Shown here in pieces: positions 1 through 59,092 of a stretch of DNA of 59,092 bases. The first letter of the stretch is position 1; each line of letters starts with the position of its first letter. The position numbers and the translations under genes were made by a program. The notes under the pieces were generated by a model. It saw only the letters and a program-made list of their open reading frames with translations, searched no databases and was not told where the DNA came from. Source of the DNA: Pilasporangium apinafurcum (lineage: Eukaryota > Oomycota > Peronosporomycetes > Pythiales > Pythiaceae); the NCBI GenBank assembly GCA_001600495.1, contig BCKE01000087.1, positions 42,975 through 102,066 of the forward strand, read 5' to 3'.

Positions 1-1721
1 GACATCAACGTGCCACGCAGTGAAATCACCGCCTCTCCTTTCAATAGAACACGATCAGGTTGATCAGCTAGCAACTCCAATGTCATGTAACCACCACGCT
101 CAGGACTTGCTTGTTTGGCGTACAAGTGCGATTTCTTGAGCACGTTACCCCAGTACACGCTCAGCGCACAATGCGCACTACCTGTAACAGGGTCTTCATT
201 CAGCCCAATACGGGGCGCAAAAAAGCGACTCTGGAAATCCACGTTGTCTTCGTTTGGTGGCATCTGAGCCGTCACTACAATGCCTCTACAGTATGAGAAC
301 AACAGAGAAGAAATTTAATGCTAGTCACAGCCATGATCCAATGGCAAAAAGAGCTCAGCATTAAGCAGATAGAGTACCTAGCAACGATTTTGGCCAATTG
401 GATGAGATCTGGCTGAACGGCTGGAAACGCAGACGTCTCAATGTGCACTTGAATATCTGTGTTCTCCGTCGGGTTGACAGCGATGATGCTGGAGGGTGAG
501 ATGTTCAGCCCGCGAGCAATATCTTCGACTAACAGGTCGTCTGGCTTCGGGAGAAGTAACTTGCGAGGAAAGCTCATATGAATGAGATGCTTTTCTTCAC
601 CAGACACACTGGACACAGTCTCCCGTCCAATAACCAACACGCCGCTTTGCCTATACAGAAGAAAACAATGGAAATAGGTCAATGACACAACTGCGTAGTG
701 CGTTCGTATCGGTACTGACAGCACATACAATGTATGGAAGTGGATAGTTTGTGAAGGTGACACGTGTCCTTCATCGTAAAGTAGGAAAGCTGTTGCCAAG
801 GTCGCATGTCCACAGAGTTCGATCTCCACAGCTGTAGATAATCACGCCACAAGCACAATGTATGTTGAAGTTAGCCACTAAGACTTCTGCGGTACTGATA
901 GGCAAGTATACTTACTGGGAGTAAACCAGCGTAGATCATATTCAACGACATCAGCTGGCGCAGACTCACTCAATGGACGACGTGATACATATGCTGTGTT
1001 GCTGACATGGTTCTCCAACGCTACGCGTTGCATCCATTGCGTAGCCGTAGACTTATGGAACAACGATGGTGGCATCACAACCACAGCTGCTGGATTGCCT
1101 TCAAATAACTCAGAAGTAAAGGCATCAACCTGTACGACAGGCAAACGTCGTGCAGCAATACAGTCCAATGCAAGCTCAAACCAGGGATCTTTCCCATGCA
1201 CCACAGACGACAACTTTGTCACAGTGAAACCACAACTGACATAGAAACCGACCAAATAGGCTTTCGCGATCAAGACAATGCGATCCACTTGTAACTATGA
1301 TCAATACATGGAGATAGTTAGACTTGTGTGATAGTTCATTCAATACCATCGCATTGTCCATTAAACTCACCTCTTTCTCACAGATATCGCTCACATATTG
1401 CTTGAGCATCTGTAATGCAATACCCTTTCGACGATGAGCAGCATCCACACATACTGAATGGATACAGAGTGTGCGACCATTTGGGTCATGTATGCTCATC
1501 GACTCTTCACTCAACTCTTCACCAGCAACCAATGTGCCATTCACAAAGCCTACTATTTCTCCATCCAAAGTGGCAATAGAGAAGAATGATCCAGCATGTT
1601 GTTGACGATATCGGATTTTGTCACTGGATGCAGCTTCATCTGATGGATATGAAGCAGCTTCGAGGTTTATGACTCGTTGGATGTCTTCTTCTTTCTGCAG
1701 TAGTTGCAACTGGATCGCCAT
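1..1721 (-). CDS. GNAT (AANAT-like) - PhzF-like fusion protein, 3' end outside window
   Basis: Five exons on the minus strand: 1371-1721, 916-1294, 729-831, 378-650 and <1-285, joined by GT-AG introns of 76-92 bases that keep one frame; about 463 residues are visible. Residues 1-160 are a GNAT acetyltransferase of the arylalkylamine N-acetyltransferase type: the acetyl-CoA loop reads CVDAAHRRKGIALQML (about 95-110) and the C-terminal part has FYVSCGF. From about residue 168 a complete PhzF/PBLD-type fold begins (VVQVDAFTSELFEGNPAAVV), with CGHATLA and, near the end, DPVTGSAHC. Only a few C-terminal residues are missing. The PhzF catalytic glutamate, normally in an SETAF motif, is replaced: the sequence reads VSNTAYV (Asn at about 216), so classical isomerase chemistry is doubtful. 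The start is the first ATG of the frame, 31 bases after an initiator match. Substrate unknown; the fusion suggests acetylation coupled to a PhzF-type reaction or binding function. Confidence 0.85.
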
Positions 1722-1751
1722 ATTACGCTTCTGTAGTGAATGGATGGATGC

Positions 1752-1765
1752 ACGTTGAAGAATGA
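1752..1765 (-). promoter_or_regulatory. Initiator-like element of the GNAT-PhzF gene
   Basis: On the minus strand the bases read TCATTCTTCAACGT, 12 of 14 matches to the oomycete initiator core TCATTYYNCAWTTT. It lies 31 bases upstream of the ATG at 1721. Prediction by motif only. Confidence 0.5.
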
Positions 1766-4700
1766 TCACATGCCCAAAAGATTCGTAAATAAATTTCCGG
1801 TATTTTTCTTGGTAAAGTACAAAGAACAAGGTATGACTCAACTGTCTAGGGAAGATAACCTTGGAAAGAAAACTGCTGTACTCCAGCAAAAATGAGTTGA
1901 AGCGTCGGCAAAAGGATAAGGCAGGATGCACAAACATTTGCCAGATAAAGCTTTACATGACAAGAGCTATCATCTTTCTGGTTCAGCATAATGATGAGCA
2001 AACTTTCAACATTGTAGTCCAACAATCATTCCATGAGAATCCAATGAGTGATGGTTTTTCGTCAAGCATGCACGATTCATCTTGCTTCCATCAATTCATT
2101 ATACAAAACTCAATGAATTGAGAACGTTTTGCTACTTGTGGCAGTAGCATAGGGCGGGAAATTGTGATCGTCGCATTGTGACTCTACATTGACATTGTCG
2201 TAAGATCGCAATGGTTTATGTGACCTGAACATGGATGGACACGGAAAGGCAAAAAGGGATAGAGAATATGCCATCATTTCCTGATTTGATGAGGGAGTAT
2301 GGCAAACGGTGACCAAGACGAACCGAAAGGATCCGCCTTCTCCGTTCTCATGCAGTGATTTATATCTATATGCGCGCACCAAATCAAACAGATGGCAATT
2401 GCAATTTTGACAACATCTGTAATTGAGAGGCTGATATTTATTGTTGTGACAGGCATCCCCTCTATTGTATTACACTGAATCATAAATGAGGTCTTGTGAT
2501 TTTTTTTGGTTCACAAACGTGCGATGGAGTCTTCAACAAAGCACACGCAAACAAGAGAAGGAAGTGGATACAGAGCATGATAGATGGTGTATGCATGATG
2601 ATGTTTTCAATTTGAAGTGAATGCAGGAAAGCGAGTCGTCGTTGGTCGATCACTGTTTTTACGGCCATGATTAAGGCCAAATAATTTGTTAAGAATATGT
2701 CATTTCGGCAGATCTGTGCATGAATGCGCTTGTGTATAGAGTTCCAATCCTGGACCTAAACTTTTTTAGTGTTTGTTCACTTGGGTACACATGTCAGTTT
2801 AAGGAAACATTGCATTGCTGACCATTTCTCACGTCATTTTCCTTGTTGTTCGTGGCAGATTGGCCATGTTCCTTGTAGGTAGGACGTTTTCCTCTAGTCA
2901 CTCACATAGTAGTACTCTATGACTTCCATGCTACCTTAGGAAGAAAGATCGACTGCTACGTTGCCTCTATTTTACGCGAATATGTCCGTTTTGATCAAAT
3001 CCATGGTAAATCGGGTGTATCTTTCGAAATTATCTTGCATCTTATCCCATTTGAGAAATCTTTTGTTGGCATGGAGAAAATTTTTTACCTCCAATCCAGT
3101 GCTTGGTGCCATGAGCGTCCTGTTGTGTACGTGTGAAGATGTCGCACAATTTTCTTCTTCGTCTTTCCAGCAGATCGTGGCGATTCCGCTATTGCTATCC
3201 ACTATCACCGCTATACGGCACACGATGTATCTTGCGTTCATACAGTCCGTAAGGCGTGAATCCTCTCAGCTATCGCATATCAGTTGCATGAAGACAGACT
3301 CAAACATGATTGAAAGATGGGGGGAGATAGATACACAGATGAATAGAAATCAATAAAATTCGACCACTGTGCGACAAGATGATGGTAACATGTAAAGTGC
3401 AGGCGCATCAGGAACCTTTTGCTGGCAAGTTCCATCCAGAGCGGAGAAGGAAGCGCGCGAAAATAACAAAATTAAAATTTTTGTTCTCCACTTTACAGGC
3501 GGTGGAACTTCCGTCAAACCACCTGGTTGGGTCGAGAGTGTGGGCAGGAATTTTGTAGCCACTGCATCCAAAAGCCAGCTGGGAAACCCAAACATCTTTA
3601 AAGTAAAGGTCAATCGACAATCTGATCCCAGTGCATTGCAGCTCTAGAATCTTCCGTGGGTACATCCTTCAACCTTCTGCAGCAATTGCAAATATGAGGT
3701 GAAATATGAGAAAGAAGAATGCACTAAAAGTCCACTGATCACGAAGGGTACAAATATGACCTAAAAAATTTCATTGTTAGTTCCCTGTCATTTGCACTCT
3801 CTGGCGTGACTCATTCGCCTACCCACACACCTGATCATATAGCAAAAGAAAAAAAAAATGGTGCATGTAATAGGCAAGCAGCTGACAGTATTAGAAATCC
3901 AAAAAGCGTTTGCGAAATTGAAAAATGTTTGATAAACATTGCCATCATCTATCAATGGCCGCATGACTTGAGTTTGTACAGTACACCACTTCTGTGGTTT
4001 TGCCTCATCCTCGATCATCAACGTTGTGTAAAGGGATCACTCTTTCCCTCATAAGTGCAACCTCAACGAGGTGGCAGTGCTCAACTTCATCAAGATTGTG
4101 TTCAACTTTAAGAGTTCCTGCTGATCATGGGAAGCAGGCACGATCGTCTGATCGCCGTGCTAAATTCTGAATTCACCCATCATCATTCTGACTCTATTTC
4201 ACCATTTCATTCCTCTATACCGAGAATCAGGAAGTTATCCATTGCGTTGACTGGTCATGCAAGAACAAAGTAAAGAAATCAATAGATGTGCTGATGTTGA
4301 ATAACCCAACACATCCTGCCAGTATGCAGCTATCCTATACCATAAGTTCAATCCCTCATATCATACCAGTTGTGATCTCCAATACCTCATTGACAAACCG
4401 ACGATGACTACATATTCCAATTATATATCAGGTTTTACTATTAATTCGCACACAAACAATGGCTCTTTCGATGTGTAAATAGAAACACAAAAGCCAAAGA
4501 CCCACCCAAAATCATGACGCAAGAATTTCTTTTGTCATTTCCCATCTTTTCCCTCTTTGTTAGTTCATTTTAAATGTTCACAACCTCGCGAGATGAGTCC
4601 ATGATATCAGAAAAAAAATAGAGTGCCATCAAAATAAATAATCTACAAAAAAAGGGAATGGATCCCCCTGCCCTGCCCATTTCCACTTTGTCACTTGTCA

Positions 4701-4923
4701 ACCACTCCGCTCCCTTCCTCTCCTCCTCGCCCCTACACCTGACAGGTTAACCGTCGATGCCTTCACTGTCTTGTCTTGCAGAAGATAAGACCTCACGTAC
4801 GTTACCTCCCTTTCTCTATCCACAATATGAGCGCCGTCCTCCCTCCCCTCCACTCACCAACCCTCTGAAAGCCGATCACGGCCACAGTTGTCCGCGCAAT
4901 ACCAGCTGGCTACGCACCAGTTG
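1766..4923. other. Gene-poor intergenic stretch
   Basis: About 3.2 kb with only short overlapping open frames and no recognisable protein. The best is a minus-strand frame at 2972-3241 (89 residues, ending in TDIFA) that could be an exon of an unknown gene, but no splice partner or homologue was recognised. The last 300 bases are pyrimidine-rich and are probably promoter/5' UTR of the bHLH gene. Confidence 0.5.
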
Positions 4924-4937
4924 TCATTTCCCATTTG
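4924..4937 (+). promoter_or_regulatory. Initiator-like element of the bHLH gene
   Basis: TCATTTCCCATTTG matches the oomycete initiator core TCATTYYNCAWTTT at 13 of 14 positions and lies 86 bases upstream of the ATG at 5023, a normal distance for a 5' UTR in this group. Confidence 0.55.
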
Positions 4938-5022
4938 GCAACGCCCCACTCACTTCAGCCAAAGCGAAGGAAGAGCTCCGCTTTAGTCGATTACCACATC
5001 TCACACACCATAAATCCCGACC

Positions 5023-6069
5023 ATGTTGGCACCATCAAACGAATTTGGCTACGCTTCTGTGGGACATCATGCACACGCATATGACCAACCACAGCATAGC
5101 GCAGAACGCCCCAAACTTTACGGCTTGGAAACGCAACCGATGCACAGTGTGATCTTGCATGGCGGCATCCATGATTACCATCATCACCCGCACCATAGTA
5201 CACCACAACATCACGCCATGACCCCACAACACCATCAAGCCTCAAGCTTCGACCATGAGCCATTGATGATGAATATGCACAACCCACATCAATATTACAC
5301 GCCTCAGTTAGGCACAGCGGTGTTGCATGTATCAGCAGACTATGGATCTGGTAGCTCGGTTGGAGGTGTTACACCATCTTCTACTACTGGTGCGAAGCGA
5401 TCATCGCGTGAAGAATTGAATTTGAAGGAAAAGAAGCGCATGTACAAGTTGAACGACCGCATCAACCAATTGAAGGAAATGCTCGATGAAGCCGGCGTGC
5501 AGACTAAGAAGAACAAACAGTCAATTCTGGATAATACGTCCCATTACATTAGCATGCTGCGCAGCAATTTGCTCATCGCCAAGCAAAAAGCAGAGCGCAT
5601 GGAGAAACAAGTCGAGGTATTTCGCACTCAAGCACAGAAGAATGGCGGTAGCATGGATTTAATCTACAAGCGAAGCTTCCAGAACAGTACGACCCCGCGA
5701 ATCGTGGTCGACTTGGCTATGCAAGTAGTTACATTTAATTCGGCATTTTTGATCCACACGGGACTTACTCCAGATGATCTGAAGGACACGGAGCAAATGC
5801 GTGCCAGTCTCTGTATGGACAAGAACAAGTTAGATCGTCTCATTCAGGATGTAACCAATACCGCCAATCCAAAAGCCGTTGTTGTGGAAGCTCGTACTGC
5901 AGCTGGTATCGCTTCAGTGACGTTGATGGCTTCCATCATTACCGATGAAATGGGCAAGCCAACCTCCGTCGACTTTAGTGTGATTCCAGTCGAAACCCAA
6001 TCTGAGCCTGAACACTCACAACAAGAAGCCATCAAAGCCGAGCCTACCTCGCCTGGTCTGAAGCTGTAA
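5023..6069 (+). CDS. bHLH transcription factor with PAS-like region
   Basis: A single exon of 348 residues. Residues 15-95 are rich in His, Gln and Met (low complexity, probably an activation or disordered segment). Residues 125-185 form a basic helix-loop-helix: basic stretch REELNLKEKKRMYKLNDRIN, a loop with KKNKQS, then helix 2 (ILDNTSHYISMLRSNL). A leucine/glutamine-rich helix follows, and residues 220-325 look like a PAS-type sensory fold (PRIVVDLAMQVVTFNSAF). The C-terminus has an acidic/proline tail with IKAEPTSPG, which resembles a SUMO-acceptor motif. It is expected to be a nuclear DNA-binding regulator of E-box-type sites; target genes cannot be inferred. Start chosen as the first ATG in frame downstream of the initiator match. 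Confidence 0.85.
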   Translation: MLAPSNEFGYASVGHHAHAYDQPQHSAERPKLYGLETQPMHSVILHGGIHDYHHHPHHSTPQHHAMTPQHHQASSFDHEPLMMNMHNPHQYYTPQLGTAVLHVSADYGSGSSVGGVTPSSTTGAKRSSREELNLKEKKRMYKLNDRINQLKEMLDEAGVQTKKNKQSILDNTSHYISMLRSNLLIAKQKAERMEKQVEVFRTQAQKNGGSMDLIYKRSFQNSTTPRIVVDLAMQVVTFNSAFLIHTGLTPDDLKDTEQMRASLCMDKNKLDRLIQDVTNTANPKAVVVEARTAAGIASVTLMASIITDEMGKPTSVDFSVIPVETQSEPEHSQQEAIKAEPTSPGLKL

Positions 6070-7119
6070 GATAGCAGATAGCATGTGCAAAAACTCCGTT
6101 CCTTTCTTCCCCTCTTGTCTGTTTAGATTGATCGAGGAGGCTGTAAATGATGTAAAATATATAATATTGCCAGCCGAAAGTTTGTTGCGCAAAAAATTGT
6201 CACCTTGTTTCCACCCATGGAACTAAATCATTTTGTTTAATCAGGTAAGCATGTTACAAGTTATGAGCTTATCAATATGTTTTGTGTCACCGAGTCGAGT
6301 AACATATGCCAAGTTTCGTTCGTTTCTGTGAACGTGTTATGCCGACACATATGCACATCCATACATGCATACAGTTGCCCTTTTCGACGCAAAAATTATC
6401 GTGTGTTGCGCTGGGACGACGATGTGGGTCTCCAAACAAAGACCGTTCCATGAGCAACCACTATAACCATCTGGAATCAATGGTCGGATCAAATCGTTGC
6501 CACATGCTGCCACTTTTCGTCATCCATATGGCACCCGACGCCGGGACGGGCTACAGCACCACCGCAACCTTTCGAGCGCATATCATTCCACTAGCAAATC
6601 AATCTGCATTTCTTCGTCGCGACACATCTGGTCATCTAGACATGAATGGTTGCTTGATTATTTTGCCATCCACCACCCAATGTGCACAAAGATGAACGCG
6701 TTTGCGTCATTATGCCGTTGTGCTGTGCTTGCATGCCTGTGTCGTACCATCGTGTTTGCTGGCGTGAATGGAAAGGGGGGAGATGGGGGTTTACGATCGC
6801 GCTTCATGGATCTATTGACTGGCGATATCTGGATCATCTGTCGTTTTTTAGTTTGCGCCTGCAAAAAAGAGGCGTAAAATATGCTGCCTAAGGCAAATCA
6901 AAGACGCAAGAAATTCACAGACAAAGGATCGACACTTGCGCACGATCGCACGACTGGATCTCTTTCGAAATTTCGGTTATAGCATGTCACTGGCACACGT
7001 CATCTCAGATCTCATTCAGCTACACTATTCAAGATAAAATCATGACACAGCGGTTTATTAAACAATAATTAGTGTTACTTATTTTCTGATTCAGGTTGCT
7101 GTTCATAAGCTGTTCGCGG
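6070..7119. other. Intergenic region between convergent genes
   Basis: About 1.05 kb. Overlapping short frames on the plus strand (6306-6891) show no domain, no codon-like pattern and no initiator; they are treated as chance frames. Contains the 3' UTRs of the two convergent flanking genes. Confidence 0.5.
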
Positions 7120-7965
7120 TCATTGCACTTTCTTAGCACGCGGTGATACAGTCGTTGCTACAGATGAAGATGGAGGAAGCGATGAAGGACTTTGGAATAC
7201 ACCTTGTACGTATTCGCCTGTATGGTACAGCCCCGACGCGATCTGCGTAGACGCTAGCCAGGTCTGCCGCGCCACGTAGATACCAGTCGACAATATCGAG
7301 GTTGTGGTCGCAAACATTCCTGGTGTACTGGTGGATTGGATATCATGTCCTTGTTGCACGTGAATATCCTCTTCTTCTTCAGATGAGTGGCTTGGAATTC
7401 CCTCAATTGGGTCCAATGGAATATCGTTACTGTCGAGAGAACTATGAACGGCCATTTCCACCTCACGGTGTCGCGCTTCTCGCTTTCGTTTTGCTTCCCT
7501 CCGTCGATTCGCTAACTGCATCTTGGTCTACACAATTGCGAATTCAACATAAATCATAAGCACTCGACTATCACGACAGTAATTCACTTCAATAGAATGT
7601 ACCTTGGCGAAGGTGAGCCCCACTAAGCTGCCAAAAGCCATGCCCGGTAAGACCATGAAAAACCCCAACAGTGGTTGTGCAAACGCCAGAAACACCAGCA
7701 TTCCACCGATCCATCCGACCACAGCGCCAATCATACCAAAAAACAGCGACAAGTACAACACACGATTGCACATCTGCAACTCCCACGCGCGATCCTCTGT
7801 CACAGTACGTAACTGCTGCTCTGCATGCAAACGAAGCCGCTCGGCAGTCAGAGCGCGTCGCTCCAACGTACGCTCCGCAACTTCGCGATAATGCTGTAGC
7901 TGCTTCTGCAGCTCCTTCGTGACGGCAATGGCGGCATCGCGCTGCGCGATCAGCTCTTCTTCCAT
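7120..7965 (-). CDS. Membrane protein with N-terminal coiled coil, unknown function
   Basis: Two exons, 7603-7965 and 7120-7527, separated by a 75-base GT-AG intron (donor GTACATTC, acceptor TGTAG); 256 residues. The start is the ATG giving MEEELIAQRD; longer versions would need a non-ATG start. Residues 1-70 are a charged amphipathic helix (coiled coil likely). Residues 74-125 are two hydrophobic segments with small-residue spacing (GMIGAVVGWIGG and GFFMVLPGMAFGSLVG), consistent with a helical hairpin in a membrane. After the second helix comes a basic stretch (NRRREAKRKREARHRE), then an acidic Ser/Glu segment and a Ser/Thr/Pro-rich tail. No family recognised. The basic patch next to the membrane hairpin suggests cytosolic termini. 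Confidence 0.75.
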
Positions 7966-8458
7966 GATTTTTTTTTGCTTGTCCGTTAATGAAGAGATCC
8001 TCAAGAAGAATAGCTAACTGAACTCCAACAGAAGGGCAACTCTAAAAAAAAACAAAAATAGTGATGTGGTGCACATTAAATCTGTCCGAAGCGGGAAGCT
8101 GATGAGCGCGGGTCATCAAAACGCAAGAGCGAAAGATCTTCCATCTTGTGCGACAAGGAGATTGACGACGCCAACACGCGACAAAACCATCCACTCCACG
8201 CCTCTATGAGCCGTTGTAGATCTCAGAATGCAGAGATTGATGATGCTAGTGGGTCATAGGCGACAAGGTAGCTTTTTCGATGTGGTTATCCTACTCGTCA
8301 CCTGTTGATTGGAGCGTCTTCAAAATAGCGCAAATGAATGTTAGTTTCGTTAAACGATGAAGGAATCAAAACCAAATTTGATGATTTTGAATCAAGGGAA
8401 GTCATCCAATCAACTAATCGAACGTCACGCCAAAATGATTTCATGCAGCCAATCAAGG
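7966..8458. other. Divergent intergenic/promoter region
   Basis: About 490 bases between two genes transcribed away from each other. It contains a poly-A run near 8045 and no coding signal. It probably holds both promoters. Confidence 0.5.
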
Positions 8459-8472
8459 TCATAATTCATTTT
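8459..8472 (+). promoter_or_regulatory. Initiator-like element of the PIG-Q gene
   Basis: TCATAATTCATTTT matches the initiator core TCATTYYNCAWTTT at 12 of 14 positions, 71 bases before the ATG at 8543. Confidence 0.4.
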
Positions 8473-8542
8473 TTTAATAATGTGGTACACATAAAACAAG
8501 ATCATTTGTGCAGACTTGAATGAATTCAAATGATCTTGCTTC

Positions 8543-11193
8543 ATGATGCCCACACCCATCGTCTATTGGCCGCAAACTTACTTTAATGTGGACGAATCGA
8601 CACTGTGGTTGGCGCTGGGATGTCGTATCAACGACCATACGTACTGTGTAGTTCAGCTGGTAAATGGTAAGCAGATGTATGTGAGTAAATGAGCGTCTAT
8701 TCTAGTCTTTTTGTGTTGCTTACTCAAATGGAGCTCTTCATTATGCAGAGAAAGATTTAAAGTCGTCGCATTCGCTTCCGAATGGAATTACAGTGTTGGG
8801 TTATTGCGGGAAGCGATCGGATGAGAGACAAATCAAACACAAAAGTGAACTGGTGGTCACTATGTATGCGGCTACTATGAAGGGCAAGAACATGTTTGTG
8901 CCATCAATATCTGTACGAGACCAACAGTATTGTCATGCCATCTTCTACGATGCCAATCTTGGCGAAAAAGGGCATATAGCTTGCCTTACTATCGGCGACA
9001 ATGGCTCAAATAAAGCATTGTCCACTTCATTGCATACACCTCTAGAATGTGTACGTGTGTTTAAAATTTGTTTATTTACTATTTGATGGTGCCATGCTGA
9101 TAGTCAACCATGTTTTTATCAATTGAATAGATTAGAAACTACTACAATGCACTCGCAGAACAACAACAAAGAACCATGCAGAATCCGATCAAGATTCACG
9201 GTAATGCTGCTTGTTTGGATATAATTGGAAAAAATCGCATGTTCTGGATTCGTGCTAACCCAAGTGCAACGTATACATGATCAGTACTCTTGCGAACTAT
9301 GGGTGAGGTTGTTGGCTACTATGGCATATACTTGCCGTTCACGGTTCTTCAGTGGATATCTGCAATTGTGAATACCTTTGTGTCGATGCCATTTCCTGCG
9401 TTATTACCTGTGATCGGAGAGAAATGCTTGATGGTGATTAATGTTTATGATCACCTAAAAACTCTGAATGTAAGTTTGTGTGTGTTGTAGTGACTAAATT
9501 TATTTGCATGTCTGCATAATAGGATCTGTCACACTTTGTTGCTGTCGCCAATCTTCAATTCTATGCCTTTGCGAGCTTTCCCAGTCATTTTCGACGCTGT
9601 TACCAAATGTCCAGGACTCATTCTCTCACAATAGAAGAGAGTATGTACTTCTGGCCGAACCTTAGCCATGAAATTCTTGTTTGTTCTAATTATGTGATCG
9701 GCTTTTACACCCTTTTGCATTCCAGGAACAAAGCGCTTGGAGTTGTGGAATAGTACACTCAATCTGGTATTGGATTTCGTCGTTGGTCGCTTACTAGCAT
9801 CTCTCATCTTGCAACTGCATACAACGTATTTGCAAAATGAAGCTATGTAAGTATACTGGGTGTGAAGATTAGCTTATATGCGTAGTACATGAATATTAAT
9901 TATTTTCCTGATATTACAGATCGCCCATCGGATTTTTGAATATGTTACGAGTCAATGTGGCATGGTTAATGGGGGCTCCTGCCGGCTTCAAGGTATGCTG
10001 AATATGCTGGTCTGCTGATTTAAACTAACTTTTTCCAGTACTTCATAGAGTTGTAATTGTTTTCTTTCTGTAGCTCAATCCTTCGTTAGCTTCAATCTTG
10101 GGCAATGGTGTTTTGCTTTGGCTTGATCTATGGGGATTCCTCTTCTTGCAAATGGCGGACTTCGGTCATGCCATTAATCTTCATGCCAAGGTAGCCTCGT
10201 GGCTATTGTGGTTATGGCCCAACGTGTGTGCAACGTTACAGCTGACCCTCTTGTTCGATATCGTGACGTTTTGCACGTGGAATTCGCTTTGGGTTTTTCT
10301 CTACTTCACCAAGCTAAATCTACTGCAATTTCGCTTGTTCGGATCGCTCTGGAAACTCTTCCTCGGGAAAAAGAATAATGTTCTACGCAAACGTGTCGAC
10401 TCGTGCGAGTATGACGTTAGTCAGGTAGACCGGGATTGCATATCTTTCTGATGCATTGTTACGGTCTCTTGGTTATCTAATTTGTTTTTCGTTCACCGTA
10501 GCTCCTCTTAGGTACACTGCTCTTCACCATTTTGTTCTTCATCGTGACGACCAATATGGTGTTCTTCGTTTACTTTGGCCTCGTTCGACTGGGGATCTTT
10601 TTCACGACAGTCTTGCTATGGCTGCCGATTTTGATTCTACGTGTAATTCCATGGGCATCTCTATTCTACAGGCTATGGAATCCTTCGTCATTCGTGTCGG
10701 GTTTGGAAATTCAAATATGTGAAGATCTGCTCGTGTCCATCGATGAGGTCACGGTGGAGGATGTTATTTTTGGTGGTGCAACTGATCCGAAAGCACGGCT
10801 AATATATCTTCAGCAAATTTTTCAAAAAGACAAGCAACAGCAAATCCCACCCGAATCTAGGGGAGATATCGCAACTACCACGTATTTCCAGCTTGTCCCT
10901 ATTCGGTCGCCTTGCCTTGGACTCTTTTCCAGGTAATTATGTGCAATATTTTTGATCAAAAGCATGCATCATGTCTTTACTGTACATATGTAAATTTGGA
11001 TATTTTATGTAGATTGCGATGCTATATGCATGCCTTGACCACGCACTACTCGATCAATGGTGTCGTTCGCTCGTGGACAGCGACCTCGCCGCTTGGTCTC
11101 ATTCCATTGAGGATTTTGTTCGATCACCATCCAGTAGAATGTGGTGACACCATCGACAAATGCAGTACCACATCAAAATCCAAAACTGAATAG
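8543..11193 (+). CDS. PIGQ: PIG-Q/Gpi1, subunit of GPI N-acetylglucosaminyltransferase
   Basis: Ten exons: 8543-8666, 8749-9050, 9131-9200, 9285-9469, 9523-9640, 9726-9846, 9920-9992, 10074-10424, 10502-10932 and 11013-11193; all junctions are GT-AG and phase-consistent, giving 651 residues. The Gpi1 family signature is clear in the C-terminal half: LMGAPAGFKLNPSLASILG, then SLWKLFLGKKNNVLRKRVDS followed by CEYD and LLLGTLLFTILFF. Several hydrophobic segments follow, as in the yeast and human proteins. PIG-Q stabilises the ER-membrane complex (PIG-A, C, H, P, Y, DPM2) that transfers GlcNAc from UDP-GlcNAc to phosphatidylinositol, the first step of GPI-anchor synthesis. The N-terminal exons (about 1-230) are divergent, so the first two junctions are less certain; donor 8667 was preferred over 8660 because it gives GTAAGC. 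Confidence 0.88.
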
Positions 11194-11894
11194 TAATCAC
11201 CATAAACATTGGTAAGATAATCGCAACAGTAGGTTGAACTGTGTCATGGTTGTACCCACTTCTAAAGATCGATAGCGTTCCACATATCTATCTGGAGCGT
11301 TCCATATAAAGTAGGACATCCAAACGTGGGACTCTGTTTGGGCAGCTGCGCTTTAACAAAAAAAATACAAAATTAATTTTGAGAAGTGGCCACGTGCCAT
11401 GTGGAGCATCAATTAGCCTGTAATCCCTATACACGATGCAACTTCCAAAACACGATCTCTGATATAAAACTGCATATTTTGGTGAATAATATCGGATATT
11501 GGAAAATGAATCACTTGGCGTGCCAATTACACCGTGTTCTACAAAGAAATGATCAATCTGAGCTCGTGACATGAATCAATTGTGAAAGGGTTTTCGAAAT
11601 TAGGAGAGGCTGAGATTCCACACAACGTGACTACCTCAGATAATCGTTTCATGTTTACCTTTAATAATTTATTAATATCATAATTTAAGAAAACAATTTT
11701 ACAAAATTTAATATATAGTTCAATCTCAAAATAAATAAATCTTTAAAAGTATTATGATACACTTAATCATATGGTGTGATGTCATAAGTGAACTGGTCGT
11801 GGGTTCATCCTCTCACCCGCCAACTGTTCAGCCACAGCAACTAGAAGGGAGAAACGGCCGCAGATCGCAAGTATCCTTCACCAAGGCAACCAAC
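11194..11894. other. Intergenic region with AT-rich tract and possible 5' extension
   Basis: 700 bases. 11,640-11,760 is very AT-rich. An upstream ATG at 11754 is in frame with the desaturase and would add 47 residues without similarity to desaturases, so it was not chosen. Confidence 0.45.
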
Positions 11895-13153
11895 ATGACC
11901 GTCACGAAACGCGCTTCTGCTGCTGCTACAGCTGCAGATGCTCCCCCTGCTCGCGCCGAGCAAGAGCCTGGCGCAGAGACGTTCGCTGATGAAGAACGCG
12001 ACTTATTCCAGGAGAAGGATGTCGTACCATCGTTCACGTGGGCGGAAGTGGTCTGGTACAACGTCTTTGTGCTGACGTTGTGGCACATTGGCGCAGTCTA
12101 CACGCTCTTCTATGTGATCCCCAAAGCGTCGTGGACGCAGATCTTGGTGCTGTGGATTACTTTTTGGTTCATGTCTGGGTTGGGCATCACTGCTGGTGCA
12201 CATCGCCTTTGGGCACACAAATCATACAATGCTAAGCTCCCATTACGCGTGTTCCTCATGCTCTGCAACTCGATGGCGTTCCAGGGAAGTATCTTTGAAT
12301 GGTCCCGTGATCACCGTGTGCACCACAAAGGCTCGGACACGACAGCGGACCCACACAACTCGGGACGTGGCTTCTTCTTCGCACACATGGGATGGGTCAT
12401 GGTTCGCAAGCACAAAAATGTGAGGACAAAAGTCTCTTCTTCCTCTTCTGCATTCATATATATATGCTCATCAACTAAACTTGTCACTGTTTGTTTAGGT
12501 ATTTGCGGCTGGCAAGAAGCTCAACTTCCAAGACTTACTGAACGATTCGGTCGTGACGTTCCAGATGCGCTACTATATCCTTACAGTTTTGCTCATGTGC
12601 TACGGCTTTCCAACGTACGTCGGCTACTTGTTGGGTAGCGCTCGCAACGGTTTCCTCATTGGTGGGATCTTCCGCCATGTCTGGGTACTGCACATGACAT
12701 GGTGTGTCAACAGTGTGGCCCACTTTTTTGGCTACAAGCCTTATGACCGCAACATCCGTGCGGTCGAGAACCTCTGGGTCAGTATTGGCGCTATTGGCGA
12801 AGGCTACCACAACTACCAGTAAGTTCTCTTTGAATCCACTAGTTTAGTTTTCAGTTGATTTCTAACAAATATCTTCTTTCTACAGCCACAAATTCCCGGC
12901 AGACTACGCCACGAGTGAATGGGGGATTACCTCTGGTCAGTGGAACCCTACGAAGCTCTTCATTGACTGCTGTGCGGCCGTGGGGCTCGCTACAGACCTT
13001 AAACGTAGTCGAACGGCGGCCGCTACCCGTGAACGACTCGCTATCAAGGTCCACGAGGAGATGCTGAAGCAGGGTGTGGTGCAACAGCTCTCCTGGGTGG
13101 AGCGTCTGGTTGGTCGGCTCTTCTTCGGTCGCTCGGAGGAACAACTCTTCTAA
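11895..13153 (+). CDS. Acyl-CoA delta-9 (stearoyl-CoA) desaturase
   Basis: Three exons, 11895-12419, 12499-12818 and 12886-13153; 370 residues. All three diagnostic histidine boxes of the membrane diiron desaturases are present: HRLWAH, HRVHH (in SRDHRVHHKGSD) and HNYHH, the last formed across intron 2 (EGYHNY joined to HHKFPADY). The hydrophobic pattern (two membrane hairpins around the boxes) and the HKFPADYATSEWG context match the SCD/Ole1 group. It should introduce a cis double bond at C9 of saturated acyl-CoA in the ER using cytochrome b5 electrons. There is no fused C-terminal cytochrome b5 domain, unlike fungal Ole1; the tail is short and basic. Start chosen as MTVTKRAS, closest to the usual length. 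Confidence 0.92.
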
Positions 13154-13570
13154 GTATAAGCTGCTTTCAATATGAAGTGAAAGAGTAAATTCAAAGAGGA
13201 AGATTGTAAAGCGATCAGTGTTAATGTTGGTGTGGAAGTGAAAAAAAAGACAAACACATGTTACTCTCCTTCTCTGTCTGATTATATTCAAGGCAGTGGA
13301 GTTTGTGCGTGTATGTAAATAGCAAGACCCCCACAAGAAAAAGCAAATAAAAACAAAATATCCTACAACTCAGCCTTTATCATAACTTTCCTCAAGGAAA
13401 CATGGTCGTGTCACCACATACCGATTCCATCGTCAATCATTCACCACAAGAATTTCAACTCCCTAGTTTTTAACAAATAACTGTTTCCATAACATATCCA
13501 AAGGTATCCAAGATTGTACCGCGAAGGACAGAATGTGGTGATCTTTATTTGGAAATCTTGTGACTTGCGC
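13154..13570. other. Intergenic region
   Basis: About 420 bases containing the desaturase 3' UTR and the start of the ornithine carbamoyltransferase promoter; no gene seen. Confidence 0.5.
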
Positions 13571-13584
13571 TCATTTACCAAAGT
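13571..13584 (+). promoter_or_regulatory. Initiator-like element of the ornithine carbamoyltransferase gene
   Basis: TCATTTACCAAAGT, preceded by GC as in the full oomycete initiator, matches 11 of 14 core positions and is 41 bases upstream of the ATG at 13625. Confidence 0.45.
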
Positions 13585-13624
13585 TGCCGTTTGCGCATTT
13601 GCATTTATTCAAAGCCGAAAAGAA

Positions 13625-15320
13625 ATGGTGTTGAAGCTGGTATCACGAACGATGATGAAGACGACGGCGTTGCGCGCCGCGCAGGCCTCTGCCGTCACCC
13701 GGTTAGGCGCGCGTGCCTTCTCACAGAAGACTAATACAGCGCTGGAGTCGCTCCGTGGCGGAGACTTCCTCTCTACTGCCGAGCTCTCGTGCGTTTGGGT
13801 GTTGTATTTGCAGAAAAAAAGGAAAATGGAATGCTTATTAATTTGATATGCGTATTTGTTTGTGATAGAACTGAGCAGTTTGAAGGACTGGTAGCGAAGG
13901 CGATCGAGTACAAGAAGCTGTATTCGAATCCGGCGACGAAAGCCACGGCACCCAAGCCGCTCACGGGTGAAATTTGCTCCATGATTTTCCAAAAGCGCAG
14001 CACCCGCACGCGGTACGTCTGGACCAATACCAGTTTCTTTTGTATGTGACTCCGAAAGTATTTGCTAACCGTTATTGCAATGATATTGCATAGCATTTCG
14101 AGTGAAGTGGGGATGCATCTGCTCGGCGGCAAGGCGTTGTTCCTCTCTTCTGATGACATTCAACTTGGCGTGAACGAATCACTAAAGGTATTCTTGCGGG
14201 ACAATACACATGTATCATGCATGTTCTCGTTACGTTTGCCAGGTCTTGCTCATTTTGCATCTATGTTCAGGACACTGCTCTCGTACTCTCGCGGTTCAAC
14301 AGCATCATTTTGGCACGAGTGTATGGGCACAGCGATGTGACTGAACTGGCGAACCTCGCTTCTGTACCTGGTGCGACGATTCTTCATCGATGCCAATTCA
14401 GTATCTTAAGAATGCTCTCTGGCTAACATGTGTGTACATGTGTGCACATGTTAGTGATCAATGCCCTGTCGGACAAATACCATCCCCTGCAGGCACTCGC
14501 TGATTACATGACTGTAAAGGAGCATTTCGGCAAGCTCAACGGGTTGACCTTCTCGTGGGTTGGCGACGGGAACAACGTTTTGCATGATTACATGTTGGCG
14601 GCGGCTAAAGTTGGTAGGTACTTCTTGTGGAATGGATTCTTATGTGAATGCATATGCTTGACGCTCAATTCATCGTGTTTGGGTTGGGCTAATTTAGGTG
14701 CAAACATTCAAATTGCCACTCCAGTCGGATATGAGCCGGATCAAGATGTCATCGATGAGACTTTGCGCTTGGCAAAGGTATCATGCTATGTCTCTATAGT
14801 TGGCCAGCCCGATCATATTGCATATAACGTATTGTGTGAGTTTACAGATCGCCGGTACCTCAGTCTTACTCACGAATGATCCAGTGGAAGCCGTCCAAAA
14901 TGCTAACGTCATCTCCACGGATACGTGGATCAGGTACATTAAACATGATGATGCTACAATCTTTCAGATCACATTTGTTCCTGATAGAGAATTTGTTCGT
15001 TGATTATGATAGTATGGGCCAGGAAGAAGAATCCAAAGAGCGTCTGAAACACTTTGCCGGATATCAAGTGACGGAGAAAATGCTTAAGAATGCTGCCGAC
15101 GACCATATTTTCTTGCACTGCCTTCCACGTCACCAGGAAGAAGTTGATGATGAGGTTTGGAATGGCTTATTGCAAATGTCTACGTTCAACACGATGGCTT
15201 GTTTTAACTGTGTATGTCGTGTAGGTGTTTTACTCAGAGAAGTCACTTGTTTTTACCGAAGCTGAAAATCGATTGTGGACTGTCATGGCGGTCTACGCTG
15301 CTTTGCTTGGCAAATTTTAA
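13625..15320 (+). CDS. OTC: Ornithine carbamoyltransferase, mitochondrial
   Basis: Nine exons: 13625-13788, 13869-14012, 14094-14187, 14271-14370, 14455-14613, 14698-14777, 14848-14933, 15013-15154 and 15225-15320; 354 residues, all GT-AG and in phase. The first 35 residues are rich in Arg, Ala and Ser and lack acids ([20 protein letters not shown]), a typical mitochondrial presequence. The carbamoyl-phosphate loop is QKRSTRTR, with the second Arg restored across intron 2; [19 protein letters not shown] (across intron 7) and FLHCLPRH with the catalytic Cys are intact. The enzyme joins carbamoyl phosphate and ornithine to citrulline for arginine synthesis. Length and C-terminal sequence ([20 protein letters not shown]) fit the family. 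Confidence 0.95.
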
Positions 15321-15442
15321 TCGTTATGGAACAAAGTTCACATTGATCGTTCGTTAGCGTGATCCAATCAACTACGCACTTGTGTTCGCCTCTTCATTTT
15401 CAGACGTTTGATAGTTTTATAGGACCAGTAGTTTTATTCTTT

Positions 15443-16490
15443 TACTGGCGATTACCAGAATACAGCCTAACCGTGCGGACGCATTTGAAAAGTTGGTTGA
15501 CTTTCCATTTCAAAAGTCTGTTGACCCCCCACTATCCGCGGATACTTTTCCTACACTCTATTCTCTTCCTACATTCCTTTCTCCCCGTCGTAACTCTGGC
15601 GGTCTTGGAAGTCGATGTAGGAGACATATAGCAAGTGTAAGGATGTCCTTTGACCCATTCACATCTCGCTCCCACGTGATTCTGCACTCGCTGTTGTTGC
15701 AGCAGAGAACCTGGCGGGAAAATATGACGCTTGCGCTTCCATCAGCCTTTTTCGTCCGAAATGGCGTCTCCTCAAGCTGCTGGTAGCACTCGTCGATCTG
15801 CAGCACGGTTGTACGCTTTGTCAGCTCACGTGTGAATCGCTTCGCGGGTCCATACACGTGACCCTTGGCGAAGTCCTGTTGACTCCAGTCACCGAGGCCA
15901 ATGCAAACCTGAGGACTTGGTATGGGTACCAACCACTTTGCCATATGTGCCAACGTCTTCCGACTAAATCTAGACTGAAGAAAACGCCATTTACAAAATG
16001 GATGCGACGCACAAAAGCTCACCAAGAAGTCGAAATGCCTCCACACGTACTTGATGTTTGTCATATACTGCTCATACGACGCTGTCTTGAACGAAGGCAT
16101 CTCCCGGATAATCCTTCCGTACTCATGTTCTTTCTTCTTCAAGTTCTCGTGCCAGAATGTACACTTGTTCATTCCGGCGAGATACCTGTACTTTCGCGTA
16201 GATATCTGTTGAACATTGTATCGCTGGTTACTGGCTCGCTTGCATCGAATACCGCGCTTGTGTCTCTTCTTCCTTTTCTTCTTCCGTTTCTTTCGTCGTT
16301 CCTGCTTCGACTCCTTCACTTGACTTTGCTTGAGTATCCTTCCATTGCATCTCGCTTTCTTCTTTTTCCACAACAACTTCTCGCACACGAATGGCAGTGT
16401 AGAGCGACCGCATACCAGGGTCGATCCCAACGACAGTATCGGAAACGTAATTATCAGGAGGTACCATCATGTCTTTGTCTTTCTCTTTAG
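15443..16490 (-). pseudogene. Fanzor1/TnpB-like RNA-guided nuclease remnant (family I, copy 1)
   Basis: Read on the minus strand. At 16,420-16,390 a frame gives VVGIDPGMRSLYTAI, the first RuvC motif with its Asp. A frame change near 16,340-16,390, in a Lys-rich segment, leads into a long frame ending at 15558: STRKYRYLAGMNKCTFWHEN, EMPSFKTASYEQYMTNIKYV, IGLGDWSQQ, a basic segment, QIDE (position of the alternative catalytic Glu in Fanzors) and SECRITWERDVNGSKDIL (third RuvC motif). These occur in the order of Fanzor1 proteins. Defects: one frameshift, and the first half of the zinc finger after IDE is largely missing. The N-terminal part is replaced by family II sequence. The element end is at about 15,443, defined by comparison with copies 2 and 3. 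Decayed and probably inactive. Confidence 0.75.
15444..15557 (-). ncRNA. Putative structured 3' end (guide-RNA scaffold candidate) of family I
   Basis: Directly 3' of the nuclease frame, this stretch is conserved in the three family I copies although it does not code. It ends in CTGGTAATCGCCA. A stem GCGGA/TCCGC (minus strand; plus 15535-15539 with 15475-15479) is kept in the other copies by compensatory or wobble changes. TnpB and Fanzor loci encode their guide RNA at this place. Transcription is not shown. Confidence 0.25.
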
Positions 16491-16493
16491 TGG

Positions 16494-17017
16494 GATGCTA
16501 CTGGAGGTGTTCATTCTTGAAAAAGATGTTTCTAGCAGCGTTGACATCTCTGTCAGTGAGGACACTCCAAGACTTTCTGATACCCAACATCTTGTTGAGA
16601 AGTTACTTCTGTTCCTTTGTTGGATACAACCGCACTTTCAAGATGCTGTTTGGAATTGGTTTATCTATCTTGCATCATTTGATCAGCGTGAACCACGATT
16701 TGGATAGCATGCTCTTTACATATTTATGCGAGGAGTCCGTACTCAAATCGATCTCGGACGATAACAGCAATCCTCGAGATCTGCTTTTTACATGCGATTT
16801 CTACCAATCTGGACAGTCCTGACTTGCTTTCCTTGAGACCGGAACCAATGTCGATCTCCTCTGGCGTCCACTGTCATTGACTTGCATCCTTTCTTGAAAA
16901 GAAGGATAGTGGAGAAAAGATGTCATCGCGGAGAATTGAAAACAAGTTTCTATCAATAGGGAGAAAAAAACACGTCAAAGTATATCCCACCGGTGGGAGA
17001 AATGGGGGAATAAAGGT
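16494..17017 (-). pseudogene. TnpB/Fanzor2-like element remnant (family II, copy A)
   Basis: On the minus strand the element begins with the family II 5' end: the palindrome at 16985-16998 (TCCCACCGGTGGGA) and a following block shared with the copy near 57.7 kb. It then shows ILKVRLYPTKEQK (about 16,650-16,610), the usual TnpB N-terminal motif, followed by a stop, then LTDRDVNAARNIFFKNEHL, the third RuvC motif, and another stop. Relative to the 58 kb copy about 15 bases are lost just before DRDVN, including a zinc-ribbon Cys. It runs directly into family I copy 1, so the two remnants form one composite of about 1.57 kb. Its outer edge is 150 bases before the dynein start codon. Confidence 0.65.
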
Positions 17018-17167
17018 TAACTTTTGCATTCGAAGGGTCGTATACAGGAAGGGCTGACGTCGGTTGGCTTGGTTGCTGATTCAACCACACTCCAAATCGA
17101 CGCAGGTCCAACACGAGTGATTGGAATTGCTTCTGCTGGTTTATGTGGCTTGAATCTAGCTTTGGCC

Positions 17168-20100
17168 ATGGGGGATGAATCAGCAGCTGCGAAAAAAGAG
17201 ATCAATGTCTTCAAGTACATTGAACAACGTGTCGCTACCTCTTTGGCGGGAGCAAATCCTGGCCCAAAGTTCACTGCTAAATATGCAACCGAAGCGAATG
17301 AGTAAGCAGATCTCAATCTCCATTTTTCGTTATCTGTGTACTTCATATCTTGCCTGCTTGCTCTCTTTAGAAATTGCATCAAGGAGTTTCTTGAGTCAGA
17401 AGATATCCCAACACTGATGTTTTGTGGAGACAATGTTATCGCGTACGTAAAGGTACCGCCGTCGCTTCCGCGAGGGAAGACTATTTGTTTTACCAAATAT
17501 TACAAGACGACGATTACACCCAAGAACATTACTACAGACATATTTCTAACTGAGCTTACCAACAACCCCATCGAGCATTTAGAGCGGCTCATCTCGGAGA
17601 TTTATCTTCCGCTGTTCTCCAACCCAGCAAACCAAGAAGGTTGGGGCGAAGTGGCATCAAAAGAAGTGGTAGATAAGTTTCATTCGTACATGGCAAGTGT
17701 CTCGATTATCAATGGTGCTATGAAAGGCGAGACTTGCTTACCATTACCACCTGTGGATGGAAATGCAACAAACTTGAGCAACAAGATCTCCTTACTGGAA
17801 GGCTCCATAGTGATCTGGACGAAACAAATTAAGAATGTACTCAAGCAGGACCCTGAGGATTTGCTCAAGCAAGGGTTGCATCCCACGCCAGATGCTGAAA
17901 TTGAGTTCTGGAAGCTGAAAGCAGCAAACCTGAATTCCATTTTCGATCAATTGCAATCAAAGAAAGTACGAAAGATTCTCACAGCTCTTGATCGATCGAA
18001 GAGTACATACTGTACGACATTTGCACGACTTTGCAAGGAAGTTTTTACTGCACGCATTGAAGCAAACGACAATATGAAATACTTGCGCACACTTGAAGAA
18101 TGGTTCATTCGGTTGAACAACGACGAAGACTTTCCCAGTCTCACGGAGCTCTTCAAACCCATGCTGCACATTATTTTACTGATCTGGAAAAACTCCAAGC
18201 ATTACAATACTCCTGCTCGGCTTGTTGTTCTTATGCGTGAGATCTGTAACTCACTGATCAACCAAGCAAGAAAGTATTTAAGTGGTGAGTTGATTTTTTC
18301 ATTAATCGATCAAGATGAAGCTGGCCAAGCAGTGGAGCAACTCAAGACCACTCTGCAAGTATGCAGTGCCTTCAAGAGCACTTACTTCGACTATAAAGCA
18401 ACAGCAAACGCGGAATGTCCTTCGAACCCTTGGCGAATTCAAGGCAACGCGCTTTTTGTTCGACTAGATTCATTTTTAGAACGCTGCCATGATATTCTGG
18501 ATCTGACACAAACGATCGTCCAGTTTAGCAAGTTGTCCAAAATTGAAGTAGGAGGCACAAAAGGGAAGACTTTGACCATGAGTGTCCAACAGATCCATTC
18601 CGATTTCACAGAAGCAGTGAATACATTCAAGCGTGTTTCCAATGACATTATGGATGTTGGTGCATCCAAGTTTGATGATAATTTTTACGACTTTCGTTGC
18701 AAGATCAAAGAGCTCGAGCGACGTCTTGGTTCTGTGCTAACGCAGGGATTCGATGATTGCTCCACCATTTTCGGCAGGTTCAAGTTACTGGATTCATTTG
18801 AAGGTTTACTAAATCGTCCGATCATTCAAGATGAGCTAGAGAAGAAACATGTTGCACTAGTGCAAAGCTATGGACAGGACTTGAAACTAGTTCAGGAACT
18901 TTTCTTACATTGCCGGGATGCACCACCTATCAGTTGGAATCTGCCCCCGGTTGCTGGTGCACTCACATGGTGCAGAGGATTGGTGGAACGAATTGAACAT
19001 CCGATGAAGAAATTGAAAGAGTTGAACCAAAATGTGATGGATCGAGAAGAAGCGAAGGAAGTATACAAAGTGTACGGGACGATCATCGCCTCGTTGCAAG
19101 AGTATGAAAATCAGAAAGTGGAAGAATGGAGTCGCGACGTAGAGGGATCGTCACAAGCTAAACTCAAGTATCCACTATTAGTGCGTCATCCACAAACGAG
19201 GTGCCTGCGCGTCAATTTTGATGCAGGTTTGGAGAAATTACTGCGTGAGATCAAATACTTGCGGTTGCTGAATATTGAAGTCCCTCAATCTGCGCTCCAG
19301 ATCTCTGTGAAAGAAGAAATGTTTCGCAAATATCGTGGAGAGCTCATGTACATTGTCGACCCTTATAATGCCATGATCGAAGGCTTGCATCCATTAGAAG
19401 AGCCGTTAGTGAGGCGTCACATCCATAACATTGACACCTGCGTGGGTCGTGGCATCGAAGAACTCAACTGGAAGAGCAATGGCATTGATGCATTCATTGA
19501 AGAGTGTCGAAAGGCAGTTGAAGGTGCCAACGAAATTGTTACTAATCTAAAGGAGAACCTAAATACCATTCAAGACACACTTGGTGCATGGAATATGCCA
19601 CTTCTTGAGCGTCAAGCCAAACCGGTTGCAGTGAGCGAACATGAAAGACTCCATAAGAGTTATATTGTGCAACGTACGCTCAAAATCCGTGAAGGAGCTG
19701 CTGAAATTCATCGTCGCTTGAAACAATCAAACACAGGAATTGTGGGCGTCAACAGTGCACAATGGAAAGCGTATGTTGATTACGTTAATAACATAGTTGT
19801 CAATGGCGTGGCTCGCGTCATTTGTTCTTCACTGGAATTTTTGGCGAAACAGTTAGATCCAACGGGCGGTGTTTCCGCAACAGGTAATGTTGCGGGTAAG
19901 GGTGACCGTCTGCCAATGTTGGAGATCAAGCTGGATTTAATCGCGAACCGAGTCCAGTTTAATCCCAGCATCGGTGAAAACAATGGAAAAGGTCTACGTG
20001 ATACCATTCAAATGTGGATCAACTCTTTTTTCAACGTCGCTACGGCTGTGAAGCGTCTTGATTCGGATAGTGGTGGTACGTATCTTAAGGAAATGCATAC

Positions 20101-23100
20101 GGACATGAATATTTGTATGAATTTGGCAACGATCAGTGAATATATGCAAGAAAATGAAGATATGCTGATCAATTTCAAGAAAAAGTATGACGGATTCGCG
20201 TACCTGTGGGAAACAGACATGACGGCACACTTCCAAGAGTTTCTAGCGACAGCAACGTACACTAGTCCCAACGGCGCTGATATGCTCTATCTGGAGAAAT
20301 TTAATGCCGAAATTACCAAGTACGAGCAAGTCTCTGCTGATATTGAGAACTTAACCACTCCAACGGATATTGGTTGGCTACGCGTAAACTCGCAACCAAT
20401 AAAAACCGCTATAATTACATGGGTAAGCAAGTGGATCTACCAGTACACGACGTACTTACACGAGCACGTCGTCAGCAAGCTCCGTGGACTTCATGGGTTT
20501 ATGGAAACCGTGCTAAAGGGATTAGATGAGCAGGTTACCGAGAAAAACAAAGAGGCACTGATGCGAGTGATGACACATATTCGAGATGTACGCAAGCAAA
20601 TGGACTCTACAAATGAGATCTTTGATCCACTTCGTGAGGCCGTACACCTGTTAAAGCTGCATGGAGTCAATATTGAAGACACCAATATTGCAGATCATGC
20701 CGTGCAGGATTATCTGGAGGCTGCCCCTATGCAATGGGAAGGTATTGTAAACAAAACATTCAAGAAAAAGGAAGAGATTATGCCGTTGCAAATGGCGGAA
20801 GTTGAGTCTATCAAAGAGGATCTTGAGGCATTCTACTTGGAAATGCGCAAATTCCGAAATGAATTCCGTACAGCTGCACCGTTCAGTTTCCAGGGTACTC
20901 CCGACGATGCGTACAAGCAAATGAATCAGTTCGCAACTGCATTGCATGAGAAATTGAAGCAGGCGAAGCAATTCAATGAACTAGAGGAATTATTTGAACT
21001 CCAGGTATCAAAATATCAGGAAACTACGGACACACTTTACGAACTGCAACAGCTTAAGAAGTGCTGGGACCTCAAGGACCTCGTACTGGATACTTTTGAA
21101 GATTGGAAGAGCACGCTTTGGACAAAAATTCAAACGGACTCCTTTGAAACATACACTCGTGCCTTTATGAAGCAACTTAAAATGGAAGCAACGGAGCATC
21201 AGATGATCAAAGGATGGCAAGTGTTTAAGGATACGGAGCAGCTAGTCAAGAACATGTCCACTGTATTACCGCTAATTAATGATTTGCACTCAGAAGCTAT
21301 GCAGGATCGTCACTGGAAAGCACTCTCCAATATTTGCAAAGTCAAAGCCATTGAACCTAAAGATCCAAAATTTTGTCTGGCCGATTTGCTTAAACTCAAC
21401 CTACACCTCCATGTCGATGATGTCGGAGAGATCGTAGAAACAGCCAGCAAAGAACAAAAAATTGAGAAGAAGTTGACCATGATTGAGGAACTTTGGCGAC
21501 GACTGACACTTGAATACGTTCCTCACAAGGATTCCGGTACTTATGTCGTCAAACCATCCGAGGAAGTCGTGGAATCTTTGGAAAGTAATCAATTGGAACT
21601 TCAAACAATGGTTGGTATGGGTAAATTTGTCGAGTTCTTTAAAGACCGGGTCCTTGCGTCCCAAAAGTCTTTGGGTCATGTCGAGGAAGTACTGAAGGAG
21701 TGGGTATCGGTGTCAAAGCAATGGGCATCGTTGGAAAGCATCTTCTTGAGCTCACCAGATATTCGAAATCAATTACCGGACGATACGCGAACATTCGAGT
21801 CTATCGACTCCAATTTTAAAGACCTGATGAAGAATGCAATTTTGGAACCGGGTGTGGTTGCTGCCTGCTCAGTAGATAATCGTCTCGAAGCTCTCAAAGA
21901 AATGACGACCATGCTAGAAAAATGTCAAAAATCTCTCAATGAGTACTTGGACAAGAAGAAGAAAATATTCCCCCGGTTTTACTTTGTCTCGAATGTTGCA
22001 CTGCTGGAAATCTTGTCGAATGGCAACAATCCAAAGAAAATCATGCCTTTTTTGGGAGATTGCTATGATTCACTATGCAATTTAATCTTTGAAGAGGGTT
22101 CACCCAATACAGCGCACACGATGATTGCGAAGGATCGTGAAGCTGTGAAATTACCCAAAATCTTCGTCATGGCAGGGGCCGTGGAAAGTTGGCTCAACGA
22201 ACTAACCGAAGCCATGCGATTTTGCATCAAAAAAGAAATGCACGATGCTATAGAAACTGCTGCGAATTGGGACGTCGAAAAGCCTCGTCATCAATGGTTA
22301 TTTGACTATCCTGCTCAGGTTGTTTTGAATTCAACGCAGATTTACTGGACGGAAGAAACAGAGATGGCACTGGAAGAATTTGAAAATGGTCAGGAAGACT
22401 CCGTAAAACGCTACCTTCAAGTCTGTAACCAACGACTTGAACACCTGATCAATCTTGTACTGGGCAATTTGAGCAGCCCTGATCGTTGTAAAATTATTGC
22501 GTTGATTACTTTGGATGTTCATTCTCGTGATGTCGTCAAGAAACTAGTCGACGAGAAAGTCGAAGGACCACTTAGCTTTCTCTGGCAGCAACAGCTTCGA
22601 TTCATTTGGCGCCAAGAAAACTACGACGTGGATATCCGCATTACAGATTTTCGTTCCAAATACTCATACGAATGGATCGGCAACACTGGTCGCTTGGTGA
22701 TCACACCACTTACGGATCGTTGTTACATCACACTGACAATGGCATTGCGTCTCTTCCTTGGCGGAGCTCCTGCTGGGCCCGCTGGTACTGGGAAAACCGA
22801 GACAACGAAAGATTTGGCACGTGCAATGGCACTTTGTTGCTACGTTTTTAACTGTTCGGATCAAATGAACTACCAAACGATGGCGGATATCTTCCGTGGT
22901 TTGTGCCAAACAGGGACATGGGGCTGTTTTGATGAATTCAATCGCATTAACATCGAAGTGTTGAGTGTTGTAGCGACGCAAGTGAAGTGTGTTCAGGACG
23001 CCATTGTATTTAATGCTGTTCCAGCAAATCGAGACCCAAAATACCAGCATTTACCTGCGGGCACTCCCCCGGTTGTGGTGGGAGAATTTGAATTCATGGG

Positions 23101-26100
23101 CGCGTCGGATCGTATTACCTTGATCCCAACCTGTGGCTTCTTCATCACAATGAACCCTGGTTATGCTGGACGAACCGAACTTCCTGAGAACTTGAAAGTG
23201 CTTTTCCGCTCGTGTGCTATGATTCGCCCGGATTTGAAACCCATCTGTGAAAATATGTTAATGTCGGAAGGATTCCAGCAAGCTAGAACGCTTGCGATCA
23301 AGTTTGTGACGCTCTATCAGCTCAGTAGTGAATTGCTATCGAAGCAATTTCACTATGATTGGGGTCTTCGTGCTGTCAAGTCTGTGCTTCGAGTGGCAGG
23401 CATTTTGAAACGTGCAGAGCCCGATGTAGAAGAGGACAAAGTGCTCATGCGCGCGTTGCGCGATTTTAACACCCCAAAAATCCCGCATCATGACACACCA
23501 ATCTTCCTTCGTCTTATCAGTGATTTGTTTATTGGCGTTGAGGTGGCGCCAAAGGTCAATTCTGAATTGCGTGCGAAAACTGTGACGGTTTGCAAAGCGA
23601 ACAATCTCCAGCATGACGACTCGTTTATCCTTAAAGTGTGTCAGTTACAAGAACTTATCGATGTGCGTCACTCAGTGATGCTGCTTGGTCCAGCTGGTTG
23701 TGCGAAAACGACGACGTGGCAAACACTTGCAAAATGCTGGAATTTGGGCAAAGAGAAAAAGATTTGTGTGTACGAAACGCTGAATCCGAAAGCAGTCACA
23801 TCGGATGAGCTCTATGGTTACATGACATTGTCGAAAGACTGGAAAGATGGCGTGTTGTCCATTATCATGCGAGGTATGTCAAAAAACTATGGAGAACAAG
23901 GATTTTATGAGTCTCAGACATACAAGTGGGTTGTGTTGGATGGTGACATTGATGCAGTGTGGATTGAAAGTATGAATACTGTCATGGACGATAATAAAGT
24001 GCTCACGCTTGTGTCGAACGAACGCATCCCGCTAAGCGATGCCATGCGCATGGTATTTGAGATTAACTCGCTCAAGAATGCGACACCGGCAACAGTCTCT
24101 CGGGCAGGTATTCTCTTCATCAACGAGACTGATATCGGGTGGCGACCGTTTATGGAGTCATGGGTGGCGAAGCGACAAGAAGAAGTGGAGCGCACGTACC
24201 TCCCGGGTTTGTTCGATAAATACATCGATCCTACATACGATCTTATGCGTAGAGGATACAAACAAATCGCTCCTGTTCGTCTGATTAATCAGGTGTCAAC
24301 GATCTGTTACCTGCTGGAAGGGTTACTGGGTAACATTCCGCCTGAAAAGAAGACACAGGAAGTAATCGAGTCCATCTTTGTGTTTTGTGCCACATGGGCA
24401 TTCGGTGGACCGCTTATTGTCGACAAGAGTGTGGATTACCGAAAAAATTTCCACGAATTGTGGATTGCAACCTACACCAACATCAAATATCCCAAAGAAG
24501 GACTATGCTTTGACTACTTCTATAATCTTGACACGAATGAATTTGAGAATTGGAACAGCAAGGTGCCCAAGTACGTGCCTTCTTCGATTGGCAATGGACC
24601 AGCTGATACTCCATTCAACTCGATTGTGATCAGTACTAACGATTCGGTTCGCATTCGTTTCTTAATCGAAACATTGGTCTCACGGCAACGTCCAGCCATG
24701 CTCGTTGGTGGTAGCGGGACGGGCAAGACGACGATTTTGAAGAACTTCTTGCGCGATCTAGATGAGGACATGCTCTACTCAACCATTAACATGAACTATT
24801 ACACCGACTCGTTCAAACTGCAACAGCAACTCGAGTCTGTGATCGACAAACGCTCGGGCCGGATGTTTGGACCACCAGCTACAAAGAAATTGATCTATTT
24901 CATTGACGATCTCAATTTACCCTACATTGAAACCTACGGTACCCAAAATTCACTGGCATTGTTGCGGCAACACATGGACTACAAAACATTCTTTGATCGC
25001 GTAGACTTGGGTTTCCGAAAGGAAATCGTAGACGTGCAATATCTCTCGGCGATGAATCCGACAGCTGGCTCCTTCATCATCGATGAGCGACTACAGCGCC
25101 ATTATGCACTGTTTGCATGCATGATGCCTGGTCGCGAGGATCTAAAAACAATCTATAGCTCTATCCTTAAGGGTCATCTACAGAATGGTGGATTCTCATC
25201 AAACTGCGTCGCTGCCTGCGATGCATTTGTGAATGTCTCTATTTTGCTGCACGAAGAAATGGTGACTAAGTTCCTGCCGAGTGCAACTAAATTCGTGTAC
25301 AACTGGAATATGCGCGAGCTTTCCAATATTTTCCAAGGGTTAACACGATCGAAGGGCGATTTCTTCCCTGGTGTCTTCCATTTTGCACGATTATGGGTGC
25401 ACGAGGCAACTCGTGTTTTTTGCGATCGACTCATCAACGAGGAAGATATTTTGAAGTTCGAGGAGCGTATTCGTGAGATCACCAAGAAGGCCATCCCTGA
25501 TATCGATCATGTCGCGCTCTTTAATGACCAACAGTCCAGTGCAAATGATGAAAGTGGAGTAAACGTCAATATTTTCACGACATTTGCAACGCAGGTTGCT
25601 GGTATTGATAGCGTTTATATCCCCGTGCCATCCATGAAGCACCTAAACAAAGTACTGGTTGAACAGTTGGACGATTACAATTCAAAGTACTCGATGATGA
25701 ACCTGGAACTTTTCGATAACGCCATGGAACATGTGACTCGAATTTGTCGTATCATTGGGAACCCTGGTGGCAATGCGATGTTGATTGGCGTTGGTGGCAG
25801 CGGAAAACAGTCGCTATCTCGTCTGGCGTCGCACATTTGTGGATTTGACGTCCGGCAGCTGTCTGTGACGTCCAATTTTCGAATTGAAGATTTGAAGGAA
25901 AATCTAGCCGAAATGTTTAAAATAGCTGGTATTCAAGGGTTGCCGTTGGTGTTTTTGATCACAGACTCTCAGATCGTGAATGAACGCTTCCTCGTATATA
26001 TTAACGACATGCTTTCGTCAGGATGGATCCCAGATTTATTCCCGAAAGAAGATCTTGACGGTCTTTTGGGCTCATTACGTAGTGAAGCTAAGGCCAACGG

Positions 26101-29100
26101 TATACCAGATTCACCCGACGCATTAATGGATTTCCTTTTGCTTCGCATTCGGCTCAATTTCCGGATCATCATGTGTTTTTCGCCTGTTGGAGCGTTGTTC
26201 CGTGTTCGGGCACGCCGTTTCCCTGGTTTAGTCAATTGCACTGTAATCGATTGGTTTCATCCTTGGCCAAGAGATGCATTAGTGCGTGTGGCATCCAGCT
26301 TTCTCGAGAAAATCGACGATATTGGTGATGCCACCTTACAGAAGAATCTCGCAAATCACATGGCTGATGTTCACATCTCAGTGACGGAGATGAGTAAGAA
26401 ATACTTTGAAACTCAACGGCGGTATAATTATGTGACGCCCAAGAGTTTCCTTGAATTGATCAGCTTTTACGAAATCCTACTCAAGCAAAAAAAAGAAGAG
26501 ATTCAGCGGCAGATCACGCGCCTTGATGATGGATTGAGCACACTACGCAAGACATCGGCCGATGTCGCGGAGCTCCAGGTAGATTTAAAGCATACCATGA
26601 TCAAGGTTGCTGAGAAACAAGCCTCCACCGATCTGCTACTAGAGCAAATGGGACGAGAAAAAGCAGGCGCAGAGGTTCAACAGGAGAATGCCAACAAGGA
26701 ACAGCAGAAAGCCGAGGCTGCGAGCGCTGCCGCTGCCGAATTAGCAGCTGAAGCCGAGAAAGAGTTGAGCGCGGCGAAGCCAGCAATGGATGCTGCTGCC
26801 TCAGCGGTGGATTGTCTGTCCAAGCCTGCCATTACTGAGTTAAAAAGTCTCCCGAAACCTCCGGCAGGTGTGGATAATGTCACAAAAGCGTGTTTGATCT
26901 TGGTCGAGAAGGAGTACAAGAATCATAAATGGGATCGCGCAAAGAAAATGATGAATAACGCTGGTGCATTCCTGGATGCTCTCAAAGAATTCAAGGGTGA
27001 AAACATTCCGGAAGCAGATATTGCTCGCATTGAACCACTGATCGCCGATCCAGAATTTACCGCTGAGAAAATGGCGTCCAAGAGTTCGGCAGCCGCGAAT
27101 CTTTGCTCATGGGTCGTCAATATCTATACATTTAACCGAATTTACGTGCGTGTTAAGCCCCTTATGGATTCGCTGGAATCTTCGAAGAAGAAAAAAGAAG
27201 AAGCTGAAGAACAACTCGCTCGCGCAATGGGTCAAGTGGCCGAAGTGCAAAAACGGTTAGAAATGCTGGAGAATACCTTACGTCAAGCTACAGAAGAAAA
27301 GATCAAAGTCGAGCAGATGAAAGAGTCGTGCGAAAATCGCCTCTTACTAGCAGGAAAGCTTGTGAATGGACTGGCCAGTGAGAACGAACGTTGGGGGATC
27401 GAAATTGAGCAGCTAAAGAATTCAGGAGTAATGGTCATCGGGAATTCACTTTTGGCTGCTGCATTTGTTTCCTATATCGGTGCATTTGACCAGGTGGTGC
27501 GGAAGGAATTATGGCAGCAAACATGGTTCCCTGATCTTGTCTCGAAAAATATTCCGATTACGGAAGGTATCGATCCATTATCGATGCTCACGACCGAGGG
27601 AAAAAATGCGAAAATGATGAGTGAGGGCTTACCTGCAGATCGCATTTCTATCGAAAATGGGGCGATTATCACAAGTTGTAAGCGATGGCCATTGGTGATC
27701 GATCCACAATTACAAGGGATTAAATGGCTGCGTGAGAAGGAGAAAGACCGCGGGTTAGTGGTGATGCAGCTCAGCCAAAATCAATGGTTGCGAAAAATGG
27801 AATCAGCCATTGGCAATGGCCACGTAGTTATCATTGAAAACATTGGCGAAGAAATTGACGCCACGCTAGACCCAGTACTGGGACGAGCTGTTTATAAAAA
27901 AGGATCGAACTTGTTCTTGAAACTCGCAGGTGAAGAGGTCCAATATGATCCGGGCTTCTTTATGTACTTACAAACTAAGCTCTCGAACCCACACTACAAA
28001 CCTGAAATCGCTGCGCAATGTACATTAATCAACTTTATTGCAACAGAAAGTGGCTTGGAAGATCAGCTACTCGAAAAAGTAGTGAAAAAGGAACAGCCTG
28101 AGCTGGAACGACAGAAACAGGAATTGGTGCTGGCGTTCCAGAAGTTTAAGATCGACCTCGTGGAGCTTGAAGACCAATTGCTAGAACGGTTGGCGAATGC
28201 TCCAGATGATATCTTGAGCGATGTGCCTTTAATTGAGAGCTTAGAAGAAACGAAGAAGAAAGCCACAGATATCTCCATATCTGTCAAGCGAAATCAAGAA
28301 ACGGAAATTATTATCAATAATACGCGCGAATTGTACCGTCCAGTTGCTGCCGAAGGCGCGATGCTGTACTTCCTCTTGACAACGCTTAGTGCTATTGATC
28401 ACATGTATCGCTACAGTCTCGATTCGTTCATCACTTTTTTTTACAACTCGATTGATCGTGCCATTGCAAGTGACAAGCAAAGCGAACGTGTGCTTAATCT
28501 ACGAGAATCACTTCGTATCACGATCTATACATGGGTCTCCCGTGGGCTCTTTGAAGCCCATAAACTCATTTTCTTATCACAATTGACATTTAATCTCATG
28601 CGGCGCGGTATCTTGGGTGAAGATGTTCGAGTTCAGGAAAACTACATGCAGTTCCTCTTGCGTGGACCGAAGAAAACCGCAAGCGGTGAGGGCGAATCAA
28701 ATCCGATTGATTGGTTGCCGAACACTCAGTGGAATTCCATCAATGCTTTGGCGGCGTTGGAAGAGTTCCAGAAAATGCCTCAGGATCTGAAAGAGGCGTC
28801 ATCACGATTTCGTGAATGGTATAACCACGTCACTCCTGAATCTGAGAAATTGCCACTAGACTGGGCAGGGCTGGATCGAACACCATTCCTGAAACTGCTG
28901 GTCGTACGCTGTCTGCGTCCGGATCGAATGACCGTCGCTGTGAATGAATTTGTGCGCCACGTTCTGCCAAACGGCAGCAACTATTGCGATTGCGACTCGG
29001 CGCTCAATGCTACGCAGGTGATGGACAATTCATATTTAGATTCGACACCGACGACGCCGCTATATTTCATTCTCTCTCCAGGCGCCGATGTCGTCGGAGG

Positions 29101-30838
29101 TGTTGACAAACTTAGTGTGAAATACGGATTTGAACGTGGTGTGAGTTACCATAACGTGTCAATGGGTCAGGGGCAAGATATCTTCGCGATGGATCGCTTG
29201 GAAGTCGCGCATCGCAATGGTCATTGGGTCATTCTCAACAACATCCACTTGATGCCGCGCTGGTTGATCGCGCTCGAGAAAAAGCTCGATGAGTTTGCAT
29301 TGGAAGGATCGCATAAGAACTTTCGGCTGTTTTTGACCTCGGATCCTTCAAATTCAATTCCCATTGGCGTGCTCAATCGTTGCATCAAGCTGACGAACGA
29401 ACCTCCTTCTGGTCTGAAGGCGAATTTGAAGCGAGCATTTGTGAGTTTCCCGAAGGAATACATCGAAGAAGCTGAGGGCAAAGTGAAATCCATTCTTTTC
29501 GGACTTTGTCACTTCCATGCTGTGCTCATGGAGCGGAAAATGTATGGCCCCCTAGGATTCAATATGATGTACCCGTTTTCACTCGGTGATTTGCGTGATT
29601 CAGCCATTTGCCTGCAAAACTATCTGGAAAATTCCGCAGGTGGAAAGATCCCGTGGGCAGATTTGCGATATATCTTTGGTGAAATCATGTACGGCGGTCA
29701 CATCGTGAACGATTTCGATCGTTTACTTGCAAATACGTACCTAGAATTTTACATGCGCGACGAATTGCTCGACGAAATGGAGATGTTCCCGTTCGTCGGG
29801 GATGAAAAGGGCCCATCTTTCATGTCACTGGCGCCGTCTTCCTATGATAAATACTTGGAACACATCGAGACGGAGCTGAAAACGGATTCACCGTTAGCGT
29901 TTGGACTTCATCCGAACGCTGAAATCGATTTCCGAACGACACAGAGTGAGAATTTGTTCCGCACATTGATGGAGCTTCAGCCACGTGACGCCAGTTCCGG
30001 AGATGCCGCCATGAGCCCATTAGAACTCGCAAAAGCTGGCCTGGAAATGGTCATGTCACGTGTCGGGGAAAAGAAATTCGAATGTGACGAAATCGCACGC
30101 AATTTAGAAGAAATGGGACCCTATCAAAACGTATTTATCCAAGAATGTGAGGCTATGAACGTCTTACTCGCCGAGATTACCCGCTCGCTAAACGAGTTGC
30201 AACTTGGATTTGCCGGCGAGTTGACCATGTCAGATTCAATGGAAGCCGTGCAGGAGTCGTTATTCCTGGATCGTGTCCCAAAATCCTGGGAGAAATTGGC
30301 GTTTCCGTCCACTCGTCCACTCGGTTCCTGGCTGACAAACTTAGAAGCACGGTTGCAGCAATTGGAGGAATGGACACAAAACCCGACAGATATCCCGCGA
30401 GTGACGTGGCTGTCGGGGATGATCAATCCACAGTCGTTCTTGACTGCGATTATGCAAGTTACGGCGCAGAAAAACCAGTGGGAACTTGACAAATTGGTCA
30501 TCCAGACTGATGTCCTAAAACGGAAGAACACAGAAATCGATGCGCCCTCCCGCGATGGAGCTTACATCTACGGCATGTTTGTCATGGGTGCGCGGTGGGA
30601 CTCACAGAACAACACGGTCGAAAAGTCTCATCCCAAAGAAATGTTTTCGCCGCTGCCAGTGATCAATTGCAAGGCTGTGGCGGCAGACAAGTTGGATGTG
30701 AAAGGCTCTTACCTCTGTCCATGCTACAAGACGGAGATTCGTGGCCCAACGTATGTGTTTTCGGCGCAGCTAAAAACGAAATCTCCTCCGGCACGGTGGA
30801 TATTGGCAGGTGTGGCGCTCATCATGGATATTGCCTAG
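17168..30838 (+). CDS. Outer-arm dynein heavy chain, beta class (DNAH9/11/17 type)
   Basis: Two exons, 17168-17301 and 17371-30838 (69-base intron); 4533 residues, normal for axonemal heavy chains. The N-terminal tail matches the beta class: MKGETCLPLP, LHPTPDAEIEFWKLK and SKHYNTPARLVVLMREICN. The motor ring has four P-loops: AAA1 GPAGTGKTET (about 1847), AAA2 GPAGCAKTTT (about 2150), AAA3 GGSGTGKTT (about 2490) and AAA4 GVGGSGKQS (about 2850). The stalk coiled coils flank the microtubule-binding domain (about 3080-3370). The C-terminus ends with the usual RGPTYVF and WILAGVALIMDIA. It drives flagellar beating by ATP-dependent sliding of doublet microtubules and implies zoospores. The start is the first ATG in frame; the open frame extends upstream without one. 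No initiator match lies between the TE remnant (ends 17,017) and the ATG. Confidence 0.95.
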
Positions 30839-31060
30839 GACAGCTACTTCTTCCAAGTCAAATTTATGTATGTTTATTCTTCGCTTGGTTGTCTACATGC
30901 TTATTACAACTGCCTTTGTGTGCGCGCATATTCCTTCCACAGCATTAGGGTACCGCGAGCAGAGGGCGTAAGTTGATCCCTACGAGATCAAAACCAAAGA
31001 CGATGAAAATAAATGAGATTCGCACAGGAAGCAGAATTAATAGCAAATACAAAATACACT
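30839..31060. other. Short intergenic region between convergent genes
   Basis: 222 bases between the dynein stop and the Nudix stop; 3' UTRs only. Confidence 0.5.
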
Positions 31061-32115
31061 TTACAGGAATGGCGCATCATGAGGCATCTCTAAAAATTTC
31101 TTCGCTTCAAAAAGTTCCAGTTGTACCGATTCAAACTTGTCCGGTGGGCCAGCTCGGTACAATGTACGCACTTCAGCGGCTGAACACGAGCTCTTCATGT
31201 AGAAGGCTAATGACATACATAAAAAGTCAAGAGCAACAGGGTAAATGCATTTGGTAAACTATATACCAGCAGATGGCGCATTAACATACAGAAACTTGGT
31301 GTCTGTGCCTCTGCTTGATGGACAACACCCAACAGCAACGGTGCACTCAGGTCCTCCAGCCCGACATTCACTTCTTCGTGCACCTCCTGCATGATAGATC
31401 CAAAGAACTCACGCACAACCGCGTCCTCCATCGCCGCTCGTCGCGCTTCTTGTCCTGATTTCTCCAGCTCTTCCAGTAGTTCAGTTGCCAATCCAATATT
31501 CTACAGCACCACAAAGTCAGATGTCCTTGCGTTGTGAATGATACTTGAAGAGAGTTAGCTTCGCCCTACTGTAGGTTCAGGGTGGCCACCTGGCGTATCG
31601 TACATATCTTGATAGACCCCAACGGATTTGCTGCGCTTGATGAGCGCAATATATCCATCCGACGTCTCTAGGACCGCAGCAACACCCACTTTCCTCGACA
31701 AAAATGCGAACGCGTCCTGCTTGAGCGTGAGTCCGTCGTGAAGTAGATCTGTCACAAACTGCGAACAGCACGTGCCCAAGTACGTCTTGTAGTCAGTCAA
31801 TCCCCAATGGAACACTAGAGCCGGTGGATCAGCAGCATCCGTTAGCTGAGTCCAGCTGTGTAAGCGGAATTTGGTAGCATTAAACAGCCGTGGCGCACTG
31901 GCCCTGTATTGCTGCCACACTGTGTCAATCATGGCTTCTTGGGTGGGATCGGGGTGGATTGCACGGTTCCATTGAGTCGACAGTCGGATCTTCACCTGTT
32001 CCTGCAGGAATGGGCCTCCGATACGACGATTGGATGACTCAGTAACACCGTTGACTGCTGGGGATACGAAGCTGCTCACGCGGAAGCTCATCAGGCGTTG
32101 CCAGGGTAACTTCAT
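31061..32115 (-). CDS. NUDT9(plant)/NUDT22-like Nudix hydrolase
   Basis: Three exons on the minus strand, 31570-32115, 31290-31500 and 31061-31206; 300 residues. The N-terminal half has FNATKFRLHSW and HWGLTDYKTYLGT, typical of the plant NUDT9 and animal NUDT22 group. The Nudix box is spread over intron 1: DTPGGHPEPT, then REFFGSIMQEVHEEVNV with the metal-binding Glu residues. The last exon carries FYMKSSCSAAEVRTLYRAGP and FESVQLELFEAKKFLEMP, also family-specific. NUDT22 hydrolyses UDP-glucose and UDP-galactose to sugar 1-phosphate and UMP; the substrate here is inferred from family membership. Start at MKLPWQRL, the first ATG in frame; upstream extension would need a non-ATG codon. Confidence 0.85.
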
Positions 32116-32404
32116 CTCATGAAGATGATGTTCATAATTGAGTGGCAAAATAACAATATCACCTGATTTTGGTATATAACCGAATATATCGACTTTTTAT
32201 GGAATATGGTTATTATGAAGTGGACCACGTTATTTTATAATGCAAATTTGTGATTAGGACAGAATACGGTATAATGATAGGATTAGTTATCAAAAGATGT
32301 GCATATGGAAAAGATTGAGACCTTCTCAGAAAGAAGGAACATCTATCGAGAAGGTCACTCTTGCTACGAAAGGAAGGGAAGAAGACGAAGAAAGAAGAGA
32401 AGAA
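32116..32404. other. Divergent intergenic region
   Basis: About 290 bases shared by the divergent Nudix and ATG3 genes; a bidirectional promoter is likely, but no clear initiator match was found. Confidence 0.45.
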
Positions 32405-33637
32405 ATGCAGAGTTTGTTTCATGGTGTGCGCGAATACCTGACGCCAGTGCTGACGGAGTCTTCATTTGAAGAGAAAGGACTGCTCACCCCCGAAGAATTT
32501 GTCAAAGCCGGCGACCTGCTGGTCTACAAGTGTCCCACCTGGCGTTGGTATGCTATAACACATTTGACGACTATCTTTTGGGATAAAAGAATGCTGATTA
32601 CTCGGTGTTTTGTGTCTGTAGGGAAAGCGGTGATCCGAGTAATCGCCGCCCATATTTACCTGCAGATAAGCAGTACCTCATCACGAGAAACGGTGAGTGC
32701 TTCTTGTAATGTGGATATGGGTTGATGGTTGAAGATGTCAAATAACCACTTTTTGGCTGTATTTTATATGTAGTTCCTTGTCGTCGCCGGGTGACTGCAT
32801 TAGATCTGAATTATCAGACGGAACGTGCCGTGGAAGGAGAGGATGACTGGATCGCAGCGTCTTCATATGCGAACGAGGGTACCTCCACTGGCGTATCTGG
32901 TGAGTACATCTCATTTTTATCACATATTGATAGCTCGCCAATAGCTAATGATGATAATGAATGTTTATATTTATGTAGACTTGGCGAATGAATTGGAACA
33001 CATCTCGATGGATGACTCTGCCAGTAGCAACACCAAACCTCCACGCAGTACTCCAAACATCCTGGACGCCATTGTCGATCAGCATTTCACTGACTCCAAC
33101 GCTCTATCTTCTCAAGAGCAACAGCAGTCGGTTCCCGATCTCAGTGCGTACGAGGAAGAAGACAATTTGGTCGAAGAAGACGAAGCTGCATTGGGACCAA
33201 TGCGTGGTGGCGCGGGCTACCTGGTAGCCAGTGAACCAGACGACGACGCCAACGATGCTATCTTGTACACGCGCACGTATGACCTGTCGATTACGTACGA
33301 CAAATACTATCAGACACCGCGCGTATGGCTCTTTGGCTACGATGAGAAGAACACGCCGCTGACCGCGGAGCAAATGTTTGAGGACATCATGCAAGATTAC
33401 GCAAACCGCACTGTCACGATGGAACCGCATCCACATCGCAGTGCGTTGACACATGCCTCAATTCATCCATGCCAACATGGTGCCGTCATGAAGCGGATCG
33501 TAGCCAATTTGAAGCAAAGTGGCGCGACGGAATTGCGCAGTGACCAGTATTTGTTTTTGTTTCTGAAATTTATCCAGTCGGTCATCCCGACGATCGACTA
33601 TGATCACACTATTGAGGTTGATGCCAAGAAAGGATGA
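32405..33637 (+). CDS. ATG3: ATG3, E2-like enzyme for ATG8 lipidation
   Basis: Four exons, 32405-32547, 32622-32692, 32774-32899 and 32979-33637; 332 residues. The N-terminus ([33 protein letters not shown]) and the exon 2-3 join ([13 protein letters not shown] then VPCRRR) are diagnostic. A long acidic flexible region follows (about 115-195), then [20 protein letters not shown], and the active-site loop [15 protein letters not shown] with the catalytic Cys, then [12 protein letters not shown] at the C-terminus. ATG3 takes ATG8 from ATG7 and conjugates it to phosphatidylethanolamine on forming autophagosomes. All catalytic residues seen are normal. Confidence 0.95.
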
Positions 33638-34027
33638 TGTATGTTGATTAGAAATGCATGCAAGTTATCCAGACATCAGCAAGAGCATTATGGGTTGACT
33701 TTGTTGACTTTTTTCGCTGTGTTGGTGGCGAGCTAAAGTCTACAAAACGCTAAAATTAATAATATTTGGTTGAAGCACCATGTTTCGTTGAGTATCAGCG
33801 TCCCAGATGATATTGTGGGACGAAATGTGGGCTATATGACTATGTTTTTGGTGGGTTCCAGACCTGAGATCCTTCACAGCTACGCACTTCCTGCGTTGGT
33901 GTATCCATCATCTGGAAGAAGAAAGAAATCAGCGGAAGAGAAGAACTCCCAAGCGGATCATTCACTGCGTCTGTCGTAGCCACTGGGCTCACGCGAACGA
34001 AATTATAAACAATTAAAGCATAAGAAC
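33638..34027. other. Intergenic region
   Basis: 390 bases between ATG3 and the Rab gene. One short plus frame (33770-33979) has no recognisable features. Confidence 0.45.
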
Positions 34028-34971
<944 letters not shown>

Positions 34972-36665
34972 ATAGTGTAAACGAAGTTTTGTGCAGCCAC
35001 CATCCCGTTGTCACAGCTAAGCAATTCGTCACTAAAGTTGTATGATTAATGGCACGCAAAATTCGAGAGATGGTATGTCTATACTCACGATGTCATGAGC
35101 TATAGTGTCTTTGTTTATGCTTGGCGTCTTCGGGTATGACACCAGGTATTGTTTGCTGTTTTCCTTTCTCCATCTCATCATTTCAAGGTACGTTTTGCTT
35201 TGATGAGCATAGTCAACTAGGCATGTGTGCATGGTAATATTTCTATGTTTGGATTCGATGTGACACTGACTTTTGTCGTAGTTGACAAGCAAACCATCTC
35301 GGAATGCGCGCGGCAAGCTTCATTGGAGGTGAGAATTATGTCACATACTCAGGACAACAGCAATTCGATCGAGATGGTAACGCTTATATGATTCTACAAT
35401 ACCAGGTGTGTTCATAACCGTTTGACACGATAGTAAAGGGTTTTGTCTTCAGGACAACCGAATGAAGTGTGGATATTATTTATGAAGCGACGCAGTTCAT
35501 TCCAAAGAAAGATATGTAAATGAACGTGAAAGCTACACCCACAAAACTACTTTGATTGAGGAATGATTGCTTGTATCCGGAAAAGCAATGGAGTTCATCC
35601 TGGATATTTTGTCCATTCAGATGACATGAATTACCAACAGAGGAGGAGTATAAGTAGGGCTCAAGATAAAGTATTACGAATTGCATCATTCAAGACAAAA
35701 AGGAAAGTGCCGGTACCGAGATCATTCTGAATTGGTGATAGATTTTTTTCACTGTTGAAAACGAACATGTTCACGTATATGTCCATGTGTGCGCATATGT
35801 AGGGCAAAGAGAAATGACCCATTAATCACATGAAAACTGGCGAATTCCAGGGCTCTTAACTGGAGTACGATTCCAGATATGACAACGTCCGCCCACAACA
35901 ACGAAGCTGTTCAGAATAACACGGAAATTGATGGAATGGACACGATTCGGCTAAGAATGTCACCACAATAAACACACCTAGCACCGATTGTGTTGGTCTT
36001 CTATTGGAGTAGATCTTTACTCAGTGTGGCTGCGCTTGATGCGACTATTGAAATACCTTCAACAACAATAGCAGTGGCCAATCCGATTCGTTTCTCGTAA
36101 CAATATTCAACGCGTAGGCACCCGTGACGTCACTAAGCAATCTCCATTTGTGCAAGAGTAAAGTAAAAAAAGGCAGTCATTGATCACTAGCTGTTCATCT
36201 TCTTTTGAGACAATGTACTTCCTTCTGCTCGTAATCAATTAGTGTATATGGCCAAACGCGACATTTTCGGACGATCACGCCTCTGCTACGACTTGCTGAT
36301 CGTTTCTACTGACAGAAGTCACAGAGATCGCCTTTATGATATGCAACTATGTGTGGTCGTCACGGGAGTCGAGCAATAGCAATTATCGTTAGCGTTGGTC
36401 GATTACTATCGAACAAGACAGCAGTCAATAGTCCTCACACATACTTGCATCACCACGGAGAAAAAAGAAAGGCATATCTCGGGTTTTTTACGTGAAGTGT
36501 GTCGGAATATACGCAGCAGGGGGGAGTTGCATGTTACAAATTTATTTTCGATGAAAATCCATATTGACTGCATGACAAGTACTTTGCAATCGACACTTGC
36601 CTCATGCACGTCATAAGGTTGTGTGCGTTTTGGCAGAGAGATAGCCGTTGAAATATTGGATCATC
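34972..36665. other. Gene-poor region
   Basis: 1.7 kb with short frames on both strands and no recognisable protein or RNA. It is the left edge of the accessory region. Confidence 0.45.
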
Positions 36666-36860
36666 CTGTCGTGGCGATTACCAGCATATGGGCTGAGCGG
36701 ATGCGTTTAAGAGATTGTTAGACTCTCCTGCTGTCCACAAATACTCTTCCTACACTCTATCCTCCTCTTTGTAACTCGAATGGTCGTGAAAGTCCATGTA
36801 GGAGACACATGGCGAGTGTAAGAATGTTCTTCGACTCCAAGCAGTATTCTCGCACTTAAC
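36666..36860 (-). pseudogene. Family I Fanzor-like 3' end (copy 3)
   Basis: On the minus strand the sequence aligns base by base to copies 1 and 2: a frame with SKNILTLAMCLLHGL, then the conserved non-coding 3' end with CTGGTAATCGCCA. About 15 bases coding the RDVNA of the third RuvC motif are deleted. The stem arms (plus 36697-36701 and 36734-36738) pair as GTGGA/TCCGC with one G-U in the minus-strand RNA. Opposite in orientation to copy 2. Confidence 0.65.
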
Positions 36861-37219
36861 TACTGTACAAGTGCAGGATGTATTGACAAAGTAAATGTTC
36901 ATTTAGCAGACATTTACGAACACATGCACAGGACAAAAGATATCGACGACAACGAACTAAAATCTAGCGGAGATGGATTGTCCGAGTCGGGTAGCGACTA
37001 ATCGTACTCAGACTGCGCACTAACAGTAACATTCATACACACATATAATGTCTCGTGGTAATTTCTGGTTGACAGAGAATTGTACATTGTCATGTGTGTA
37101 TGTGTCTTAGACTTGTCAGATCTTCTAGATTTGAGTGAGATATGGTAAACAGCCAGGCAAAAAGACTCATGGATGGTATCGTGCAGTGTAAATACATTCG
37201 ACCATGCCATCATAGCCCA

Positions 37220-37517
37220 CCAGTCACTTCACAAGAACAAGCTGTGCGTCGACCACACACACACTAACTCGATGAGCTAGGGCTCCCACCAGGTTCTCCA
37301 CTGCAACAATAGTGAGTACAGAATCGCATGGGAGCGATACGTGAATGCGTCGAAAAACATTCTTACGCTCGCCATGTGCCTCCTACATGGACTTCCAAGC
37401 CCACCAGAGTTACGGAAAGGAGAAACGATCGTAGAAAGAGTATATGTGGGCAGTAGGAAAGTCTAACAATCTCTCAAACACGTCCACTCAGTTCGTATGC
37501 TGGTAATCGCACGACAG
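37220..37517 (+). pseudogene. Family I Fanzor-like 3' part (copy 2)
   Basis: Plus-strand frames give FTRTSCA (the zinc-finger start, as in FRTS..C), then, after a stop and a frame change, VLHCNNSEYRIAWERYVNAS and KNILTLAMCLLHGLPSPPEL, homologous to copy 1. The catalytic Asp of ERDVN is Tyr (ERYVN), and one zinc ligand is Tyr. The conserved 3' end follows, with stem arms GTGGGC (37446-37451) and GTCCAC (37482-37487), ending near 37517. Confidence 0.7.
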
Positions 37518-38238
37518 TTGCTTCTTTTATGCAATAGGTTTCCTGGATAGTCAGCACTTATATTGAGTACTAAAATGACACTTCAAAGTACTAATTAGAA
37601 ACAAACGAATCGGATAAATTCTTAAAGTGGCATTTTATGGGACGCTCCTGCCGTAGTCCATGTTTTGCGTATTTTTGCTACCGCTCTTAGTGTATGCCAT
37701 CTGGCCCAAAAGAGTGGGACGTTACGCCACAAGTAGCTGTTATGCGCACGAAGAGTGGGATGTTACGCCACATCTCGAGCAATCCAACGCGTACTGACTG
37801 CAACTCTTTTAAAAATACTTACAGCCAGTTCGGCAAAGAGCGGACGCAACCACCCCACGCCATCAGTGGATACACCAAATACACTATAGATCATCATTGA
37901 TTGCGAACGAAGATAATCAGGCACTAGAGTGAACACAAAGCGTCATCTACGCTACGATGTGGCGACCGTTGACGACTTTTCTTTTCATTATGGATAGTGG
38001 AAGATAAATAAAATATCAGACATGGCTCGCTTGTGAGGGTTGTCATCTACTTCTTTCTGCTCTGTGGTTCAAGTTTATGAGAATGTAGCCATTTTGGATG
38101 GAATAAATTTGTGAAAGTGGATTTGACAGCGTTCCAATATTTAAATCTTCATCGATATTAAGACCAAGCACCCAAATGGTTCATTTTCACTGTAGACATA
38201 TAAAAAAGAACTATGAACATCTTGTCATGGACCAATTA
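37518..38238. other. Intergenic region with a short direct repeat
   Basis: 720 bases without a gene. A 22-base unit at 37710-37731 recurs at 37751-37772 with one difference. Confidence 0.5.
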
Positions 38239-39471
38239 TTACGGTTTCGTAATTCCTTTAATTGCGTGCATGAGAAGATCACCATCCTGTGTAAGTCGAT
38301 CTCTCATGACCATCATTGTATCTCTGTCCACACTCATGGGAGTACGATGTAGTTTGTGGAAGCTAGCTCGTGTAACGACGACCTCCACACGCACTTCCTC
38401 CTTGTTTTTACCATTCATAACTGTGCGTGCGTAAGTTTTCACTGTCCAGACTGCTGTGACATCGTGGCGTACCCGTTCCTTGGGTGAGTATGGGTATAGA
38501 TCGTCCTGATTTACTGACGCTATAACAATGACACCACACGCTCTTCCCTCACCATACTCTGCATCCTTAGCTTCAAAGTTTGAAAACATCATTTGATTGG
38601 ACTCGATATGTAAATTATTGGCCAAAGAGCGTAGGAATCGACTTTGGAAGATGCCTTTTACGTCTCTCAGACTGTCCGTGTCAACTTGTTCGCGAACAAT
38701 CAAATCTCCCTTGCCCTCCGATATCAGCACCTCTATATTTGCAAGGTGATGCTTCAGCGCATCGAAAACTTTCTTAGCGCCGACAACGCGTTTCAATGGC
38801 ATGATGCCGAACGCCAGCGCACAGTAATCGCCGTTGGCCGTAATAAAGCTTGTTTGGTCTTCGTAAGGGATCCCCAAGTCCAAGTACACGCTTCTTTCTT
38901 TCACGAAGCGCTTAGCATCTCGAAGGATTTGTTCTTTTAATGCTGAGCGTGTCTGGATTCGCTGCTCGCGATTTTTCGCCAGGTGAATGAATGTATCGAT
39001 TGGAATCGCCTTCTCTTGCTTGGACATGTACTGCGTCATCGCAGCTTGCACGCGCGCAAACAAAAATTGCTGCTGGTGCATTTTCTCACGCAGACACGCG
39101 TTCACAACCAGTCGCTTTTGCATCGAACTCGTTTGTTTGCTGGCATCAATGGCTCTGTGCTTGAGCATGTCCAAATAGTTTTCCAGTTGTGGGAGTTCCT
39201 TCAGAAGCTCCTCCATTTCTTGCTTCCGCGCCGTGTACGTCCGAATTCTCGATTGACCAGCATGGTTCGTGGTGCCACCGGATTCAGAATCACTCATGGG
39301 TGATGAAAGACTTATCGTCTCAGCATTGGCATGGCCAGCCGCTATTTCGCAGGTGTCCATGATTGCGCAGAAAATGTCATCTAATATGGCATCATCTTCC
39401 TCGTTCCAGCTTTCTTCTCTCTGGTCGAGTGGCTCAATTATTTCTCTGTTGATATCAAAGGCACTTCCCAT
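38239..39471 (-). CDS. bZIP-like/M96-like family protein, paralogue A
   Basis: One intronless exon of 410 residues. Residues 1-70 are acidic. Residues 75-115 are a short basic stretch followed by a heptad-like helix (RIRTYTARKQEMEELLKELP, then LENYLDMLKH), reminiscent of oomycete bZIP proteins but without the normal Asn of the basic region. A helical segment (NACLREKMHQQQFLFARVQA) and a long conserved C-terminal domain follow, with AKRFVKERSVYLDLG, GDYCALAFGIMPL, DDLYPYSPKERVR and ASFHKLHR. The five other paralogues in this window have the same architecture. The assignment to the oomycete M96 (mating-specific)/START-like proteins is from memory of the pattern and is tentative. Probable nuclear regulator. 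Confidence 0.8.
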   Translation of the reverse strand: MGSAFDINREIIEPLDQREESWNEEDDAILDDIFCAIMDTCEIAAGHANAETISLSSPMSDSESGGTTNHAGQSRIRTYTARKQEMEELLKELPQLENYLDMLKHRAIDASKQTSSMQKRLVVNACLREKMHQQQFLFARVQAAMTQYMSKQEKAIPIDTFIHLAKNREQRIQTRSALKEQILRDAKRFVKERSVYLDLGIPYEDQTSFITANGDYCALAFGIMPLKRVVGAKKVFDALKHHLANIEVLISEGKGDLIVREQVDTDSLRDVKGIFQSRFLRSLANNLHIESNQMMFSNFEAKDAEYGEGRACGVIVIASVNQDDLYPYSPKERVRHDVTAVWTVKTYARTVMNGKNKEEVRVEVVVTRASFHKLHRTPMSVDRDTMMVMRDRLTQDGDLLMHAIKGITKP

Positions 39472-39514
39472 CGTGTCTTTAGAAAGCGTTATGGAGTTTT
39501 GCTACTCACAGTGA

Positions 39515-39528
39515 GGATTGAGTAATGA
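39515..39528 (-). promoter_or_regulatory. Initiator-like element of paralogue A
   Basis: On the minus strand TCATTACTCAATCC matches 11 of 14 positions of the initiator core, 44 bases before the ATG at 39471. Confidence 0.45.
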
Positions 39529-40440
39529 CTAATAAATGGATGAGGGTATTGTGGTGGGAAGAACTCGACTGACCAGAATGCAAGAAAAATAGGAGGTCGT
39601 CCAACACAACCGGCTGTTTCAGTTGCTTCAGAGAGCACACAACCTTATGAGGAAAACTTGAAACCTAGCAAACACTGACTAAACAAAAGTGTATTGATTT
39701 ATAAACACAAAACAAAGTCGAAATTGCCGCATAGGACGATTCTATGACGACTTTATGAATAAATGGAAACGTAGAAACCTCTTGACCACTAGACATAAAC
39801 GGCACCACGGCATCATCCGCCAATTGGGATGGGCTCGATTGTGTTGGTGCCAAAGACACGCACCAGCAAAACGTCTGTTCAGCTGATAAAGAGCATCGAT
39901 CGGTCGATCCGACGTTGGGTGCACTATAGGCAAACTTGTGGTCAGCACTCGTCGACTGAAAGAGTAAAGTTATCAAGCCACGAGGACGTGCAACAAGAAA
40001 ACGCGGCAGTGAATGAATTGTGTATGCATTTGCTTTCAAAATTTTGACACTAAACATCGACAAAGATATGTAATCGCTTTGAGGTAGTCGTGTTACCAAG
40101 ACTGAGCCCAAGATACAACAATTTAACGCGTCGAAAGTTCATCTTCTCACAGCTAAGTGCCACTTATCACGAACATTAGTGATTGGACTTGTATACAGAA
40201 CATTCGTGTCAAACGCATAAGTGTGTATGATTGTTTTTGTAGGTACGAACTCGCGGAAATACACATCGTTGCGTGCTATATTTGTTGTCCTTGTTGAAGA
40301 TGATTTGGCTATGCAACCGCTTCCTCTTCAAGTGACTAACTGCCCAGCACTATTTAAAATGTAACATATGGACTTATTATACACACAAGTAGCAGGTGGA
40401 TGGAGAATTGAAACTAGATTTCAGAGGCTGTGTGAGCATC
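39529..40440. other. Intergenic region
   Basis: 900 bases; overlapping short frames on both strands near 39,665-40,111 carry no recognisable motif. Confidence 0.4.
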
Positions 40441-40856
40441 CTACTTGCGACTTTCTTTGGAGTATTCGGTCGAATCGTAAAGGCTACCTTGTCCGCCCTT
40501 CACCGATTTTTCGCCTTCCAGCTGAACTCGCAGTGCATCTGTGATAAGGTTCACTTCAGTCAGTTTTGACCGGAAGTATTCCCCGGTAAAACTTAATATT
40601 TGAGGAATTCGTGTCCCTTTGCCATTGATTAATGACAGCGGACCATCCCATTCCTATTCAACCACGAAGTTTGCATCGTTAAAACGCCTGGCATACTATT
40701 GCAGATCATTGAGCACCACACAACAACATCAATCATGTCAATCAATCAGTTAAATCATGGTAAATGAATGGCTCTCAAATGCCGACTAGCGAAAATATAG
40801 ATATGATGGTGCATAAGGACAACGGATACCTGTGATTCGTCTGCTAGTAGTAGCAT
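40441..40856 (-). CDS. Small protein of unknown function (about 79 residues)
   Basis: Predicted from two exons on the minus strand: 40830-40856 (MLLLADESQ) and 40441-40653 (EWDGPLSLINGKGTRIPQIL and onward), with a 176-base GT-AG intron. The second exon is a clean 71-codon frame that begins at a splice acceptor and has protein-like composition: FTGEYFRSKLTEVNLITDAL is a plausible amphipathic helix, followed by a charged Gly/Lys/Ser tail ending KESRK. No family recognised. The first exon is short and could be wrong; more 5' exons are possible. Convergence of frame, acceptor and composition is the only evidence. Confidence 0.4.
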
Positions 40857-41194
40857 TGTTTGCAAATCATGACAGTTCTGCTGGATACGAGCTCATCACG
40901 AAAAACGTACTAGTTGACGACTGGTTGTTAGGTTGACGTTCATCCTTGTAGAGTACCAATCATATATTTGGGAGAAAGAACCTTATGTCTGTGGTGTTTT
41001 CTGCTTGTGTATCAAGGATCGGAGGATGACGACTTTGTCTCCCGCCTGCACAGGCAGTAACGGTAACGGTGTGTTGTAGCATCTGCATTTATGCATAGAC
41101 ATATGTGCCTGCATATGGCATTTTCAACAATGCCTCATTCTTAAAAATCCAAGTAATTAGGAATAACTCATTGCGTACCCAGCAAGTTCTGTAG

Positions 41195-42487
41195 ATGCAG
41201 TGTCAAGAACGCAGCCCGTCATTTCTATCGCTGGATCGACTTGAAAATTTGACGAACGATCCTGGCTTAGATGGCATCTTCGATGCCATCTTTGATTCTT
41301 ATGAAACCACCATCGAACTTCCAGATAATGACTTGGATATTAACACATTTCACTCCACCTCCATATGCTCTAGTGATCCGCTACGGCGCTCCAGAACTGG
41401 CGGTAGCAATAACATTGCACCTGTTCGAGTTCGAACCTACACAGCACGCAAGCAAGAAACTGAAGAACTGCTTAAAGAATTGCCGCAATTAGAGAGCTAC
41501 CTAGACTTCCTTAAGCACAAAGCAGCCGAAACCAACGACCAGATCAACCCGACGCAGAAAAAACGAATCGTCAATTCGTGCCTACGCGACAGGGCGCATC
41601 GGCAACACTATCAACTGGCCAGGGTACAATCTGCCATGACAGCCTATTTATCCAGGCAAAATAGAGCGATTCCATTTGACGCGTTTATCCATTTAGGGAT
41701 TGAACACTCACAACGCATGACCACACTGACGGCACTGAAACCGCAGATTCTCGCTGACGCCCAGCGCTACGTGATGGAAAGAAGTGCGTACATGGACCTC
41801 AGTGTTGCTTGCAAAGATCATGCCAGTTTTGTGACCCCTGAAGAAGACTATTACGCACTGTCGTTTGCTGTTATGCCTTTAAAAGGCGTAAACAACCCCA
41901 GGGCAGTCTTTGATGCGCTCATGTATCAGCTGTCGACCATGGAAATGCTCATTTCTGTGTCAACTGGTGACCTTACCATTCGTGAACACAGCGAATGTGA
42001 TCAGCAATCTGATGAACAAATAACACAACATCGTCTGCTGCGCTCCGTGCCTGGTGACGTGCAAGTGGAGTCGAACCAAGTGGTTTTTTCCACTTTTGGT
42101 CCAGAGGATAGTGAAGCTAGTTCCCAACGTGACTATGGGTTGATTGTGATGGTTGCGACAGATAAAGACGATTTGTATCCGTATTCTCCCATGGAACGCC
42201 TTCGCCAAGCCACAACAAAAGTCTTTGTCGTCAAGAAATACAATCAAACGGCCACGAACGGCAGGAAGCGAGAAGACGAGCGAACAGAGGTTGTTGTGAT
42301 ACACGCGAACTTTATGAAACTGCATCGTTCCGATTTGAATTTGTCGAGGTGTGAGATGATGGATTTGCGCGATCGTTTAGCTGCGACAAGCGATTTGCTA
42401 TGTGATACAGTGAAAGCAGCTGTTACGCCCACGATCAAGAAAAAGTTTGCCAGAGACCAAAAAAACTGCTGTGAAGGTAATATGTAA
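41195..42487 (+). CDS. bZIP-like/M96-like family protein, paralogue B
   Basis: Intronless, 430 residues. Same order of blocks as paralogue A: acidic N-terminus (LDGIFDAIFDSYETTIELPD), VRTYTARKQETEELLKELP, LESYLDFLKHKAAE, CLRDRAHRQHYQLARVQSAM, FDAFIHLG, DAQRYVMERSAYMDL, YYALSFAVMPLKGV, DDLYPYSPMERLRQ and ANFMKLHR. The GDYC block seen in the relatives is EDYY here. The C-terminus has an extra basic/Cys tail (KKKFARDQKNCCEG). A weak initiator-like TCATTCTTAAAAAT lies at 41135-41148, 47 bases before the ATG. Function as for paralogue A. Confidence 0.8.
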   Translation: MQCQERSPSFLSLDRLENLTNDPGLDGIFDAIFDSYETTIELPDNDLDINTFHSTSICSSDPLRRSRTGGSNNIAPVRVRTYTARKQETEELLKELPQLESYLDFLKHKAAETNDQINPTQKKRIVNSCLRDRAHRQHYQLARVQSAMTAYLSRQNRAIPFDAFIHLGIEHSQRMTTLTALKPQILADAQRYVMERSAYMDLSVACKDHASFVTPEEDYYALSFAVMPLKGVNNPRAVFDALMYQLSTMEMLISVSTGDLTIREHSECDQQSDEQITQHRLLRSVPGDVQVESNQVVFSTFGPEDSEASSQRDYGLIVMVATDKDDLYPYSPMERLRQATTKVFVVKKYNQTATNGRKREDERTEVVVIHANFMKLHRSDLNLSRCEMMDLRDRLAATSDLLCDTVKAAVTPTIKKKFARDQKNCCEGNM

Positions 42488-43189
42488 ATGTCAACACATA
42501 TTTTTTTCAGTATCGTTGTTGTAGATCCCGTTCTAAAATCTGCTAATAGTTTGCTATTGCCAAAATCTTGAATATCAATTTTACACGTGTGAGCAATACT
42601 GAGAACTTGGGCAGGAATCGATAGCAGAAATGAGATTTTTAATTGACTTGCATTAGCAGAATAACTACTCCGCTAACTTTCTAAGTTTGATCACTGTGGA
42701 GCGTCAGCGGCGATAATGGCAAAACTACACAAACGAGAATTCGAGCGGATTCTGAGCGCAAGAACAATAACCAACAAAATATGTTGCTTCTTAAACTCTT
42801 AGCCGCTTGATGAGTGATCCCTCTATCACGTCTTCAAGAGTATGTTGGTTTTGCAAAGTATACATGATGAAAGATAACAATCGCTACTCCGAAATATGAA
42901 AGGATAAAATTATCTGCTTACCGCAAAAGAAGGAATAACTCATAGATCATCAAGTTACCGTTCTTGTATCCAGAACGTGGTTGAATTCTCGTTTGTGCAG
43001 TTTCACAACTATCGTATCTTTGACTCCTCTGGTAGATCTTCTTTTGTGAGAGTGTTGGAAAGTCTAGTACCCTTGTTTAGCCCATAAATTGCCCGGATGT
43101 AATAAGATGGTGTGGCTAAAGTAGACCTCTTGTCTTGAACGTGCAGCACTGTTAGTTTGCTTGAAACACTACAGAGTATAGAGCAATAT
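42488..43189. other. Intergenic region
   Basis: 700 bases without recognisable genes; ends at the family II element near 43.2 kb. Confidence 0.45.
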
Positions 43190-43630
43190 ATTACCTACCA
43201 GCCAGTCTTCATTTCTCCTACCTCTAGGATGTACTTTGGACTGATTTTTAAAGCAAACAAACCCACATCGATAGAAGCAGAAACTTGTTTCCAATTCTCC
43301 GCAATGAGCTCTTTTCAGCGCCATTCTTCTTTTCAAGAATGGATGCGAAGCGATAGCGTCCAAGCAAAAAAGATTTTAAGTAAGGCGCCAAGAGAAATGC
43401 TCACGTGGTCTCACTATAAATCCAAGAAGCTACTGAAGTACAAGATGAAAAGAACTGGAGGACGCGTAATCAAGTGTGAGGAACACTATGTAACAAAGAC
43501 TTATTCTCAGAGTCCAGATGTCGAAGATGTCTACTCTGTGGCTGTCTAGTCTTAGCTAGCTTTTGCTAACCCAAACAAAAACAGGAGGTCCTCCCTGAGG
43601 TACTTTCGTATCTCATATGATCTCATGAAG
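43190..43630 (+). pseudogene. TnpB/Fanzor2-like element remnant (family II, copy B)
   Basis: It starts with the family II 5' block: palindrome variant TCCTACCTCTAGGA at 43216-43229, then the same order of bases as copies A, C and D. The frame at 43157-43549 reads into a true TnpB segment: KAPREMLTWSHYKSKKLLKY, then GGRVIKCEEHYVTKTYSQ, equivalent to the helix before the zinc ribbon and to the Glu/T-K-T-C-S motif (Cys replaced by Tyr). The zinc ribbon and DRDVN are deleted, and the frame joins the family 3' end (AGTCCAGATGTCG) and the GCTAGCTTTTG block. An internally deleted copy. Confidence 0.65.
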
Positions 43631-44793
43631 ATGAGGCTAGCAAAATCAAATATATTCTATCCATAAATTGTCTCTTATATTCATGTGACATCTCATGTTG
43701 TTCGATATGCTGGCACCATCACGCAAGCGTTCGTTTGGTAGAAAATCTTCACCATGCACGCGAGAAGGACTCTAGCGATACCATAATGTGAAAATTTGTG
43801 CGTATATGATGCATAAAATAAAGCTCCCAGGTTCACAGACGATGAGGCACTAAATCACTGCATGTTTGACCGTTTTACGGACAATATAGACTTTATATAT
43901 GGTAGTAAAATGGGATTTTTAGGTACATTTTTTATTCGTGTTTATGAGACTGATTTAGGTTTTTGCAAAGCAGCAAACGTCTCGATTGCGTATGATCTTG
44001 CTATTCCTCATATGAAAAACACTGCGCGCGGGTAAAAAAGTCGTATTCAGCAAGCTTTAGAGGCTTGGCGGATTCAACATGTAGCCAGTCGACCATGAAG
44101 ATCTATCCATTAAACAGATTTTAGCGTCATCCATGTCAAATAATTATTCACTACAGTTGTTGTATGTACTGCTCGTATGCCGCAACACTGCATGTGTGTC
44201 CTATCTTTCCGAAAAAAATGATATTGGATAGAAGAGATCACCAAAGAAAAGAAATAAAAGTCATTTCATTCCAGCCACACATAGTAATCGAATTTCAAAG
44301 GTTATGTACCCATTCAATCAGCACATCCTATCCTTTCTCCATTGATATCATTATTTCAGGATGTATTCAGCACCGACTTGTGGCTAATACTACTGTTTCA
44401 CCTCAACAAACTATCTACTGAATCGTCAACAACTGTCCGTCTTCATTTGACGTGAACAATCCTTTGTCCGACCTTGACGCGAGTTCGTTCAATACATCCT
44501 CCCAAAACCACCCGATCATGGCATCGTTACTGTATTCTTATCCTTCAGGAACGGTTGCAGAGTTTGAACACCAAGAGGCGCGATGAGAAATCTAGTTTAG
44601 TAGCACAATTCATCTGCCATTCCTGGTTTTATCTCTCCTTATGCATATTCGTCTGCTTTGTCAGCCTACGCGGCAGCGTTTGCGATCGATGACAGTTCAC
44701 TCACTACCGCCGCTTGTCATCATCAACTCACATGATACAGCTGATCAAGTCTGTGATTACTGTTCCGCATGATGGGCGTCTGGACCCAACTCA
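43631..44793. other. Intergenic region
   Basis: 1.16 kb. No recognisable gene; a short plus frame 44164-44421 shows no domain. Confidence 0.4.
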
Positions 44794-44807
44794 TCATTGT
44801 TCAATTT
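44794..44807 (+). promoter_or_regulatory. Initiator-like element of paralogue C
   Basis: TCATTGTTCAATTT matches 13 of 14 positions of the initiator core. It lies 69 bases before the ATG at 44876 and downstream of the earlier in-frame ATG at 44732, so it decides for the later start. Confidence 0.6.
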
Positions 44808-44875
44808 CCACGATTGTAACTACCAACCGGCGCAATACTTGTTCAATATCCACAACCGTTACTTTCAAGTCAATA

Positions 44876-46096
44876 ATGTTGCCTCAAGATCTGCGAGACG
44901 TCACCGAATCTCTTGAGAATGGTGAGAGCTGGGTTGATGATACAGCGCTGGACGAAATATTCCGTGCGATGATCGATGCCTATGAAGCCACCACCGAGAT
45001 CCCCGAAAGTGCTGTGTCCAGAGATGTAATCGACTTTTCGCCCATTGGTACAAGTAAAGCTTCCCCTACCAGTTCTGAAGATGAAGGTGCCAAGCCCACA
45101 CAAACGAGAATTCGGACATATACTGCTCGAAAGCGAGAAATTGAAGATATCATGAAGGAAATCCCACAACTCGAGAGCTACATCGATTTTCTAAAACACA
45201 AAGTGAGCAATGAAATCGACACGACCCAACAGCAATTGACACTGAATGCATGTCTCCGAGACAAAGCGCTTCAACAGCAATATTTGTTGGCGAGAATGCA
45301 AGCCGCCATGACACTATATGTGTCCAAGCAACAGAGAGCAGTACCATTTGATTCCACACTTCACTTGGGTGTCGAACGGTCAGAACGGCTATTGCGTCTT
45401 ACAGCATTAAGACCGCGTATCCTCCAAGACGCTAAGCGATTCGTGATGGAAAGAAGTCGGTACATGAATCTAGGGATTACCTGCAAGGACCAAGCGCATT
45501 TTGTTACGCCCGACGGTGACTATTGCTCGTTGTCCTTCGGTATTTGGCCGCTGAAAAATGTAATTCGAGCCAAAGATGTGTTTGATTTGTTGCTGCACAA
45601 AGTCACGAACGTTGTAGACGTCGTCGCTCAATGTACAGGTGATGTTGTGGTCCAAGAGGAAGCACTCGAGATGGAGGAAGGCATCAACCAAGTTCGTGTC
45701 GTTCGTACTATGCCCGGTGGACTTCAGGTCGAGTCGAATCTCCTCGTTCTTTCCCAGTATGCCCCCCACGACGCTGAGTATGGCGATGGGCGTGCCTGTG
45801 GGGTGATCGTGGTCACCTCAATTGATCAGGATGATCTTTTCCCGTACTGCTCTCAGGAACGCCTTCGACAAGATGTGACGTCTATCTACATGGTCAAAAC
45901 CTACACACGTAAGGTAAGCGATGGCAAACACAAGGGCGAAGAGCGGGCTGAAGTGGTCGTGACTCGAGCCAGTTTCCTCAAGCTGCATCACACCGAGTTA
46001 ACGGTATCGATAGATGCCATGCTGTTGATACGAGATCGTTTGGCACTCTTCGGAGACAATCTGCTGAACATACTGAAGAGAATGACGACGCGGTAG
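44876..46096 (+). CDS. bZIP-like/M96-like family protein, paralogue C
   Basis: Intronless, 406 residues from MLPQDLRDV. An open frame extends upstream to 44714, with an ATG at 44732, but that leader (His/Thr-rich) is absent from the relatives and lies before the initiator. Blocks: LDEIFRAMIDAYEATTEIPE, RIRTYTARKREIEDIMKEIP, LESYIDFLKHKVS, CLRDKALQQQYLLARMQAAM, LHLGVERSERLLRLTALRP, AKRFVMERSRYMNLG, GDYCSLSFGIWPLKNV, DDLFPYCSQERLRQ, ASFLKLHHTEL. It keeps all family landmarks and appears functional. Confidence 0.82.
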   Translation: MLPQDLRDVTESLENGESWVDDTALDEIFRAMIDAYEATTEIPESAVSRDVIDFSPIGTSKASPTSSEDEGAKPTQTRIRTYTARKREIEDIMKEIPQLESYIDFLKHKVSNEIDTTQQQLTLNACLRDKALQQQYLLARMQAAMTLYVSKQQRAVPFDSTLHLGVERSERLLRLTALRPRILQDAKRFVMERSRYMNLGITCKDQAHFVTPDGDYCSLSFGIWPLKNVIRAKDVFDLLLHKVTNVVDVVAQCTGDVVVQEEALEMEEGINQVRVVRTMPGGLQVESNLLVLSQYAPHDAEYGDGRACGVIVVTSIDQDDLFPYCSQERLRQDVTSIYMVKTYTRKVSDGKHKGEERAEVVVTRASFLKLHHTELTVSIDAMLLIRDRLALFGDNLLNILKRMTTR

Positions 46097-46630
46097 CTGG
46101 TCGATTCGTTTGTGTATTAAATAGGAGGAGGGTAACCTTTTGTTCAATGGAAACACCAGGCAAATCCATAGTGTCATTTCAAAACCAAATTCGTAATTTT
46201 GTTGAATCATTGAAAAATGCATATTCAACCATTTTCGTCATTGTTTATAAACTTCAACACCTAAATTCCGCCAAGTCTAAATTAGGTTTCACTAAAGTGA
46301 TTTATTACTGTACATCTATAGCACCAGCTCAGACATGGATGGATTACCACAACTGCGATCCGTCCCAACCTGTTGACACAAAAAATCCGCCACCCAGAGC
46401 GTCAAGGCATACTTTGAGATGGGCAGATTACTGCATTATTGTGATCCACTGATTGCGCGCCCACACATCATGCATTTCTAGCAATCAAAACGCTCATATG
46501 TCAGTGGGAGTTTGATTGCCGACCAGAGAAAGGACAATCTAACTGGTTTTGAAAATTTTATCTTTTTTTGGACCTCATAGTGTGAAATATTTTTTAGTTG
46601 TTTAAAGAAGAATTAAAAAGCGGATTTTTG
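46097..46630. other. Intergenic region between paralogues C and D
   Basis: About 530 bases in which two same-strand paralogues are separated; no other gene seen. Confidence 0.45.
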
Positions 46631-46644
46631 TCATTATTCATTTT
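46631..46644 (+). promoter_or_regulatory. Initiator-like element of paralogue D
   Basis: TCATTATTCATTTT matches 13 of 14 positions of the initiator core, 66 bases before the ATG at 46711. Confidence 0.6.
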
Positions 46645-46710
46645 CCATCCAAGACAGCAAAAAAATCACGAGAGAAACCCAAACGCGGTGTGCACATCTT
46701 GTGATTGACT

Positions 46711-48060
46711 ATGAACGAACATCCGAGTGACCAACAGCATGCGCTGCTCAAGCAAGAGAACGCGAACATGTCTCCCGTGGGCGTGGACGATTTTTTTTCT
46801 TGTATGAATGACCCGTTTGGAACAGCGAAAGATCTTTTGGATAGTGATTTAGACATGAATATGCTGGATCTGGACGCAATTGACGTCAACATGGACGAAC
46901 TGCAGCAAATACCAAACTACTTTGAGCTCCCACCACCATCACCACCACCACCACTATTACCACCAATGCGAAAAATCAGCGATGATGAAGCAAATGCAAA
47001 GGATACTATCACAGCACAAACGCGGATTCGAACGTACACTGCTCGCAAGCGCGAAATCGAAGAGCTTTTAAAGGAACTACCCCAATTGGAGAGTTATGTC
47101 GACTACCTCAAGCACAAGGCCGCCGATGCCAACGACCAGACTAGTTCCACGCAGAAGAAGAGAATTGTCAACACGTGCTTACGTGAGCGTGTGTTGCAGC
47201 AACAATTTCTGCTCGCAAGAATGCAATCCGCAATGACACACCACATGGCAACACAACGGCGAGGGATTCCATTCGACATGTTCACCCATTTGAGCAACGA
47301 TGAACAGCAGCGCGCAGCTACGTTAAAAGGTTTGCGGCCACGAATTCTACGGGACGCGAAACGATTTATCATGGAACGCAGTGCGTATGTGGATTTAAAA
47401 GTGGCTTGCAAAGAGCAAACAAGTTATGTGACACCTGAGGGTGATTATTGTGCGATGTGGTTTGCCGTGACACCGCTTGAGGGTGTGAGCAGTGTAAAGG
47501 TTGTCTTTGACACATTGCTATCGTTCTTAGGCAACATCGACAGGGTGGTGACTGAACAGATGGGTGACCTGACACTGAGAGAAGGCGACGCGTATGAACG
47601 AACCGAAGAAGAACTACGTGGAGCGTCTCAGCATCGACATCTTCGTGTCATGTCCAATGGGGTGGAAGTCGAGTCGAATACACTGCTCTTCTCCATGTTT
47701 GATCCACAAGATACCGAATATGGGGATGGAAGAGAATACGCGATGTTGGCAACCGTACCTGTTGACAAAGACGAGCGATTTCCATATTCCCCAACTGGCC
47801 GTTTGCGGCAAGATTTGATGTCAGTGATGACCGTCAAAACTGTAAAACGGGTGATCGTGAACGAAAAGAAGCGAGAGGAAGAACGCGTTGATGTGGTGCT
47901 TACACGTGCGAGTTTCATAAAGCTGCATCGCGGCGAAATGAACATTCCGAACGATGTGATGATTTCCATGGGCGACTGCTTTGGCCAGTCGGGGGAAATT
48001 GTAATCAATATGGTGAAGAATGCAGCCATGCAGGAAGCAAGTACACGAATAGTGTTGTAA
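46711..48060 (+). CDS. bZIP-like/M96-like family protein, paralogue D
   Basis: Intronless, 449 residues from MNEHPSDQQ. The N-terminal 100 residues are acidic and then proline-rich (about 76-85, run of PPSPPPPLLPP), which differs from the other members and looks like an activation segment. Conserved blocks follow: RIRTYTARKREIEELLKELP, LESYVDYLKHKAADANDQTS, CLRERVLQQQFLLARMQSAM, FDMFTHLSNDEQQRAATLKG, AKRFIMERSAYVDLK, GDYCAMWFAVTPLEGV, DERFPYSPTGRLRQ and ASFIKLHRGEMN. Same strand as paralogue C. Confidence 0.82.
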   Translation: MNEHPSDQQHALLKQENANMSPVGVDDFFSCMNDPFGTAKDLLDSDLDMNMLDLDAIDVNMDELQQIPNYFELPPPSPPPPLLPPMRKISDDEANAKDTITAQTRIRTYTARKREIEELLKELPQLESYVDYLKHKAADANDQTSSTQKKRIVNTCLRERVLQQQFLLARMQSAMTHHMATQRRGIPFDMFTHLSNDEQQRAATLKGLRPRILRDAKRFIMERSAYVDLKVACKEQTSYVTPEGDYCAMWFAVTPLEGVSSVKVVFDTLLSFLGNIDRVVTEQMGDLTLREGDAYERTEEELRGASQHRHLRVMSNGVEVESNTLLFSMFDPQDTEYGDGREYAMLATVPVDKDERFPYSPTGRLRQDLMSVMTVKTVKRVIVNEKKREEERVDVVLTRASFIKLHRGEMNIPNDVMISMGDCFGQSGEIVINMVKNAAMQEASTRIVL

Positions 48061-48159
48061 AAAAATGCATGGAGCAAGCAAAGAGCAATACTATTTAGTG
48101 TAATCATTTAATGAACAAATGTTGTGGAAATGATGCTAATATTTAGTCCTTCGACTTTG

Positions 48160-48254
48160 GTCCTCTAAGTTATTACAAAGGGCACCGAGAATGTCACTCT
48201 GCTGCCATGACATAAATCCTACTGTGACATTCTCGATGCACTTGGTAATAATAC
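48160..48254. repeat. Long imperfect inverted repeat (hairpin)
   Basis: Left arm 48161-48196 and right arm 48223-48251 plus following bases. The core CGAGAATGTCAC (48185-48196) is perfectly complementary to 48223-48234; outside it, 16 more bases pair with three mismatches, and CCTCT pairs with AGAGG further out. The loop is 26 bases. Could be a foldback repeat, a terminator structure of paralogue D or a small-RNA precursor. The core 12-mer recurs at about 51,438. Confidence 0.6.
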
Positions 48255-48431
48255 AGAGGTACGATACGAAAAAGCTCGAATGTTGATTGTTTAGTAATGA
48301 GAAACGAGCAATAATTTACGACAACCCTGCATCCTGCCTACGCGCTCTTGAAATTCATTCATAGCGAGATGGTATTAGCGATGATCAATCCAAGCGTGCA
48401 AGTATACAAGCGACAGTCGGTGCCGATAATT

Positions 48432-48973
48432 TAGCAATAGAAGAGACCGCCAAAGGGAATGCCAAGTCCCCAGCTACCTCTGTACAACCCAACATCATAA
48501 GCCTTCCAGTAACCGAGTGGGTAACCCCATCCTCCCCAGCCACCGTAAGTATATCCGAAGCGGTATGGTCCGAATCCACTCCAGTTTCCCCAACCTCCTC
48601 ATTATTCCTTCTTGTCATCGGATTGCGCACCGCGAAGATCGACTTCTTTCTTGTCGGTTTGTTGTTGTCGTGGTGATTCTGGGATATACTCGGTAGTATT
48701 AGCGAGCGTTACTCCCTTGGGAAGTTCAAGTCCCTTGACCGCTTGTAGCGCTTCCTGTGGGGAGATGACGGATGATGGATTGGCTGGAGCAGCAACGTCA
48801 TCGCTGACTGCAGCATTGGTGGATGTCACACCAGTAGTGATAGTGACAAATGTATCGACAACGAAGGTAACGAAATTCATGGTGCTGTTTTGACTTGTGA
48901 AGTTAGAAGCAAGTAGCGTTGTGTTGATTTGGAGAGCAGTGATGATCGATGAATTCTTGTGAAAGTCTGTCAT
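48432..48973 (-). pseudogene. Possible secreted/Gly-Trp-rich protein gene, interrupted by two in-frame stops
   Basis: A minus-strand frame starts at ATG 48973 (or 48880, giving MNFVTFVVDTFVTITTGV, a possible signal peptide) and runs to TAA at 48602. Its product ends TDKKEVDLRGAQSDDKKE. Directly after TAA comes TGA, and the same frame then continues for about 56 codons with a strongly biased Gly/Trp/Tyr sequence (GGWGNWSGFGPYRFGYTYGG, ending LFYC) to a stop near 48432. Gly/Trp/Tyr-rich tails occur in small secreted oomycete proteins. So this is either a pseudogene with a tandem stop, or two separate frames. No family assigned. Confidence 0.45.
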
Positions 48974-50160
48974 TGTCACTGGGGGTTATGATTGGGACGT
49001 TTCTAGGCGAGAATGCGTAGTGCGTTTCTTGAAAAATGGTTGATTTTCGTTGATTTGGAAGCGATGATTGATGGTTGTTGTACTTGTGCGTGATTGACGG
49101 ATGTCAAATGTCGGATATCATGTCATGTCTTGGATACCTGATCACATCAAGTTGATTGTTGTTTATGTGTTGAATGGTGATGGCGATGGTGATGGCGTCC
49201 GTCGTGTATTCGGCCGCGTCTGTTTTCGTTCCATCCCATTCGAGTGGCGGAAGCAAGGCAGCTGTGGCGATGATGGTTTTGGTTGAAGGTCGATATGTGA
49301 TAGGTGGTTCGTCTTGGTTGTTGTTGGAGAATTGAATGTTTTGACGATGAATGAAGACGGTAGTGGTTCAAATATTAGACACTGATTACTTTAGACGCTA
49401 CTGCATCTTTTTTTGTGTTGGTAAAAAGTATTTGCTGTAGGAAATGCAACTAAACACTTATCATATTTTTTTGAACATAAATTCAATTCTCTACCCCGCT
49501 CATTATGCTTATCCCGATTTTTGTTTCCATCGCAATAATGCATATGATTGTTGATGGCAATATGAAGTAAGATGTGGCGAGGATACAAATACGTGTTTTC
49601 GCCATTGAAGTAAGAATTGGCAAAGATACATAATTGTATCTCGTCCTTCGAAGTAAGTTGTACATAACGATACAAAAACTAAAGCTATTATTTAACAAGC
49701 AATCCGCAAGTCAAGGGAGCCAAAAACAGCCTAATTCTTAGGTTGGCCAAAATCCAAAAAATCCGCTATTCGTGCTCTACGAAAATGTGTGGCAGTTCGA
49801 AACAGATCCGTCCAAGAAAACTTGTTTCCCGTGATTATTATCCAAGTCGTAGCATCCAGAGAGGAGAACTGGTACGACAAAATTTGCATTTTCTGTCAGA
49901 TGGTCATCGATTTTGCGATTCTCAAGGTCGTTCAGAACATAAAAAATACCACAATACCATTTTTGTCCAATGATATACTCTGTAGCACATAGTATGGAAC
50001 TCAAGTGCTGAAGAGTGGCTTAAGACACCAACAGTATTGCACCAATAACTCGAAGATTGCCGCCAAATTACTTGGACGACAAACACTCTTGATAATATTA
50101 GAGCTCATTTTATTCAATATGGTTAGGGTAAATGACATATATGAAACGAATTATGAATCA
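48974..50160. other. Intergenic region
   Basis: 1.2 kb; includes a GATGGx simple-sequence stretch near 49,170-49,200. No gene recognised. Confidence 0.45.
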
Positions 50161-50169
50161 AAAGAAATA

Positions 50170-50834
50170 GAGACAATAAAAATAATAAGCCAGTTTTAAA
50201 ATTAAATAAAAAAAATACGCCAACTTTTCAAAGAATAAAAAAAAATTGCCAAACTGAAAGAAAACTACGTACTCAGTGCTCAAAAGCGTAAAATTCATGA
50301 AAAATAACAATCTCAATCGAAAATATAAATCAACTATTCAGACAAAAATATGTCTCTCAACTCTGTAATTTGAACTCGTTCCTATAGCTTANTGGAAAAG
50401 CGCCACGTTCTTGCGTTGGAGATCGAGGGTTCAAATCCCTCTAGGAACGTANTTCTGAATTCATCTTGGTTTTCTCCCACACGACACAGAACTGCCAAAA
50501 ACAACTAACTATATGAAGAGTCAAGTCGCATCACTGTTTTGTTGTGGTGCACCTTCAAGTGATTGTGTGGATGGGTACAGAATAGAAATACACAAAAATC
50601 ATCAAGTGACTGTCAATGAAATGTCATGTACATTTGTATTTTCTAGGATTAAATACAACAACGAAGCATATCTGATGAATGTAAGTGAATACCTCGTTAT
50701 CACAGACTCGTCACAAAAATTAATTACGGAATTTTTCGCATTTCTTTCAGTGTGGCATATTTTTTTTATTTTTTGAAAAGTTGGCGTATTTTTTTTATTT
50801 AATTTTAAAACTGGCTTATTATTTTTATTGTCTC
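50170..50834. mobile_element. Non-autonomous DNA transposon with about 74-base terminal inverted repeats
   Basis: The left end (from 50170, GAGACAATAAAAATAATAAG) and the right end (to 50834) are near-perfect inverted repeats of about 74 bases with one mismatch. Both flanks carry the identical 9-base AAAGAAATA (50161-50169 and 50835-50843), a target-site duplication. The 665-base element has no transposase. Long TIRs plus a 9-base duplication point to the Mutator (MULE) superfamily. Its interior carries a tRNA-like sequence and a short frame (50513-50776) whose end runs into the right TIR; the frame is not recognised. Confidence 0.8.
50378..50449 (+). tRNA. tRNA-Lys(CTT)-like sequence inside the TIR element
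   Basis: Acceptor stem GTTCCTA/TAGGAAC (50378-50384 with 50442-50448), D stem GCTT/AAGC, T stem GAGGG/CCCTC with loop TTCAAAT all pair perfectly. The anticodon loop TTCTTGC would give CTT (Lys). The anticodon stem pairs only three of five bases (CCACG against GTTGG), or pairs CG/CG with a bulge, so it may be a degenerate or captured copy. One N lies in the D loop at 50392. No CCA is encoded. Confidence 0.6.
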
Positions 50835-50843
50835 AAAGAAATA

Positions 50844-51549
50844 AAAACGATGACCATCAAGCTAAAACAATGCCAAAATGGAAGCGAATACTCATCTTTG
50901 ACTGCTAATTACTCGACAACCACTAGTTCGATTTGAACGCTGTTTGCTTTGTTCANCATTACAAATAAAAAACTATCCTATGCCAAAATATTATGTGCTA
51001 AAAGGCAGTTGCGGATTTTTTGAGTTTAGGAAAACAACTGAAAACTGGCACCGTTGGCTCGCGGATTGCTTGTTAATATGAAGGGTGTAATGGGTCTGAA
51101 AACGAACTTCTGCTAGGTACGGTTGTTCATTGATTGCGGTTATGTTCGAATTGGACACTCGAACATCATTCATTCATTTCGCTTTCTGGGCAGCTTTATT
51201 AAAACAATAACTCAGTTCCTAATCTTCCTCCGAAAGAGTAAGTCTCTTTCGGTTTTCCTCTTTCCTTTCCTCTTGATTGACGACGTCTGTCGCCAATCAA
51301 TTATGCTTCCTCACTGCACAACAGTGTACGCCAGTAAAAGGGTTATCCTTTTACACCTTAGGGTGGCTAGTGGATAGTTCGATCCTTACTTCATGGCTGA
51401 GGTTCTCGAACATTATTTTCCCTTCGGGGTACGGAGGGTGACATTCTCGTTGCCAGATGTAATAAACATCAGGATTACGATAGTTTCTACTTAACCTTTA
51501 TTGATCGAGGCCAAGCTCCACTGGTGGAAATAATGAGCAATAGAGGTTA
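50844..51549. other. Repeat-like region, possible solo LTR
   Basis: The stretch 51143-51412 begins TGTTCGA and ends TCGAACA (7-base inverted ends, 270 bases), as a Copia-type LTR would, but no convincing target duplication is seen. An 18-base perfect palindrome, ATAGAGGTTAACCTCTAT, is at 51540-51557. No gene. Confidence 0.3.
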
Positions 51550-51917
51550 ACCTCTATCCTCCATTTCTCCTACCTCTAGGATGCGCTTTGAACTGATTTT
51601 TAAAGCGAGCAAATTCATGTCGATAGAAACAGAAACTTGTTTCCAATTATTCTCAATGGGCTCTTTTCAGTGTCATTCTTCTTTTCAAGAACAAATGCAA
51701 GGTGATGACAGTGCATGCCCGAGAAGATCAAGTGCGTGGAAAATCAAAGCGATTGTCCAAAAAGTGTGGCGCGGTAGTATCAATGTGAAAGAAAGGCAGA
51801 CATCACACTAGAAACATCTTTCTCAAGAATGAAAACCTATCCGTTTGAACTCATCGAATCTAGGTGTCGGAGATGTCTACTCCGCGATTCTCTACTTTCG
51901 TATCTCATATGATCTCT
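51550..51917 (+). pseudogene. TnpB/Fanzor2-like element remnant (family II, copy C)
   Basis: Shares the 5' block (palindrome variant TCCTACCTCTAGGA at 51568-51581) and following bases with copy B. Remains of the 3' end of the nuclease frame are visible (bases coding RNIFLKNEN) followed by the common 3' end and a 23-base block TACTTTCGTATCTCATATGA (51895 onward) that is also in copy B. Zinc ribbon and RuvC Asp are deleted. Confidence 0.55.
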
Positions 51918-52904
51918 TCGAGGTTCATGAACTTCAATTGCTTCGATATTGTTGCAATCATAATGCCTCATCAGTTCGCGTGGACTAAATCTAACGTTAT
52001 TCAAATGCTTTCAATCATTTTCGTTCTTTAATCTTTTTGTCACTTCAGGTTCAGAATGTTTCGTTGATTTTCTTTCGCCCCGTATTCAGCCACACAGACA
52101 AAGTGATTTACTCAAGGAGATAATGGTATGTTGAACGAACCTGCAGAGTGCATAACGTAGAGTGGAGGATGCGCCATCCAGGTAGATTACAGCGTATTTG
52201 AATTGCGCCACACATCGTAAACTGGATTCAGGTATGAGAGTTGCACAAGCACAGAACGTGGTCGTGGATTACGTGGTCGCCCTTACGCTCGCTGTGCAAT
52301 CATAAGTTGTGGCTTCGAATGTCTGTTAAATGGACCTGAGCCATGACGATGATGGAAATGCGCTCTCAGATGTTTCTGCGCACATGGCGTGATTCTTCCT
52401 CAAAGGGGTCAGAATGAAATTGATTGCTCATGTATCTTCCCAATAACGAAGTGAACTTCACTGTCTATGGTCCATGTTGAACACGAGAGAATCTTGATGG
52501 CGAGATAATTTTACAAAGCAAGGTTCATATTGAATACTATATGGAAAAAACTTGCAGTGTTCACTACCAAATACTACTTCTCTACCCTCATACATATCTT
52601 TTTATAAAAACATACCTTGCTATGTGTTGAAGACCTGTGGAACTGATTCGATCATATCTTTCTACGAACCGCGACTAAACACAGCAACGCGAAGAAAGAT
52701 GGGCATGTATTTTGCAGCAGCTGCATTAGTAAGCGACTGATCAAAAAGACAAGGTATATTTTTCTCTGTGCAGCCACCAGTCAGCAGTACGTTTTGCGAT
52801 GCACTTTAGAGCGCGATGGGCAGGAAATCGAATAAATTTCAGTCGTTGAAAGGCGACCAACCACGTGTCCAACCATTACAAAAGACACAAACTCAAGAAT
52901 AGGT
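51918..52904. other. Intergenic region
   Basis: About 1 kb with no recognisable gene. Confidence 0.45.
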
Positions 52905-52920
52905 CTCACTCTTCAATTTT
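52905..52920 (+). promoter_or_regulatory. Initiator-like element of paralogue E
   Basis: CTCACTCTTCAATTTT differs from CTCATTYYNCAWTTT-type initiators at one core position. It is 65 bases before the ATG at 52985. Confidence 0.6.
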
Positions 52921-52984
52921 CTCACTAAAGAACTATTCTGCATCATCACCAACCGCTCAACCACGCAAGAAAAAAAATAAGTGA

Positions 52985-54335
52985 ATGAGTGATGATCTGA
53001 TTGACAACCGCAACCAAGACGAAATCGCGCTCGACTATTCCAATGTCATCCCAAATGTCTCACCACTAACGGACCCCAATGTCTTTCCATGGAAAAACAT
53101 GATGGTGAAAGCAGATTTTGCCGTGAAAGTAATCGATGTTGCAGTCACTGATAAACAACAAGCGTCACTGTCACCTATCAAAACGCTAGCACTTATGGAA
53201 CCATCAGCTAGGAGCAGTTCAGGAAGCAGACCCAAAGTGAAGCTTAGGACATACACAGCACGGAAGAAAGAGATTACGAACCTACTGGAGGAATTGTCAC
53301 GCTTGGAGAATTACGTGGAATTGCTTAAATGCAACGTTTCTGTTGCTTCGAACGATGAAATGACTTCGACAAAAAAGAAGCAACTCATCAATGCGTGTTT
53401 GCGCGATAAAGTGCATCACCAGCAGTTCTTGTTGGCAAGAGTTCAGTCAGCGCTCTCGTATTATGTTGTAAGTCATGCATATGCAATATATAGCCCCAGC
53501 TTGTTCTGTCTAGTCATATTAGTATGTCTTACGACAGGGAATTGGATTATTGTAGACCTCACAGACCAGCATGCTCCCTTTCGATTCGTTTATTCATTTG
53601 GGCAAAGACCGTCATCAACGGATCGAGACACTTATTGGTCTTAAGCCTCGGCTTCTGAAGCAGGCCAAGCAATACATAGCTGAGCGAATGCAATCGCTGG
53701 ATCGAAGTTTATCGTACACGGATACAACCACCTTCTGCACTTCCAATAATGAGTATTGCGCAACCATGTTCTCCTGCGTTCCTCTCGATAATGTGGCAAG
53801 CGTCAAGCAAGTCTTTGATGCGCTTACTCGCAGAGCTCCAAGCATGGCGCGAGTAGTCTCTGGTGTCTTTGGTGATCACACAATCCGTGTGGAGGAAGAG
53901 CTGCACCACGAAGGGATCATCCACATGCGGCTTGTCCGTACGCTCTCAAATGGTTTTTCCGTGAAAAACAATCAAGTATTGTTCTCCACATACGAACATA
54001 GCAACACCAATGGCGGCGAGTGTGGAATGTTCGTGTTTGGGCCCATTGATCAAGATGACTTGGATCTATTTCATCTACACGAGTGCCTGCGGCAAGACAT
54101 TACATCCATTTTCATCATCCAAAATTGCGAGCGCGTGTTTACGAACACAAATAACCAAGCGCCAGTGCTCAACGAGGTTTCACTAATTCGTTACACATTT
54201 ATGAAGCTTCATCGAACAGAATTAAACATTCCCCACGTCGAGATGGAAACAATCCGCGACCATTTAGTACAGCGTGACTCTATTCTGCTCCAGGCTGTCC
54301 GAGATGAACTGACGAAGCAACAGCCCTCTTTGTGA
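52985..54335 (+). CDS. bZIP-like/M96-like family protein, paralogue E (two exons)
   Basis: Exons 52985-53467 and 53556-54335 with an 88-base GT-AG intron (donor GTAAGT, acceptor TGTAG); 420 residues. Blocks: LRTYTARKKEITNLLEELSR, LENYVELLKCNVS, CLRDKVHHQQFLLARVQSAL, then after the intron LPFDSFIHLGKDRHQRIETL, AKQYIAERMQSLDRS, EYCATMFSCVPLDNV, QDDLDLFHLHECLRQD and YTFMKLHRTELNI. It is more divergent: the DDLYPYSP block is DDLDLFHL. The intron sits between the helical block and FIHL, at exactly the same place as in paralogue F and absent from A-D. Convergent with F (280 bases between stops). Confidence 0.8.
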
Positions 54336-54615
54336 GTACGATCGCTTGTTATCTACATTTGCTTTTAACCTATCTATATTATACTTGTAGTCTGCTGTTT
54401 AGCCCAATTGATACTGTAGAGCACGTGCTCGATAATACAACGCTTTTCCTATCGACTTTTGATGTACCCACTCTCACGAACTCTTGTATCAGTCAGGATC
54501 GATTTCAAATTCCACAGACTGGCGATCCTATCTGAGAGAATAAAAAGAATCATTATTGATCCATCAGATCAACTAAGTGCACCGGCTTTGTCGTATTTGA
54601 CCCTAACAACAACTT

Positions 54616-55913
54616 TCACTGGCGTGAAAGCACTTCTTTGACTGCCTCGCCGAGCTTTGTGAATGTCAGTGCTAATCGATCGCGAGTGGCCACCAACACA
54701 CTATCTGGAATATCCATTTTCGTGCGTCCCACCTTCAGAAAGACGCTACGCATCAGCACAACTTCATTTCGCTCTTCCTCTGCATTCGTCACTTCATCCC
54801 AATATTTTCGTTTGTACGTCTGGACGGTGATTGCACCTGTAATGTCCTGACGAAGCCGATCCATGGGTCGATACGGATACAAGTCATCTTTGTCCACACT
54901 GACAAACGCAAACAGACCCGTTTCACGTATATCACCATCATTAACTTGTCGACTAAAGTCAGAGATCACGATTTGGTTAAACTCAACTTTTACGCCTATG
55001 TGAAGAGACCGAAGGAGTCGTTTCTGGATGATTCCTTCGTCATGCACTTCGTCTTCGACACAGCTGGAAAAATCGCCCTGTTCATCCGCGGTGTTATTCG
55101 CCATATTGGCGATACAGACGTTGACAGCATCAAAGACTCTTCTTACACTAGTAATCCCATGAAGAGGAATCACACTAAACATGGAGGCACAATAGTCCCC
55201 ATCACGCGTGACAAACTTGGAATAATCAGTGCATGGCCGACTTGGGTCAGCAAATCGACTGCGCTCTTCCATGTATCGCTTGATGTGGTTAAGTATGCGA
55301 GGTTTCAAATCCCGGAGAGTCTCGATGCGCTTTTGTTGGTCTTTACTCAAGTGAACAAACGAATTGAACGGCACAATCTTGGTCTGTGCTAACTAGAAGC
55401 GACAGCAATTATGAGTGCGATGTACAAGCAGCCTGAAAGCATAGAAGATGTATTACGGCTTACCGTGTAAAACGACAGCTTGGCTTGTACCCTTGCGATC
55501 AGAAACAGCCGCTGGTGTACTTTTTCGCGCAGATATTCATTCACAAGATGCTTTTTCTCCATCGACCCGCTCTGGTCATTCGTATCAGCGGCCTGTTGTT
55601 TGAGATACTCCGCATACCGCCTTAATTGCTGAATCTCAGTCTGGAGTTGCTCGATTTCATTCTTGCGCTCGTTGTACGTCCGTATTCGCTTCTGTCCATT
55701 TGGTAAAGTCGAATTAGTGCCTGTACTTCGTTGTTCTTGGTGTGATAACGCAGTGTCACCCATCTCGATGTCTGTGTCCTCAGCTTGAGAAGCACATGTA
55801 CCACTAAATCGTTCATCTAGCGGTAGCGCTTGGCGAGTGTTTGAAGCAGAAAGCTCCGAACAATCATCCACTGCGCGCTTGGGAGGTACACGGTAGTCCA
55901 TCAGCGTCAGCAT
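54616..55913 (-). CDS. bZIP-like/M96-like family protein, paralogue F (two exons)
   Basis: Exons 55464-55913 and 54616-55392 (71-base GT-AG intron); 408 residues from MLTLMDYRV. Upstream the frame stays open, but without ATG. Blocks: RIRTYNERKNEIEQLQTEIQ, LRRYAEYLKQQAADTNDQSG, YLREKVHQRLFLIARVQAKL, then VPFNSFVHLSKDQQKRIETL, IKRYMEERSRFADPS, GDYCASMFSVIPLHGI, DDLYPYRPMDRLRQD. The KLHR block is KVGR (SVFLKVGRTKMDIP). The intron matches paralogue E. An initiator-like site on the minus strand at 55948-55961 supports this start. Confidence 0.8.
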
Positions 55914-55947
55914 AGGCCCTGCTTGAGTGGCTGACTTGGCTGGGGGG

Positions 55948-55961
55948 AAAAGAAGAAATGA
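55948..55961 (-). promoter_or_regulatory. Initiator-like element of paralogue F
   Basis: On the minus strand TCATTTCTTCTTTT matches 12 of 14 positions of the initiator core, 35 bases before the ATG at 55913. Confidence 0.45.
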
Positions 55962-57669
55962 ACAGTGTAGGATTTTGAGCCGAGCGTCTACAAACACATA
56001 CCTACACCGTTGTAAGTGCGAAAGGGTTTTCAGGGGATGATCATCACACCATCCTTCGCCTAATGTTCTCGTTTTTCCTCCTGTTTCTGTATTCGTTCTT
56101 GATCTCTTGGTGACTACGTGACACCAGTCAGTCGAACATGTGTGCGTTGTTTTTGCTCACAAGCCCCCATCTATTTCAGCGCATTTGGTCGTTTTATGCA
56201 ATCACCGCTAAGGTTCATGCACATGACTACTCCCATAAAATAGCACACACTGCTTACATTTGAAAGCAAATTTAGCACATTCTTGAGTTTGTTGAGAATG
56301 CCCAAGAGAACCACAAAAAACAAACAAAACACTTCAAATGTTAAAGCAAATAAAGCTTCACCGCACTTTCCGTGTTACGATGTAACACATAATGATACAC
56401 ACGTATTCATATGTGAAAGTATGTCAGTCTGACGACGATGACGTAGAGAGAGAACATCCGGCGGACGTTTAGAACAATGTTGATGCCCAAACATGCGCAT
56501 GTCTGTGTTGCCCCTGTCCAAACGAATAGAATGATGAACTTTGGCATTGTATTTGTGCTATTTTATGGTGAAGGATGAGTTGGATGGCTGACTGTTCTTA
56601 TGGTACGACTCTCTTTTTCCCCCCAAATGACGCCACACGAGAAGAAAGAGATAGGATTGGCTAAATGTTACATTGTTATTATAGACTCACTTTGAACAGA
56701 CGAGTGATTGTGCAGTGAAGATAATCGCGATTTGGTAAATCTGTGCACGACAACTACTTGCCAAGTGTTACAAGTCAATTGCTCGACTGTACATTTGGCT
56801 TACAGATTCCGGTCAACCGTGCTTGGGTTAGTTAGAGTTATAGAATAGTGTGGTAAAAGTAAAGCACAAGAAACGTTACATTGATTAGGTATCTTATTGT
56901 CACATCAATTGCTTGGCTTCTCCATATTGGTACACGACATAATTTATGCCATTGGCTGTAGTCGTCAACGAGCAATTGTTCACGGATATGATGTCGTTCC
57001 TCTTTGTTGAATTTCTGGTAAGGGCAATCAGTTAACCCTTTTTTGCACAGAGCGTCATCTTTTTGTACTTCTTTGCAATGTTGACGAGTTTACCTCGAAG
57101 AGGTACAGTAAGAAGAAGAGGATAAATGCCGTAAAGGTATTTACATATGAGCGATTTTCAAAAAAGAGATAGTTATTTTTTTCAAGAAAATGATCACTCT
57201 GCGACATGAAAGAATAATTTAGTGAATTTCTCGGGGAAACCAAATTTTGTGTTTTTGTCGAAATTTCACAAGTATAAAAAAATCATATACACAAAAGCCA
57301 GGAAAGCACATTCGTCAAAGAGGTGGAAGAGGAAAATATATATGACAAAGAAAGTGAATCCAAAGGACCTCCCAAGAAATGCCCAAGAATCATCATTGAG
57401 TATGCGATTTGACAGTTATTGCCACGGCAAGAAATCGACACCGAGAATGATAATTGATGTAGCGTCGCTAATATATTTTGATATTTATGATATCTTAAAT
57501 ACATAAATTAGAGATAAAGAAAGCAAAAATTCTCATGGAAAGAGAGTAAATTAATTACCCTTATAGGATTTTTAGCTTTTCTGCAAAATTCTCTCTTAAT
57601 CTATATTATTATTTTATTGTAATAGGAGATTTTCTTGGATATTTTTTCAAAGTCATTTTTCAGATCTAC
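55962..57669. other. Gene-poor region
   Basis: 1.7 kb, AT-rich towards the right, with only chance frames. Confidence 0.45.
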
Positions 57670-58150
57670 ACTATTTTTAACCTTTATTCCCCCACTTCTC
57701 CCACCGGTGGGATATACTTTGACGTGTTTTTTCTCCCTATCGATAGAAACCTGTTTCCAATTCTCCGCAATGAGCGTCATTCTTCTTTTCAAGAAAGAAT
57801 GCGAAGTGATGAGAATGCATGTCCGAGGAGATCGAATGCGTAGAGAATCAAAGTGACTGTCCAGAAAACATGGTACGATAGTATCGGTGCGAAAGGAAGG
57901 CAAGCATCATAGATACGACTGTAAGGAGCACTTTACAACAAAGACTTGTTCTCAATGTGGGAGAGTCAACCACGCAATGAAGTATCAGAAAGTCTTTCAG
58001 TGCTCTCACTGCAAGTTCATTCTCGATAGGGATGTCAATGCTGTGAGGAACATCTTTCTTGAGAATGAGCACCTACTCTCCTGGATTCATCGAGTCCAGG
58101 TGTTGGAGACGCCTACTCTGCAGTGTCTAGTCTAAGCTAGCTTTTGTTAG
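57670..58150 (+). pseudogene. TnpB/Fanzor2-like element remnant (family II, copy D) with intact zinc ribbon
   Basis: 5' end: TTTATTCCCCC block and palindrome TCCCACCGGTGGGA (57699-57712), as in copy A. The frame ending at 58135 codes KEHFTTKTCSQCGRVNHAMK, then FQCSHCKFILDRDVNAVRNI: both CxxC pairs of the zinc ribbon and the third RuvC motif are intact, unlike in other copies. The frame has no ATG at its beginning and lacks the first RuvC motif and N-terminal domain, so it cannot be an active nuclease. Near the 3' end CCTGGATTC-ATC-GAGTCCAGG (58080-58100) forms a 9-pair hairpin. The 3' block TAAGCTAGCTTTTG is shared with copy B. Confidence 0.7.
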
Positions 58151-58801
58151 TTAAATCGAATCTGAACAATAATGGCTGATATAGTTGTCTCATATTTATT
58201 GATATTGTTCATATACATGGTAAATATAGACCTCTATATAAGAACTGAATTGGGATAGGACATTAATACAAACCTCTAAGTAGGTTAGAATTGATATATA
58301 AATCCGTTGAGTGTAATTTATGCCATTGAGAGCTCTAATGCGAGTAGCTGGAGAGTCAATATTTGATGTTCGTGCATATAGTACTCCAGGAATTAATCTT
58401 AAAAGTATAGAACACTGTTACACATCACTTAGTTTCGATTTATAGGCACACTTAATTGAGCGTCTAATGCTACATGACCAGGCCTGTGACGATCACTTGG
58501 TTTCCGAGACGCTGATTGGACAAAAGTCGACTTGGAGGGCTTTGATTGGATGAAATACGACGAACTTGAACTGACGTTGGTGGGCGGAGGTGGCAACTTG
58601 ATGGCAAANTGAAAAGTGAATTANATGGAGGACTTAGTTCGCTAGCACTACATCTAAGCTCCCGTTGAATGCATGTTTTCCTAATCTGATTACGATCAGC
58701 TTTCTACTTTCTTCTTTTACACATGTATTTATATGCAACTATGTATTTCTGACTATTTTCCTTCTTAATGTATTAAAATGACTTAAGGTATGTAATGTCG
58801 T

Positions 58802-58865
58802 CTGACCTCGAACGCAAGGTCAGGCACATGCCGATGCCACGCTTGTCCCTTGCGTGCGAGGTCAG
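58802..58865. repeat. 18-base-pair hairpin
   Basis: CTGACCTCGAACGCAAGG (58802-58819) and CCTTGCGTGCGAGGTCAG (58848-58865) are complementary with a single mismatch around a 28-base loop. The arms are GC-rich in an AT-rich setting. Foldback element, terminator or small-RNA precursor cannot be separated from sequence alone. Confidence 0.55.
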
Positions 58866-59092
58866 GCATGTGTTACAGCTTGGGCAGTAGATGGTAAATG
58901 GAAAAGTGAGATTGAGCGAGGTCTTTTAAAGTTCTACGGCTACTACTATCCACTAATCTTCATGGTTCACATTCAATGTCCTACGGATTTGCATTCAATC
59001 CTGGTTTCCTATGATTGCTAACCTTCCTAGCCAATGATATTCTTATCTGACACTTCGTCACTAATTAGACGTACTGGTGTGTAATCAATTAG
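58866..59092. other. Window end, repeat-like sequence
   Basis: The stretch 58,885-58,960 (GATGGTAAATGGAAAAGTGA and onward) resembles 58,600-58,655, suggesting a diverged duplication around the hairpin. No gene seen. Confidence 0.3.

Follow-up and report, generated by a model that had tools for sequence, protein, structure and literature searches.

The window analysed here, 59,092 nucleotides of contig BCKE01000087.1 from the oomycete Pilasporangium apinafurcum, includes on its minus strand (nucleotides 15442 to 17020) a 1,579-bp chimeric element that belongs to a repeated family, whose copies have sharp ends in common, and in which remnants of two Fanzor lineages are joined. The order of its parts is a left end also found in IS607-type elements, a serine recombinase remnant, the start and tail of a Fanzor2/TnpB gene, the RuvC half of a Fanzor1 gene, and a Fanzor1-type right end. 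Comparison with relatives of each part shows, at the level of sequence resemblance, that the left end, the recombinase remnant and the Fanzor2 remnant derive from an IS607-type element, and the right half and right end from a Fanzor1 element. Since the joined unit occurs at about 30 places with differing flanks, it can be considered one transposing unit rather than a local accident, and the element is probably a decayed, non-autonomous DNA transposon. The first-pass annotation of this DNA had described a composite of two elements at this locus; what was found is a multi-copy family whose ends come from two different elements.

Borders, copies and decay of the element

The ends at 15442 and 17020 were defined by copy alignment: the copies fetched match the window over this interval and the alignment ends there, within 3 bases of the limits proposed by the first-pass annotation. 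The genome searched was the one containing the window (36.5 Mb in 136 contigs). A DNA search with the 1,579-bp element produced at least 64 matches (40 of 756 candidates scored), and a search with the 302-amino acid right half produced at least 141 (130 of 707 candidates scored), including a second Fanzor1 family that is 38-45% identical. Both ends were located at 31 loci, the window counted. This number includes L059, L018 and L046, and omits 11 others: L001, L002, L004-L008 and L026, which overlap counted loci or the window; L047 and L056, which overlap other IS607 loci; and L003, a separate place, at which the L020 locus is duplicated in inverted orientation with identical flanks. Among the 31 loci compared a full 200-bp flank is common only to L075 and L076, and the flanks of L021, L023 and L025 match other elements in part.

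Divergence was measured among 27 copies, a set without L076, L073, L018 and L046 that was also used for the codon position and stop tests described below. The median is 12.4% (range 3.9-15.8%); transitions outnumber transversions by a median factor of 4.5, and changes affect 14-15% of CpG sites versus 9% of other C and G. In the same copies, C-to-T and G-to-A substitutions relative to the most common base occur about three times as often as A-to-G and T-to-C ones, and more often at CpG, which is the pattern expected of deamination of methylated DNA. The three minus-strand frames of the window copy show a broken gene, in which two in-frame stops precede the DPG block and the frame changes between DPG and STRKYRYLAG. 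As judged from these frames, the nuclease parts are dead in the window copy; for the copies read in general, this is also the best interpretation.

Other relics are present in the same window. A second IS607 relic is located on the plus strand at 57677-58117, with a left end 94% identical over 98 bp and a TnpB C-terminal piece 78% identical to that of L031; the window also gave a match to an IS607-like right end, and further fragments of an IS607 left end and of TnpB occur at 43279-43522 and 51547-51899 (plus strand). A first look at the whole genome with the TNB domain gave 852 candidates, of which 150 were scored and all 150 matched, a very high density of Fanzor/TnpB sequences.

The IS607-derived and Fanzor1-derived parts

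The left end (16891 to 17020, minus strand) matches that of IS607-type elements of the same genome, as seen in an alignment with L040, L043, L032, L034, L035, L037, L044 and L056. L040 and L034 have the full layout of left end, TnpA, TnpB and right end, in frames that are not all open. Nucleotides 16667 to 16957 (minus strand) include the remnant, with stops, of an IS607-type serine recombinase, TnpA, recognized by tblastn with residues 11-99 of the L040 TnpA at 53% identity. An open 49-amino acid piece of it (16727-16873, minus strand) has 33 of 42 residues identical to the L040 TnpA and matched the transpos_IS607 profile (NF033518) with an E value of 1.3e-5 and 24.8 bits, a score below the cut-off of 110 bits, which is set for the whole protein. 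The L040 recombinase itself matches the IS607 transposase family (E value 6.8e-15) and also solved serine recombinases. What the window retains is an IS607-type serine recombinase as a remnant only, and no intact recombinase was seen in the two upstream parts read, those of L040 and L043, in which TnpA has stops between the DNA-binding and catalytic parts. Gaps in the copy alignment show that the window copy is short of 121-157 bp at 16679 to 16684 (minus strand); this stretch is present in six of 10 distinct chimeric copies (L018, L020, L021, L023, L025 and L028) and absent in L022, L024, L026 and L027.

The Fanzor2 gene is reduced in the window to its first approximately 24 residues joined to its C-terminal tail, with the middle deleted. 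The N-terminal start (RLYPTKEQK..LLNKM.G; 16570 to 16641, minus strand), which carries one in-frame stop, aligns by tblastn to residues 1-24 of L031, and an open 34-amino acid piece at 16501 to 16602 (minus strand), recognized with the Fanzor2 HMM, fuses the end of this start to a tail that corresponds approximately to residues 348-380 of the 401 in L031. The TnpB N-terminal domain PF12323 scored 17.6 bits on the 23-amino acid open piece, below its cut-off of 21, and 28.1 bits, above it, in a genome search reading through the stop (C87:59550-59612); in Pfam searches of the open left pieces the TnpB matches were below threshold. The 23-amino acid start scored 12.8 bits with the Fanzor2 HMM, built from 53 relatives of L031 with the window left out, and none was listed for Fanzor1. 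The open TnpB of L031 has as its best PDB match mimivirus L79 (9b0l, E value 2.8e-24), which we take to be the ISvMimi Fanzor2. The left pieces have, in summary, Fanzor2 as their best profile, Fanzor2/TnpB proteins as PDB relatives through L031, and an IS607 context. L045 and L042 are short relatives consisting of TnpB fragments and an IS607-like right end, with no Fanzor1 visible.

The C-terminal half of a Fanzor1 gene occupies nucleotides 15561 to 16466 (minus strand), with its DPG motif in the neighbouring frame to the rest, and is 43% identical to the 681-amino acid Fanzor1 of L009. In the window copy the RuvC site and C4 zinc finger are not intact in one frame, and a 27-bp deletion relative to copy L061 breaks the first cysteine pair of the finger. 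The right half alone had no match in Pfam, and the 302-amino acid window piece had no related match in PDB; it was therefore assigned through same-genome relatives. Its best profile is Fanzor1, and the PDB relatives reached through L009 are Fanzor1 as well, the best being those of Spizellomyces (SpuFz1, E value 2.5e-9) and Guillardia (GtFz1, 3.6e-5). The Fanzor1 profile was built from seven relatives with the window left out, namely L009 and L010, found by similarity to the window, and five relatives of L009, and the Fanzor1 identity of this set is based on the PDB matches and the named relatives of L009. Four of the six relatives found for L009 are named, and these are oomycete; the named relatives of both nucleases taken together are mostly proteins of Nothophytophthora, Globisporangium and Phytophthora. 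L009 (2673-4715, minus strand; G000:C59:249172-251214) is an open frame with the DPG, GDWS, cysteine-finger and RDVNA motifs, and possibly encodes a working Fanzor1.

The right end (15442 to 15560, minus strand), terminating in TA(A), resembles the right ends of the stand-alone Fanzor1 elements L019 and L017 and, by eye, L078. This Fanzor1-type end, found where an IS607 right end would stand in a standard member, makes the element an IS607-derived chimera. Stand-alone Fanzor1 elements of the same kind are L019, L077, L078 and the one at 36680-37504 of the window (plus strand), a short derivative that consists of a leader, the last approximately 50 codons, and the right end, with an inverted right end at the left; the right end likewise recurs inverted at the left side of L078 and, only partly preserved, of L077. 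Another Fanzor1 family, L010-L017, is approximately 2.58 kb long, has sharp ends and copies 93-95% identical, and showed no transposase in the frames listed for three copies; one of its copies, in L017, lies within an older Fanzor1 element, in its right end.

All the motifs quoted in the first-pass annotation were found on the minus strand in the order claimed: RLYPTKEQ (16609-16632), RDVNAARN (16528-16551), DPG (16414-16422), STRKYRYLAG (16173-16202), IGLGDWS (15882-15902), QIDE (15789-15800) and ERDVN (15657-15671). The relationship to TnpB and Fanzor that it drew from them is borne out by profile matches, and its inventory is completed by the recombinase remnant, which it had missed. Its proposal that a family I remnant had been joined to a family II remnant holds as to the joining of two lineages, as the profiles separate the right half (263.4 bits with the Fanzor1 HMM versus 5.5 with Fanzor2) from the left tail (28.1 bits with Fanzor2 versus 4.1 with Fanzor1), and needs to be reversed as to order, with Fanzor2 coming first and Fanzor1 second.

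Deletion forms and proposed movement of the unit

Three deletion forms were recognized, those of the window, L018 and L046, which agree in their ends and in the order of their parts. The window form is the commonest among the copies read, L018 retains more of Fanzor1 and nearly no Fanzor2, and L046 has the Fanzor2 tail and approximately 230 bp of other sequence, followed by the leader and the end of the Fanzor1 gene. Matching coordinates and strands suggest that the L046 form may occur at five more places (C6:668k, C35:68k, C1:565k, C1:576k and C12:184k). The ends and order common to the three forms suggest, most simply, that a single ancestor containing recombinase, Fanzor2 and Fanzor1 gave rise to them by deletion, although TnpA, a full Fanzor2 and a full Fanzor1 were found together in no locus read. 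We tentatively propose, as a possibility somewhat short of an even chance, that the genome once held a complete IS607 transposon with both Fanzor2 and Fanzor1, whose recombinase adopted the Fanzor1 right end and so moved the chimeric frame to dozens of sites.

Nearly every copy has a TA at each of its borders. Among 30 copies (the set without L076, whose right flank is that of L075), the left T is present in 29 and the A in 28, and the right T in 29 and the A in 27. At loci with IS607 parts the left end starts with TTA in seven of eight, and L040, which has the full layout, starts with TTC; GGTTA closes eight of the 15 IS607 right ends listed, exactly the eight that are at least 90% identical to the query. 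The presence of TA at both ends of nearly all copies and at most IS607 ends read leads us to propose, as a best guess from these sequences, that an IS607 recombinase may have moved the unit in trans, the exchange taking place at TA. A Fanzor1 element would have been situated just downstream of tnpB within an IS607 element; deletions would have taken away the IS607 right end together with the left terminal repeat of Fanzor1; the Fanzor1 right end, lying next to a TA, would have become a functional new right end; and the IS607 serine recombinase of other elements would have mobilized the unit in trans, cutting it out and inserting it by exchange at the shared TA dinucleotide. According to the available portions of two reports, IS607 exchange takes place at a matching dinucleotide without target duplication (PMC6188088, PMC10711439), and in the cases studied the dinucleotide is GG (first of these). 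Several observations stand against this proposal: the right end of the unit is foreign to IS607; the dinucleotide is TA and not GG; L040 begins with TTC; L046 has its extra DNA; and the TnpA genes of L040 and L043 are interrupted by stops. None of the flanks was found unoccupied elsewhere among the loci compared, and without such an empty site a TA exchange is indistinguishable from a 2-bp TA duplication.

Movement by a transposase of the stand-alone Fanzor1 elements, which bear terminal inverted repeats, with the IS607 left end tolerated as a partner, would agree with the fact that the right end of the unit is the one these elements own and carry in inverted copy at their left side. We consider it unlikely, as no inverted right-end repeat is visible at the left end of the unit in the aligned copies, and the dinucleotide after the last CAG, TA in the unit, varies among stand-alone right ends, being TT in L078 and at window 36680-37504 and TA in L017, with L019 too diverged to be placed. 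The dense Fanzor/TnpB elements of this genome do produce chance neighbours, and two relics could have met at this locus only, nested or adjacent, to give an immobile composite; the recurrence of identical ends at the 31 loci between different flanks, with an internal junction that is identical across the aligned copies, makes this highly improbable. Segmental duplication is or may be the case for the pairs L020/L003 and L075/L076, and the remaining loci have no shared flank.

Less likely than movement by a Fanzor1-element transposase is that the unit multiplied as a chimeric nuclease gene, with the start and tail of Fanzor2 in frame with the RuvC half of Fanzor1, and assisted its own spread by RNA-guided cut-and-copy. 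The Fanzor2 start and the RuvC-I aspartate could be located in 24 of the same 30 copies, are in one frame in 14 of these 24, and have an open stretch between them in nine of the 24, as such a gene would have. Against it, the stop deficit is uninformative, the codon positions are near expectation and the right end has no pair covariation. The fused frame has 74 stops versus 121 simulated; deficits of similar size were found in three of five wrong frames with L061 and L025 as references and in four of five with L028, and on this ground the deficit was rejected as a sign of selection. At the first, second and third codon positions the changes amount to 0.97, 0.86 and 1.04 of expectation, and the dead TnpA piece is also low at the second position (1.13/0.76/1.16). 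Neither the stop counts nor the codon positions of the copies compared support selection on the fused frame. A structured RNA (reRNA or omega RNA) at the right end was not supported either, as judged by the lack of covariation, the weak consensus fold and the lack of an Rfam match. Folding z values of five right ends against shuffles were -1.7 (window), -2.1 (L061), 0.2, -0.7 and -0.7, a slight excess of folding in the first two and none in the other three; the consensus fold of the alignment, without L076 and L059 (whose right end is damaged), amounts to -3 kcal/mol; in three helices picked by eye from single-sequence folds, no covariation above shuffles was found in that alignment (paired cells 89.1% versus 89.6% shuffled); and Rfam had no match at the right end up to an E value of 0.1. 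The recombinase of IS607 elements acting in trans remains our preferred explanation.

Relation to known Fanzor-bearing elements

In the available portions of Bao and Jurka (2013; PMC3627910), IS607-type elements are the only ones described with Fanzor2, and Fanzor1 is described in Mariner, Helitron, Sola, IS4 and MuDr elements. Both kinds are listed there for three Phytophthora species, so that the occurrence of both lineages in oomycete genomes was already known. Fanzor1 in IS607 transposons was sought as an intermediate in a 2023 NAR study, according to which none seemed to be carried by them (PMC10711439), and the word IS607 is absent from the accessible text of a 2023 Nature paper (PMC10432273). 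A published report of Fanzor1 and Fanzor2 sharing one mobile unit was not found among the titles and abstract beginnings searched. The unit bears on the route of Fanzor1 into many transposon families while Fanzor2 is mainly in IS607: as a multi-copy family that links the left end and recombinase of an IS607 element to both nucleases, it shows that the two lineages can come to occupy one mobile unit within one genome. The many copies, together with relatives of both parents, provide a concrete case for asking which transposase recognizes which end.

Eukaryotic IS607-type elements with Fanzor2, such as ISvMimi_1, are, as far as the available text of PMC3627910 describes them, like the unit in left end, recombinase remnant, and Fanzor2 start and tail, with no long target duplication apparent; the unit differs from them by having a Fanzor1 right half and right end and a gutted Fanzor2. 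Oomycete Fanzor1 elements, such as PUl-1 and PUl-4 of Pythium ultimum, found in Mariner (same source, in part) and represented in this genome by relatives L009, L010-L017 and L019, are alike in the Fanzor1 RuvC half and right end, whereas the unit has an IS607 left end and recombinase remnant instead of their left terminal repeat. Fanzor2*, that is, Fanzor2 in non-IS607 transposons as described in the accessible text of PMC10711439, is likewise a Fanzor lineage that switched transposon partner; the switch here is the opposite, of Fanzor1 into an IS607-derived unit. The Sola2-Fanzor1 chimeric families of slime moulds, according to the available portions of PMC3627910, also have a shared 5' half with the transposase and a different 3' half with Fanzor1, but they combine a Sola2 transposase with terminal inverted repeats, while the unit described here combines a serine recombinase with unlike ends.
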